64,000 bases of DNA from Polytrichum commune (Eukaryota; Streptophyta; Polytrichopsida; Polytrichales; Polytrichaceae). The number at the start of each line of letters is the position of its first letter. Position 1 is the first letter of the stretch. The notes under the pieces are model-generated. The model did no database searches and was not told where the DNA came from. It saw nothing but the letters and a program-made list of their open reading frames with translations. Where the stretch lies: assembly GCA_950295325.1 (NCBI GenBank), contig OX485806.1:17794001-17858000 (forward strand). Direction: 5' to 3'. Positions 1-64,000 of this stretch are shown here, piece by piece. Made by a program: the position numbers and the translations under genes.

Positions 1-33
1 CACCTATGGAAGCGAAGCAAAGCAAATGACTTA

Positions 34-965
34 CGGCCGGTTTACACCATGGACCATGAAGTCGGACCAAGGCAGATGGCCTTTTCCATGGTCTGATGTC
101 ATGGTTCAACTTCCATGCATTTGGGCTTCTTACTAGGTGTAAACGGAATGTGGATCAAGAGGAATGACCATGGACCAAAAGTGAATGTGCTAGTTTTTTA
201 CGTACATGTCTTACAAGGGCAGTTTTGAAAAAAGATTCAAGTTTGACTAGTCTTTTGATTTCTCTTGTATTTCTCTTCTCGTTCTCAAAAAACAATTCAT
301 TCAATTTATTATAACAATACCTCTCTACCATGGGCCCTTGCCTTTTTCAACCAGAGCACCTCTTTTGCCTCTCCCAGATAGATAGAAGAGAGACAGATAG
401 AAACTCCCGGTCCCTTTTAAGGGGCCGGCGTGAATAAAGTGTCCGTTCGTAATGCCAATGACCCGATGCCCACCGAACAAGGGGACATTGGGACAATACT
501 ACTCTCCCCTTTCGAGGATGGATACTATAGTGACACACTATACTAGTTCCTAGCTAGCCACTAGTGCCTTGAAGATACCGGACATGATATCCCTCCAAAG
601 GGCTTTGAGGTACCCATACAACAAGGTCCAAGGATCCCCCACCATAGTTGGGTGGACTAAGGTGGTGAGCACCACGCCGGCATGGGGAATAGAACCCACA
701 ACCTCCTCATTGGGGGCCATGAGCCCTAACCACCAAGCTAAGGCCCGTGGTGCCTCTTTGCCTCTCCCACAACAAAACTCGTTGGACCACGTCAGTGGAT
801 AACGTAGGCCTTAAGATATGTCTTTTAGGAATTTTGAACTTCGTGGTCACTCTTACATTTTTTGCTTGCTGTAAACTGGAGCGATCCCAATACAAGTTCA
901 ACAACCAATCACATAGTTTATAGGACATTGGGACAACTTCATGGTCCGTGGTCTAAACAACCCCC
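34..965. mobile_element. MITE family B, copy B1 (with nested SINE)
   Basis: Left end CGGCCGGTTTACACCATGG follows TTA. The right end, on the complementary strand, reads GGGGGTTGTTTAGACCACGG, so the termini are imperfect inverted repeats of about 35 bp. Copies B2 (31032-31535) and B3 (49570-50052) are about 0.5 kb. B1 is 0.93 kb because a SINE has inserted at 377-752. A TWA target and GGCC termini fit the PIF/Harbinger class. There is no transposase reading frame, so the element is non-autonomous. Confidence 0.7.
377..752 (-). mobile_element. tRNA-derived SINE, nearly full length
   Basis: The insertion is flanked by a 17-18 bp direct repeat (359-376 and 753-769, core TTTGCCTCTCCCA), typical of LINE-mediated retroposition. 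Read on the - strand, the head starts near 752 with TAGCTTGGTGGTTAGG, which resembles a pol III A box. About 40 nt later GGTTCTATTCC resembles a B box (GGTTCRANNCC). The tail end is a short CTAT/TCTC-rich run rather than poly-A. A second, 5'-truncated copy is at 6585-6867. Family membership is inferred from structure only. Confidence 0.75.
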
Positions 966-1075
966 TTTTTTTCCTTCTTCCCCTCCCCCCCCCCCGGTGC
1001 GTGCATTTAGGAAGTGTGCATTTCATTGTGGGTCGGTGTTTGAACATTGGAACGTGAGTTGTCTACACTGAAATA

Positions 1076-1325
1076 TTGCATTTACTTTCACCGATTCTAT
1101 TTGTAGTGCTCAATACCAGTTGTAAATCGCATACGTAGTGTCACCAACATTGAATTTAAACCTAAAATTATGTGTCGTTCCTTGTAACAAGGTTTGGGCA
1201 TTATAGATTTATAATGTTGCATTTATTACCACTCACTAAGTGGGTGTTCATTCAAATCTCAATCATCCATGACGATATTTCATTGCAAACATGTTAGGAT
1301 GCAAAATATACCAAACTCTATTTCA
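1076..1325 (+). repeat. Dispersed repeat L, copy 1
   Basis: A direct, diverged relative lies at 32515-32765. Shared landmarks are GTAGTGTCACC, TTTGGGCATTATAGATTTA and CAATCATCCATGAC in the same order and spacing. No reading frame or terminal repeats are visible. From 966 to 1075 and from 1326 to 1740 I see nothing further. Confidence 0.55.
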
Positions 1326-1739
1326 ATAATTGACATTTGAACGAACTAATCGTAGTCGACCTAGTCCATTCAATTGTTCACTAGGGTCATGTAATGTTGG
1401 CACAGATGATATCCATATTTTATTTTATTTTTCAGGCGAACGGAGTTGAGGTTTATAGTAGAAGCACTTGCTCTTGATCAAGATCACATTGGCAATCTAT
1501 AGGGTACCGGGATTTCAATCAAACTGGGAGTGAATTTTGATTGGGCTGAAACCAATAGTGTCATGACATATGTCTTGGTCTTGAGTGCTAAAGTGAGGAG
1601 GAATGAGCGGTTATGGTAGCCTTTAGACATTGGTAATATGTTTGGCCCAACTTTTGGTTTTAAAAATACACAATGATTTCAATTTAAGGAATATAATTAC
1701 CAAAAAAATTGCAATCTTCCTAGTTTTTATCTTTCTATG

Positions 1740-1902
1740 CGAAAAAACTTGACATTGCCTCATACTTCTCTAGATTTGGTGCAAAATCTCTTGAGTGATT
1801 GGTTATGGGCACCTCTACTCTACTCTATGTGAAGTGAAAGGAGTGGAGTTGATTAGGTTGCTATGCTTGTTGTCCATTAAATTTGTTGTTGCTTAGCTCT
1901 TA
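1740..1902 (+). repeat. Flank segment K shared with the 25.7-kb locus
   Basis: This segment directly precedes MITE A1. Its reverse complement is found at 25663-25800, directly after MITE A3. Shared blocks include GGAGTGGAGTTGATTAGG-like and TTAAATTTGTTGTTGCTTAGC-like sequence. The MITE therefore sits at the same position in two copies of a larger repeat. Confidence 0.55.
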
Positions 1903-2401
1903 GGGCCACTTCACACACGAGCCAAGAGCCATGACCATGGCATTTTGAGAGCCCAAACTAAAGTGTCTAGAGGCCGTCCCAATACACCTTCAAAATCATG
2001 TAGTGTGGTCACAAATCCTCAAATGTAGTGTGAAGTCATATGTGACCAGGTTCTCAACCAAATGCCATTGCAATGAATTTCTATTCATGCAAGTCCTCAC
2101 ACATGATAAAATAGAATAAACCAACGGTTGTGAGCATTCAGAGTGCCATGGTCTCCTGGTTTTGTGTTAGGCATACATCCAAGAGGTGGTTTTTGAAAAT
2201 AGTCCAAGTGACCACGAAACATGATCCATTTGATGCCATGTAGGAATCCATGTAGACTTTACATCCATCTTGCATTCACATGCTCCATCGGTCCCTCAAG
2301 CATAGTGTGAAGCGAACTTGGACCGGCTCCGCCTTTTCCACCAATGAGAGTGCTTGAAGTGTACTGGTAATGGGCTCTCAGTCTCGTGTGTGAAATGGCC
2401 C
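1903..2401 (-). mobile_element. MITE family A, copy A1 (PIF/Harbinger-like)
   Basis: About 0.5 kb with terminal inverted repeats GGGCCACTTCACACACGAG and CTCGTGTGTGAAATGGCC(C). It is bounded by TTA on the left and TAA on the right. Five copies occur in the window (others at 4792, 25163, 27936, 50056). The interior is shared along its whole length, including CTTCACACTA near the middle and TTCAAAAACCACCTC. There is no coding capacity. Orientation is opposite to A2, A3 and A5. Confidence 0.8.
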
Positions 2402-2524
2402 TAAGGTATGAGGATATGAGCCACATCATTGTATGGATTCGGTTCTCCTTCTATCTATGTATCATGGTGTTGTTTACAACAAGGACATTGGTGAGGACGT
2501 GGTTTATTGTGGACCGCACTATTA

Positions 2525-3012
2525 AGGAGAGGGAATTATCATATACGAGCGTACCCTCTTATTCATCCAATATGAACACTTTTAAATAGTATGTAGTATG
2601 GAGGTTGATTTTAAAGTTGATTTTGACACCGGACCTAGTTTTAAAGACCCTGAATCAGTTCACTCATGGTAATTTGAGATGAATGTGGCAACAAATTCAT
2701 AATGGTCGAGTCTTTATGTTGGATGGATCAAGCGAGGATGTGGTTTTTTTGTGGACATCATTGCTAAGTTGACAGGGGAATCATCTTATACAAGCGTACC
2801 TCACATTCATCAAATGTAAAGGCCTTGAAACAATATGTAGCCCGGAGGTTGCCTTTTTTAAGTTGATTTGACATTAGACTTAGTTTTAATGACCCCGAAT
2901 TAGTCCACTTGGTCCGATTTGAGATGAATCTAGCAATAAACCTATAGGAGGTCAAGTCTTTATGTTGGTTGGATGAGAGGTACGCTAGTATGCCAATAAT
3001 TCCCTCTCTCCC
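2525..3012. mobile_element. Two adjacent copies of foldback MITE family E
   Basis: Two E units lie head to tail (about 2525-2765 and 2770-3012). Each begins with a GGGAATTATCATATACGAGCGTAC-like arm and ends with an inverted arm containing TTGGATGGAT/TTGGATGAGAGGTACGC. The interior carries the conserved blocks ATGTAGTATGGAGGTTG and AAGACCCTGAATCAG. Other copies: about 41003-41225, 55318-55515, 56552-56780, 57855-58095 and 63060-63320. Confidence 0.6.
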
Positions 3013-4791
3013 GCTACTAAGGTGATTAATTGGTAGAGTTTTTAATGTTCGGATTCTTTATAGCAAAACGTAGGTTTCTATGTGCAGTACCGTAATGGCT
3101 CATAGATTAGGGTTTTATTTCCAATTATGACACGGGTATTAGTAATCTATTTTACTTAAGTAAAGTTGGAGGTACACTAAATAGTCCTATTAATGTGCAT
3201 GGAAAACTAGTGTGGGCTACACTAATTTTCTGATCAAGGTGGAATCAACGCGGGTCCAAGACCCCAGGTCCTCCCCCGAGTCTTCATGAAGACTTCCAAC
3301 GAAGACATTGAATATTAGTTATAGGAAAAAAAATGGCATACAATCAAAATAATCACCCACATCAATTTTCTTGGAAACATTAGTGTGGCTTGCGCTAATT
3401 TTATGTTGGAATCTATCGTGGTTGATGATTATTGTGGCATGTATTAATTCTCATTGTGAGAATTAGTGTGGCTCTAAAAAAATATCATGGCCCACAATAA
3501 TAAGACTATTTAGTGCATATGTAACGTAAAAGCTTGTGTGACTGAAGGATTCTTGATGTCTATTAAGGTGAAAACACAGCAAACTATGTTAAAACTTGGA
3601 AAATACTATTACAAGGTTATTTGTCATGAGAAATAACATATCGAATTTAAGAAAAACAATCTAGTTAGATGTGGTTGGAATGAATAAACCTTCAGTCTAC
3701 ATGGGATTTGTATTTACAATATACATTTCATTCATGATGGATGAATTTAACAAAGATGCCACAAACCCCAAGCCAACCTCGATGGCTAGGGTATTATAGT
3801 GGTCATGTAAACGCGTCCATTGGGAATGTCAAAACACAGTGAACCGTTATACATAACATTATTAAGCAATGTGTATTCATTCATGTGGGCCCTGACAATA
3901 CAACCATGTGATGTTGCACTCGTTGCGACATCCCATGATTATATTCTCAAGCCCATATGAAAGAACACACACTTCTTAATAATGTTATGTGTAACGTGTA
4001 AATGATTATATTGATAGATGAGTTTCAGTAAGAAAATAGCATCAAAATCCCATAATTACTTCACTAGGATTTGTTTAGAATGAAGTGGCCCTCAACATAT
4101 AGAGGTCCACATCCATCTTATCATTCAAATCTTAAGACACAACAATATGCTAATAGTTATCTCAACTCGAAGACGTCAACTTTATGACCGTTGAATCTGA
4201 TCAGATTTCATTAGAATGAAAATGGTTTTGTTCTCGGACCTTCAATATGCACGGGCTTCTACAAGGAAGTGGTAGATCAAAACAAATGTTGGTGATAGTG
4301 GATTCAAGAGGCTTGAACATCAAGGTTGGTACGAATGTTCCAAGTTCATTGGAATGCACCCTTGGAACAATCAACACCTAGGCATCCAAGAAGCCTAGAC
4401 TGGGCCTCTCCGAGCCAAACAATAAAAAATAAAAAATAAAAGCATAAGCTAAATATATCCATTTTAAGCTAACCATGGCAACAATGACCCTGTCTAAATT
4501 AAGCTTGTTTTCAAGTGCATTGTTTGGATAAGTTGAACGCTTTTATGTTATTGAAAATTCAAGTTCAAATACATAGCATGGGTGTGCTTAGATGCAAATA
4601 CATGCATTTTAATTTGATCATGAATGTCTAGTATGAGCTCACTCATTTTCCCCTTGACATAAGACGAATGTATATAATACGATTTCAAACACATAGATAT
4701 AAAACATGATTTATGTAATTGGCGAAGGTTGTATAAATTGTGTATATGGCTGTACATTAAGAACCCATGTCCTTTAAGGGTCGAGTGCTAA
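3013..4791. repeat. Gene-free stretch with dispersed repeat I, copy 1
   Basis: Positions 3165-3510 match 45065-45490 in the same orientation. Shared landmarks are CAAGACCCCAGGTC, TATTAGTTATAGGAAAAAA and GTGTGGC blocks. The remainder of the stretch shows no reading frame, terminal repeat or array. Confidence 0.5.
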
Positions 4792-5289
4792 GGGTCACTT
4801 CACACACGAGACTGAGAGCCCATTACCAATACACTTCAAGCACACTCATTGGTGGAAAAGGCGGAGCCGGTCCAAGTTCGCTTCACACTATGCTTGAGGG
4901 ACCAACGGAGTACATGAATGCAAGGTGGATGTAAAGTCTACATGGATTCCTACGGGACATCAAATGGATCATGTTTCATGGTCATTTGGATTGTTTTCAA
5001 AAACCACCTCTTGGAGGTAGGCCTAACACAAAACCAGGAGACCATGGCACTCCGAACGCTCATAACCCTTGATTTGTTCTATTTTATCATGTGTGAGAAC
5101 CCACATGAATAGAAATTCATTGAAATAACATTCGATTGAGGGCCCAGTCACATATGACTTCACACTACACTTGAGGATCCGAGACCACACTACATGATCT
5201 TGGAGGTGTATTGGGATGGCCTTCAGACACTTTCATGGGGCTCTCACAAGTTCGTGGTCACGGCTCTTGGCGCTTGTGTGAAGTGGCCC
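4792..5289 (+). mobile_element. MITE family A, copy A2
   Basis: Ends are GGGTCACTTCACACACGAG and TGTGTGAAGTGGCCC. It is flanked on both sides by TAA, the clearest target duplication of the family. The interior is colinear with A3 and A5. The short reading frames inside it (4918-5112, 5233-5517) are chance frames in the repeat. Confidence 0.85.
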
Positions 5290-5583
5290 TAAGAACGTAA
5301 GCCCACACATCTTGGTGATCATGCCAAATTTGCACCCAAGGCCATGACATTGTTTATAAAGCTTAAGCAACGTGGGCTTGCTTCTACAAAAAAAGAAAAA
5401 GGTTGGGAACTGGATACCTAATCCCCTGCATATGTGCAATCCTTTTTCAATCGGGTTATACTTAACGAGAAATAGATGGGACCTTGGATTCTTATAGTAA
5501 GATCCCTTATTGGCCAACCAAAATATACAAAAGGTTGACCTCTTGTAAACATGGCAGTCATTTTTGGTATTGGCTTCTCTTTT

Positions 5584-6110
5584 AAGGTCATTATTTGTAT
5601 CTCATGCATTTTTTGGTAAATTCTGAGTAAACATCTAATTTTTGGCCCTGGGCTAGGTCACATCTTCATTTGGCTGGGCCCTGCTCTTCCCACGCCTCCT
5701 TCACTGCCCGGTCTACCTACCCGCACTTCAATACCCTTGATGACTTAATGACTTAAGTGACCGGATATTGTCACATTGGTTCCCAATGAGGAGGAGTTCC
5801 CACACAAGTGCGGGTAGGAAGAATGGGCAGCGAAAGAGGCGTGGGAGGGGGCGGGCCCAGCTGAATGAAGATGTGACCTAGCCCGGGGCCAAAAAATTGA
5901 TGTTTATTAGGAATTTACCAAAAAATGCATGAAATACAAATAATGGCCTTAATGACTTAATGACTTGAGTGACCGGATATCATCACATTGGTTCCCAACG
6001 AGGAAGAGCTCCCACACAAGTGTGGGTAGGAGGACCGGGTAGTGAAGGAGGCGTGGGAGGGGCAGGGCCTAGCCGAATGAAGATGTGATCTAGCCCAAGC
6101 CCAATTTTTG
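5584..6110. repeat. Foldback element with about 140-bp arms plus a third partial copy
   Basis: Positions 5584-5728 pair as an inverted repeat with 5806-5950. The outer ends read AAGGTCATTATTTGTATCTC and, inverted, GAAATACAAATAATGGCCTT; the inner part pairs around the GGGTAGG/CCTACCC region. The 75-80 nt loop and the first part of the right arm are repeated directly at 5951-6110. The RNA of this segment would form a long, nearly perfect hairpin. Confidence 0.75.
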
Positions 6111-6584
6111 CCAACAAAGTGATCACCATCCCAAAGTTGGGCATGTATTTGATTTTGATACGAACCCCAACTTTCGGTTTTCGAAAACAACTTAAAAACA
6201 AAGAACCTTAAGTTCTGGAGTTTCGAATTTGTTCTCAATAAAAGAACTCATGGTCCCGATTATTTAAAAAAACTCAAAGACCTAGTGGTTTTCATGACAA
6301 ACAAAGAATTGGCCATTTTTTTAGAAGATCGTTTGACTAGGTTTGATCTTTTTGAGAACCATGATTATGAATCAAAGTTTGGTTATTTTATTTTTTGAGA
6401 ATCGTGGTTATAGATTTAAAGAACCGCCCTAATCACCACCGGGGCTTTGGTGCCAATCTCAACACCCACCCAACACTGCACCGTACGTGCAAGTAGATGT
6501 GCGCTTGGAGGTTAAATTCCCACCTCATGTTACAAGCATGAGATACATGTAGTTTGTAGTTGTTCACGGGTTATGATGGAACCA

Positions 6585-6867
6585 GATAGATAGACAGAAA
6601 CTCCGGTCCCTTTTTAGCAAGGGGCCGGCGTGAATAAAGTGTCCGTTCGTAATGCCAATGACCCGATGCCCACTGGACAAGGGGACATTGGGACAATACT
6701 ACTCTCCCCTTTCGAGGATGGACACTATAGTGACACACTATACTAGTTCCTAGCTAGCCACTAGTGCCTTGAAGATACCGGACATGGTATCCCCCCAAAG
6801 GGCTTTGAGGTACCCATACAACAAGGTCCAAGGACCCCCCACCATAGTTGGGTGGACTAAGGTGGAC
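6585..6867 (-). mobile_element. SINE, 5'-truncated second copy
   Basis: This copy is nearly identical to 377-665, with only scattered substitutions, so both are recent. It is flanked by a perfect 13-bp target duplication TATGATGGAACCA (6572-6584 and 6868-6880). The copy stops before the A and B boxes (5' end on the - strand), as expected from incomplete reverse transcription. This is the strongest evidence that the family is a retroposon. Confidence 0.8.
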
Positions 6868-8277
6868 TATGATGGAACCATATAAAGTGTGCTTTCAAGT
6901 GTTCCATGCGATCCCTCACATTCCGATCTCTTATTAGGGTAAATTTGTACATCAAACACTAACACGGACGGGTGCTAAATGGGGTACCATTACTTTAGAG
7001 GGTAGGCAATCTTGCTACATATTATCTCATACAATCACTTTGTACAAGTTCTATGAGTCGTGAGTCTTATGATCAAAACTATTGTCTTACATTACATAAA
7101 ATAGTTGAAACTAAGGTTCTATTTGGTTAAAGATCGTGGGAAATTGATTATCGGTACCTTGTAGAGGCATTGAAGAAACTCGCCCCTATCAAAGGAACAT
7201 AAAATTTTAGAGAAGAGAGAACACCTCTACATTGCTGATAAACCTAATTTTAAAACCTATTGCTCCATTCTCCTACAATTCTTAACCGGTGTACTGTTTC
7301 ATTGTAGTCTAAACTAGCCCTCCTTGAGTTAAACTCCACAAATTGGCTAAAAGGTGAGTTGGTGCATAAAGTTATCTGGATTCAATTAAGTACCTAATTA
7401 ACACGCTTAAATAGTGGGGGCCATGTTAATTAAATTTTACCAATATGACTTGTCATACTAGGGTTGGTGGGGCCAACCTCTCTTGCACGTGCTCGTATGG
7501 GATTTAGGAGGGTATGCCCACGTATGCCCAAATCTTGCATAGGTAAGACCCATGTGTCAATACATGAGTTAGAATCCCTTTAGAATAGGGCACAACCCTA
7601 GTCTAAATCCTATAATATTTAGAGTATTCAAAACAAACAATCAAACTAAAAATGGATGTCCGGTGAGTTTCTCCTATGTATCAAAATTAGACTCCAACCC
7701 AAATGAACTCTAATCAACTCCTAATAGAGTTGAGTTTCTCACATACGCACCAAACGACTTTGCATGATGTAAAAGTATGTTGCAACAAGCTTAGTTCACA
7801 CTCTCTAGTTTAGTATGCTCGTTGCATGGCTTCCAACTCCACTTTGGACTGCTCACCCGAAGTGATAGTTGACATATAAAATTTGATGACTCTAAATACC
7901 TTAGCTTACCAAATTGTCAAGGATAATGAAAATATGCTTAATTTGGTCTCTCGTCTTAAAGATGGACAATTGTATTTGAGTGATGAACGGTTGGGTGGGG
8001 ATCTAAGAACATACACTAGAACAATATGTATTGAAAAGAGACTGGGCTACGTGCTCAAATTTTATCAACCATTCTAGAGCAGTAATCAATTTAATGGGGG
8101 GGGGGGGGTGAGAGGGCTACATGGTCATTTAATAACTCGAAGACTATTCACTTTGGCAATGAATAGGATAGGATGAAGAAAATGGCGACGAGGATGATTT
8201 GGATTTTGGAAATCGTTTTGCACTAATCACATGTTTCATGTCATACGAGAAAACTGGGCTCATAGAGGAAAAATGCT
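6868..8277. repeat. Gene-free stretch with decayed repeat family M
   Basis: Positions about 8030-8270 belong to a decayed family also seen near 28480-28720, 33170-33330 and 56090-56320. Landmarks are 'group-of-adenine' GAATAAGATATTCATA-like and CACTAATCATGTGTTTCAT-like blocks. A G12 homopolymer lies at 8097-8108. The 64-codon frame at 7883-8077 has no recognisable family. Confidence 0.4.
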
Positions 8278-9590
8278 TGTTTCATAGCCATTTGCCTTAA
8301 TGTATGCGGTGTTATGTTTCTTAATCGGACCCCAGTAGTTTGATTGGTGTGTGGTCCGATGAGGATCAAATAACAAACGACTTAAAGACATGTGTGCAAA
8401 AGAGGTTGGACTACCTCTAGATTTTGTATTAACTATTCCACACTCCACAACAAACACAATTGGGAAAAGACCTACTCAGTTACAAAAAATATGTATCAAC
8501 AAACAAATACCTCCAATAACCATAACTAAACTAAACTAAGGGGGAGGCCCAATTTTTAATGCGAGATTTGTTGATGCTTCATTCAAGTAGGTCATTTGAC
8601 ATTGCAACATAAGCTTTGGTGTGTAAATCTAATCGGTAGGAGTTGCAGAACATGAAAAACAAACTAAATAAGATATCCGAGGCATGGTTGCCTTATTACA
8701 ATGAGCCCACCGGCCACCATGATAAGATGTAAACTATGCCTATGAGACAAGCGAACTCTTGTTCAAAATAGGGCCAATGAGCTCACATTCATGTCAGTCG
8801 AAACACAAACGTTGAAATTTATTTCATTTCTTACCTAAAGGTAGATGGGATGTAAAATACTTGGTTTCTTCATTGGACCCTTATATTTGATTGGCATGTG
8901 GTTTGGTAAGGGTCAAAGAGCAAACATCTTAAAGTCACATGTTTAAAAGAGATTGGACGTTGTCTTCAAATGACAACAACTACTCTACACTCATTAGTGA
9001 AACCAATCGGGAGGACCTATGTATCCTATCAAGAAAATCAAAGAAACACGCACTTTTGATATCCATAATTAAATCAAGGGAGGTCTGATTTTCAACCCGG
9101 TTTTTGCAGATGTTTCAATCTTAGATTTGCTAACGGGCCACACGAGTTTCATTGTGTAAGTCTAATCGGTAGCAGTCGGAACTCAATAGTACCCACATAC
9201 AATACCTTACTCTACACTCATTAGTGAACCCAATGGGGAGGACCTATGTATCCTATCAAGAAAATCCAACAAACGTGCACTACCGATATCCACAATTAAA
9301 TCAATGGAGGTCCGATTTTCAATCCGGCTTGTGCAAACATGTCAATCGTAGATTTGCTAACGGGCCACACGAGTTTCGTTGTGTAAATCTAATTGGTAGC
9401 AGTCAGAACTCAACAACACCCACATACAATACCTTGCTCTACACTCATTAGTGAGACTTATGTATGCTATCAAACGCGCACTTCCGATATCCACAATTAA
9501 ATCAAGGGAGGTCCGATTTCCAATCCGGTTTTTGCAAACGTTTCAATCGTAGATTTGCTAACGGGCCACACGAGTTTCGTTGTGTAAATC
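8278..9590 (+). repeat. Tandem array D (about 227-bp units), left part
   Basis: Units begin at CTCTACACTCATTAGTGA: 8983, 9210 and 9437, a constant spacing of 227 bp. Each contains TATGTATCCTATCAAG, GGAGGTCCGATTT, AGATTTGCTAACGGGCCACA and TGTGTAAATCTAATCGGTAG in order. A diverged related segment precedes it from about 8278, and another isolated copy lies at about 29990-30310. The array resumes at 11022 after the solo LTR. Confidence 0.75.
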
Positions 9591-11016
9591 TGTGAGGCCA
9601 AACCACCCACCCTTAAGCGTCCTAGTCCGGGTGAGGGAATGGGGATCACATTCATGTTTACATAACTCCCTCTTCCCAACTTCGTAAAAATCCATCACAT
9701 TTCCCATCAATCATTGCACACCAATCCATTCCACGATAATATTACAAGCGTTGACAAACGCTCTTCTCTATTATCACAATCATAACACACCCTATTGCGA
9801 CCCCCACATTACTCACATCCAAATTCAACCGCTAATCCTACCATCCAATACCTCGTGTTCTCCTAGCTTGCTAATGAACTAATTATCTAAATTAAAATTA
9901 GGTCATAACCTACTTAACTAACTAGCACCTAGTCTAGTGTAACACTACGGCTTCCCCCCCTTATATCACCTCGGTCCTTCAAACAATTGCCCTTCAAACC
10001 AACATTAAGCTCACATTACTGCCCGAATTCAACCCTGTAGCACCCGACAACTGCCCTTCAAACTAGCATTAAGCTCACATTGTTGTCCGAATTCGGCTCT
10101 GTAGCCTTGGCAGCTGCCCTTCAACCATCATTAAGCTCACACCCTTCAAACCAGCATTCAGCTCGCACTGCCACCAAAATTCAGCTCTGTAGCACTCGGT
10201 AGTTGCCCTTCAGACCAACATTAAGCTTGCACCCTTCAAACCAACATTAAGCTCACATCCTTCAAACCAACATTAAGCTCACATTGCTGTCCGAATTTGG
10301 TTCTGTAGCCTTGGCAGCTGCCCTTCAACCAGCATTCAGCTCGCACTGCCACCAGAATTCAACTCTGTAGCACTCGGCAACTGCCCTTCAAACCAACATT
10401 AAGCTCACATCCTTCAACGAACATTCAGCTCGCACTGCCACCATAATTCAGCTCTGTAGCACTCGGCAGCTGCCCTTCAAACCAACATTGTGCTTGCACC
10501 CTTCAAACCAACATTAAGCTCACATCCTTCAAACCAACATTAAGCTCACATTGCTGTCCGAATTCAGCTTGTGGCCTCGGCAGCTGCCCTTCAACCAACA
10601 TTCTCCTTCGGAAGTAAGGGAAGGGGGAGAAGAGAGGGAGAGAGAAGAGTGAGAGGAGAGGAGTGAAGGAAGGTGCACCCAAAGCCACACACCCCCTAAC
10701 CTTACCCAACTAAAATTAGATCAAGCCTATCCACTAAACCCTCCACCCCTAAAGCAACAAGGGAAGGCCTCAAATCAAACAATTAAACCCAAGGCCCTTC
10801 CCCTTTCTTAACACACACACTTAACTTAATTCAACCAACCCACTAATGCCGCTAAGCTTCTAATTAACCACACAAAATAGGCTTAAGGCCTAAAACATAA
10901 CTCCACACCAAGCCTCACTCTTTTTATACTTTTGATTGTTTCAATAACAACTTCAAATGCAATTCTAAGTAAATTCTAAACACAAAATAAATATGAGCAA
11001 CCATTTTGGGCTCATA
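9591..11016. mobile_element. Solo LTR (1426 bp) inserted in array D
   Basis: The insert starts TGTGAGGCC and ends GGGCTCATA. The expected LTR end TCACA would need one C-to-T change. It is flanked by the 5-bp duplication AAATC (9586-9590 and 11017-11021). Removing it rejoins array D exactly as TGTGTAAATC then TAATCGGTAG. No polymerase, primer-binding site or second LTR is present, so this is a recombined solo LTR. It holds its own short tandem array at about 9980-10600. Confidence 0.8.
9980..10600 (+). repeat. Tandem repeats inside the solo LTR
   Basis: Irregular units of roughly 25 and 60-70 bp are built from CCTTCAAACCAACATTAAGC, TGCTGTCCGAATTC and CTCTGTAGCACTCGGCAGCTG-like blocks. At least ten occurrences of the first block are visible. 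Such sub-repeats are common in plant LTR U3 regions. The frame at 10503-10709 is a by-product of it. Confidence 0.7.
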
Positions 11017-11021
11017 AAATC

Positions 11022-11275
11022 TAATCGGTAGCAGTCGGAACTCAATAGCACCCACATACAACACCTTACTCTACACTCATTAGTGAGACTTATGTATGCT
11101 ATCAAACGCGCACTTCCGATATCCACAATTAAATCAAGGGAGGTCCGATTTCTAATCCGGTTTTTGCAAACGTTTCAATCGTAGATTTGCTAACGGGCCA
11201 CACGAATTTCGTTGTGTAAATCTAATCGGTAGCAGTCAGAACTCAATAGCACCCACATACAATACCTTATTACGA
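11022..11275 (+). repeat. Tandem array D, right part
   Basis: This continues array D after the solo LTR. The next unit starts at 11069 and is about 25 bp shorter than the others because the GGACCTATGTATCC part is reduced. The array ends abruptly at about 11275 where the GC-rich AGO1 promoter region begins. Confidence 0.7.
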
Positions 11276-12130
11276 TGAATGAACCAAGAAGTTTGGGTTA
11301 GTAGTAAGTCTGGGTTACTGACCCCCCTCCCTCCCTCCCCGCGGGCCCCACAAAGCGGACCCCACCCGTTACAGACCGGGGAATCTAGGCGTGGGAACGG
11401 AGAATAGGTCTGGGGGTCTGTAAGCATGGAATGGCCCACTCCGCTCCGCCGGCACAGACACGGGCACCGGAGGCCGGGTAATAAATGAACGCGGCTGCTG
11501 CTACTAAGCTACCTAGGCCTCTCTACCACTGTACTTAAGTTATATCACGGGGCCATCACAAGCAAGCTACACACACACACATATATTTATATATATATGT
11601 GTATATATTTTGTAGGTGGCTAGTTAACCGCACATATTGAGCTATTTCATTTTCTCCTGGTTAATAATTTTCGCCTGTTCGGTTAGCGATGGCAATTTAG
11701 TTTCCCTTGGCTTAGGTTGACCCGGAGCCTGTTGGTCCGTTACATAGCGGGGCCCATACCCGGCGATGCAAATGGGCCCCACCACCCTCCTTCCTTTTGT
11801 TTGGACTCACTCATAGGTTCCGCCCCCCTACGAGTGGGTTCCTTACACAGGGTAAATTTCCGCCGTCGGATCCAGAGGGGTCGTGTCTGTAAGTGGATCT
11901 GAGCCGTCTATCGTACTCTGCATCGAACGCTGGAGAGTTTCTGGAAGGACTTTCACGCTCGATTATGGTTGGGGTTGGTCCGTTACACAGCGGGAACGGA
12001 TGGGCCCACCGGTGATGTTTAGTGGGTCCCACCACCCGCCTCCTGCCCCTTTTCCTTTGGACTCACTCTTGGGGTTTGGGCTTCCCCCTATAGGCCCCTA
12101 CCCTAGCTAGCTAGCCCGTCTTGGTTACCT
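11276..12130 (+). promoter_or_regulatory. AGO1 upstream region with duplicated promoter block
   Basis: GC content rises sharply here compared with the flanking repeats. A block starting GTTGGTCCGTTACA at 11731 is repeated at 11974 (offset 243 bp). Both copies contain ATGGGCCC, a CCCACCACCC run and TTTGGACTCACTC. A weaker third relative with GCGGGCCCCAC and CCGTTACAG lies at about 11338-11380. TGGGCC motifs match site II/TCP-type elements common in plant housekeeping promoters. No clear TATA box lies close to the presumed start, about 12.13-12.2 kb, which is inferred from the CT-rich start region. Confidence 0.5.
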
Positions 12131-14305
12131 AGCGCTCTCTCTCTCTCTCCTTCCCCCTGCTTCCATCTCCTTCTCTATTTAGCGGCCTGTCTCCCGCCCC
12201 TCTGTTCTCCTCCAGGAACTCGGGCTTTCTGGTTTGTGGTTTCGATCGTTCTTCAAGCGAGTGCCGACGGTGGCTCTTCTTTACTTGTTTCCTTTTCTTC
12301 TTGCTTGCTCAGTTGTTTCTTGTGTGTGTAGAGAGAGAGAGAGAGATAGAGAGAGAGAACGGCGGGCTTCGATTCCCTTCCAGGGGGGCGGGTGTGCACA
12401 CGAGGTGATCGGGTTATATAATATTAGGGGAGCAGAGGGAGGCGATTTGGCGTTTAGTAGACATGCTGGAACTGTGCACCAGCCTCGGAACTGTGCGTCT
12501 TCTTCGTCTACTTCGTTTTGGCGTGGTGGTGGTGTGCACCCGTCATCAGCCGTGGTGTTTGCTTGTGTCGGACGCTGCAACGTAGCCTGCTGCGTTCGTC
12601 GCCGCATTGTTGGACCGAGGTGTGGTTTGCTTCAGTTTGGCCAGTGCGGTGTGTGTCGGAGGGGACGTGAAAGAAATACACGAGTGTAGAGAAGGTGTTT
12701 CTTGGCGAGCGGTTCGGCTTCCGGGCAAGGTTAGACGAGTTTCATAGGTAGGTTGGAGAAAAAGGAGGAGAAGAGGAAGTGAAGGAGGGAGTTTAGGTCG
12801 GGTGGTGTCGATTGGGGGAAGCTGGAGGGGGTGGGAGGAACCATGTCTTTGTGGTGACGCGTGCTGCTTAGGGTTTCGCCTCTTTGTGGTTTTGATTACT
12901 GAGTGTTGAAGTAGGCGGCAATGAGAGAGCAGTGTTGTTGCTGATTGTGGACCCGTTCAATATAAGTCGTCGTCGCACCTACCGTGGTGTCTTTGTTCTT
13001 AAGAGTGTGGTGGTTCCTGGGGTTTTTCGGGTATGCTATTGTCAGCTACCGAGGACGTAGTTGCTAGACAGTCGCTGTTCCTTTCGTGGTGTCTCTCTGT
13101 CCGTTAATTTCCTTCGTTCACCGGTTTGATTATAGATCCTTCTGCCGTGGTGGTGGAGGAAATTGATTGCCATAAATTCCAATTGTGATGATGAATTGAG
13201 TGTGAAGTCCGTAGAGGTCGTCTGTTGCATCCAGCAAGCTTGTGCGAACTATGTTCCGTTTACTTGTAGTGCACGCTATCTTTGTAGTGTTTTGAGGCAG
13301 GTTCTCTCTCTCTCTCTCTCTCTGTCCCTCTCTCTCTCTCTCTCTCCGTCTCTCTTATTTGGTCGTGTGAAACTCGGATAACAGCGTTTTTTCTCAATGC
13401 GAAAGCATTGTGACGTAGGGTTCTGGAGGTCGATGGTTAGTTGGTAACTCGCGCTGGCATACTAGGATGCATTGTGTTGCTCCGGTAAACTGACCATACT
13501 CTTCTCTCATAATGCGCATGAACACGAGCAAATGGTGTTAGTATCGGGAGTGGCTGTTATTTGTTAATGTGGACGGTTATTGGAGAGTACTGGATTGACT
13601 GTCGCTGAAATGAGACTGCGTCTTTTGTAGGGAAGAATTGACTGAGGCTGAGTCTCTCTATATAGCGATAGAAGAAAATCCATGCGTAGTAGTTGGTGGG
13701 GAATGACTCTAGGTCGGGTTATAGTATCTTAGTACAGGATAGACGTGGAGCATTGTTCAATTGATTTGAACCGAATTAGTGGAGGTCTAATTCATAATGA
13801 GGTTCTAATTAAGGTGGTCTTCGATTGATGGGGTAGATCAATCCTTTGGTCAAGTCAACTATACTAATGATGACGTCTAACATTGTCGGTCCCTTGTAGC
13901 CTTTTCGTAAGTAGAAGTGAGTTTTAGATTTGATATTCTGCAGCGTTACGTATTCTGCGTTAGAGGGTGAAACCATCGTTGTAGTTTCTCCGGCTCTTCC
14001 GTCTTACGGAATCCTCTGGTTTGTTCAGATTCTCTTGAATATTGCAGGCCCTTGCGTCGTTGGCTATTTTTGTCCACTTCACGTTCACTTAGAGAAAGGA
14101 GGTCCGGAGGGTTCATCACTTTTTATCGCACGATTCTCTCAAAGACTGTCCATATACTTGCATTCTAACCGCATTCCTTGATTTATTATTATTTTGTAAT
14201 TTTAACACATGTTCTACTATCTTTTCCAGGTGAAGTGGCGATCACATTTCTATTAGCGTGAACATTGTGGACATACGAAATTTGCTTTCAACAGTTTGAT
14301 TAGTC
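12131..14305 (+). other. AGO1 leader with 5'-UTR intron
   Basis: A CT-rich start region (12131-12160) and GA and TC microsatellites (12331-12357, 13303-13348) lie here. An intron ends with a strong acceptor, TATCTTTTCCAG, at 14229. The donor is not settled; GGTAGG at 12748 is one option. The last leader exon, 14230-14305, has no ATG. An in-frame TGA at 14297-14299 precedes the start codon, which supports 14306 as the true start. The 151-codon frame at 12234-12689 has low-complexity content and is not taken as a gene. Confidence 0.55.
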
Positions 14306-17300
14306 ATGCCGAGGAGACGGAAGACCCCGCGGGAGACTGAGGAAGCCAACAGGGCAGAAGCTTCTGCTTCTGGAGAGGCCCCAGTAGCTGTGCCAGGGCC
14401 GGCTCCGAGAGGTACACCACCTGCACCGGTTCCAGGACCACGCCCAGCAGCTCCTCCAGCGGCTCTACCGCAACAACCTCAAGTTCAACAACAACAGCAA
14501 CAAAACCCACAACCACAACTTCCAGCAGGGCCAGCTGCAACAGCACCTATGGCACGGCCACCTGTTCAGCATGTGGGACCTCCTCAACACTATGGTGGTC
14601 AAGGACATGACGAAGCTGGCAGCAGCGGCCCTGCTGGGCGGGGAAGGGGAATGGCAGTTCAAGGAAGAGGGAGGGGCAGGGGTCGTCAATATAATGCACC
14701 TAATTATCCTCAAGCCGGCTCTTTCACTGGAGAACCCTATCGCGCTCAAGGCCCTGATTTCCCTGAAATCCACCAGCAGCAGCAGCAGGGTTATGGAGCA
14801 CCCATGTACGGAAGGCCCTCAAGACCTACCCAGCCTACTATGATGACTCCCAATCGGCCTCCTCAAGCTGGTGGTCGGGGTCCTCCAGCAGTTCAATCAT
14901 ATAGCTCTGGTTCGGGTCCACCTGTACAGATTCCTGCTTCAGTGGCAGGGTATGCGCAGACCACAGTAGTCGAGCAGTTCGGAACCTTAAGTGTAGGACC
15001 TTCCGCGAGCATTGTTCCAGCAGCAGCTCCTATTCATGGTCATAGTCCTCCTCCTCAACCTCTCATACCAGTTTCCAGTAAGGCTCTACGATTTCCCTTG
15101 AGGCCTGGTATGGGACGGACAGGCACGAAATGTATGGTGAAGGCAAATCATTTCTTTGCGGAACTTCCCGACAAAGATTTACACCAATATGATGTATGTG
15201 CTCACTTTCTCTCTGTATTTGTTTGCCGTAGTGTGAGCATGGACTTGTCAGCAGCCTTTGCAACCAATTCTGTTCCATTCTTGCATTGAATTGCTAACTA
15301 CCTGGTCAGTATCCTCAGATATTGGCTTTGATGCACTAGAATATCGGCGAAAATACTTCAATAATTTATAATTGATTGCAACGATAGGACGGACCTGTCT
15401 AGTGCTATTTTTGTGGCTAAGTTTACAATGATATTGAAGGGTGATTGCTGCATTGATACTTTTCTCCTCGCCTTGGTCTTCCTAAGTTCTTGAAGAACAT
15501 GATTATTTGCAGGTTGCGATTGTTCCAGAAGTCACGTCTAGAGGTATCAACAGGGCGGTCATGGAACAGCTCGTGAAGGAGCACAGGGAATCTTCACTGG
15601 GTTCCAGGCTTCCTGCTTATGATGGTCGAAAGAGTCTGTATACAGCTGGGCCATTGCCATTTCAGAGCAGGGAGTTTCAAATTAGTCTCATGGACGAAGA
15701 TGATGGCAGCAATGCTCCAAGGTTTGGGGGTCTGATCCTTTGTTGTCGATTAGCTGAAGTGCCAAAATTAAACAGATCTCTTCTTTTATAAATCTACGAT
15801 CACTGGTTATGTGGTGCACATCAGTGGAATTTGCATCACCTGTTTATTTATGATTCATTGTGCACCTACATTTCATCAGTTGTTTCGACATCCAACAATT
15901 GTATACTGTAATCCTGCTTTCTTGTCTTACTGATTTTGACGTAGCTACGAATTTGTTCTGCTTTGGGTGTAGGAGAGAAAGACCCTTTAAGGTGGTTATC
16001 AAATTTGCTGCTCGAGCAGATCTGCATCATCTTGGGGAATTTCTGCGAGGCCGCCAAGCTGATGCCCCTCAAGAAGCTTTACAAGTCCTTGACATTGTGT
16101 TGAGAGAGCTACCTACACATCGGTAAGAACTACTACTCTGATGTATCAATAATTACTGTCTGTTTACATGCCTCCTTATTTCTGGATGCAAAGAAGCGTG
16201 AATTCAGGGTTTCCTTTTGATGTTCACATTTGCTGTTTCATTAATTTTGTGTTATACAGGTATTCACCTGTGGGCCGCTCTTTCTATTCTCCAAATCTCG
16301 GTACAAGACAGCCTCTAGGCGATGGACTGGAAAGCTGGCGAGGGTTCTATCAGAGTATTCGCCCAACTCAGATGGGCCTGTCCCTTAACATTGGTAACGG
16401 ATCCCTCTTTATCTACACTCTTGGGGCATAGAAGTTATGAGTTCAGTCGAACATCTGAACTTCGTGTGTGTCAAATGACGTTGCTTTCAATTCAGACAAA
16501 TCTACTGGAAGTTGGTTGTATATTTGATATGCATGTGTGAATCTTTTACATTCTTATAAAGGTTAACGGGAGTTCTTTGTTGGTCCTTGTCAGACATGTC
16601 TTCCACAGCATTTATCGAACCGAAAACTGTGATGGAGTTTATAAGGGACCTCCTGAATAAAGAGTTATCTCGTAGCTTGACCGATGCTGATCGAATCAAG
16701 GTGGGTTGCCTAAATATTACTCTACTGCGGTCAGCATGGCACATAATTTTTGAGATTTTTAACGATTACCTTGAGATGTTACATTCAATTAGATCTAAAA
16801 TGTATCTCTCAAGATGTCTGAAATAGATCTGACAAATCAGTTTGTATCACTGATTGTCACAGGGTTTGGAATGAGATTGTGAGATGTGTGAAATTGCTGT
16901 TGACAGATCAAGAAGGCATTGCGTGGAGTGAAGGTGGAGGTTACTCACCGGGGAAGTATGCGGCGCAAGTACCGCATATCTGGACTCACCAATCAGGCTA
17001 CTAATGAGCTTGAGTACGTTTTCTTAGTAATTCCTGTCCTAATTTTCTTGTGACGTTGCGTTTTGGAGTGGCCCAACTGGTACACCACGGGGTTTGGCAC
17101 TTGCTTTTACAAAGAAATGAGTCTTATGGAGCTAACTGTGCATTGTATTGCGCAGATTTCCTGTTGACGAGAATGGAACTTTGAAGTCTGTTACTGACTA
17201 TTTTCGGGAGACCTATGGTTACACTATTCGACATCCATCATTACCATGCCTTCAAGTAGGGAACTCACAGAGGCCCAATTATCTTCCAATGGAGGTCTGC

Positions 17301-20300
17301 AAAATAGTCGAGGGTCAACGCTATTCCAAGCGTTTGAATGAACGCCAAATTACGGCCTTACTCAAAGTGACATGTCAAAGACCTCGGGACCGTGAGAGGG
17401 ATATCCTGCAGGTAATTTTGTCTTTCTTGACATGGTCTAGATGATCATTGGAGGGTCCTATGATTAACCTATTATCTGTTCCTCATTTTATATCTTTATC
17501 CTTTTTTTTCAGCAATTTTTTGATCGTGAGAATCCACTTTTGTGTCTGAAGCCTGTCTTGTTTGGCTATTTGTATTACAGACAGTCAGCCACAATGCATA
17601 CCACCAAGATCCATATGCTCAAGAATTTGGAATTCGCATCAGCAATCAGCTTGCCCAAGTGGAGGCTCGAATCCTGCCAGCACCAAGGGTTTGTTTTCAT
17701 ACTCTGAAGATCTCATGCACAGCTAACCTGTGCAATCCAGATGTCTTATGCATATGATGCAGTTTGTACTTGATTGCTTACTGATAGGTGGCCATGCTTG
17801 TGTGCAGCTCAAGTATCATGATACAGGTAAGGAGAAGGACTGTCTCCCCCAAGTCGGCCAGTGGAATATGATGAATAAGGTAAGTTGTACAGGAAAATTG
17901 GAGTGCCTTATTTGAAATTTGTGACTTGGATCAAGTATCAGTCAGTTAGTAATATTGCTGTTTTGCCTGCTATCATAACAAGATTCTTTATGTTTTGCCG
18001 TGAACCTGCATTCCAGTATTAGTCTAAGGGGGCGTGTACACAACCTGGAAAACATTGAAGAGACATTATGGTTCTTTTTCTGGTGCAGAAAATGGTCAAT
18101 GGTGGAGTTGTCAACAACTGGGCATGCATTAATTTCTCTCGAAATGTACAAGAAAATATTGCTCGGAACTTCTGCTCTGAGCTGGCGCAGATGTGCCAGA
18201 CTTCTGGCATGGTATGCCTCTAAAACATCCTGAATGATTATGGACATATGGATGCGCAACCTGCTTATAAGAGTGTAAGCATTAGGAACAGCCATGTACT
18301 TATTCTGACAGTATTACTTATGCCGGACATCTGTACAGGTGTTCATCAAGGATCCAATTGTGCAAGTGCAAAGTTATCGCCCTGAGCACTCTGACAGAGC
18401 TTTGGTGCATCTTTGTGAGGAAGTCAAGCAGAAGACAAAGGGGAAAGGCTTGGATCTCCTAGTTGCAATTCTTCCTGATAACAATGGCTCCCTTTACGGT
18501 ATGTAATGTCTGACGCTTGGAATAGCGTTGACACTCAACAATGTCTGACGAGTTGATATTCCTTGGTCTGGCTGAACCTTTTATGGATGCATTGTGAGCT
18601 TAATTTTTATCAAATATTCTGTATGGGGTGGTCGTTTATATCTTTGGTATTCGGCCCATGTAGGGGATTTGAAGAAGCAATGTGAAACCGTTCTGGGCGT
18701 GGTGTCACAATGCTGCCTAACCAAGCATGTGTTCAAAATGAGCAAGCAATATCTGGCCAATGTGGCTCTAAAGATCAATGTTAAGGTATGCTCCCCAGGG
18801 ATGGGTCCTTCTTAGTTATGAAGCTTTGTGTGAAATCAGAATTACTGAAACATTTGATTTGCACTACAGAATTTGTTCTCTCATAGCTTGTTGTACTCTC
18901 CTTGTATTCCAGGTTGGGGGTCGCAACACTGTTCTGGTGGATGCATTGACACGGAGAATCCCCCTAGTGAGTGACATCCCCACCATTATTTTTGGTGCTG
19001 ATGTTACTCATCCACATCCAGGAGAAGACTCCAGCCCATCTATCGCTGCAGTAAGTTGATGCCTCAAGTTGAATTGCTTGTGAATTTACACTCATGCTCA
19101 TAGAAGCTTATTGTGAAAACAGGAAGCTAATACGTGTTGTAGTGCGTTGCACTGTTGTCATAGTATGTGGACATCTAAATTATCTGGTAATGTATTGTGT
19201 TAGGTGCTTTATGTTATATACAGACAAACCTGTTTGGCAGATGGATGTATTGTAGTTCTATATACCTTCGTGGCTTTAATTCAGATTGAGGGAATCCATT
19301 TGTCAATCATACTTTCATTCTTTTTGGTGGAACAGAAATCATGGGAGGTCCAGATAGTAGCCTTTTTACACTTGTTCCTATTGGTTTGAAGGTGTGGTAT
19401 TTTAAGGTGATGAATTGTGTTTCTGATTTTAGGTGGTGGCTTCTCAAGATTGGCCTGAGGTTACCAAGTATGCTGGTCTAGTATGTGCGCAAGCCCACCG
19501 CCAAGAGTTGATACAGGATCTTTTTAAAACAACTGTGGATCCTGTGCGTGGAGTACAGACTGGAGGAATGATCAAGTATGCGTTGCAGTAGTTTATATCC
19601 TCGTCCTATGTTTTAAACTGTTGATTTTAATGGCTGGTGCTGTGTGCTTGAGGCTGATCATTGGATATTTATGTGATTCAGAGAGTTGCTGATCTCTTTC
19701 TGGCGAGCTACAGGACAAAAGCCTCTGCGCATCATCTTCTACAGGTTCGACCTTACATTGTTTTTGGTAGCCCCATAAACTTGCGTAGATTCTGTCTAAG
19801 TTGTCATACGTCATACTACAGGCTTTGAAGTTCAAGTTGTGTCAACCTCCAAGCATGGTTCAAACATTTTGTTTGTTTCTGCAGGGATGGAGTTAGTGAA
19901 GGGCAATTTTATCAAGTGCTTCTGTATGAGCTGGATGCCATCCGGAAGGCATGTGCCTCACTAGAGCCAGACTATCAACCGCCTGTAACATTTGTGGTGG
20001 TCCAGAAAAGGCATCACACTCGCCTCTTTGCCAGCAATCACAATGATAACCGTACCACAGACCGCAGTGGCAATATCCTCCCAGGTACAGTGTTCACCAA
20101 TCAACAGGATTTTTACTTCGAATCAATTATGTCTGTAAAGTATCTTGTCTTTATCAAGGAAGAAACACAGGAACTTTCATTGATTATGTGTGGCCCTGTG
20201 AATATGTTGTATCCCTGTGATCTACTGACCTGGGTCTTTCTCTTGTGCCTCTAGGTACGGTTGTGGACTCAAAAATCTGTCATCCGACAGAGTTTGACTT

Positions 20301-21389
20301 TTATCTTTGCAGCCATGCTGGCATACAGGTACATGTTCTACACCCAGCTTGGAATTCTTGACCTATTTCTTCAAAACCACTGTTCATGTATTCAAAGGAG
20401 GTGGAAATAAACGCTTTGTAGACCGCTTCCAGTGTGACACACCAGTACCTAAAGATGATCTTGAATGTTTATGTTTGAGATTTATATCATCCTATCCACC
20501 TCAGAGTAATGTACGAACAATAAAATCATGGAGATACTAGTCCTGGCACTTATGATATTGTTGTTGGCTTTCATGTCAATATTGCAGGGGACTAGTCGAC
20601 CTGCTCACTACCATGTGCTATGGGATGAAAACAATTTCTCTGCAGACAGCCTTCAGTCTTTGACGAACAATCTTTGCTACACGTATGCACCTCCACTATC
20701 GCACTGCTGATACTGGTTCTGGAGTGGCAATATTCATGTCATTGGCAATCAGATTTTCTTTCAAATGATGCGAATTATAATTTATTTCCTGAGGATGGTT
20801 ATGTGTTTGCAGATTTAGAAACAGTGGATGATCTTATCACCTAAAAAATTAACTTTCTGGTCAAGTATGTTCTAATATCAATTACATTCACTAGGTTTGG
20901 TACTAATTTAAGTTCGTAAGCTGATTTTGTTTTCATCTTGATTGATCATCTGCAGATATGCTCGTTGCACGCGATCAGTTTCCATAGGTACGATTTCAGT
21001 GCCCTTGGCTACATATCCTTCTTGACTTCGAACCACGCTGTAATGTCTCAATCAGAAGTCAAACTTGTCAATTTTCCTAAACATGACTTGATGTTCACAT
21101 GTTTTTGGGGTTGCAACGTAGGACCAAAAGTATGACTACTAAAAGTAGCGACTTGTTATGTGCAGTGCCTCCTGCGTATTATGCCCATTTAGCTGCATTT
21201 CGGGCACGATTCTACATGGAGCCGGAGTCATCGGACAGTGGTTCGTTAACCAGCGGCCTAGGTGGGGCAAATCGGAGCATGCTCACTGGTTCTACTGCCG
21301 CTCGCACCAACCGAGTGGCTGGAGGTGCATCTGTGCGGCCCCTTCCACCACTGAAGGACAATGTGAAGAGAGTGATGTTCTACTGTTGA
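14306..21389 (+). CDS. AGO1: AGO1-type Argonaute, small-RNA-guided slicer
   Basis: Core protein of plant RNA silencing: it binds 20-22 nt small RNAs in RISC and cuts matching transcripts. Twenty coding exons: 14306-15193, 15513-15721, 15973-16122, 16260-16393, 16594-16700, 16907-17013, 17156-17411, 17581-17688, 17808-17879, 18089-18211, 18339-18498, 18664-18785, 18913-19050, 19433-19575, 19682-19744, 19885-20084, 20255-20328, 20588-20682, 20956-20987, 21166-21389. All junctions are GT-AG and phases agree, giving 1134 residues (Arabidopsis AGO1 1048). The first 230 residues are Pro/Gln/Gly-rich with GRGRG repeats. The N domain follows from about 250, PAZ about 460-580, MID about 660-790 and PIWI about 800-1110. 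Catalytic residues are D842 (GADVTH), E883 (HRQEL), D928 (YRDGVSEG) and H1068 (YYAHLAAF), so it should be slicer-competent. It ends VMFYC, as AGO1 proteins do. AGO5/AGO10-type paralogues are less likely because of the long N-terminus and overall identity. Confidence 0.95.
14758..14779 (+). promoter_or_regulatory. Position equivalent to the miR168 target site in AGO1 (degenerate)
   Basis: In flowering plants miR168 binds the AGO1 mRNA where it encodes PELHQ. Here the protein reads FPEIHQQ, so the peptide is kept. Against the miR168 sequence as I recall it, codon-aligned pairing has about 13 pairs, two G:U wobbles and six mismatches, including the centre and seed. Regulation by canonical miR168 is therefore unlikely. 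Confidence 0.4.
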
Positions 21390-22290
21390 AGAAGAATGTT
21401 GTCAGGGGGCTTCGCCAGCAGGGTAATGTATTGGTTACGGACATTGTGAGGAGTGATCTAGAGGGTGATTGACCACCTGATGGATTGAGTGAAGACATTC
21501 CATTGTGTAGATTTTGTGTAATCTTTTTGGCATATCTTTGGATCTTATCAGCACATATTTTGTTAGAGGCAGGCTGAACATTTAGATTCCAAAATTTTGA
21601 ACCTAATGTACTATACCAGTGTCACCGTGAAACACTAATTACCGAAGCACTGATCCAACAATCCATTCTAAGTCGATCATGACATAGTCCATATGTGTTT
21701 GTTCGGAGTCTTGCGTTCTGGTGGTCCACAAGTTCCATAGGCTAAGTTCCTGTGGATATTTGCTCCAAGCTCCTGTTTGTAGGAGGTTGAATATGTTGCA
21801 CAGTATCATATTTTGTATACGTCTGGGTTGAGGTTACGCCGAAGGGATATTCTCCTTGGAACACAGATTGTGTTGAAGCCTCCAATTTATGTTGGTTTTA
21901 GGTCGTAAGGACTCTGGATCAAAGCAGATTCGCATCAAGTCAGCGGACTTGTAACTTATTTTGCAAGAAATGTGTATAATGTGCAGCGGAGATGCACCTG
22001 CAAGAACGCATTTCATGATAGGTGTTACGCAACATAACATGGGCATCTTTGTTTTTGTTCCGGCGATCGGAATCATATTAGGGGTGTGTAGGGCCTACTT
22101 GGCCTCCATGCATCCATACGGAATGTAGAATTTAATTTATGTAACCAACTTCCCGGCATGCGGGGAAGCTTCTGGGGCTCTGGAGTCAGGCTTCCCCCAT
22201 GCTTGGATAATGGTCTCCCAGGATAACAGACAAGATCCCTCGACGTGCAGGGCACGACTTCTGCCCAAATTGTAAACAGAATGGCCACTT
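21390..22290 (+). other. AGO1 3' untranslated and downstream region
   Basis: No reading frame of note and no repeat family is recognised for about 0.7-0.9 kb after the stop codon. No canonical AATAAA is visible, so the transcript end is not fixed; plants often use weaker poly-A signals. Confidence 0.4.
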
Positions 22291-22294
22291 TGAA

Positions 22295-22530
22295 CGCATT
22301 GTTGACCTCGTCCGGAACGGAAACTTTCGAGTTTCAGACCTTAGTGCTTGAAAACTTTCCGAACCGGCCGAAGTTACAAGACTTCCGGAAAAAATAACCC
22401 ATCATTTTAGTGAAATCTATGGAATATGCCTCGGTTCATATACGAAACTTTGAAAGATTTCGACATGTTGGACTTGGAATCACTGGGATCTTGACCGATC
22501 ATGCCCAAAAGTCACCCCGGACACTGTTTC
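22295..22530 (+). repeat. Dispersed repeat R, single copy (22 kb)
   Basis: A diverged copy of the unit amplified at 40.2-41.0 kb. Order of blocks: AAGTTACAAGACTTCCGG, CATCATTTTAGTGAAATC, GGAATATGCCTCG, GATTTCGACATGTTGGACTTGG. It keeps the P1BS-type motif GAATATGC at 22422-22429. Confidence 0.6.
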
Positions 22531-25162
22531 TTGCAAATTCTCCAAAACTGCCACTTTCTCTATTGTTGACTACTATTGGTTACTTGGAACTGGATGTAAC
22601 CTATTGGTAGTAGGTTGAGAAGATTTAGAGGGTTCTTGTTGGCAATTGAAAGCGAGTTCCAAACCATCGAAGTATATCTTAATTTTAATTCTGTATGCAA
22701 AATGTGTAAGGGCTCGATGTTGGATTGGTATATGACCCAAAATCAACATGGGCGTCAGATGTAAAGGTGGTCAACATTTTCAGAATCACTAGGGAACTTG
22801 TTTTGCAAGATTTTACACTATTAGTTTTGAAACATGGTGTTGATTTTAGCATTATCTATCTTATTCCATACGAAATTTGAGTTTAGAAGTGTTTGATAAA
22901 GTGCCGGAAACTCTCATTGCAAGCTTTCTTCGAATTCTTAGTGATAGGAGATGCCTCAAGAGTGAGTGGCGCCAACCGAAAAGGGGGAGGAGAAGCCTCT
23001 TCGAACTCACCAACACCAAACACCTTAAAACACCCACTATTTTTTTTTTTTGAAATGTACGATAAATGAGCGTGCTATCATGAATTTAGTATCACCTAGT
23101 AAAAGGATCCGATTTTATGATTTGGCAAAGTGGTGTGTGTTTCGAGAATTAGCACCACACGCGCTAAATGGGGCAAACAATAGAGCGGATTCAAAATGTG
23201 TGATGATTCAATGATTCACTCACTAATTTTGAGATTCAACAAAATAGTGCGTTCTTCAGGAAATACGACCACACACACTAAATGGGACAAGCAATGTAGT
23301 ATTTTCAACCAACTTGCCTTCAACAACAAACCCTCATCTTTGCTCCTCTCAAGGGCGCTCTGGCTTGGATTCATAATTTATTGTTTGCCCAAATCCCCGT
23401 AAAGTAGAGGCGTCCATAACCAATCACTTAAGAGGATCTCCGCTAGATATGGAGAAGAAGTATAAGGCGGTGCAAATTTTTCCCGTGTAGGAAAGATAGA
23501 AGTCAAGAGGACTACATTATTTTTTGGTAATTTTATTTCTTGAATTGAAAACACTATGAAGTTTTCAAGCCAAAAGATGGCTTGAACATATTACAAATAT
23601 TTAGAATTTGTCATCACCACTCGTTTAGTCCTCATTCCTCCTCACTTTTGCACTCAAAACTAAGACATGTGTCATGACACTCTTAGTTCTAACCTTCTTA
23701 AAATTCAGTCCCAACTTGATTGAAATTCTGGTACCCTATAGATCACCGATGGGGTCGTGATCGGGAATAGGCACCTCTACTACTATATACAATCATCACT
23801 CTCGTTAGAGACATAGTTGCGCTATCAAAATAGGTACCCTTGATCCCATAACCACCGTTTCTCTCCGAGTTCCTACTAGGGAATGACCATGAAAGTTTCT
23901 TGTATGCGGGGTCTCGTCTGGTGATCTTTTGTAACCCACACTAATTCCCACAACAACTACTCAATAAGCGCCGGCTTCTCTTTGTTGATGCCCCCACCCT
24001 CTTCCAGATCGAATTAACATACACTACACTTTATTTGTGTCTAATTAGTGTGGGTTACCACTTGGAGTTACGTGTTGCTATGACTTTCTACCGACGAAGT
24101 AACATCATATTCTTCGGTGTGCATACTAAATACTTATGTTTATTTGGGTGAGAATTGATGCTCTCAGTAAAATGTTATAGCAATGTGTACCTTCAAACGG
24201 TAACCCACACTAATTAGACAAATTGGTGTACTTGAAGCTCCCGTGCCTACTGTAGGCTGATAGCAAGTTGGGTGGAAAACGATTGAAAAATAATCAAGCC
24301 TAATTTATTTGGTCAAATGGCCTAAATAAAAGGAAAATCAATCTCCAAAATGTCTAAATATTAGGAAATCTGGTGCACTAGAACAATTAAATGTATAGTC
24401 AACGTCTCACATGCACTGGTAACACACTCTATCATGTGCATTCATAATGGCATTCACGCGTTAGGGAGTGAACCTCTCAAATTCAAGAATGTAAAAAAAG
24501 CTTTGAAAGCACGCAGAGTCACATTGTTCACAACCCTAATTAACACATTAACACGGCTTAACCTGATCCCTCAAGGTTAACATTGCATACGTAGCCAACA
24601 TTCTTAATATATTCTTGGTATGATGGTGGTTGGTGGATCCTAGGCGGTTCTCGACAATTGCATTTGGATGGACCAAGATCTCCATGTTGTCCATGGACTT
24701 GCCTGGATCCATGGGTATCATAGAAAAATACTAAAAATTTAACAAATTATGATCAAAGTTTAGTAATGGTTGAGGACTAACTTTCTTCGGACATCCCCAA
24801 GGCCTTTTGAAAGCCCCGATATTCCCCAATGCCCCCCCCCCCCAATTGGCCTCAAATCTTGTGTTGTGTACCTCTAGGAATCAACATATACCATCTCATA
24901 TCCTCTATAACAATAGCTTCTTGGTTAAGTAAGATCGCATTTAATATCCAGCCATTCTTTACTACTATTTACCTTTGGGTCAATGGAGGCTACTATTCTA
25001 ACAACAAGGTTTCTAGATTATAGTAACCAAATAACTAGATTCTAACACCGCTGAATGAAGGTTTGAGTGGAAAGTAGTACGCTCTATTTAACGCTTACAC
25101 AAGCTCCATGAAAACACAAGGTATCCATGAGTAATTGACTCAAATTTCTGAAGATAGACTAA
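22531..25162. repeat. Gene-free stretch with MITE G copy
   Basis: Positions about 24044-24216 are a foldback MITE of family G, with arms GTGTGGGTTACCACTTGGAG and, inverted, CAAACGGTAACCCACAC. Positions about 23625-23750 match 1490-1620 in inverted orientation (GGTACCCTATAGAT and ATGTGTCATGACAC blocks). C11 homopolymer at about 24832. No coding evidence. Confidence 0.5.
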
Positions 25163-25662
25163 GGGCCACTTCACACACGAGACTGAGAGCCCGTGACCAT
25201 TACACTTCAAGCACTCTTATTGGTGGAAAAGGCGGAGCTGGTCCGACTTCGCTTCACACTACGTTTGAGGGACCAACGGAGTATGTGAATGCAAGATGGA
25301 TGTAAAGTCTATATGGATTCCTACATGGCATCAAATGAATCATGTTTCATGGTCACTTGGACTATTTTCAAAAACCACCTCCGGGAGGTAGGTCAAGCAC
25401 AAAATCGGGAGACCATGGCACTCTAGAATGCTCAAACCTGTTGATTTATTATATTTTATCATGTGCGAGGACCCCGCATGAATAGAAAATCATTGAAATA
25501 ACATTTGGTTGAGGGCCTGATAAATATGGGTTCACACTACACTTGAGGATCCGTAACCATACTACATGATTTTGGAGGTGGCTTGGGACGGCCTTTGAAC
25601 ACTTTCAATTGGGCTCTCACAATTTCATGGTCATGGCTCTTGGCTCGTGTGTGAAGTGGCCC
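25163..25662 (+). mobile_element. MITE family A, copy A3
   Basis: TAA precedes GGGCCACTTCACACACGAG, and TAA follows CGTGTGTGAAGTGGCCC. Full length (500 bp) and colinear with A2 and A5. The 138-bp right flank (25663-25800) matches the left flank of A1 in inverse orientation. Confidence 0.85.
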
Positions 25663-27335
25663 TAAGAGCTAAGCAAGAACAAATTTAATGGACACCGAGC
25701 ATAGCAACCTAATCAACTCCCACTCCTTTCACTTCACGAGTCCTAAGGAAAAATCATCATTGGACCTCTTGAGTAATCAACCGCAAGCACTAAATTTTGG
25801 AGATCATAATCACTAATTCCATCAATCAAGGCTTTCCTCCAGCCGTAGAATCATTAACATGTTCTTTTTCTTTTTTCTTTTTTCTTTTTTCTTTTTTCTT
25901 TTGTTTTGTTTTGTATGGAGTGTTTACAAAACTTGGATTTGCATACTTAGAGGGTTTGATACGTCTACGTGGGGTTTCTTGTTCTATTTTGTTTTACTAT
26001 GACTTCACCAAACAATTAAGCATATGACACTACCACAAACATCAGGATTTTATTGACCCCAAAAACCATGGAATAGTAAGTAGGTCATTGTATGAATTGT
26101 GCTCATCACCATTTCTATCTATCATGATGTTCGTATGCAGAGGGTTCTAAGGACATTGTATAATGTTGGCATTGACATGAATTAAGGACACGGTACACAA
26201 ACATAACATGTACTCTAAGTGCCTAGGTTTCATTTCACTTGGTAGCAAGGAAACCGAAGGAGAAGGAATGCCACCTAATGGTAAGGTGACCAACTAGGGC
26301 AATCATTGTACATAGCAAATCCCTTATGGAAGTGACCACCATAAATCTGTAATCTACTGGAGTGTTTGAGCTGTAATTCAACCATCATACATACAATACA
26401 CTTTCCAAAAGGCCTCACGCAGTGTGTATTTTTGACATAATTTTTTTGCAAGTGTTTGACATTTGACATGCATAAACTTGCACCAAAAAAAAAAAAAAAA
26501 AAAAAAAGCGCATCAATTGACATGCAAAATCTAGAATTTGACATGGAGTGTGAGTTGTGAAGGGAAAAAACCACACGTCAATTGACACATTAGAAATTGA
26601 AATGACAGGTACTACTAGGCATGTGACATTGAGGTGACATTTTAGAAGAATGTATAGATGTCGATTAATGTTCATTTTGGTTTTTGGATTTGTAGTTGAT
26701 CGTCAAATGAAACTAGTTGAGAGACTACATGATTAAGCCTGCTTTTGCTTGAATTACCTTTACCTCACTAAGGGTGGTTAAACCCAAGGCCTTAACCCGT
26801 ATCCTGTGGGAACTCTCAATTTAAGCTACCTAGAGTTCTACTTAGATGGGTGACCTTCGTTGATTTCTAGTGCACCCTACCATTTATGATCCATCCAATC
26901 ACATTGGGGATATTTGGATAAATGGGATATTTTCAACCAACCATGTGGGAACCTAGGGACTTGCCCTTGGGGGAAGGAGACAGGTGTCAGCTACCTTGTC
27001 CGCGCTCTTTTCAAGGTGTTCACCTTGGAAAGGAGGCAGTAGTCGTCTGCCCCCCCCCCCCTCCTCTATTTCTTGTAATACCCAATTCAAGATCACGAAT
27101 TGTCTTAGACCAACTTGAAAATGCAGCAACACCAAAATTCATGCCAGTGACATCATCGAAGTTGCCTTCCTTTCTTTCTTTCTTTCTCACCTCACTAACT
27201 AGCGTGAATGGAACTTCCTAAAGACGGGAAGAAAAATACGGGTCTCCAACCACTGCACCTCTCAAGTTTTGACGAAACCGTTTTCTCAACCTTGAGTCAT
27301 ATTATGTGTGGATCACAAAGATAAGCTACACCGAT
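25663..27335. repeat. Gene-free stretch with homopolymer tracts
   Basis: After the K flank segment this holds a (CTTTTTT)n-like tract at 25865-25900, a run of about 22 A at 26486-26507 and a C run near 27049-27061. No family, terminal repeat or gene is recognised in the rest. Confidence 0.4.
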
Positions 27336-27540
27336 TATCCCAAGTAGTGCATATTACTCTTTGGAGTTACGCAATCCTATAACTATTTAACGAGAATGTA
27401 GTATTGTACCAAGCAAAGTCATTTATATTCTATATTGTCCAAGCAACCTATTATACCTTCATTACTAAAAATTGAACTCCTGTGTACAACGCCATTGCAC
27501 TGCGTAGCTCCAAATAGTAACACACACTAATTGGGATTAT
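27336..27540. mobile_element. Foldback MITE family G, copy
   Basis: Arms TTACTCTTTGGAGTTACGCA and, inverted, GTTACTATTTGGAGCTACGC flank a conserved centre with ACCAAGCAAAGTCA and TGTCCAAGCAACCTA. Further copies lie at about 43770-43962, 63552-63733 and 24044-24216. Confidence 0.65.
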
Positions 27541-27935
27541 GGGTGTACTAAACATTCTTCAATCTCACTTCCACCAAATTTCAGTATACTTTTCTTTTCT
27601 TTAATGTGACCTTCCAGAGAATAGACTTCCCACACAGATGGAACTTAAAAAACCATAACAATTTTAATTCTTGAGTGACTTGTGTACGACAACTTCATCC
27701 ATCCGTATAAACACACTCATGCAAGGTCAAAATTTAAGGGCCCAAATTACCAATGCCATCGTGATGAATTCTGTTTCAAAGTGGTTTTGAGAGATCTTCT
27801 ACTGGCTTTGTTGCACATGTCTCAACATAAAATAGGACTTGCGCAATGTTCTTGAAGGTAAGGAAAGCGGTCCTACTTCATTAATCCGGTTACTTATCTT
27901 AATCATACATCTATATTTGAGTGGTATATGGTTAA

Positions 27936-28437
27936 TGGCCACTTCACACACAAGCCAAGAGCAGTGACCATGAAATTGTGAGAGCCCAAAAGAAAGTGTA
28001 TGTCCAAAGGTCGTCTCAAGACACCTCCAAAATCATGTAGTGTGGTCACGGGTCCTCAAGTGTAGTGTAAAGTCATATGTGTTTGGGCCCTCAACCAAAC
28101 GCTCTTCCAATGAATTTCTATTCATGTGGGTCCTCATGCGTGATAAAATAGGATAAATCAACAGTTGTGAGCGTTTAGAGTGCCATGGTCTCCCGGTTTT
28201 GTGTTAGGCCAACCTCCAAGAGATGGTTTTTGAAAATAGTCCAAGTGACCATGAAACATGATCTACTCGATGCCATGTAGGAATCCATGTAGACTTTACA
28301 TCCATCTTGCATTCGCATACTCCATCGGTCCCTCAAGCGGAGTGTGAAGTGAACTTGGACCGGCTCCGCCTTGTCCACCAATGAAAGTGCTTGAAATGGT
28401 ATGGTCACGGCTCTTAGTCCCGTTTGTGAAGTGGCCC
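27936..28437 (-). mobile_element. MITE family A, copy A4
   Basis: Flanked by TAA on both sides. The left terminus has one change (TGGCCACTTCACACACAAG) and the right end reads GTTTGTGAAGTGGCCC. Same orientation as A1. Full length. Confidence 0.85.
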
Positions 28438-31031
28438 TAAGTGTGGATCTAAGAACAAACACACAAAAAGATATGAGTTTAAACGATATTGGACTATGTG
28501 CCCAAATTTACATTAATATTTTAGGTTCAAATAAGCATTAAATCAACTAAGAGCTATATGATCACTTAAGGAAGAAAGATATTACTCACTTTGATAATGA
28601 TTACAATAGTCATCTGAGCTTCAAAAATCATGAGAAAATTGGTTATGTCGTCAATTGAGTTTGTGAATCATCATGTACTAATCGTGTGTTCAATATCTAG
28701 GAGACGAAAGTGCAAAGCTCAAGGTGCCCATTTTAGACTCACTTACTTCTTTGAGAACGGAAGTCGTTGTCATTTTATAACCATACGGCATGCCATGTAC
28801 ACATTTCTATTAAGAATCTTAGAGAAACACAACAAGAAATTTGCAAAAGCTTGCGTTCAAGGACTTTCTCTTTCTTTAGAAATTTTATTTTATTATTCTT
28901 GGAGACAATAGGCCAAACAACCAACCCCAAATGAATCAAGAACCCAAAAAAATAAAACCTCACCCACTTCAATGGGAGGTAAGTAGAACATGTCTGAGTA
29001 TTTGTGCCCACTGTTCAATATTGAAGTCTTCAACACTTGTCAAATGCCATTTTGGCCATCAAAGACGGTTTTTTTTTTAATTTTTTTTTTTTGGGGGGGG
29101 GGGGGGGGGGAGGGCGGGGAGGGGGGCACTTAAGAAAAATGTGCTATGCAAAGTTTTCACCAGTCAAAGTAAGGCCTCTCCAAAAATTGCATGTCACAAA
29201 ATATAGTGGCTGCAATTTGCAAATAGAAACATAGCTGGACTCCAATCTTGGCACTCTAGCAAACACTTCCAAATTCCAAAAACTCCTACAATTTCTACTT
29301 TGCAACTTCAACTCGGCATTGACTGCAACTTTGGCTTGGCAAGCACAACTATATGTGCACGTGGATTTTTCAGATAAAATTGGGTGAAGAGTGATTGTAG
29401 AAGTCGACTGGAACTTGAAACATTGGATGCATTGATGCGAGTGTCATTATGCGGTCTTCTGATGGAAAATATGGATTGGACTAGAATTTTTGACACCTGG
29501 AAATTGACCAAAAACCGGAGGACTTTGCCTTTTGAGTTGGATGATGATTAAGTACATTACATAGGGAATCTTAATGATTTTAGTACATCATTTTATTGCA
29601 TGTACTTCTTCAATATAGTGAGACATCATATTATTTTCATATTCAAATATCATTCATTTATTTATTTTGTAAAGTTTTGCAAAAAAGTTTGAAAGTTTGA
29701 GTGACGTGTGATTATTTTGAAGCCCTTCACATTGAAATGCATGTGCACACTTCAAACTTGAACACTATTTGTGCCCCTTCTTGCAGTTCAAGAAGCAATT
29801 GCAAAGACCGAAACTCTTTCTAAATTTGGAGAGAAAGGGGATAGTAGAGAGAGAGAGAGCAAGTGGCAGTGGCAAGTGGTCACAATAATCATTAAACAAC
29901 ATTATGTAAACAAGCGCCTTTAGCTTTATGGTTTGACCACATCCAAAACCGAACTCACATGTCCTCAATTGACACTCTCACATGTAACTCATGTAATCTT
30001 GGCTTTGTAAGCATGCATTTCCGTATCCCAATTGTGTCCAAGGCTTACGATTTGTGTTTTGGCATCCATGTGAAGGCATGCGGCCGGGTGTTATTTGGTT
30101 GCTTTTCTTAATCGGACACCTAATGGCTTTATTGGTGTGTGGTTTTGTGAGGATCAGAGAACAAACATTATAAATACACATGTTTAAAAGAGATTATCAT
30201 AATTAAATTAGGGGAGGTTCAAATTCTTTTGTAAATGCTTCATCATAGATTTGCTAACACAACACAAGTTTCGGTGTGTAAATCTAGTTAGTAGAAGGTG
30301 AAGAACATGAAACAACAAACTGAATAACACCCATGTACCTTAGGTGTCCAATAAAAACCTACCCCTACTACAACCATGTTATGGTTGATTCATCCCAACT
30401 TTATCTCACTAGACTTAATAAATCGGGGTTTTCGGTGCTAAGCCCGGGCTTGAATCAGTTTTAGAAATAAAAAAGAAAATTGCATGCTAAAGGATTCTCA
30501 ACATTGTTATCAAAAACTTGCCATGGGGATCATGAATCCGTGACCTAGATCTAACAATGCTTACATTAGATGCAATGAAAAGACTCCTTCTCAATCTCAA
30601 AAGCGTTTCACTCTTATGCGGATGTCACAAAATACTATTATAGTAGTTTTCTTATTAGTGAAGATAAGTAAATTGAATGAATAGAAACCATAATAGAAAA
30701 GAATGATGAAAGAATATAAGTTGATGTATATACTACCCACGCTATTTCTGGTTTAAAGAGGTCACTACCATTAATTCTCAAACCATGCTACATTACCAAT
30801 TTAGTGTAACCTTGAAGTTGGAACAACGAACAAAGAGACCCGACTACTAGTTACAGATGAGCTGGTTGAGTTTCAGAAATAAGCGGTTGAAGTTCAAGAC
30901 TTCAGGAAATTAAGCAATCATTTTAAGAGAAATTTAGAGAATAAAGTCAAAACAATAAAGGAAAAACCGAAAGATGTCAACATGTAACCAGTTGAACTTG
31001 GAAACACTCACATCTCTACCAATAGAACTTA
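28438..31031. repeat. Gene-free stretch with M, D and R repeat copies
   Basis: About 28480-28720 is family M. About 29072-29110 is a T-run followed by a G-run of about 18. About 29990-30310 is an isolated relative of array D (TGTGTAAATCTAGTTAG, AGATTTGCTAACACAACACA). About 30843-31000 is a diverged copy of repeat R without the P1BS motif. No gene is seen. Confidence 0.5.
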
Positions 31032-31535
31032 GGGCCGGTTCACACCATGGACCATGTAAGACGGCCTTTTCCCATGCTTTGATTTCTTAGAAAATCAATT
31101 TTACAAAGCCTCTGGGCCCCTCACTGGGTGTAAACCGAATGTGGACCAAGAGGAATGACCATGCACCGAAAAGTGAATGTGTTGATTTGTTTATATATAT
31201 GTCCAAAACGGGCAGTTTTGGAAAAAAATTCAAGTTTGACCATTCTCTTCTCTTGTATTGTCTTCATCATCTTTTCTAGTTCCTTTTTTTCTTATTTTTC
31301 AAAAAATCCATTAAAGTTTTATTATAACAACGTTTCTCTGCCATGGGCCCTTGCCTTTTTTTTTTTTTTTACTAGAGCACCTCTTTTGCCTCTCCAACCG
31401 CAAAATCCGTTGGACCATGTCAATGTATAATGTTCCTTGGTGTAAACTGAGGTGATCACGGGACGAGTTCATCAGCCAATCACATATTTTACAAGGTCTT
31501 GGGACGACTTCATGGTCCATGGTGTGAACAGCCCC
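31032..31535. mobile_element. MITE family B, copy B2
   Basis: Starts GGGCCGGTTCACACCATGGA after TTA and ends CCATGGTGTGAACAGCCCC before TTA, giving a 3-bp target duplication. Intact at 504 bp. Comparison with B1 shows where the SINE entered: B2 also has TTTTGCCTCTCCAACCGC at the equivalent point, with a single copy. Confidence 0.8.
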
Positions 31536-33404
31536 TTAGGACAAGTAGCATTTTTCGTACACACAGAATCTGCATGGTGCTTGTGGTATTATATAATTAT
31601 ATCCGTTTTTCATTGTTTCGAGTCGGGAGCCACTTATTGACGTATTGGTGAGAAGACTTCAATGCAATTGGAATCAGAATTTTTTTTTGATGCCAAACCG
31701 TGCTTTCCATGTGGGATTTGGATGGGTCTTAAAAAAAATGTAAGACTACCATACGACAAAAATTCAAGAACAAAATTTATGGAGAGATGAAGCAAAAAGC
31801 ATCCTAGAATGGGTTAAACACAAATAATTTTCTCTTTTTCCTCCCCTCTACACTAGACATTTGATTTAGTGTGGCATTAAAATTGGTGTATTTGTGTTAG
31901 TTAGAATGGTCTTTGTGACTTGTCATGAAGCACCAAGTGTCATATGACGCCCTCTCTAATTGCCACCCAATGATTACAAGATAATTAAGTTGGGTTGAGG
32001 TTTAGCTTAATTTACACGTGCCGTGTCTCTGGGGTGCTTGAAATAGGTGTTTTTCAAGAAATGTCTAGAAAGTGCTCGGAATTGGACAACTAGAGTGTGC
32101 TGACATGCTTGCAAAACATGCACTGGATGCACATCACGACGGTTTTGCCACTCTTCTGCTCGGTCGGTGTGATCTCCAGACCGAACAACATCACGTGGGT
32201 GGGTTGGAACAGCGTATGGTGCAACAGCGTACCGAAGCGCTTGCTGCTTGATCCGCTTGACATTCGGAGAAGGACAGGAGGCTCTAATCAGCACGGACGA
32301 CCATTAGAAGAGCGAATATTTTTTAGGGTTTTTTTAAATCTTAATTTATGCGCGCCACTCTAATTGTTATATGCATTCAATATGCCTATTTATAGAAAGA
32401 CTAATTTGATGAGGCATGGTTTAGGGTAGACCCACTTGATATGTGCATAAACCTGTGCAATTCCATTTACCCTTAGACTTTACACATTTATACCGCTAGC
32501 TAACAAATGCTACACTAAATATTGTATTGAGAACCACCAATTCCTATTTGTCTTGCTCGATACTAATTGTAAACCACCCGTGTAGTGTCACCGACACTAA
32601 AGTGAACTTGACGTTATTTGTCACTCCTTGTAATAAAGTTTGGGCATTATAGATTTAAAATGTTGCAATTACGATCACTTGGTGAGCTTTCATCCAAATT
32701 GCAATCATCCATGACAGTATTTCATGACGTGGATGCAAAACATACTAATAGTGGATGAATCAAAAGTGAGTGGGATGACAGTACTTGTACACGCATTCAT
32801 AAATGGGGTCGTTAAAAAACAGATCATAGTGATATTAAATACTATATGGCAATAAATACAACATTTCGTGCAGTTTTGTTTCCCATATCCTTCCACACAA
32901 GTATTGATATGTGCATAGCATTGGATTCTACATCATTCTAAATCGGTATTTACAAATGAGATGGTTTTTGGCAACCGAGACAAATTTGTCAATGGCTCTT
33001 GTCCACAGCTCATTCTTTAAGTATGTTTGATTCCCATGGCAGTGCAAAAGGAAAACTCGGTTGCGCAGTAGGTACATTTTGATTCCCACATAATATGCTT
33101 GTTTCAACCAACCAATGTTTGAGTGCTGTGTGGTTAAGCTCGGATCCAAGAATGAACCAAAGATTGTTTAAGTGTCTGGATTCAATGGTCAACACGTTTA
33201 ACAAGACATATACAATCGTTTGATGATGAATAAGATATTCATATGAGCTCACAAAAATCATGACAAAAATAGTTATGAACTTGCCTGCATTTGCTAATCA
33301 TCTCATACTAATCATGTATCTCATACCCTGCAGCAGGAGTTGGATCAAACCAATATAACTATTTTTGTCATGATTTTTGAATATTTTTGTCAATATTTTG
33401 ACCA
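31536..33404. repeat. Gene-free stretch with repeat L copy 2, family M and a GC-rich island
   Basis: About 32515-32765 is the second copy of repeat L. About 33170-33330 is family M. Positions about 32090-32300 are clearly GC-richer than their surroundings and stay open for 88-95 codons on both strands, but I do not recognise any protein there. Confidence 0.4.
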
Positions 33405-33540
33405 ATATGATGCACATCGAAATCAGTGCTTCGTGTCGATGTGCATCATATCGGTAATATGTTTGTCAATATTTATGCCAATATTTTTGCTATCTTGGAT
33501 CGAACCAATATGATGCACATCGACATGAAGCACTGATTTC
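33405..33540. repeat. Hairpin with 37-bp arms
   Basis: 33419-33455 and 33504-33540 are inverted copies with two mismatches over 37 bp, separated by 48 bp. A smaller perfect hairpin with 16-bp arms (ATATGATGCACATCGA) occupies 33405-33451 and overlaps it. The fold has the size of a plant small-RNA precursor, but could equally be a decayed foldback MITE. Confidence 0.6.
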
Positions 33541-33649
33541 CACATCGGAATTGCAGGCTCATGTGCATTCTTTCCCTTCTCATCACATTCAGCTAAAATT
33601 AAATAAGACAATTGCAAGTGCCCAAACTTAGCACAATTTACATAGGAGC

Positions 33650-35140
33650 TGTTGTTTAGGGCAACAAGGACATGCGAGTGTTGTCCCGTCTCTTCCCATG
33701 GTTATACATGTAAAGATGGGCAAACCCTCGTTTGGAGAAGGACATGTAGTCCAAATTTGAAAACTTAATTGCCAAATATGAATTGGACTCAGTTCCCCAT
33801 GCCCAAACTAAAAACTGCAGGTGGTCTCCCACAACTCCTACGAGGTTATCAAGATCTTCCACACCTGTAAAGATTGTGTATTTCATTGAGCAGCAGCAAT
33901 CAAGTTGCTATCCTGCTATGAAGTGCCATCATTCACAGACATCATGTTGGTGCACATAAGTTGCGCCTCCCAGTTGCTTGTTGAATCTTCTCTCTGATCT
34001 TCCTGTTTCCAAGGACTTACTATGTTCTCAAAAAGCTTCTTGGTTGCTACATCATGAGATAAGATAATTTAATTCTTGAAACAATAACCATGCGTCTTCA
34101 AAAGATTGACATCCCACCATATGGAGCATTCAGGGTAATAATAGCTCTGGATAAACATGACTCACTCGGATGCTGGTAAGACACAAAGAGTTTTGAGCAT
34201 GTCGAAAAGCTTCCAGAAGAATTGTGGAGTAGTAGCATTCCAAGAAGGGAAAGAGTACAAGATTCCAGCCTCTTTGCAATCTTCTACCCTGAAATCAAAC
34301 CAACACAGTACAAAGCCCTTCTTTCTTCAGGTTAACTCCCTGTTAACAGACGGTTGTAGTAACACAAAGGGTAATGCACGTTCCTTCACAGAAGTATTGC
34401 ACTGCATCACCCCAAGTAGTGTGTGTTGTCAATGTTAATCCAACAAACCCACTCCTGCATCACTGTCGCACCGGCGTGACTCGACAGGTCTTCGTAGATA
34501 AGTGCTCAGGTCACCATGTACTCCAGAAACTATCTTTGCCTCCCTCATTTTGTTTCATGTCACCTAAGTCAGTCCCGACAGGGACAGTTCATATCCCATC
34601 TCCTTCATGAGCGAGGTCAATTTTGCACAAATCCCCTTGCGGTAATCATTTCCTACAATCTTCATGGTCCTTTAACAGGGCCATTGAAGTATTTGTTTCC
34701 ATCTAAATAATGTCCCTACGAAGTACTGAGTGATTCTTGCACTTATTTGAAGAAATGGGTAAATAGTGTCTCAAACGTGTCAAACAGGGACCCAATTCTT
34801 TCTGTATACATGGGAGCCCTACTGAACTTTTGAAGAACATAATGTCTGAGGATGTAGTGTCCCAAGTCCTGCTTCCTTTTGTCGCGATGTCTGAGAATTC
34901 GAACGCTGTAATGCAAGGTGTGTCATTACCTTGCTGAGTACAATGCCTTGACCTTCAGAGGCTAGGTATGACAACTCAGCTCTTCAATGGTCCGCCTGTT
35001 CAATCTATCAAGGGCATTTTGAAGCTTAAGCTTCAGAAAGAAATCCATCAAACTGACTGCTCTTGCCAGTCACCAACACTGTTAACCCCACTTTAAGCCC
35101 TGAGCATTGGGGTGCCACGATGGCTACCTGCTTCGGGCGT
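33650..35140 (-). other. SPX gene downstream region, possible long 3' UTR
   Basis: About 1.5 kb after the SPX stop codon that is free of the repeat families filling the rest of the window. Frames on either strand are short and do not resemble known proteins. It may be transcribed as 3' UTR or hold a separate non-coding RNA; sequence alone does not decide. Confidence 0.35.
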
Positions 35141-38100
35141 TCAGTGACAGGCTCCCATTTGGCCCTCATTGACCACTACACCAAACTTCTCATCGTTTTC
35201 ATTCAAGTTGCACGGAGGTAAGGACTGGGCACTGACAGTTGAACTTCCCTTCCTCATCTCCTGAAGGGTCCGCAGGGCAGCAACTGTGCTCTTGAATATA
35301 CCTCCCGCAGCTTCACCTACTCTAAACAAAAGCTCAACATGAGGAAAGGGCCTTCCAGAAGAAGAAACAAAAGCTGATGAAAACAGATAAAGGAGTGTAC
35401 ATCCAGAAGGACAACAACTAGGCCCCAAGAAGGATAGAATTAACTGAATTTGAAAAATAAGAGAAAACTAAGAACTGGTTGGCAGGTGTAGTAATAACCT
35501 GTTGGATACAGTAGCCCTTGGGCTTCTCTTGAGGCATCTTCTTCTCCTTCAACCGGTTGTACATCAATGCTTTCTACTAGAGGAGGTGGTGGGAACATGG
35601 ACAAAAGGTTCTCACAGTCCTGCACAAGCTTTGAAAGAAGCTCCGTGGCAAAAAATGGCTGCAAAAGGACTCGTCTAATAAATGGGAGACGCAGCACAGC
35701 TCCTGTGCGCTTATCATGCTTCTTCAAAATTTTCACAAGCCCTGGAGGAAAAAAAATAATTTTGAGTCGCTGCTCGTTGCAAAAGCCCTACTAGATTCAT
35801 GATTTCTTGTAGATTTGAAGTGCGTACTTGTTAAACTGCTGAACCAGAAACCACTACCTCCATCATCCAAAGCCATACAAAATTTATGGCATCAATTCCA
35901 ACGTTCTAACACCCAAATAAGCTAGACTCTGGCCTTCAGAATCCTCACCCTCTGATTGCTCATAAACAATAAGTGACTACAATAGGTACAATTGAAAGCT
36001 GGAAGTAATAACATGAAACAAACCTGTGTAATTTAGGGCACTGTAGCTCTCCATGAGTATAACCTCCCCATGAAATGTGACAAGACCAGTTCGGATGGTG
36101 AGGAGTTCATCATTCCAATCCCTCTGATAGATGTGGGCACCATTTTGTTGAGTCACCCTCTCCAGTCTCTGCTTCAGCTCCTGCAAGCCATCATGGAAAA
36201 TCTTAGCAACTTCCCTAAAGTTCTTCAATACAGTATTTGTATCAAGATAGTAAGCCTCCTCTGCTCTGACCCATCATAAACTGTGGGGTCGACACTCTTC
36301 CATTCTGATTTTAGCAACTTTCGCAAGTACATATTTACATAGTTTCAATAGGAAGGATCCCTTGACACTATTGAAGCTTGTCCATCTAACGCTTGTTAAC
36401 TTGCACATTCCAGAGAATTTCTACAAGACTTGAAGGAAAGCACATAATGTGCAGCTATTCATCGTCCATTTACCATTGACTATATTGGACTTTGTCCATC
36501 TAACGCTTGTTAACTTACACATTCGTGAGAATTTCTATTAAGAATTAAAGGAATGCACGTAATATGGGGAGCTCTTCCTCATACATTTACCAAGTCACGA
36601 CCTACAGGTGAAAAATTACAACCCAGTTTGGTTCTCCCACCAAGGCCGTAAATTCAACACTGGTAATAAGACCACTCCAAGACTACATGATTGAGAGGAT
36701 CGCATGGAACCTCACACTAGTCCACACCAAAGCTAAAAAAACTTCAAGAATTTGTTTGGTGAAGTAAACATGGAAACATGAGTTGAACCTGCTTACAAGT
36801 GTCCTTCTGCTTCAAGAGCAGTGAGTATAAAGTCAACAAATGAGATCTCCTGTCTACACACTGTAGAATCTAGAGAGCTGAGGTCGTAAGAACAGAATTT
36901 GATCAGAAATGAAACACGGTCTGCTATTGCAAGAATGCTCAGAAAACTGAAGAATATCTACTGAACTTCCTTGAAGAGTTTCATGTGCATATAGGTACCA
37001 CCCATGATCAAGGGGGTTGCAGGGGACACGACCAGGACAACCAATGATATGCAGGATGGACCTAATGGCGTCCATCCTGCAATACTTTACACATACAAGG
37101 GGTGGTAGCTGCTAAAGATTGGTCACAATGCAGGGCAAGTGTCGCAGGACTGGGCTTCTGGGCAAGTGTCGCTGCTGGGATAGTGCTAGGCTAAGCTTAG
37201 CATGCAAGCCTCGTACTTTTCTTCTAAATATCTACACCAAATGCTGTCCAAGGCACAGGGCCTCAAGAACACAATAAATTTCATTATGTCGATAATACAC
37301 TAGTGAATTATGACTACATTGTGGAGCACGTATATGGACAAAGACCTCCTCATGCGAGTATGTGGCGGATATTCTGAAGGTACTGTATAGGTAAGACTTG
37401 ATGTCAAGGCGATTTTCTAATAGTCTCTAAAGTCGAGCATTCACAAGCTAACCGTTTCGATATGTACATGTCCAGAGCCATGAATACTAAAAGAACGAGA
37501 GCTTTCCGAGTCCCCGACAGACCTACATTCTTCGACAATAAACATGAAAATTATACCCTCTCCCCTTACATGGATAATTCTGCTACCTGAGGTTTAGAAA
37601 CCGGCAGAATTTCACACCACGCAGCAAACCTGTAATTGGAACCATGCATGCACACCTGTAGGCGTATAACATCGTCCTCTTCTTTACGACATAGACGAAT
37701 GACATAGACCGACATTCTTCGATGGCAAACATAAACTCCTTACCCTGCCCCCTACATGAAAAAAATCTTCTACCTGAGGTTTTGGAGACCGGTATGGGAC
37801 CTTCACACCGCGCAGCTAAGCTGAAATTGGAGCCATGCATGCGTACCTGTAGGTGTATAACATAGTCCTCATCTTTTTATGACACAGGCGTATGACATAG
37901 ACCTACATTATTCGACGCCAAACATGAACTCTTTATCATCCCCCTACATGGACAAGAAAATCCGCTACCTAAGGTTTCAAGACCAGCCAAATTTTCACAT
38001 CACGCAAGGGGCGTGCCTGCAATAGAAACCATGCATGCGTATGGCATAGTCCACTTCGTTTCCAAGATAGGCCTATGACATAGACCTACATTCTTCGACA

Positions 38101-39108
38101 GCAAACATGAGCTATTTATCGTCCCCCCTACATAGAATTAGCTGCTACCTGAGACCGGTAGAATTCCACACCGTGCGACGAACAAACCTGTAGTCGGAAC
38201 CATGCATGATTACCTGTAGGCGTATGACATAGACCTACATTCTTCGACGACAAACATGAACTCTGTCTCCTCCCTCAACACGGACAAAAACGTGCTACCT
38301 GAGGTTTTGAGACCGGTAAAATCTCCACACCGTGCAACGACGAACAAAACCTGTAATGGTAACCATCCATCCCCAAAGCATGCGAGATGGATTGACTTAC
38401 CTGTAGGCGTATGACATAGTCCTCTTCTTTCTCCGTGAAGAAGCTGTTGAATTTCTCCAGCTCCACATTCAACAGGCGCAGAAACTCCTCCTCCTCGCTG
38501 GTCAGCTCCTTCTCCTCCCCGACACGCTGCGGGGCACGTCCCCGGGCGGCCAGAATCTCTCTCTCGATAGGGGCCGCCGCGGCCGCCACAATCCCCTCAT
38601 CCACCACACTCGCAACACCTTTTCTCTTCGTCCCTGCCACCACAGCCGCAACCAACGCACCCTCGTCATCCTCCTCTTCCGCCACTTCCTTTTCCTCCTC
38701 TCCTTTCCCTCTTTCCGCCACCGCAGCAGCATCCGCACACCTCACCACAACAAACGCCTCGCCATCGCTCCCTTTGGCTTTCTTCACCGCAGGAGGCGCC
38801 TCGTCTTCCTCCGCTTTAACATCCGGCCACCGCACCTTCACATCTCGCGTTGTCGTCACCTCCACCGAAGGCCTCTCTTCTTCCTCCTCCTGCTCCTCCT
38901 CAACCTCAGCCCCCTCCCTCGCAATTCTTGCTTCCGCTGCTCCATTGACGGCCACAACGACGTCAGGCTCAAAAGCTGCGTCAGGCAAGGAGTTGCTCGC
39001 TAAGAACGACTTGATTCTCTTCTTGAGCTGCTTGTAGCTTAGGAACTTGTCCCTGTACTCGGGGGGCAGCTCCTCCAGCAACAGCTGCAGGAGCTTTCCA
39101 TACTTCAT
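35141..39108 (-). CDS. SPX-domain protein (inositol-pyrophosphate/phosphate sensor)
   Basis: Stand-alone SPX proteins bind inositol pyrophosphates and, when phosphate is plentiful, hold PHR transcription factors inactive. Exons on the - strand: 39108-38401, 36180-36024, 35741-35499, 35316-35141; all GT-AG with matching phases, 427 residues. The start MKYGKLLQ fits the usual SPX N-terminus MKFGK. Helix 2 carries Y25 and K29 in LSYKQLKKR. The second half reads [38 protein letters not shown] and then [12 protein letters not shown], whose lysines (K292, K295, K296, K299) form the rest of the ligand surface. The C-terminus has [20 protein letters not shown], typical of the SPX1-4 class. It is longer than its relatives (about 250-320) because residues about 36-185 form an acidic, Ala-rich insertion with KKAK and KRK basic patches. 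No EXS, MFS or RING domain follows. Confidence 0.93.
37590..38400 (-). repeat. Intron 1 tandem array copied from the exon 1/intron 1 junction of SPX
   Basis: Five units of about 175-190 bp. The + strand landmark ACCTGTAGGCGTAT (exon end plus donor) lies at 37654, 37845, about 38035 (reduced), 38212 and 38399; the last is the real junction. Other shared blocks are GAACCATGCATGC, CTACCTGAGGTTT, GACATAGACCTACATTCTTCG and AAACATGAACTC. The unit at 37654 copies about ten codons of exon 1 with two differences and retains the donor GT. Confidence 0.85.
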
Positions 39109-39830
39109 CGCTCCCCACCCCCCCCCCCCCAACCCCACACGGCTACGCAGGAATCAGAATTCCCCGCCCCGCCGCGACCTCGCTACCCCCTCCCGGACGT
39201 TCAAGACATGTGGAAATTGAAACCCTCGCTCTCTAGGGTTTCCTCCCTCCTCCTCTTCGCGAGCTTCAATGCCGCCGAATTGCGAACCAAGCCTTCCGCA
39301 CAAACAACCAACCAACCAACCTCGCCTCGCCTCGCCTCGCCTCGCCTCGCCCTGCTCCCCTCCCTCTCCCCCGAAACCAACCTTGCCTTTCCCTCTACAC
39401 TGGGGAGGAGACGACAGACAGACATCATCCATCGCTGCCACTATTCATATCCGCCTAACACGTTCGTTCCTGCCCCCGCGCCCCAACAGATATCATCCAT
39501 CTCTCGCGCTATTCCCTTCCCTTTTCACGCCCTCCACCTTCCACCCACTACACTTCACACCAACACAACTCACACCGCATCACAAAACCCATCCACCATG
39601 AACCATCCTTTTCCCCAAGCAGCCACACCCACACCGGAGGCGAGGATAGAAATCATCCAAGTGTGAGGACGACTGCGCATTCATCTATTTTTAGGGACTA
39701 CATTCGTCGGTGCCCCTTGGGCCTTGGGGCGGGGAGTGGGCCCGAGCGAGCAACCCTTGAAGGGCTCCAGTAGCAACGCAAGCGTAGCGTAGCGAGCGAG
39801 TGGGCCGTGGTTTATATATAGAAGGGGAGA
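39109..39830 (-). promoter_or_regulatory. SPX leader and proximal promoter
   Basis: GC-rich and CT-rich. On the coding strand, nine bases before the ATG is a run of 13 G flanked by two more G4 groups (39113-39136), able to form a quadruplex. A (CCTCG)n tract lies at about 39326-39350. A second in-frame ATG at 39138, before the G-run, would add ten Gly-rich residues; I prefer 39108 because it gives the canonical SPX start. The frames at 39154-39666 are by-products of low-complexity sequence. Confidence 0.5.
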
Positions 39831-39841
39831 TTGTACGCGTG

Positions 39842-39849
39842 GCATATTC
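39842..39849. promoter_or_regulatory. P1BS-type motif upstream of SPX
   Basis: GCATATTC matches GNATATNC, the palindromic site bound by PHR-family phosphate-starvation regulators. It lies 734 bp upstream of the SPX start codon. SPX genes are known PHR targets, so the location is sensible, but an 8-mer with two free positions can occur by chance. Confidence 0.4.
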
Positions 39850-40179
39850 TTCGGTACCTGTTGTGGGTTTGTCCCCCTTCCCCGCAGTAGTAGTACTACT
39901 AAGTTACACCCCCACCCACTGTAGTAGGCCTACATTAGGCGGGGTGGGCTGGTGGCTTCCGGTTTCTAACCCCCCCCCTACCTACTCCTCCGATACTACT
40001 CCTCCTCCGGCCTCCCCTTTCCGGGGCTTAACCTAGTTGTGGATTTGGTTGACACAGTCACCCCCTCTTGGCTTTATTTGGTAATAAACGCCCTCGTGGT
40101 TTCACCTTTCCCAGTGACTCGTGTCGCAGCAGCAGCAGCATCGTAGTAGTAGCAAGAGAATGAGGAGGTGGGAGAACCA

Positions 40180-40985
40180 CCGGCCGCTAGTTACAAATGA
40201 ACCGGTCGAGTTCGAGATGTAACCGGTGGAGTTCAAGACATAACTGGTCGAAGGTCGAGACACAACCGGTGGAGTTCGAGACGTAACCAGTCGAAGGTCA
40301 AGACTTCACGAAACACTTGCCCATCGTTTTAGAGGAATCTAGAGAATATGCCTCGAATCAATGAAGGAGAACCCGAAAGATGTCGATATGTGATGAACCA
40401 GTTGAGTTCAAGACATAATCGGTCAAAGGTCAAGGCTTCACGAAAAAACTTTGCCCGTCAATTTAAAGGAACCTAGAGGATATGCCTCGAATTAATGAAG
40501 AAAACCCCGAAAGATGTCGATATGTGATGAACCGGTTGAGTTCGAGACATAATCGGTCAAAGGTCAAGGCTTCACGAAAAAACTTTGCCCGTCAATTTAA
40601 AGGAATCTAGAGGATATGCCTCGAATTAATGAAGAAAACCCCGAAAGATGTCGATATGTGATGAACCGGTTGAGTTACAAGTGAACCGCTTGAGTTTGAG
40701 ACATAATCAGTCAAAGGTCAAGACTTCTCGAAACCTTGCCCATCGTTTTAGAGGAATCTAGAGAATATGCCTCGAATTAATGAAGAACACCCCGAAAGAT
40801 GTCGACGTGTATTGAACCGATTGAGTTTAATGCATAGCCGGTCAAAGTTCAAGACTTCACGAAAAACCTTGCATGTCATTTTGGAGGAATCTAGAGAACA
40901 TGCCTTTAATTAATAAAGAAAAACCGAAAGACGTTGACATGTAGCCAGTTGGACTTGGAAACACCAAGGATTTTGACCGACTATG
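40180..40985 (+). repeat. Tandem array of repeat R with P1BS-type motifs
   Basis: Five to six units, period about 134-151 bp, with the blocks GAACCGGTTGAGTTCGAGAC, GGTCAAGGCTTCACG, TTGCCC, ATGCCTCGAATTAATGAAG and CCGAAAGATGTCGA. GNATATNC occurs once per unit at 40344, 40478, 40612 and 40763; the last unit has lost it (GAACATGC). Single copies lie at 22.3, 30.8 and 55.1 kb. The array is 1.1-1.9 kb upstream of the SPX start codon. Confidence 0.75.
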
Positions 40986-41002
40986 TCCCAAAATCTCCCC
41001 AA

Positions 41003-41225
41003 GGGGGGGGGGATAATCGTACATGAACGTACCCTCTCATTCATCCAACATAAAAGTCCTAGAATAGTATGCAGTCTAGAGGTTACTTTTTAATAATAAA
41101 ATTTTGACTTTGGAAATTGGTTTTAAAGGCCTTGAATTAGTGCACTCGAGGTCATTTGAGAAAGCAAACCTATAGGGAGATCGAGTTTTTATGTTGCATG
41201 GATGAGGGTTTTTGTCGTTTCCTTT
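41003..41225. mobile_element. Foldback MITE family E, copy
   Basis: Starts with a G10 run and ATAATCGTACATGAACGTAC, and ends with the inverted TTATGTTGCATGGATGAG. It abuts the end of the R array, the same arrangement as at 55.3 kb. Confidence 0.6.
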
Positions 41226-42695
41226 ATGTTGGGGAGGCATTTGAACATATTAAGGCGTGGTATGAATCGTATGATTACGGGATTAAAGAGTGTGCATTAG
41301 AAATGCATTTAGAAGGGGGTTGGAATCAACACGCCTCTACCTCATACTTAATTCATCTCAAAACTTAAAGCTTTGGGTCAACATAATTACTTAGGATCAC
41401 AAACTCTCTAATCATCACAAATTCCTAAAGTACATGTGTTTATCATGAAGTGCACCACTCACCTTCAAATAGAAGAATCTCTCAAAGCATATTCTCCAAT
41501 GCATTCAAAAAAACTATATATAGGGGGCATGCGGCGGCATTTCAAGCACACGATTTGTTGTGTGTATAACTTAGTTTATGTGTTACAATCCGTCGGCCCT
41601 CTTTGTAAAAAGAAACACTTGTTACTCGGGAAGTTCATGTAAGGTTTACTTGTGGATCTCAACTACAACTTTGGTCTAACCTACGGATTAGAATAGGTGG
41701 AGTCTAGTAGAATCATCACCGAATTCTATAGTACACTATCGAAGTGTGGCACTCGTCTCCAAATGGAATCTCTCAAAGCATATCCACAAATCCGTTTCCT
41801 ATGTCGTGGATTGTACATGCATTTATAGGTCACATGAAGCTAACCTACTTTGCAAAACTACTCGGCCTTAGTCAACACCATAGTTCACTTTTAACTCTTA
41901 ACTTTGTGGAGCATATCGGGGTTTCATGTGGAGCATGTCTAAAAGTAAGCTTTCTAGAGCTCGATTTTTTATTGTACTTTTCAAAAAAAAAAAATTGCTA
42001 ATGATTTTTAAATCACATCAATACAGTATCAATGTTTAACCATTTTAGTGAGTGGTTAATTATCGCTTTAAAATCATTAAACTTCAATCAGTTGTGCTAA
42101 TTATATGCAAGAAATTTATAGATCAAACCCTCGAGATTCTAGTGATAACAAATATACATTTTGCGGTAGGAAAAAGAGTCGTTAGAAAATTGACATTTTT
42201 TAATGAAAATAGTATGGAGTTAATATGTACCCTGAGGGTGGACTCTGCATTGGAAACCTAAATGGCATCCATGGGTCACTATGGAATTAAACCTCCTATG
42301 TATGAGAAGTTTCTAGAGAGAGAGAGAGAGAGAAAAAAAAAGTTATACATACCAACGGCATGCTAGAAAACATATTCATGTATCCATACTAAGATTTCAA
42401 TTTAATTTGATAATTGTCTCCACTACATATACAAAGTATAAATCATAAACTAAATATGCCCTTATTACATGTAAAATCCATGTTGGCTTTCTAATGAGAA
42501 AAGACATTGAACTTTTTGTTATCCATAGCATGTAACTTAGTCATTGCATCAAACAAACAACGACAAGAGCATAATAACTTAGGCACAATCTAGAGAGAAA
42601 AATTTTAGGGAGCCCATGAGCGCTCCAAGAGCCTCTAGGCTGTCCTAAAACCCATATGCAAACCCTAACAAGAATGAACGAGGGAGCCATTGAGG
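41226..42695. repeat. Gene-free stretch with decayed repeat J
   Basis: About 41424-41900 holds two diverged J segments (CTCTCAAAGCATAT; AGGTCACATGAAGCTAACCTAC). Further copies lie at about 44140-44330 and 44890-45060. A (GA)n tract is at about 42316-42333. No gene is seen. Confidence 0.45.
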
Positions 42696-43238
42696 ACTAC
42701 ACCGTTTATAGCATTTAGTGTCACATGCATAATGTTGTCACTTACCCTACTTTGAGGCGTATGCTACGTTACACTAATGATCAATAAACTTCACCACTAG
42801 TGTCACCTCATGACACTTGGTGTTCAAGTGTGCTTACTAATATTGGCATGAGCATGTTCTACAATGTTATGAGGTGTATGCCTATGTTACACAATGGGCT
42901 GCAAGTTGACTAAAGTGTACACGAATGACACTTGGCATTAGTATGCTAAAGAATATCTTCCTCTTGCCTACTAAATTATAAACACATGACACATGCCATT
43001 AGTATGCTCAATAATATATCCCCTTGCATACTAAAATGTGAAACTATTATCTCATGTATTCCAATGTGCTACGCTAAATTTCATAATGTAAGTAATTGGT
43101 CACTTTAAAAAATTACTTTATGTTGAGTGGTAGTATCATATTGGCAATTAGCGGATATGACACTTTGAGACCTCTAGGCATCTAGTTTAGGCCCTTCACA
43201 AATAAGGTATGTGACACTAAATACCATAAACAATGTGT
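42696..43238 (-). mobile_element. MITE family H, copy 1
   Basis: Ends ACTACACCGTTTATAGCATT and, inverted, ACACATTGTTTATGGTATT, each followed by TAGTGTCAC. It is the inverted counterpart of 62207-62657, sharing GGCATCTAGTTTAGGC and the CACTTTA/ATGTTGTCACTT blocks. Confidence 0.65.
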
Positions 43239-46200
43239 CCCATATGACAATAATGAATGAAAATATGAATTGGATGAAACTGACACATCTATTGTCAATT
43301 GTTTTTTAAATATTTGGACCCCATATTGTACATCTGCCTTTACTTCAAGATTATTAATAGCCATTTCAAATGTACACACTAGAGAAAATTAATACCTCTC
43401 CTTATGTATACTATGTACGCTAAACCTTCAAATCATACCCCTTCTCACACTCACATTGGTTTTTTGTACATGGTATGAAGAGTCCCCTCCCTCCGGGCTA
43501 TAATACAGTAATGTATTACCAAAGGTAAAATTAGTTCATTTTTTACTTTATAAAATCTCTTGCGAACAACTGGCATCTTTTCATATTGAAATGCGATCAT
43601 CATTTTGCCATCGACAAGAAAATTTCACGAGGAACATAACAATGCCTATTATGACATTCACAACACCTAATTTTTGGGATGAATTTGCTTTCATGTTCAT
43701 ATGCCCAAAACAAGCCTCTCGGGAAGTTAAGGGTTAAGTCGGTATCACTTGTGTGCTACACAATTCATGGTATTTAGTGTCACTTACTATTCAAAGTCGC
43801 ATAATGCTATAATTATTTATTGAGAATGTAAGATTTTACCAAGCAAAGTCAATTATGTTCTATAATGTCCAAACAACCTATTCAAACTTTCATGAGTAAA
43901 ATTTGAAATGAAGGGTAAGAAGTTATTGCAATGCGTAATTCCACATAGTAAGTGACACTAACACCATAAATAGTGCATTATGTGTGGTTTTGGCCCACTT
44001 GTAAAATCAACACTCGTTACTTGGGATGGTCATCAAAGGTTTGTTTAGTGATTGATCTCGATCAAAAAGTTCATGTCAATCTATTATTAAAAACTTGTCC
44101 ATAAAGTGTCTATACATAATTGTCGCAAAGTTTTGTAGTACATCTTGAACATCTCACCTCCGAATGGAATATCTCATAGCATATCCACAAATTCCTTTCA
44201 ATACGAGTTCCATATGGGACATCAAGTGCACATGGTTTGATGAACCGTTGTTTCCACTTGCGTTCGTGAATGGGTCACTTGAGGCCCACTTTGAGGTTAA
44301 CCTACGTTTGATATCTACAATATTTGTGGCATGTGAAACCAACTCAAAAATAAATGAAAGATCACAATTACGACTTTAATTCAACCTCTTATGATGATAT
44401 ATAAAGTCTAGACATGGAAGCAAGACCTACTATCAAGGAGCATTGACTGTGAGATGGTGTGTTATAATCGATGTTGGATTGGCATCATTTTATTTTATTT
44501 TTGTGACACCACTTACATACATGATATTTGAGGGTTTTCACCGCTTCTTCTCCTTTTAAATGCTAGTAGAGTATGGGTATTTGAGGATACTTTTGTTTGT
44601 TTCATACCAGTCAAGTTTGTATGTCATAGAGTAACCTCCATGCTTATGTTAGATTACCTTACTTACAATAGCATGTCCAAATGATATTGACTCAACTAAC
44701 CTTGACTGGAGTATACAAAGATTTTCTCATCTTATGATACCAACAATTGTTGACATCTCGTTGGTAGTGAGGTTATTGACCTAGAAGGTTCGTTGATCCC
44801 ATTATTGATACCATGCAAATCACACATACATGAGTCCAACGTTGGTATCCACCCCTAGATGCTTAAGAAGCCTAAAAATTAGAATGTTCTATAGTATACA
44901 TTGTGAAGTGCTTTCCACGAAACCAAATCTCTCAAAGCATATCCATGGAATCAACAAAAGAGGTTCCATTAGGGGCATGCACTTCAAATGCCCATGGTTT
45001 ACTTCAAATTTTCTTGTCATCAACTCCACTTGCACTTTGTAGGTCACATGAGGCCAACCTACATTCAAGAACTACACTAAAGAGTTCTATTAATGTGGGC
45101 CACATTTTTCTTAAAGCTCACATTACACTAACAATCTTAATATTGTGAAAATAATGAACGTGGGTCACACTAATTCTTTAGTCAAGGTAGAGGTTCAAGA
45201 CCCCAGGTCTTCCCCTAAGTTTTCATAAGGACTTCCGACCAACTCATATTAGTTATAGGAAAAAATAGAACAACAACCCACATTTATTTTATGAAGAAAA
45301 AAACGCTTAATGTGGCCCATGTTAATTTCCTACTATAAATTTAGGATGGGTTGAATATTAATGTGGTCCATATTAATTCTCATTATGATAATGAGCATGG
45401 ATTCTAGAAATTTACTATGGCTTACAACATTAGGACTATTCAGTGTAGTTTTCTACCACACCAAATCTCTAGTTCCAAATTAGTATGGATCACATCAATA
45501 AAATATTTTTGTTGGAAATGGATTGTGGGTGACTATTTTATTGTATGATGCTTTAGCAATATTTAATATGCTACAATTTTATACCATGCTACTTAAGTCT
45601 TCAAGGATGACCATGGTTTTGAGCTCACATAATTTTACACCATGACTAGACAATTAGAGTGACCACGATAAATCTGTTCACACAAATTTTCCACCCACGC
45701 TAATAGGACTTTGACCAAAAGTTTAAGGATAATTATATAGTTTATAGTTTATATGTTTAAAGGATAACTATAAACTCCTTTTGCCCAAGACTAGATTTTC
45801 AAAATGACAACCCACCTACTTAAGTCAGAACAACATCATACACAATACACAAAGGAACAAAATACATACATATAGCTAGAATGACCAAATTTGTCAACAT
45901 CAATGACGTGAGCATGATTTCAAACAAGGGAAAATGTTGATACATTTTGCTTGCACCAACCTCACTCGTTTCAAGTTCCATCAAGCTTAGGAATCATAAA
46001 GTTAGCAATGGCAATATGTTTTGTTAAATCATGCAAATTCCATGATTAAATCAATAGACTGGAGATGTGTGATGGAAGGCTAACCATAATAACATGTTAA
46101 TAAACTGAACACTATTTCGATATGTTTAGCAGAGCTTCATACTTGAAAATTTGGACAAACAACGATCCTACTTATACATGCTACATGGATTTGAAACCCC

Positions 46201-49200
46201 GGCCCTCCTATTCAAAGATAACATTCACTTGCATACGGGGTTTATGTGAATGATTAAAAACTCCTTGAACAAATTCAGTTGTCGAAAGACAAACAAGGGA
46301 GGATGCCATTGTAGGTTGTGGACTCAAAAACTTGACGTACTTTTATCGAAAACATTGATTTGCATCAAAATGTTGCAAGTGTAGCCAATTTCAAATTATG
46401 TGACATGAACAAAGTTGGAGAGAAGGATGTGAAGGAGGCAACACTTAGGTTAGTTCATGGGCCGTGCATATTACAAAAACCATATGAGATCATACTACAA
46501 AACTCTGATGATGACCAAAACGTTGATTAGTGATGCCTTTTGCCTTCACTTTCTAAGCAGTGTATGTTATGTTGTTTAAGCCATGATGTTCTTAAACAAG
46601 TTACGTACTATTCCCACAAGTGTCATGTACTTAGAGAAACCATAATTCACAACAAGGGTACTTTTCGATTCCTAACGCCACAAATTCTTGAGTGATTCTT
46701 TGTAGCTTCAAGCTAGTAAGTGCCTCCACAATGAGTGATCTTCTATAAGATACATCCTAAAAATGCCTCCATCAATATCCGCATTGAGAGATTTGATTTG
46801 AATGCTCGATTATGCAATTTAAGGCACATGGACACACAAGAATTTTGAAATTAAGGGTTGCATGTGATCCTCTTCCGGGACACATAACCTTGCAGTAATC
46901 TCGATCTCCAACATTAATTTAGTGGATTGATAACATGGTAATGGAAACATGTCTTTGAAAAAAGCCAAAATCAAGAATGGATCGGACAGAATATGAAGTG
47001 CTAGAGAAGGAACAAACAAATAATAGACAATGGCAACTCAAACTCTCACCGCAAATCATAGACAACAAGGCCCAACCTAACTTATCTTCACTCAAAAGAA
47101 AAAGTTAGAAGGTTAAAGTGACTAAACCTCTTCACAATGAAGAGCTAAAGGAACTCTTTGCTCTCGCACAAACTTTAAAGTAGGGAAAAAGTCTTCTTGA
47201 AAATGCACATCAAAAGCAGTGCCCAATAAAGAGTAAGAAACACATCATAAGCTCTTAGAAGGGCAATTGATTGTACAAACCGACCTCAATGACAAACAAT
47301 TTTAACATCCATTTTCACACCATTCTCCGACAAGAGGGTCCCCTGTTAAATCAATGGCTAGAATCTCCCATCATGTTTGCTGCAATTCACATGCTAAACG
47401 CACTTGCAAGGAGAAAACATGCTCACAACTATCACCAAGTGAGACTATATGTATAATCAAGCAAACATATTCATCTAAAAGCACATATTTCACACAACTA
47501 CATTGAAGTTATATTTGTGTAAAGCATCTAAAAGGTGTTAACCTAACACTAGTATTGTTGTAGAGTCTATATATTGTATCAGGGGGGACAAAAGTGTCCC
47601 TTGATAAATCAATTGCCTCATTTCACTTGCTTGAGCTTTGAGTTGTTCACAATCAACCAACAAATATAGAATGTGTTGAGAGTCCTCTGTCTTCGTCTAG
47701 GATCAAGAACGACCAAAATCAGAGTTCATGAGGTATGATGACCGTTTGTTAGGACACTAATCGCTTTGAAAATGACCCATTTTCATATGTCAACCTCTCA
47801 CCTGGCCTTCCCAGACAATGTGGCATATCCATGCACCAACAATTCAACAAGGGGCATAAGAAGAAGAAGACACTCCACAATGCAAGGGTGTGGGTTGACT
47901 TCTTTGGTGGTTTTCATTAATGGAAGATTTCGTGATATAAGGGAGGTAAATGTGACAATAAGGTGTGAGATTCGAACTAAGAACATCCATTCCTAGGGTT
48001 GGAGAGTGAGTGACATTACAAGGGTTGATATTACAGAGTCCAGGGTGTACCCTAGGCGTCAGAATACTCTACCCACATTTTGGAGTAGTCAACAATCCCG
48101 AGGTTGGGTACTAGAGACGATTCACAGAATTATACCAACGTACAACTTTGTATATGCCATTGTCGGCATCATCATTTGTCTTGGGTTTAGGATATGCATG
48201 AATGGCAACAAGAGAGGCCATGGCTAGACTCCCACTTCTTTCAACTAGGCCCCCACCACTGCTACCAAGGTAAAAAGGGGTCTAGTACAAACATGATCCC
48301 CATAGGTTTATGGTTTATCTATCTCAAGTGGGTCCCTCTAGACACATTCGAGGTTATGATGTTAATGTCGAGGTCAACTTTCCAAAACAGAGGAAATTTT
48401 ATGTACCATAATAAAATTGCGTGCGCTTTTAATTTAGAAAAAAATCTTCGTTAGTAGTGGTAGTGGACCACCTCCCAAAGTAATAATAAACAAAGTAATA
48501 ATAGTGATGGGTAGTTGTAATATGCTAGGGGCATATGCTTCACATTAAAGCACATGGAGGATATATATATATAACGATCAGTGAACATGGATATGAGGCA
48601 GTTAATGGGGAGAAATTTCAGCGAAGCTGGGTTGCTATCCTCCCTTCGTTATAATCAACCAGTCATTCATTGAATGGCTCGGTTATTCCTTTCTTCTTTT
48701 TCCCTTTTTCGCTTACTACACCTTCACCTCTGTAATATCACCCTTTGTAATGTCACTGCTTCTCTTCTATTTTGAAATCCTCGTGAACGGGTGTGCTCAA
48801 TTTGGATCTCCTTCCTTGTTGTCACATCCCCCTCCCCCCCCCCCCAACATACAATGAGTTTTGACATCAAAACAATCCATCAATGAGTTCAAACCACACG
48901 CTCACATGCACCACATTGTCATTATTGTTCATTATTGTAATGTTGACTTTTTGTTCTTCCATAATGTCACACACTACACTAATTCTCTATTATCATGCAT
49001 CCATGTTGACACTGCAAACCCCCTTAATATCACATGCACTATAATTGCCACGGGGCGTGATTTTAGGGAGGTTAAACTGTATACGAAAATTTTCCCCAAT
49101 TAAGCATATGGACGGTAAACATAGAATGATCGACGAAGAACATGAATATAGATAGATAGATAGATATGGTGGGGTTGAATAGTGCCATGTCAGTATCTCC

Positions 49201-49569
49201 AAGGTTGCCACGTCACCATCAGCCAATAGCCTGGAGTCTAGGGCCTATGAGTGGAGGCATATTCTTCCCTAATAAGCTGGCTGGGTATAAATGAGGGTAC
49301 ATTCCCTTCCCTCCCTACTTGCCAAATTCATTCACCCTGCCACTTTCCACTCCCTTTTCTCTATTATTAGGGTTTTTGTCTTATGGGTTCCACTTGCAGA
49401 TTTGGGAACTTTATGATACTGTGCCAGATCATCACTTTGAATTTAGTAGGAGGTGGCATTATGTGTTCTTTGGTGGGGGTAGGGGGGTAAAGCCCAAAAA
49501 TGGAAGTGAAGAGCCTATCTCCGTGTGTGTACGAATGGCATTATTATTAGACATGACACGACCTACTAA
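43239..49569. repeat. Gene-free stretch with G/H, J and I repeat copies
   Basis: About 43750-43985 has H-like outer ends (GCTACACAATTCATGGTATT, and ATAAATAGTGCATTATG inverted) around a family G core at 43770-43962. J copies: 44140-44330 and 44890-45060. Repeat I copy 2: 45065-45490. A C-run lies at 48833-48845 and a (GATA)n tract at 49148-49165. From 45.5 to 48.8 kb I see nothing recognisable. Confidence 0.45.
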
Positions 49570-50052
49570 GGGGCCGTTTACACTATGGACCATGAAGTCG
49601 TCCCACGTAAGAGGCCTATTTTGCGTGGGACGACTTCCATGGTCCGAGTTACTAAAATATTAGTTTTCATGGTTCGTGGGCCCTTCACTAGGTGTAAACC
49701 GAATGTGGACCATGAAGAATGACCATGCACCAAAAAGTGGAGTCATTAACTAAGTTGGAAAAAAAATCATTAAAAAAATCCAAAAAAATCATTAAAACGG
49801 CATTTTTCTGACATGGGCCCTTGCTATTTTTCCTAGACCACCTCTTTTGCTTGTCCCAATGGAAAACCCGTTGAACCATGGCAGTGGATAGAGTAGGCTT
49901 AAAAAAACAAATTTGTGGACCTCAACCTCCGTGGTCACTCTGCCATTTTTTCCTTGGTGTAAACCCAAGTCGTCCCGGGACGACTTCAACGTCCAATCAC
50001 ATCGCTTAAACGGCCGTGGGACGACTTCATGGTCCATAGTGTAAACCGCCCC
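49570..50052. mobile_element. MITE family B, copy B3
   Basis: TAA, GGGGCCGTTTACACTATGGA at the left, TCCATAGTGTAAACCGCCCC at the right, then TAA. The terminal repeats are almost perfect for about 38 bp, the best preserved of the family. It also holds an internal hairpin (49590-49607 with 49624-49642) and a perfect 20-bp palindrome at 49967-49986. Confidence 0.85.
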
Positions 50053-50055
50053 TAA

Positions 50056-50567
50056 GGGCCACTTCACACACGAGACTGACAGCCCGTGACCATTATTACA
50101 CTTCAAGCATTCTCATTGGTGGAAAACGCGGAGCCGTTGGTCCAACTTCGCGTCACACTACACTTGAGGGACCAACGGAGGGAGTACGTGAATGCAAGAT
50201 GGATGTAAAGTCTACATGGATTCCGACATGGCATCGAATTGATAATGATGTTTCATAGTCTCTTGGACTATTTTCAAAAACCACGTCGTGGAGGTAGGCC
50301 TAACACAAGACCGGGAGACCATAGCACTCTGAATGTTCATAACCGTTGGTTTATTCTATTTTATCATGTGTGAAGACCTGCATGAATGGAAATTCGTTGA
50401 AGTAACATTTGGTTGGGGGCCCGGTCACATGTGATTGCACACTACACTTGAGGGTCCGTGACCACAATACATGGTTTTGGAGGTGTCTTGGGACGGCCTT
50501 CAGACACTTTCTTTTGGGCTCTCACAATTTCATGGTCACGGCTCTTGGCTCGTGTGTGAAGTGGCCC
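50056..50567 (+). mobile_element. MITE family A, copy A5
   Basis: Begins GGGCCACTTCACACACGAG directly after the TAA that ends B3, and finishes TGTGAAGTGGCCC before TAA. The two elements share a single TAA between them. Confidence 0.85.
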
Positions 50568-50942
50568 TAAGTTGTTTGTTGTATTGATGTACTAGAGGAC
50601 TGAAACAACAACTAATTATCCCATGGGTTATCACCAGTGTTAAATTGACCCCTTGATGTCCTATGCGACCATAGTCTGCTTGTGAACAATTCGCTCTAAC
50701 CCCTTTGACACTAGTTCATATGGTTTCTAGACTGCTTCAACTGCTCCTCTTGTTCGTGTACATGTATGCTATGTTCTACCATGTTTATAATTCTGATTCA
50801 ACATAGCTAGTAAAGTCTAGATTGATGCAAATATGGGAGTGTGCACTCAACTGGTTTATATTGGAACCGCTCCACGAATGCAAGATTGACATTTGTCACC
50901 TATGCGGTTCAGGGCAACATATCCTAAACATGTGTGTGTGTG

Positions 50943-50973
<31 letters not shown>

Positions 50974-53900
50974 TTGGTTGGTTGATCCTTATGTGCAAAT
51001 GGATCCCACTTGATCTAAAAATTTGCGTGACACTCAAACGCAACATATCCAAAACATCTATCATTGGAATGATTAGTTGGACATGTGTTGGTGGGTGTAA
51101 ATCCATGTGGAAGGTGCGTAATTGTGGCACCACCGCCTCAAATTGCAAAGCTTCCAAAAAAATCACAAAATAATGGTTTAAAGATTTGTAAGTTGATTTG
51201 AGTAGGTATATGGCCCCTCTTTTGAACGAGGTAACATTTTCTCATTTGGAGATGATTTGAGTGAAGGTTCAATCAAAAAACCAAACCCAATTTAATTTCT
51301 AAACTACTAACCCCCAAGACCACTAGTGATGTTCCTATTTATAATCTCCTACATAACAAAACTTCAATGTTTAAAATTTGGATTGTAAGTAGTCACCTCT
51401 AACCTACAAACATCTAAACGGTTGGATTTGTTGAGAAAACTCTAGATCTTTAGCTACAATCGTTGAAATCGAGGTCACATATTCTGGGCATATTTGAGGG
51501 AAATTGGGCATGGGAAGCTAGGGGTTAAGTGCCAAATTATTGCGATTGGAAGTTCACGAGAGTAATTTGTAAGTAAAGGAAATGAAATATTGGGTTTAAT
51601 CCCAAACCTTAAGGTTAACAAAATCAACACAAAGTCACCTAAGTTTTCTTAATGCTTAGATTATCATACACATAGAGTGGTGCCGGGCTATTCAAAATAA
51701 GCTTTCTAGCTTGCCCTACTAGGATGGGCAAACCAAGCTAGCCTTGCATAGGCCAATATGGGATCTAGGATAGCAAGTCCCATGTGCATACCTTATTTAA
51801 GATCCTCAAATTCTCTCAAAGTTTCAGAGGTACAAAGAGGAGGTCCCAAAAATTTCACCCAACTTTCAAAATAGACTCCAATGTATGATGAGCTAATGAG
51901 CTCTTAATAGAAAGTGTTCTCAAAGAATGAGCGAACCGACGGTTCCGTCCCTCTTTGAGTTGTGTAACTAGAGGGTCTTCGTGGATAACTCTAGTGTGTA
52001 CACCAATATACGGTGCAATTAGGTTGCCCCACACTAATTTATGGATATTCCACTCATTATCTCAATCAATTCGAATATATATTTTTATTGTTATTGTTGT
52101 TATACAAATATATATAAAAAATTATGAATTTTTGTGATTTGATTTTGACCCAAGATAATTTGCATGAATAATGAGGCATAAATGCTAAATTAAATCATGA
52201 AGGTGGCTTAATAATATCATTTGGTCGAACTCTCATTTTGTTAGTAAAGTGGTCATTAAGAGTAAGTGGACCTAAATGAACAATTGTGTCTATGAATCTC
52301 CTTTCTATGAGCTCCCAACCTCTATATTGTAAAGGAGCCTTAGGTTCCTTTTACACTAGGTCAAGAACTCAAACCTGCAAACTTGGGGAGTTTTAAATTG
52401 GATGTGACAAGTTTTCATCCAAATCTCAAACAATTGAGGGAGCTCCCTCTCTCAATATATATTGAGAAAGTGTAAAGTGGCCAATGTCATTTGTCATGGC
52501 ATGCTATGCCATAGCAACGATAAAGACACATAGTCATACCTCCTATTCATGTGTGAGAATCAAGTCCTAAAAGGGCTTCAAATAATGTGACACAATGTTG
52601 TTGTCCATCAAATAAGACCTCCTTAATTTATGTACACACACAAGACACTGCACATTCATCAGTGCAGGCACAAAACATAACACACCTCATGAAAACACCA
52701 TCCCACCATGTATACTACACTACACGTGCAACACCTCCAAATGCACATTCTTAGCCAAATGATGCCCAATTATCATCTACATTCAAGAGGCCACCATCGA
52801 CCAAACCGGATCATTAATCCCCACTCCAAATGTCTCCATGCAAATAATTGAATTCACTTACACACATGATAGATACATCAACCAAGCCATCCAAACATGT
52901 ATATATAACCCTCTAATAGAAAAAAATTGGGCTCAAGGTTGGAAAGTCAATCCTCTAATAATCATAACTTCAGGCGTAAGAGGCACCATACACACAAACA
53001 TCATTGAAGAACTTAAAAACTTAAACATACCCATTTGGGGTGTGGAGACAAAAAGCCATTGCCAAATGAAATAAGAACCAAGAAGACATGCCCACTTGGA
53101 AAGGGATGGAACCCACCTCAAGTGAGGTCAAAGCTCTTGAAAAGTGCTTCTTCCGAAGCCAAATTACTCTTGCATAACTTAAGAGGCTCTTTTCCATGCA
53201 ATCCTACCCTAAAGGAAGCATTTATCCCATATAAATTTCTCGATTTTTTAAAGGACGCGTAGCCTCAAAATACGGTCATATACACAATTTATATGAGCCT
53301 CACCAAGTTTAGGAATCTTCCTTGAAACTAAATATATACTCATATATGACATTGATGATCATAATACAACGTATGTGTTTGCATCCAAAGGCACTCATGT
53401 TGTAAGTGTGAACTAAAATCTTTGATTTTCCGATTCAAAGTTCACACTTGATGATTAAGTTAATTTTAGGTAGTGTAACATTTGACATTATCACCAAAAT
53501 GTAAGTATGTAACTTAAATACATGTTTCTATGCATGAAGGGGCCAATCTAGGCCTCTTAGACATTTTAGGGTTAGCTTTCATATCTTACCAAGATCATTG
53601 GTTGAAGATCATGTCATTGCATTCGGTCGAAATAACTGAAAGGGTGATGCATCTTAAGAGATGCAACTATGTTGATCTTCCCTTTTGTCTCTTCATGTTT
53701 GTGCTTGAAGACTGGCTCATGTTTACTATTGTCTTGGCAAAGTATCGAGGCCTTAAAGCAACACTTTAAGAAACTTTTCTATTTTAGGAAAGTTAAGTAT
53801 ATTGGAATTTTTTCAAACAAAAAATTGCATAGATTAGAAAATCTATATAGAGACAACAAAAAGTAGTTTCAAAAAATAATAAATTCATACACAACCTACA

Positions 53901-54215
53901 TAAATTCTCAGAGTAAAAAAGAAGAACAAAAAAAACCTTTTACTCTCAACTTTGGGGGGGGGGGGGGTTCCGAACGATGTTGGACTGCTAATTGAGAATC
54001 ACTCTAGAATCAATCTTATTGCAAGTGAGAATCTTCTATCAAATGAAGGTGTTGTCCCCCTTTCGTGGATCACTTCTTACACTGCCTCGTTAAGAGGAAA
54101 GATACATGATTAACCATTGTGATTAATCAAAGTTGGTGCTCTTTTAAAAGCTTTCTTCTTGGACCCTTCTAGCACCGCTATTATGAATCGTTGAAGTGGT
54201 GCTATTTTATACTTA
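50568..54215. repeat. Gene-free stretch with microsatellites
   Basis: (GT)n followed by a T-run at 50932-50978. A G-run of about 13 is near 53946-53958. The AT-rich stretch 52070-52120 is simple. I recognise no gene, terminal repeat or family in the rest. Confidence 0.4.
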
Positions 54216-54682
54216 GGGCCGCTTTACACCTAGAGGCTGGGCCAATTCGTTGTGTAAGAGGCTTGAAATCCTCACTTGTGATTGGCCAAAAGGCTGAAAT
54301 CGGCCCCAACCCCTTTACACCTAGAGGCTGGGCCGATTTGGTGATATGAATTTTTTAATCAAAAAATGCATGGTATGACATGGCCCGAGCTCATTGAATT
54401 GGGTGCACCCAAAATGGAGGGCCAATTCTTGGCCTTGGGACCAATGTCACATTTCAATAAAAAAAAACCTTCTATATATATATATATATATGATTTTTTC
54501 ATCGAACTACTTCCATTGGATTATGTGGAAATATGAACGGCTCTATGCTAGATTATGCTAGATCCGTTGGATTATGCTAGATTTATTGAATCGGCCTAGC
54601 TTCCTCCAACCCAAAAGGAGCTGAAATTTCATGCAATCGGCCTCAAGGGGAATTGGCCCGGCCTTTAGGTGTAAAGCGGCCC
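54216..54682. mobile_element. MITE family F (PIF/Harbinger-like)
   Basis: Termini GGGCCGCTTTACACCTAGAG and, inverted, GGGCCGCTTTACACCTAAAG; the repeats extend about 32 bp. TTA precedes and TAA follows. A second copy of the left terminus lies inside at about 54308-54342. A roughly 43-bp flank (CACCGCTATTATGAATCG...) is present on both sides: 54173-54215 and 54686-54728. Confidence 0.75.
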
Positions 54683-54925
54683 TAACACCGCTATTATGAA
54701 TCGCTGAAGTGGTGTTATTTTATACTTAATGACGCATATGATCAATCGCTTTCAACAATGACTTACTTGATGGCAGTGTACTCAACACTTGTTGGCGGCT
54801 TAAGGATTAAAAATAGATGTTTACTTTTAAAGGCCCCGGGTACCTTGAGCGCAGTGTGCCTCGGAGCAACATCCTCTAACTTAAGTGGCCATGTAAGTTA
54901 ACTTATGATAAGCGTGGCCCATCTT

Positions 54926-54955
54926 ACCTTCCTTCCTTCCTTCCTTCCTTCCTTG
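54926..54955 (+). repeat. (TTCC)n microsatellite
   Basis: About seven tandem TTCC units in the + strand. No gene lies nearby. Confidence 0.8.
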
Positions 54956-55114
54956 GTTAGGTGTGGCAGATCGAAAGCCCAAGTGGGTGGTTGCTTGGGT
55001 GTTATGTGTGTCGGGCATATACCATATCCTTCATGAGATATACCACCTTCATGAAAGACCGTGCCCCCTTATTAGTACAACGACAATCGGGATACTATGC
55101 TATATATCTCCGAG

Positions 55115-55515
55115 ACCGCTACTCACGGATGAGCTTGTTGAGTTTGAGAAATAGTAACCGGTTTTGAAGTTCAAGACCTCGGGAAAATTACCGATCGTTT
55201 GAGAGGAATCTATGGAATATACCTCCACGTAATAAAAGACAAAACCAAAAGATCACAACATGTGACCTGTTGGACTTGGAAACATATGAGAATTTGGACA
55301 TGTTATGCCCCAAAATCGAGAGGGAGCATAAAACCCTAAAATAGTATGCAGCCCGGAGGTTATTGTTTTTGGTTTCTATGACATTGGACTTAGATTTACG
55401 ATCTCAAATCAGCCTAGTCCAAGTCATTTGAGGGAAACCAACCACAAATCTATAGGGGTCAAGTTTTTTGTGTTGGAGGGATGAAGGTATGCTTGTATGC
55501 AACACTTCTCTCGCT
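55115..55515 (+). repeat. Repeat R followed directly by MITE E
   Basis: R occupies about 55115-55315 and keeps a P1BS-type motif GAATATAC at 55215-55222. Family E follows from about 55318 to 55515, with the same R-to-E junction (CCCCAAAATC) seen at about 40980-41003. Confidence 0.55.
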
Positions 55516-58500
55516 CCATTCACAATAATGAATATTGAGTAGTCTAAGTCACGTGGCCTTATTCTGAGCACTTCCAACTCCAAAGACAAATTTTGGCGGT
55601 TGGATCGTACCGTGGACGGTCTCCTCCAATCAACATCCGTGATACACGGAGACCAAATAAATTCAAGAACATTTCAAGTTTTAGAATTAGGTGCAAGATG
55701 TTTAACAATTAAACCTAGAATGATATCCATAAACTGAGCGCATAGTCCAATATCATTGTAACACATGTCATTTTGGTGTCCATTCTTAATTACAATCCTT
55801 GCTATGCACCACTCAAATGCATGTGTCCAATGGGGAAGAGCGACCACATAAGGCCACATACCTTAAGTTATGAGAAGGTTGTCCCTATGGATGTCATGAA
55901 CTAGCTTGATTTTGTCCAAGAGTTCATCCCCAAATTTGTAAGGCAATATCTCACTAAGTACTTATTGTATAAATGAAGCCTCCAAGGGCTACAATGTAAG
56001 GTAGATGTGCCTAATTCAGGTTCTCATCCGAAACAAAAAAAACCATATTTGAGTGGTGTATGGTTGCGTTTGAATTAAGAAATAGTCACTAAAAAGACAT
56101 ATGTTGATAAGAGATTGGACTACCCGTTTATTCCAGATTTAATAGTCAACAAAATTGAGAGAATATATATGATCATTTATCAACCCAAAGAATCTAACTT
56201 CAACAATGAATAAGATATTCATACGAGCTCCGAATATTATGAGGAAAGGGACTACGGGCACAGTCTGGTTTTGCTAATCATTTCGCACTAATTATGTGTT
56301 TCATATCCTACGAGAAGTGGGCGCAAAGAGAAAATTGTTTCTTACGACCCCATTTACCTTACCTTATACATTATACCTTGTGACCATAAATCATCCTTCT
56401 TTAATATCCCACATTATTTTAGCAAATTGGAGTGAAATGGTTGGAATCCTATAACGCCGGCCTCGGAAAGAGTTATGTTGTTGTGGCAACTTGAAAGGGA
56501 TTGGGCCAAGTCGGTGATGTGCAATTATGTGAACACCTCACACACACACATGGAGAGAGGGTATTGTTGTGTACAAGCGTACTTCTCATCCATCCAACAT
56601 CAAAACTTGACCCCCTACAGTTGTGTTACCTCACATGACCTTAAGTAGACTAATTTGAGGTCTTTGAAGTTGATTGTGGTGTTAAATCAGCTAACAAAGT
56701 AACTTTTGGATTGCATACTATTTCAGGGTTTTTATGTTGGATGAATGAGAGGTACGCTCATAAACAATAATTTGCCAATGATATCATGTCTCCCTCATAT
56801 ACCGATCCTTGAGATCTACCACCTCACCTAATGGCACAATGGGTCTCAAAGAAAATGACAACGTCGAGCTTCGTAAGGTACACTGGCTCCTTTCCTTGTT
56901 CTCCATCTTCTCTTGATCAAATTTAAGTCTTCACATCTGTGTTGCATTGGGAAACCCATGATGAAATATCAACAAAAACTTGGCATGAAAATTGTACCTC
57001 CCTTCATTTAGTTATGGTTATCAAAAGTGCATGTTTGTTAATTTCTTAGTTGAATACACAGGTCCTCCCCGATCGATTGTGGTCATTATTGAGTATGGAG
57101 TAGTTAATACAATTTGAAGACATGATCCAATCCCTTATAAACATGTGTCATTATGGTGTTTGTTCTTTGATTATGACCTAACCACACACCAATCAAATGT
57201 AGGTGTTATGTTGAGAAAAATAACCAAATAACACATGCATACGTTATTTTGACACATGTATTTGAGTAGTATATTGCAAGGCTTGTGTCTAAGAACAGAG
57301 ACAAGAAGTCATGTGTTATGATGAGATTGGACTATGTGATCTAGATATATTGACCTTTATAAATTTGATTGACAACACAATTGGGAGTACCTATGTGACC
57401 ATTTGAGGAGAAATATATTAGAGTCTTCATTTGCATATGTATATATATAACTTTTGGCATGTCAACTTCAATTATGAAACTTGAAATAACAATACATGTG
57501 AATTGCAATTACAAACCGAATGAGACAATTTCGGATTCAATCCGTCGGTTTACAATTCATGTAGACTTGGAAGTGTCTAGAATAACAAGGTCACATACCT
57601 TGGGCATTGGTGAGGTTGATGAACCTTGTGTGGCTCTCTACGGGATAGATTGCTAAATTAAAAATTTGGTGTTTAGAATTACAAAGGACCATCAAAGCAT
57701 TACAAAGAATCAAGATTTATCGACAGGTAAAGTTTTGGTTTACATCCAAGATGTGTTGCATTAATCAAGCTTATTGCGTTGATTAAATTACGTCTATATG
57801 AAGCATATGTTCCTTTGTATCTCATGAACTTCTATCCATATGCCCAAGGATTTTGGAGAGAGGGATTTATCATGTACAAGTGTATGTCTCATTCATCCAA
57901 CATCAAATTCATGTAATAGCATGCAATTCGGAGGTTACTTTTTTTAGTCGATTTGACATCGGAATTAGTCTTGGAGACCCTCAATTAGTCTAGCTCGGGT
58001 CATTTGAGATGAATCAACAACAAACCTATAGGGGGTCAAGTTTTCATGTTGGATGGATGGGAGGTACGTTCATATACAATAATTCCCCCCTATCCAAGGA
58101 ATTTGTTCAAGACTTGTAGTTAGGGCCAATTTAGATTATGATGAAGAAGCACACGGGTTGGTCAAGAATTTTCAACCCAAGACAAGGTTATTTGAGGCAA
58201 TGGTTGGTATAGAGGACAAGATGGAAAAACAATTAAAATAAATAAATAAGAGCCTCCAGTTCAAGAGTTATCCGGAGGTCAAGTTTCTTGTCCGAGAGTT
58301 TAGGGTTGCCCAAGAAACTTGACCCCCAAAAAACTCCGCTTGCATAAAGTGTTTTGCCATGTTGGCAACTGTGTCATTTGTTCATCCATCCTTGAAGTTC
58401 TTCACTGGGCAGTCTTGACCATAGTGTAAACCCCAACAAGCGAAGAACCCATTTCGTAGCTAATCATATTGCTCTCATGCTTAGTTTTGAATCCCCTTCA

Positions 58501-58960
58501 CAATGGAGGATTTAGTTGATTGATTTTGAAATATCATGATTTCATTTTAATTGGTCATTTGGTAGAGTTTAAATAGTAAAAGAAATCGTCCAAAGCTCTT
58601 CGAAAACTTAACATCTTATTAGAATGATTTATTTTAGCCAAATTCAATATGCAACTACAAGACGATTAAATTCAATCTGTAGATGATGTAGAGAGAGTTG
58701 TTATGAAGTTTAATCTAAAACCCAGTTTATGTCAAATTGAAATCCAACTAGATATTGAATTCAAAACTTTGATTTTTATGTAAGATGCATACCCGAAACT
58801 ACGATTGAACCTAAAACTATGTACCACAGTCATCCGGTGGTGCATAGCATTAGTATTAAGTAATGTGTTGATCATTTGCTGTCAGCTCCCCAGTAGCTGC
58901 TCCTGGTGTGTAGGTTACTAAAGACATAATGAAGAACACATAAACTTCCAGAAATAATCA
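55516..58960. repeat. Gene-free stretch with M and E repeat copies
   Basis: Family M at about 56040-56340 and a relative at 57110-57420. Family E copies at about 56552-56780 and 57855-58095. The latter has imperfect arms of about 50 bp and is the cleanest example of the family. No gene is seen. Confidence 0.5.
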
Positions 58961-59458
58961 TAAAGAGAAAAACACATGGACATCAAACTTGTGCAAGGCG
59001 CATGTCAGTCGAAATCCACCCCCACACTGAGAAAGACCTCTAAGTGTCACTTGCAAAGGAGTCAATTTGAATCATTGATTGTATTGAACTTTGAGCTCAA
59101 GGGTCTGGTTACCCAATGCAGAAGACGATTAACTCTACATATGTTACAACAAAAGCTCGATGCAGGATGCAAGGCTTTTCATAAGCCAGCTCTGTACTTA
59201 TGCAATATACTTAGCAACAATGTCACTACTACTCTCCAAGAATGTCTCACCAATTGTTACACTGGCACCCTGCGCTCTCGAAACCGATCAAAAAACTGCC
59301 AGTTCAACACACACCCACAGATGTAAGGTGCCAAAATGCAGCCTGTAACTTCCCTCATAGAATATGTGCCCTACATTACCTTCCCATTCACAATAGACAG
59401 GCAAAGCACCAGACAACATCATAGCAACTTTGTACAAGCAACTTTGCAGTTTAGCATC
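58961..59458 (-). other. GOT1 3' untranslated region (probable)
   Basis: Sequence of ordinary complexity after the predicted stop, without known repeats. The 116-codon frame on the opposite strand (58976-59326) is not protein-like. A possible AATAAA on the - strand is at 58628-58633, about 830 nt from the stop. Confidence 0.35.
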
Positions 59459-61823
59459 TTAACCACGGAAACCCAGGTGTAACCTGCTAAACTGCAAACA
59501 TACCGTTCAAGGATACATGATAGATATGACTGAAAGGCAACTCATGCGTCTAGCACCACTTACTGCAACTAAGAAAGGTTGTTGAAGAAAATATCCCAGA
59601 ACAGGGACTCTGTACAAAAAGACAAGTGCTGTTGGCCAGAAACCGCTGCAATTAAGAGTCAAAACAATGTACCATTAGCTCACTTTAAAATCATGGAAGT
59701 GACGCATAACAAGTTCATATCAAAAATGAAGTAGTAGTCCTCACAGTCCTTCCTGACACTCAAAAGACCAAATTTGGTGTTTTTAAACGCAAGCTGAAGA
59801 AGCACCCAAACAAGTGATAAATACGATAAACAAAGTCAGTATGCCTATTAATGTAACACTTAAATGGCCTGAGGGGTAAAGCATTTCCTAAAATGTGTTA
59901 TGCAGAAGCATTTACAAGATTTTCTTGATGAAAATTACACAAGAGAAGTTGTGAGGCATCATCAAAGGATGACATCCATACAATTAGAATAACAAGAACT
60001 GCCTTTCATCCTATCTAACTGAATTTAGAAGTAAAAACTTTGATAACTTCATCACAATCACAAATCTCATTGTCTTAATGAAAAACTTAATATGATTACA
60101 TAAACTAAGATTGGAAGAAAGTTGCAAGCATTAATATGATCCCAAAGTGATCAAACTATCAAAATGTCCCTTGAGATGTAAGTACTTCATGAGGTATAAA
60201 GGAAAACCGATAATAAAATTCATAATTCAGATTTTGGAGTTGAAAGACAAATTCAATAGCTAAATCTGATCATGTAAGCAATTGATTAAAAAAAATGATT
60301 TGAGCAAAATCCGACCATTTGAAATTCAGAGTCCCATTTTGAGATGTATAGGCCATTGAGGTAATGATCTGACAGCAACCAGCATGGTAAATAATTATAC
60401 CTAAAGGATGGAAAATTACATGTGTTATAAGCTAACATATACCTGAAGAGAAGAACAAAGCCGTATGTCTCAACAATCATGCCCACTATTGCCCATCCAA
60501 AGACGACCAGACAGAAGCCTGCACCGAATAGTATGGACCCCTGTGTACACACTCAAACCACAAGTAACAGTTACTCATAAGCATCAGGCAGATTATTTTC
60601 TTTCCTTCAAGAAACAGAAGAAATAAGACCAGTGACCTAATTCATTCAGATGCCAACACAAAAGTCTGCAAGAATTTCTCTCCCTCGAGATGAAGAAATG
60701 ACACCAGTGATCTGATTCATTCCAATACCAACATTTACTCTTCCAAGGTCTCCTCAAGGAAATGAAAAAACCAGTGACCTAAAGTAGATGGTGCTAAAAC
60801 CAACAACCCCCCCAAAATCAGCACATTGAAATCTTGCACAATATGCACATATTAATCCTGAGAATGTCCACCACCTTAACATTAGGCTCCCGTGTTGGTT
60901 TGGGATCATTTACCAATGAAACTTTGAACCTTTATAACTTTTGCATACATGATTCAAACAAGACATACTTTGGTGCGTTGCAATCCCCTGTCAATTGCTA
61001 ACAAGCATAATTCATAGCCTTGTTTTTCTTTTTCTTTTTCTTTTTAAATCTAATAGTAATATATATGCTCAGCGCTTGAAGTGGCCGGTGTAGCACCATC
61101 TATCTACATTGATTCATTCAGCCACCCGACTAGAAGTCTGCAATAATTTCTCTCCCTCAAGAGACAGAGGAAACGAAACAACCACTGCCATAATCCAGAA
61201 TAGGATTAGACAGGAAAGTTTAGACATCCATTCAGCTGAAGACGGGATGGTTTTTGCAAGCCATCTTTCACCTTATAGTTGCGGGGCTTAACGAAGAAGG
61301 ACACCGTTGCTTTCAGGCCGATCGTCAGCATCACTCCTGCTACAAATAGTATCTACAACAGAGAAAAGACCGATGAGAAAGCATTTCACCTACAAAACAG
61401 AGTACATTGCTCCAAACCCTAAGTGGATGCTCAGCTCAGCTCACATTCAGCCATTAAACCAGGGGCACGGTTACAACAATCTTCAGGAGAGATGCAGCCA
61501 AAACAGAGATGATGCATGAAGATGGCTGGATGGACGGATAGGTAAATACATAAATAAATGGCACCGTCTGTGTGTACTTACATTGCCCATGGCCAAGAGG
61601 CCCTTGTCAAAGAAGAAGATGACCCCCAGGAATGTGAACAGGACTCCAAATCCCGTCAACCCGATCCCGATCTCTGTTCCATCCCATCGCCATGTCCATT
61701 TTGCATTTGCGTGAGGCACAAGCCGAGAATTTCTTAGTGAAAGAGTGAGAGAGAAAGGTTATTGAGTCTGTTGTGTGATGGTTGCACTTACTTCTCCGGT
61801 CGTTCATCTCGAATCCCACCATG
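59459..61823 (-). CDS. GOT1-like Golgi vesicle transport membrane protein
   Basis: Small four-helix membrane protein of ER/Golgi vesicles, related to yeast Got1. Exons on the - strand: 61823-61793, 61673-61582, 61352-61272, 60540-60443, 59645-59564, 59491-59459; all GT-AG with consistent phases, 138 residues (family about 140). [20 protein letters not shown] at the N-terminus is highly characteristic, followed by [12 protein letters not shown] (helix 1 end), a second helix starting [21 protein letters not shown], a third through [18 protein letters not shown], and [20 protein letters not shown]. Exons 1-5 are secure. Exon 6 gives a C-terminus [10 protein letters not shown] instead of the usual RYRGKRVPV. 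It is chosen for its good acceptor, matching phase and total length. Reading through exon 5 would instead add a 20-residue unrelated tail. Confidence 0.85.
60600..60790 (-). repeat. Short tandem repeats in GOT1 intron 3
   Basis: Three diverged units of about 65-85 bp share GAAATRACACCAGTGAYCT and ATTCATTC blocks (near 60620, 60697 and 60760). A fourth fragment with TCTGCAATAATTTCTCTCCC lies at about 61130-61180. All are inside intron 3, which spans 60541-61271. Confidence 0.55.
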
Positions 61824-62206
61824 GTTGCCACCTGATGCTCCGCAATGTGAGCTCCGATTGCTCCAAAATGCTCCCAAATGCTCCCAATACTCCCAAAATC
61901 CAAACAAAACGTGCGCTAGGGTTTTCGTCGCGGGAGTTCGACTCATTCACCGCGTGTATGTAGCGACCTTCCACCTTCGTGAGTTGCTGCCCTCCCACAT
62001 TACCTACCGGCCAACTCTCTTCATGGATGAATGGATGAATGAAACATCCGTCTCTGTTCCTCTTGGATGAAATCCTTACATTTGTATTTCATGCTCATGA
62101 TGGGCTAAGTAGTGGGCGTCTATGTAAACTCACTCATCCTAGATGAAGGGGTTGCAATAAAAACAAACCTTTTAAGGTAGATGGGTCTTTAATGGTTATT
62201 TTCTCC
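61824..62206 (-). promoter_or_regulatory. GOT1 leader and proximal promoter
   Basis: About 380 bp between the start codon and MITE H. The first 100 bp are GC-richer than the surroundings. No TATA box is clear. The MITE therefore bounds the promoter closely. Confidence 0.4.
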
Positions 62207-62657
62207 GCTACACCGTTTATGGTAATTAGTGTCACAGCCTAAACTAGATGCCTAGAGGTCTCAAAGTGTCACGTTCATTAATTGTCAATATGATAGTATT
62301 CATCCACACAAGTTACTTCATAAAGTGACAATTTATTTACATAATGACATTTAGCATAGCAGATTGGGATGTTTTGAGATGATAGTTTTGCGTTTTTGTA
62401 TGCAAGGGGAGGATATTCTTGATCATACTAATGCCAAGTGTCATTTGCGTGCACGTTAGTTAACTTGTAGACCATTGTGTAACATAGGCATGCACCTCAT
62501 AACAATACTGAACAAATTGTTGCCAAGATATTAACAAGTACATTTGAATGCCATGTGTCAAGAGGTGATATTGATGATGAAGTTGTTGATCAATAGTGTA
62601 ACCTAGCATATGCCTCAAAACATGGTGTGTGACACTAAATACCACAAACGGTGTAGC
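62207..62657 (+). mobile_element. MITE family H, copy 2
   Basis: Left GCTACACCGTTTATGGTAAT and right, inverted, GCTACACCGTTTGTGGTATT, both continuing TAGTGTCAC: 27 of 29 terminal bases match. Inverted relative of 42696-43238. It lies 384 bp upstream of the GOT1 start. Confidence 0.75.
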
Positions 62658-64000
62658 CCACTTCTCCTTGGATGTGAAACATGTGATTAGTACGAGATGG
62701 TTACTAAATCTAGAACAAGGTTGTAGGCACTTTCCTCAAACAAAAAATTGGACATTCGTATGACATTCTTATTTGTTATCAAAGTGAAGACTCTCGTGTT
62801 TATTAGATGGTCATGTAGGTCGCCCAATTATGTTGATTGTTGAACCTAGAATGGTAATCATATTTAAAGCACATAGTTCAATCTCTTTTAACCACATGTC
62901 TTTTTGATCCCCATTCTTGGAACCACACCTATCTACATAACACTCAAATATAAATGCATGATTAAGATAAGGACCTGAATTAGGCATGCCATAATTACCT
63001 AAAACTCATACATCATGGATGAAAGGGGTTATAATTTTTAATTTTTTAAAACCTTATAGGGTTCAAGGGCAAAGGGACTTCCACGCACAACTGTACCTCT
63101 CATTAAAATTCAAGAGTTAAAGCCCCAAAATAATGTGTGATCTTGGGGGTAGTTTTTTAAAGTCGATTTGACACCAAAATTAGTTCAAAGACCCCAAATT
63201 GGTTTATTGATAGTTAGTGAAGATGAATCAACCACAAACTTATAGGGGTAAGGGACATGAGTGTCAAAAAACTTTGGATGGATGAGAGATACGGTTATAT
63301 GTGATGACTCCATCTTGCCACCTTATTAGACTACTTCGGGGGGCTTTGAAACTAATTCCCAAATCAACTTGAAAATCGAAATCCAACCTGCATACTATTT
63401 TCAAAATGTTTTAGTTAGAGTTGGCACTGATTTTGTCTTTGCATAGAATGTGACCATATGAGTGGATGTGAATCTAATGGGTGGATGAACTTGTCTCACA
63501 CAAGTGACTTAGAATGCAAACACCGACATTGATTACCCCAATTCGTGTGTGTTAGGGTTTAGGGTTGCATTGTGCTATAACTATTTAATGAGAATGTGCA
63601 ATTTTACCAAGCAAAGTCATGTATGTTCTAAAATTTCCAAAGAACTTATGGAACTTTCGGTAGTAAAAATTGAGCTCATGAGTAAGATGTTGTTATTGCA
63701 CTGCATAGCTCCAAATAATAACACAGACTAATTGGGAGAATCAATGGAGTTGTCATCTTCAAGTTCCATATTCTATGTCTTTAACTCTTACAGTCACAAG
63801 GTGTACTTATATGGTGTATTATGACAATGTGTACAAGCCTCCAACAAGTGGATTGGGATTTCATGGCATCTCTGTAAACTCATCTGTCATGGATGAAGGG
63901 GCTCCAGTCCAAAAAGACTCGCCAACAATTTCTAACCTCAATTGCGTTCTTTCAATTGGACAACATATACATGCTAAAGAAATATTGGGGGGTTTTGGAT
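62658..64000. repeat. Gene-free end of window with E and G copies
   Basis: About 62800-63000 resembles family M. About 63060-63320 is a diverged E copy. About 63552-63733 is a G copy. Nothing else is recognisable to the end. Confidence 0.45.

Follow-up and report, generated by a model that had tools for sequence, protein, structure and literature searches.

The first intron of an SPX gene on the minus strand of Polytrichum commune opens with an array of five tandem units, and we propose that it very probably arose by a tandem duplication spanning the boundary between exon 1 and intron 1, which grew to five units in a burst and then decayed neutrally, leaving the copied splice donors as fossils that are ignored in splicing. 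The array was located within the window, i.e., the 64-kb stretch of DNA that was analysed, to which all positions refer. An earlier note on this DNA had placed it at 37590-38450 with units of about 175-190 bp: the array and its tandem units are real, but self-BLASTN moves the limits to 37519 and 38430, and the spacing of the five units ranges over 149-193 bp.

The gene model comprises exons 1, 2 and 3 (Table 1), with intron 1 (38400-36181) set by the acceptor of exon 2. Exon 1 alone matches the Pfam SPX domain at 7.4e-14, and the spliced model matches that domain (PF03105) at 1.6e-26 and PDB 7e40, SPX domain-containing protein 1, which we take to be the rice protein, at 1.6e-51. A single alignment block to 7e40 (residues 188-341) spans the exon 1/2 junction, with the last residues of exon 1 aligning with its EKEEEYIIR segment. 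On this homology, the copy that appears to have founded the array is the real splice boundary of the SPX gene, and the end of exon 1 is conserved coding sequence, which bears out the earlier proposal that the array was seeded across this boundary. All four further copies sit inside intron 1 of the model. As a separate observation, the two 7e40-matching parts of exon 1 (residues 1-35 and 188 onward) are held apart by a net insert of ~140 residues in which E, A and V are visibly abundant.

The extent of the array was established by comparing 37450-38520 with the whole window by self-BLASTN (cut-off 1e-3), which gave off-diagonal E-values from 6e-78. The array takes up the first 0.88 kb of intron 1 together with the final 30 nt of exon 1, and a repeat search recovered a 93-nt core in five copies, spaced by 187, 193, 183 and 149 nt; TRF called just 1.9 copies of it (37611-37977, period 191, 82% matches). 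The copies are arranged head to tail and hold both exon-end and intron-start sequence, as seen in the unit alignment, the junctions and self-BLASTN, with the unit 5/unit 4 junction falling within 38243-38212. As had been claimed, self-BLASTN and the junctions agree that only the unit at 38399 runs on into the real exon. Shortly past the real donor, ~24 nt (38394-38371) are found in unit 5 alone, and may be either a private insertion or the remainder of a deletion common to the other four units. Self-BLASTN detected no copies of the array elsewhere in the 64 kb, and its derivation from a repeat dispersed within the window was rejected.

Table 1. Features of the SPX gene and its intron 1 array (positions in the window).
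Feature	Position	Strand	Remarks
Entire tandem array, with the final 30 nt of exon 1 counted in	37519..38430	-	self-BLASTN
Unit 5, putative founder, with the real end of exon 1 at its gene-proximal edge	38231..38430	-	self-BLASTN, unit alignment
Unit 4	38082..38230	-	exon copy YVIRLQ; donor CAG/GTAATC, G at 38213
Unit 3	37899..38081	-	exon copy 38060-38029; final exon bases and donor gone
Unit 2	37706..37898	-	exon copy 37876-37845; donor CAG/GTACGC, G at 37846
Unit 1, far end	37519..37705	-	exon copy 37685-37654; donor CAG/GTGTGC, G at 37655
Real donor CAG/GTAAGT	38395..38403	-	9/9 consensus; U1 pairing -11.6 kcal/mol
First in-frame stop on extending exon 1 into the intron	38275..38277	-	precedes all three copied donors
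Unit-borne donor-like CAG/GTAGCA, not exon-derived	38293..38301	-	+102 nt, 34 codons
Extra exon-derived 13-mer, unit 4/3 junction	38071..38083	-	12/13
Extra exon-derived 13-mer, unit 3/2 junction	37888..37900	-	13/13
Extra exon-derived 13-mer, unit 2/1 junction	37695..37707	-	11/13
Coding exon 1, SPX gene	38401..39108	-	236 codons; phase 0 end ...EEDYVIRLQ
Exon 2 (ELKQRLER...NYTG)	36024..36180	-	acceptor TTGCAG; 7e40 block crosses exon 1/2 junction
Exon 3	35499..35741	-	downstream donor inferred by eye

The exon-derived part of each unit can be followed with a 32-nt query in which the GT follows the final 30 nt of exon 1, and which occurs in five copies starting at 37654, 37845, 38029, 38212 and 38399. 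The intronic copies match it at 30/32 (37685-37654), 29/32 (37876-37845), 25/32 (38060-38029) and 26/32 (38243-38212), the last of these scoring lower as its upstream stretch is the end of the neighbouring unit; from ATGTCATACGCCTACAG/GTAA onward it is identical to the real sequence. Across 200 dinucleotide shuffles the best score per shuffle averaged 19.9 and reached a maximum of 22 of 32, and chance similarity was therefore rejected against the 25-30/32 seen; the units do share the exon-derived segment, which was the self-alignment check proposed at the outset. The accompanying description of the other units as donor-bearing holds for three of the four, which keep CAG/GT; the copy at 38060-38029 has no GT. 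Not mentioned in the earlier note is another exon fragment, the 13-mer CTATGTCATACGC, which recurs in three of the four junctions (at 38083, 37900 and 37707). Read from the real exon to unit 1, the scores against CTATGTCATACGC are 13, 13, 12, 12, 13, 11, 11 and 11 of 13, such that the intron holds seven exon-derived pieces, each at 11-13/13, and outside the array no site in the window exceeds 10/13 on either strand. An exon-end pattern of 20 nt was matched exactly nowhere in viral contigs and once in genome contigs, in a Prevotellaceae MAG, with ~2 chance matches expected in 257 Gb on both strands.

At the junctions, exon and intron sequence are combined as in a mosaic. The array ends as ...GAATGTAGGTCT, with unit 1 stopping at AGGTCT ahead of non-repeated intron; the exon reads GAGGACTATGTC, and the unit 5/unit 4 junction reads GTAGGTCTATGTC. 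Briefly, we envisage the following course of events. Of the two breakpoints, one would have lain in exon 1, ~17-30 nt from its end, and the second in intron 1, at a distance of ~190 nt; every copy would thereby have come to carry the exon's final codons and the donor. The duplication may have been joined at the short imperfect homology AGGWCT, represented by AGGTCT in the intron and AGGACT in the exon. Later template switching or slippage on CTATGTCATACGC could have produced the extra exon fragments at three of the four junctions, with the simple 5/4 junction being either the original one or the product of a deletion between two 13-mers. Five units would have been reached in a short burst, to be followed by unit-by-unit decay, as a star-like tree of the units suggests. 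We further propose that the upstream donor was kept by selection because it is the sole exon-derived donor that preserves the reading frame; the downstream copies would be splice-site fossils, probably ignored and removed with intron 1.

The tree in question was built from the intron parts of the units, which are 70-80% identical in 10/10 unit pairs; its internal branches make up 6.7% of its length, with bootstraps of 60% and 67% (200 replicates). Near-identical neighbouring units, the mark of recent homogenisation, were not found at this identity and with this star-like form. We read this pattern as a burst of copying after which the units decayed independently, and see no trace of homogenisation in recent times. 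The star-like tree and the divergence likewise argue against present copy-number variation: the earlier suggestion of copy-number change at this coding boundary, as a process of the present, is unsupported, the intron parts having diverged by 20-30% and the tree holding no recently added unit.

The array might instead serve as a set of decoys, a role that the earlier note had raised for its donors: they would capture U1 or, by splicing from downstream donors, yield stop-containing SPX transcripts and thereby lower or tune SPX output. We regard this role as unlikely and do not favour it. To compare donors, we scanned all 180 GTs in 38410-36181 for pairing energy with the sequence that we take to be the U1 5' end. 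GTs at or below -6.5 kcal/mol number 9/85 in the array against 1/94 in the remainder of intron 1, and average 1.6 per kb per strand in the window. The array is donor-rich, yet six of these nine strong sites are not exon-derived (-9.4 kcal/mol at 37743; -8.0 at 37773; -7.7 at 37586, 38148 and 38298; -7.0 at 38187). The copied donors at 38213, 37846 and 37655 pair at -8.1, -7.1 and -6.7 kcal/mol with 7, 7 and 6 of 9 consensus positions, and the fourth is lost. All three would bring the stop at 38277-38275 into the transcript, as a poison-splicing role would have it, but the real donor, with its full consensus, pairs far better with U1 and is the strongest among the 180 GTs. Further, GC content drops between exon 1 (0.58) and the array (0.45), which puts the real donor at the exon-to-intron change in composition; it is at such changes that donors in plants are preferentially selected.

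A decoy role would also lead one to expect constraint on the copies. The finding that points this way, and away from neutral decay, is that the exon copies are slightly better preserved than the intron parts, with 8 differences over 101 sites where the terminal branches in the tree of the intron parts would predict 14.7 (Poisson P=0.044, uncorrected). These 101 sites, chosen by us, omit 13 upstream positions of unit 4 that are the end of the neighbouring unit, the gapped positions of unit 3 and differences beyond the 30 exon bases, and one change common to units 1 and 2 is entered twice; by unit, the differences are 2/30, 3/30, 3/24 and 0/17 for units 1 to 4. The exon copy of unit 1 differs less from the real exon than the intron part of unit 1 does from that of unit 5 (Fisher P=0.017), as is in part to be expected given the constraint on the real exon; the comparison of units 1 and 2, both intronic, gives P=0.09. 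The survival of CAGGT cores in three of the four copies is consistent with neutrality (P(>=3)=0.26 under neutral decay). On these counts, the case for selection on the copies is not a good one, though they may be under weak selection.

An alternative in-frame isoform, in which the donor at 38298 (CAG/GTAGCA) adds 34 codons to exon 1 within the SPX domain, appears improbable. Among the five donors covered by the frame test (38213, 37846, 37655, 38298 and 37743), four lie past the stop at 38277-38275, and 38298 is the only one that is open and in frame, the added 102 nt being free of stops up to that point. Its U1 pairing at -7.7 kcal/mol also speaks for it, but it has just 6/9 consensus positions and is much weaker than the real donor, the insert would land in a conserved part of the SPX domain, and the identical 9-mer recurs at 37586 and 38148, both past the stop. 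A combination of these two ideas, which we hold to be no more probable than the isoform, would make the array a splicing rheostat: the gene's own exon-edge copies, together with the other donor-like sites in the units, would bind U1 and occasionally divert splicing, giving SPX transcripts that contain a stop or are longer by 34 codons. Were this so, the number of units would set the frequency of diversion, and a change in copy number would tune a phosphate sensor.

Two other readings bear on the reality and polarity of the array. An assembly artefact, with the repeat collapsed or falsely expanded, is very improbable because false expansion of one locus would not give private indels and a divergence of 20-30% between intron parts. 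The direction of copying cannot be read from sequence identity alone, but recruitment of the exon end from an older intronic satellite is the least credible reading of all and was rejected: a conserved SPX segment is encoded at the exon end, for which reason we take the direction to be from exon to intron, and unit 5 is the only one to run on into the exon.

We return, then, to a boundary-spanning duplication followed by neutral decay, and to its setting in the window. TRF found three other arrays with units >60 bp in the 64 kb (8981-9454, 9983-10603 and 40200-40943); therefore, local tandem duplication is not rare in this window. The description of the origin of the SPX array as unusual stands for its place, a splice boundary, but the process looks ordinary here. 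Of the arrays at 9983-10603 and 8981-9454, one is nested, with periods of 26, 62-64, 89, 115-116 and 267 bp, and one has a period of 227 bp. The SPX start codon is preceded, at ~1.1 kb, by the array at 40200-40943, whose periods are 21, 43 and 133-151 bp and which is possibly in the SPX promoter. The window also holds plus-strand open reading frames with PAZ (17136-17441) and Piwi (19829-20251) domains and a weak ArgoN match below Pfam's cut-off (14300-15286), and going by these domains 14300-20251 is probably an Argonaute gene; the presence of both this gene and the SPX gene would suit a plant nuclear genome. Besides the SPX gene, Pfam was searched with ten open reading frames out of 32 of at least 100 residues, and 3/10 matched at E <= 0.01.

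In unit number and period, the features compared, the array resembles the ordinary minisatellite-like arrays of the window, which have few imperfect units with periods from tens to ~270 bp; what would set it apart is that coding sequence and a splice donor form part of it. Among the open-access matches listed, the titles and abstract openings offered no multi-copy donor-side array, which is weak evidence that none has been described, and the passages on splice-site-creating variants in PMC11718197 provide no precedent for the SPX array. Repeats can also mislead read alignment, false junctions between them being reported as aligner errors in the EASTR paper (PMC10632439). Nearer parallels come from two sources. 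In the potato RdRp gene, a tandem genomic duplication across the boundary of the first intron and second exon generated a new spliced intron with RNA-seq support (PMC4974935). As in the SPX gene, a tandem duplication in a plant gene crosses an intron/exon boundary and copies splice signals; the potato case concerns the acceptor side and two copies, in contrast to the donor side and four intronic copies, and its new intron is spliced, whereas the SPX array is known from its sequence alone (PMC4974935). The general model of intron gain via duplication of AGGT segments, reviewed elsewhere (PMC3443670), likewise has an AG/GT site within a gene multiplied by tandem duplication; unlike in that model, the SPX copies lie inside an existing intron and are known only as DNA (PMC3443670). 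The SPX array would then be the donor-side, multi-copy counterpart of known boundary-crossing duplications. If the copied donors were used, it would be a rare case of repeat-number control on a phosphate-signalling gene. Either way, it offers a natural example of a donor copied several times, of which the frame-keeping one retains the full consensus and the others are weaker or lost, and a modest test case from nature, both for the choice that the spliceosome makes when donors are repeated and for the growth of introns from the 5' end.
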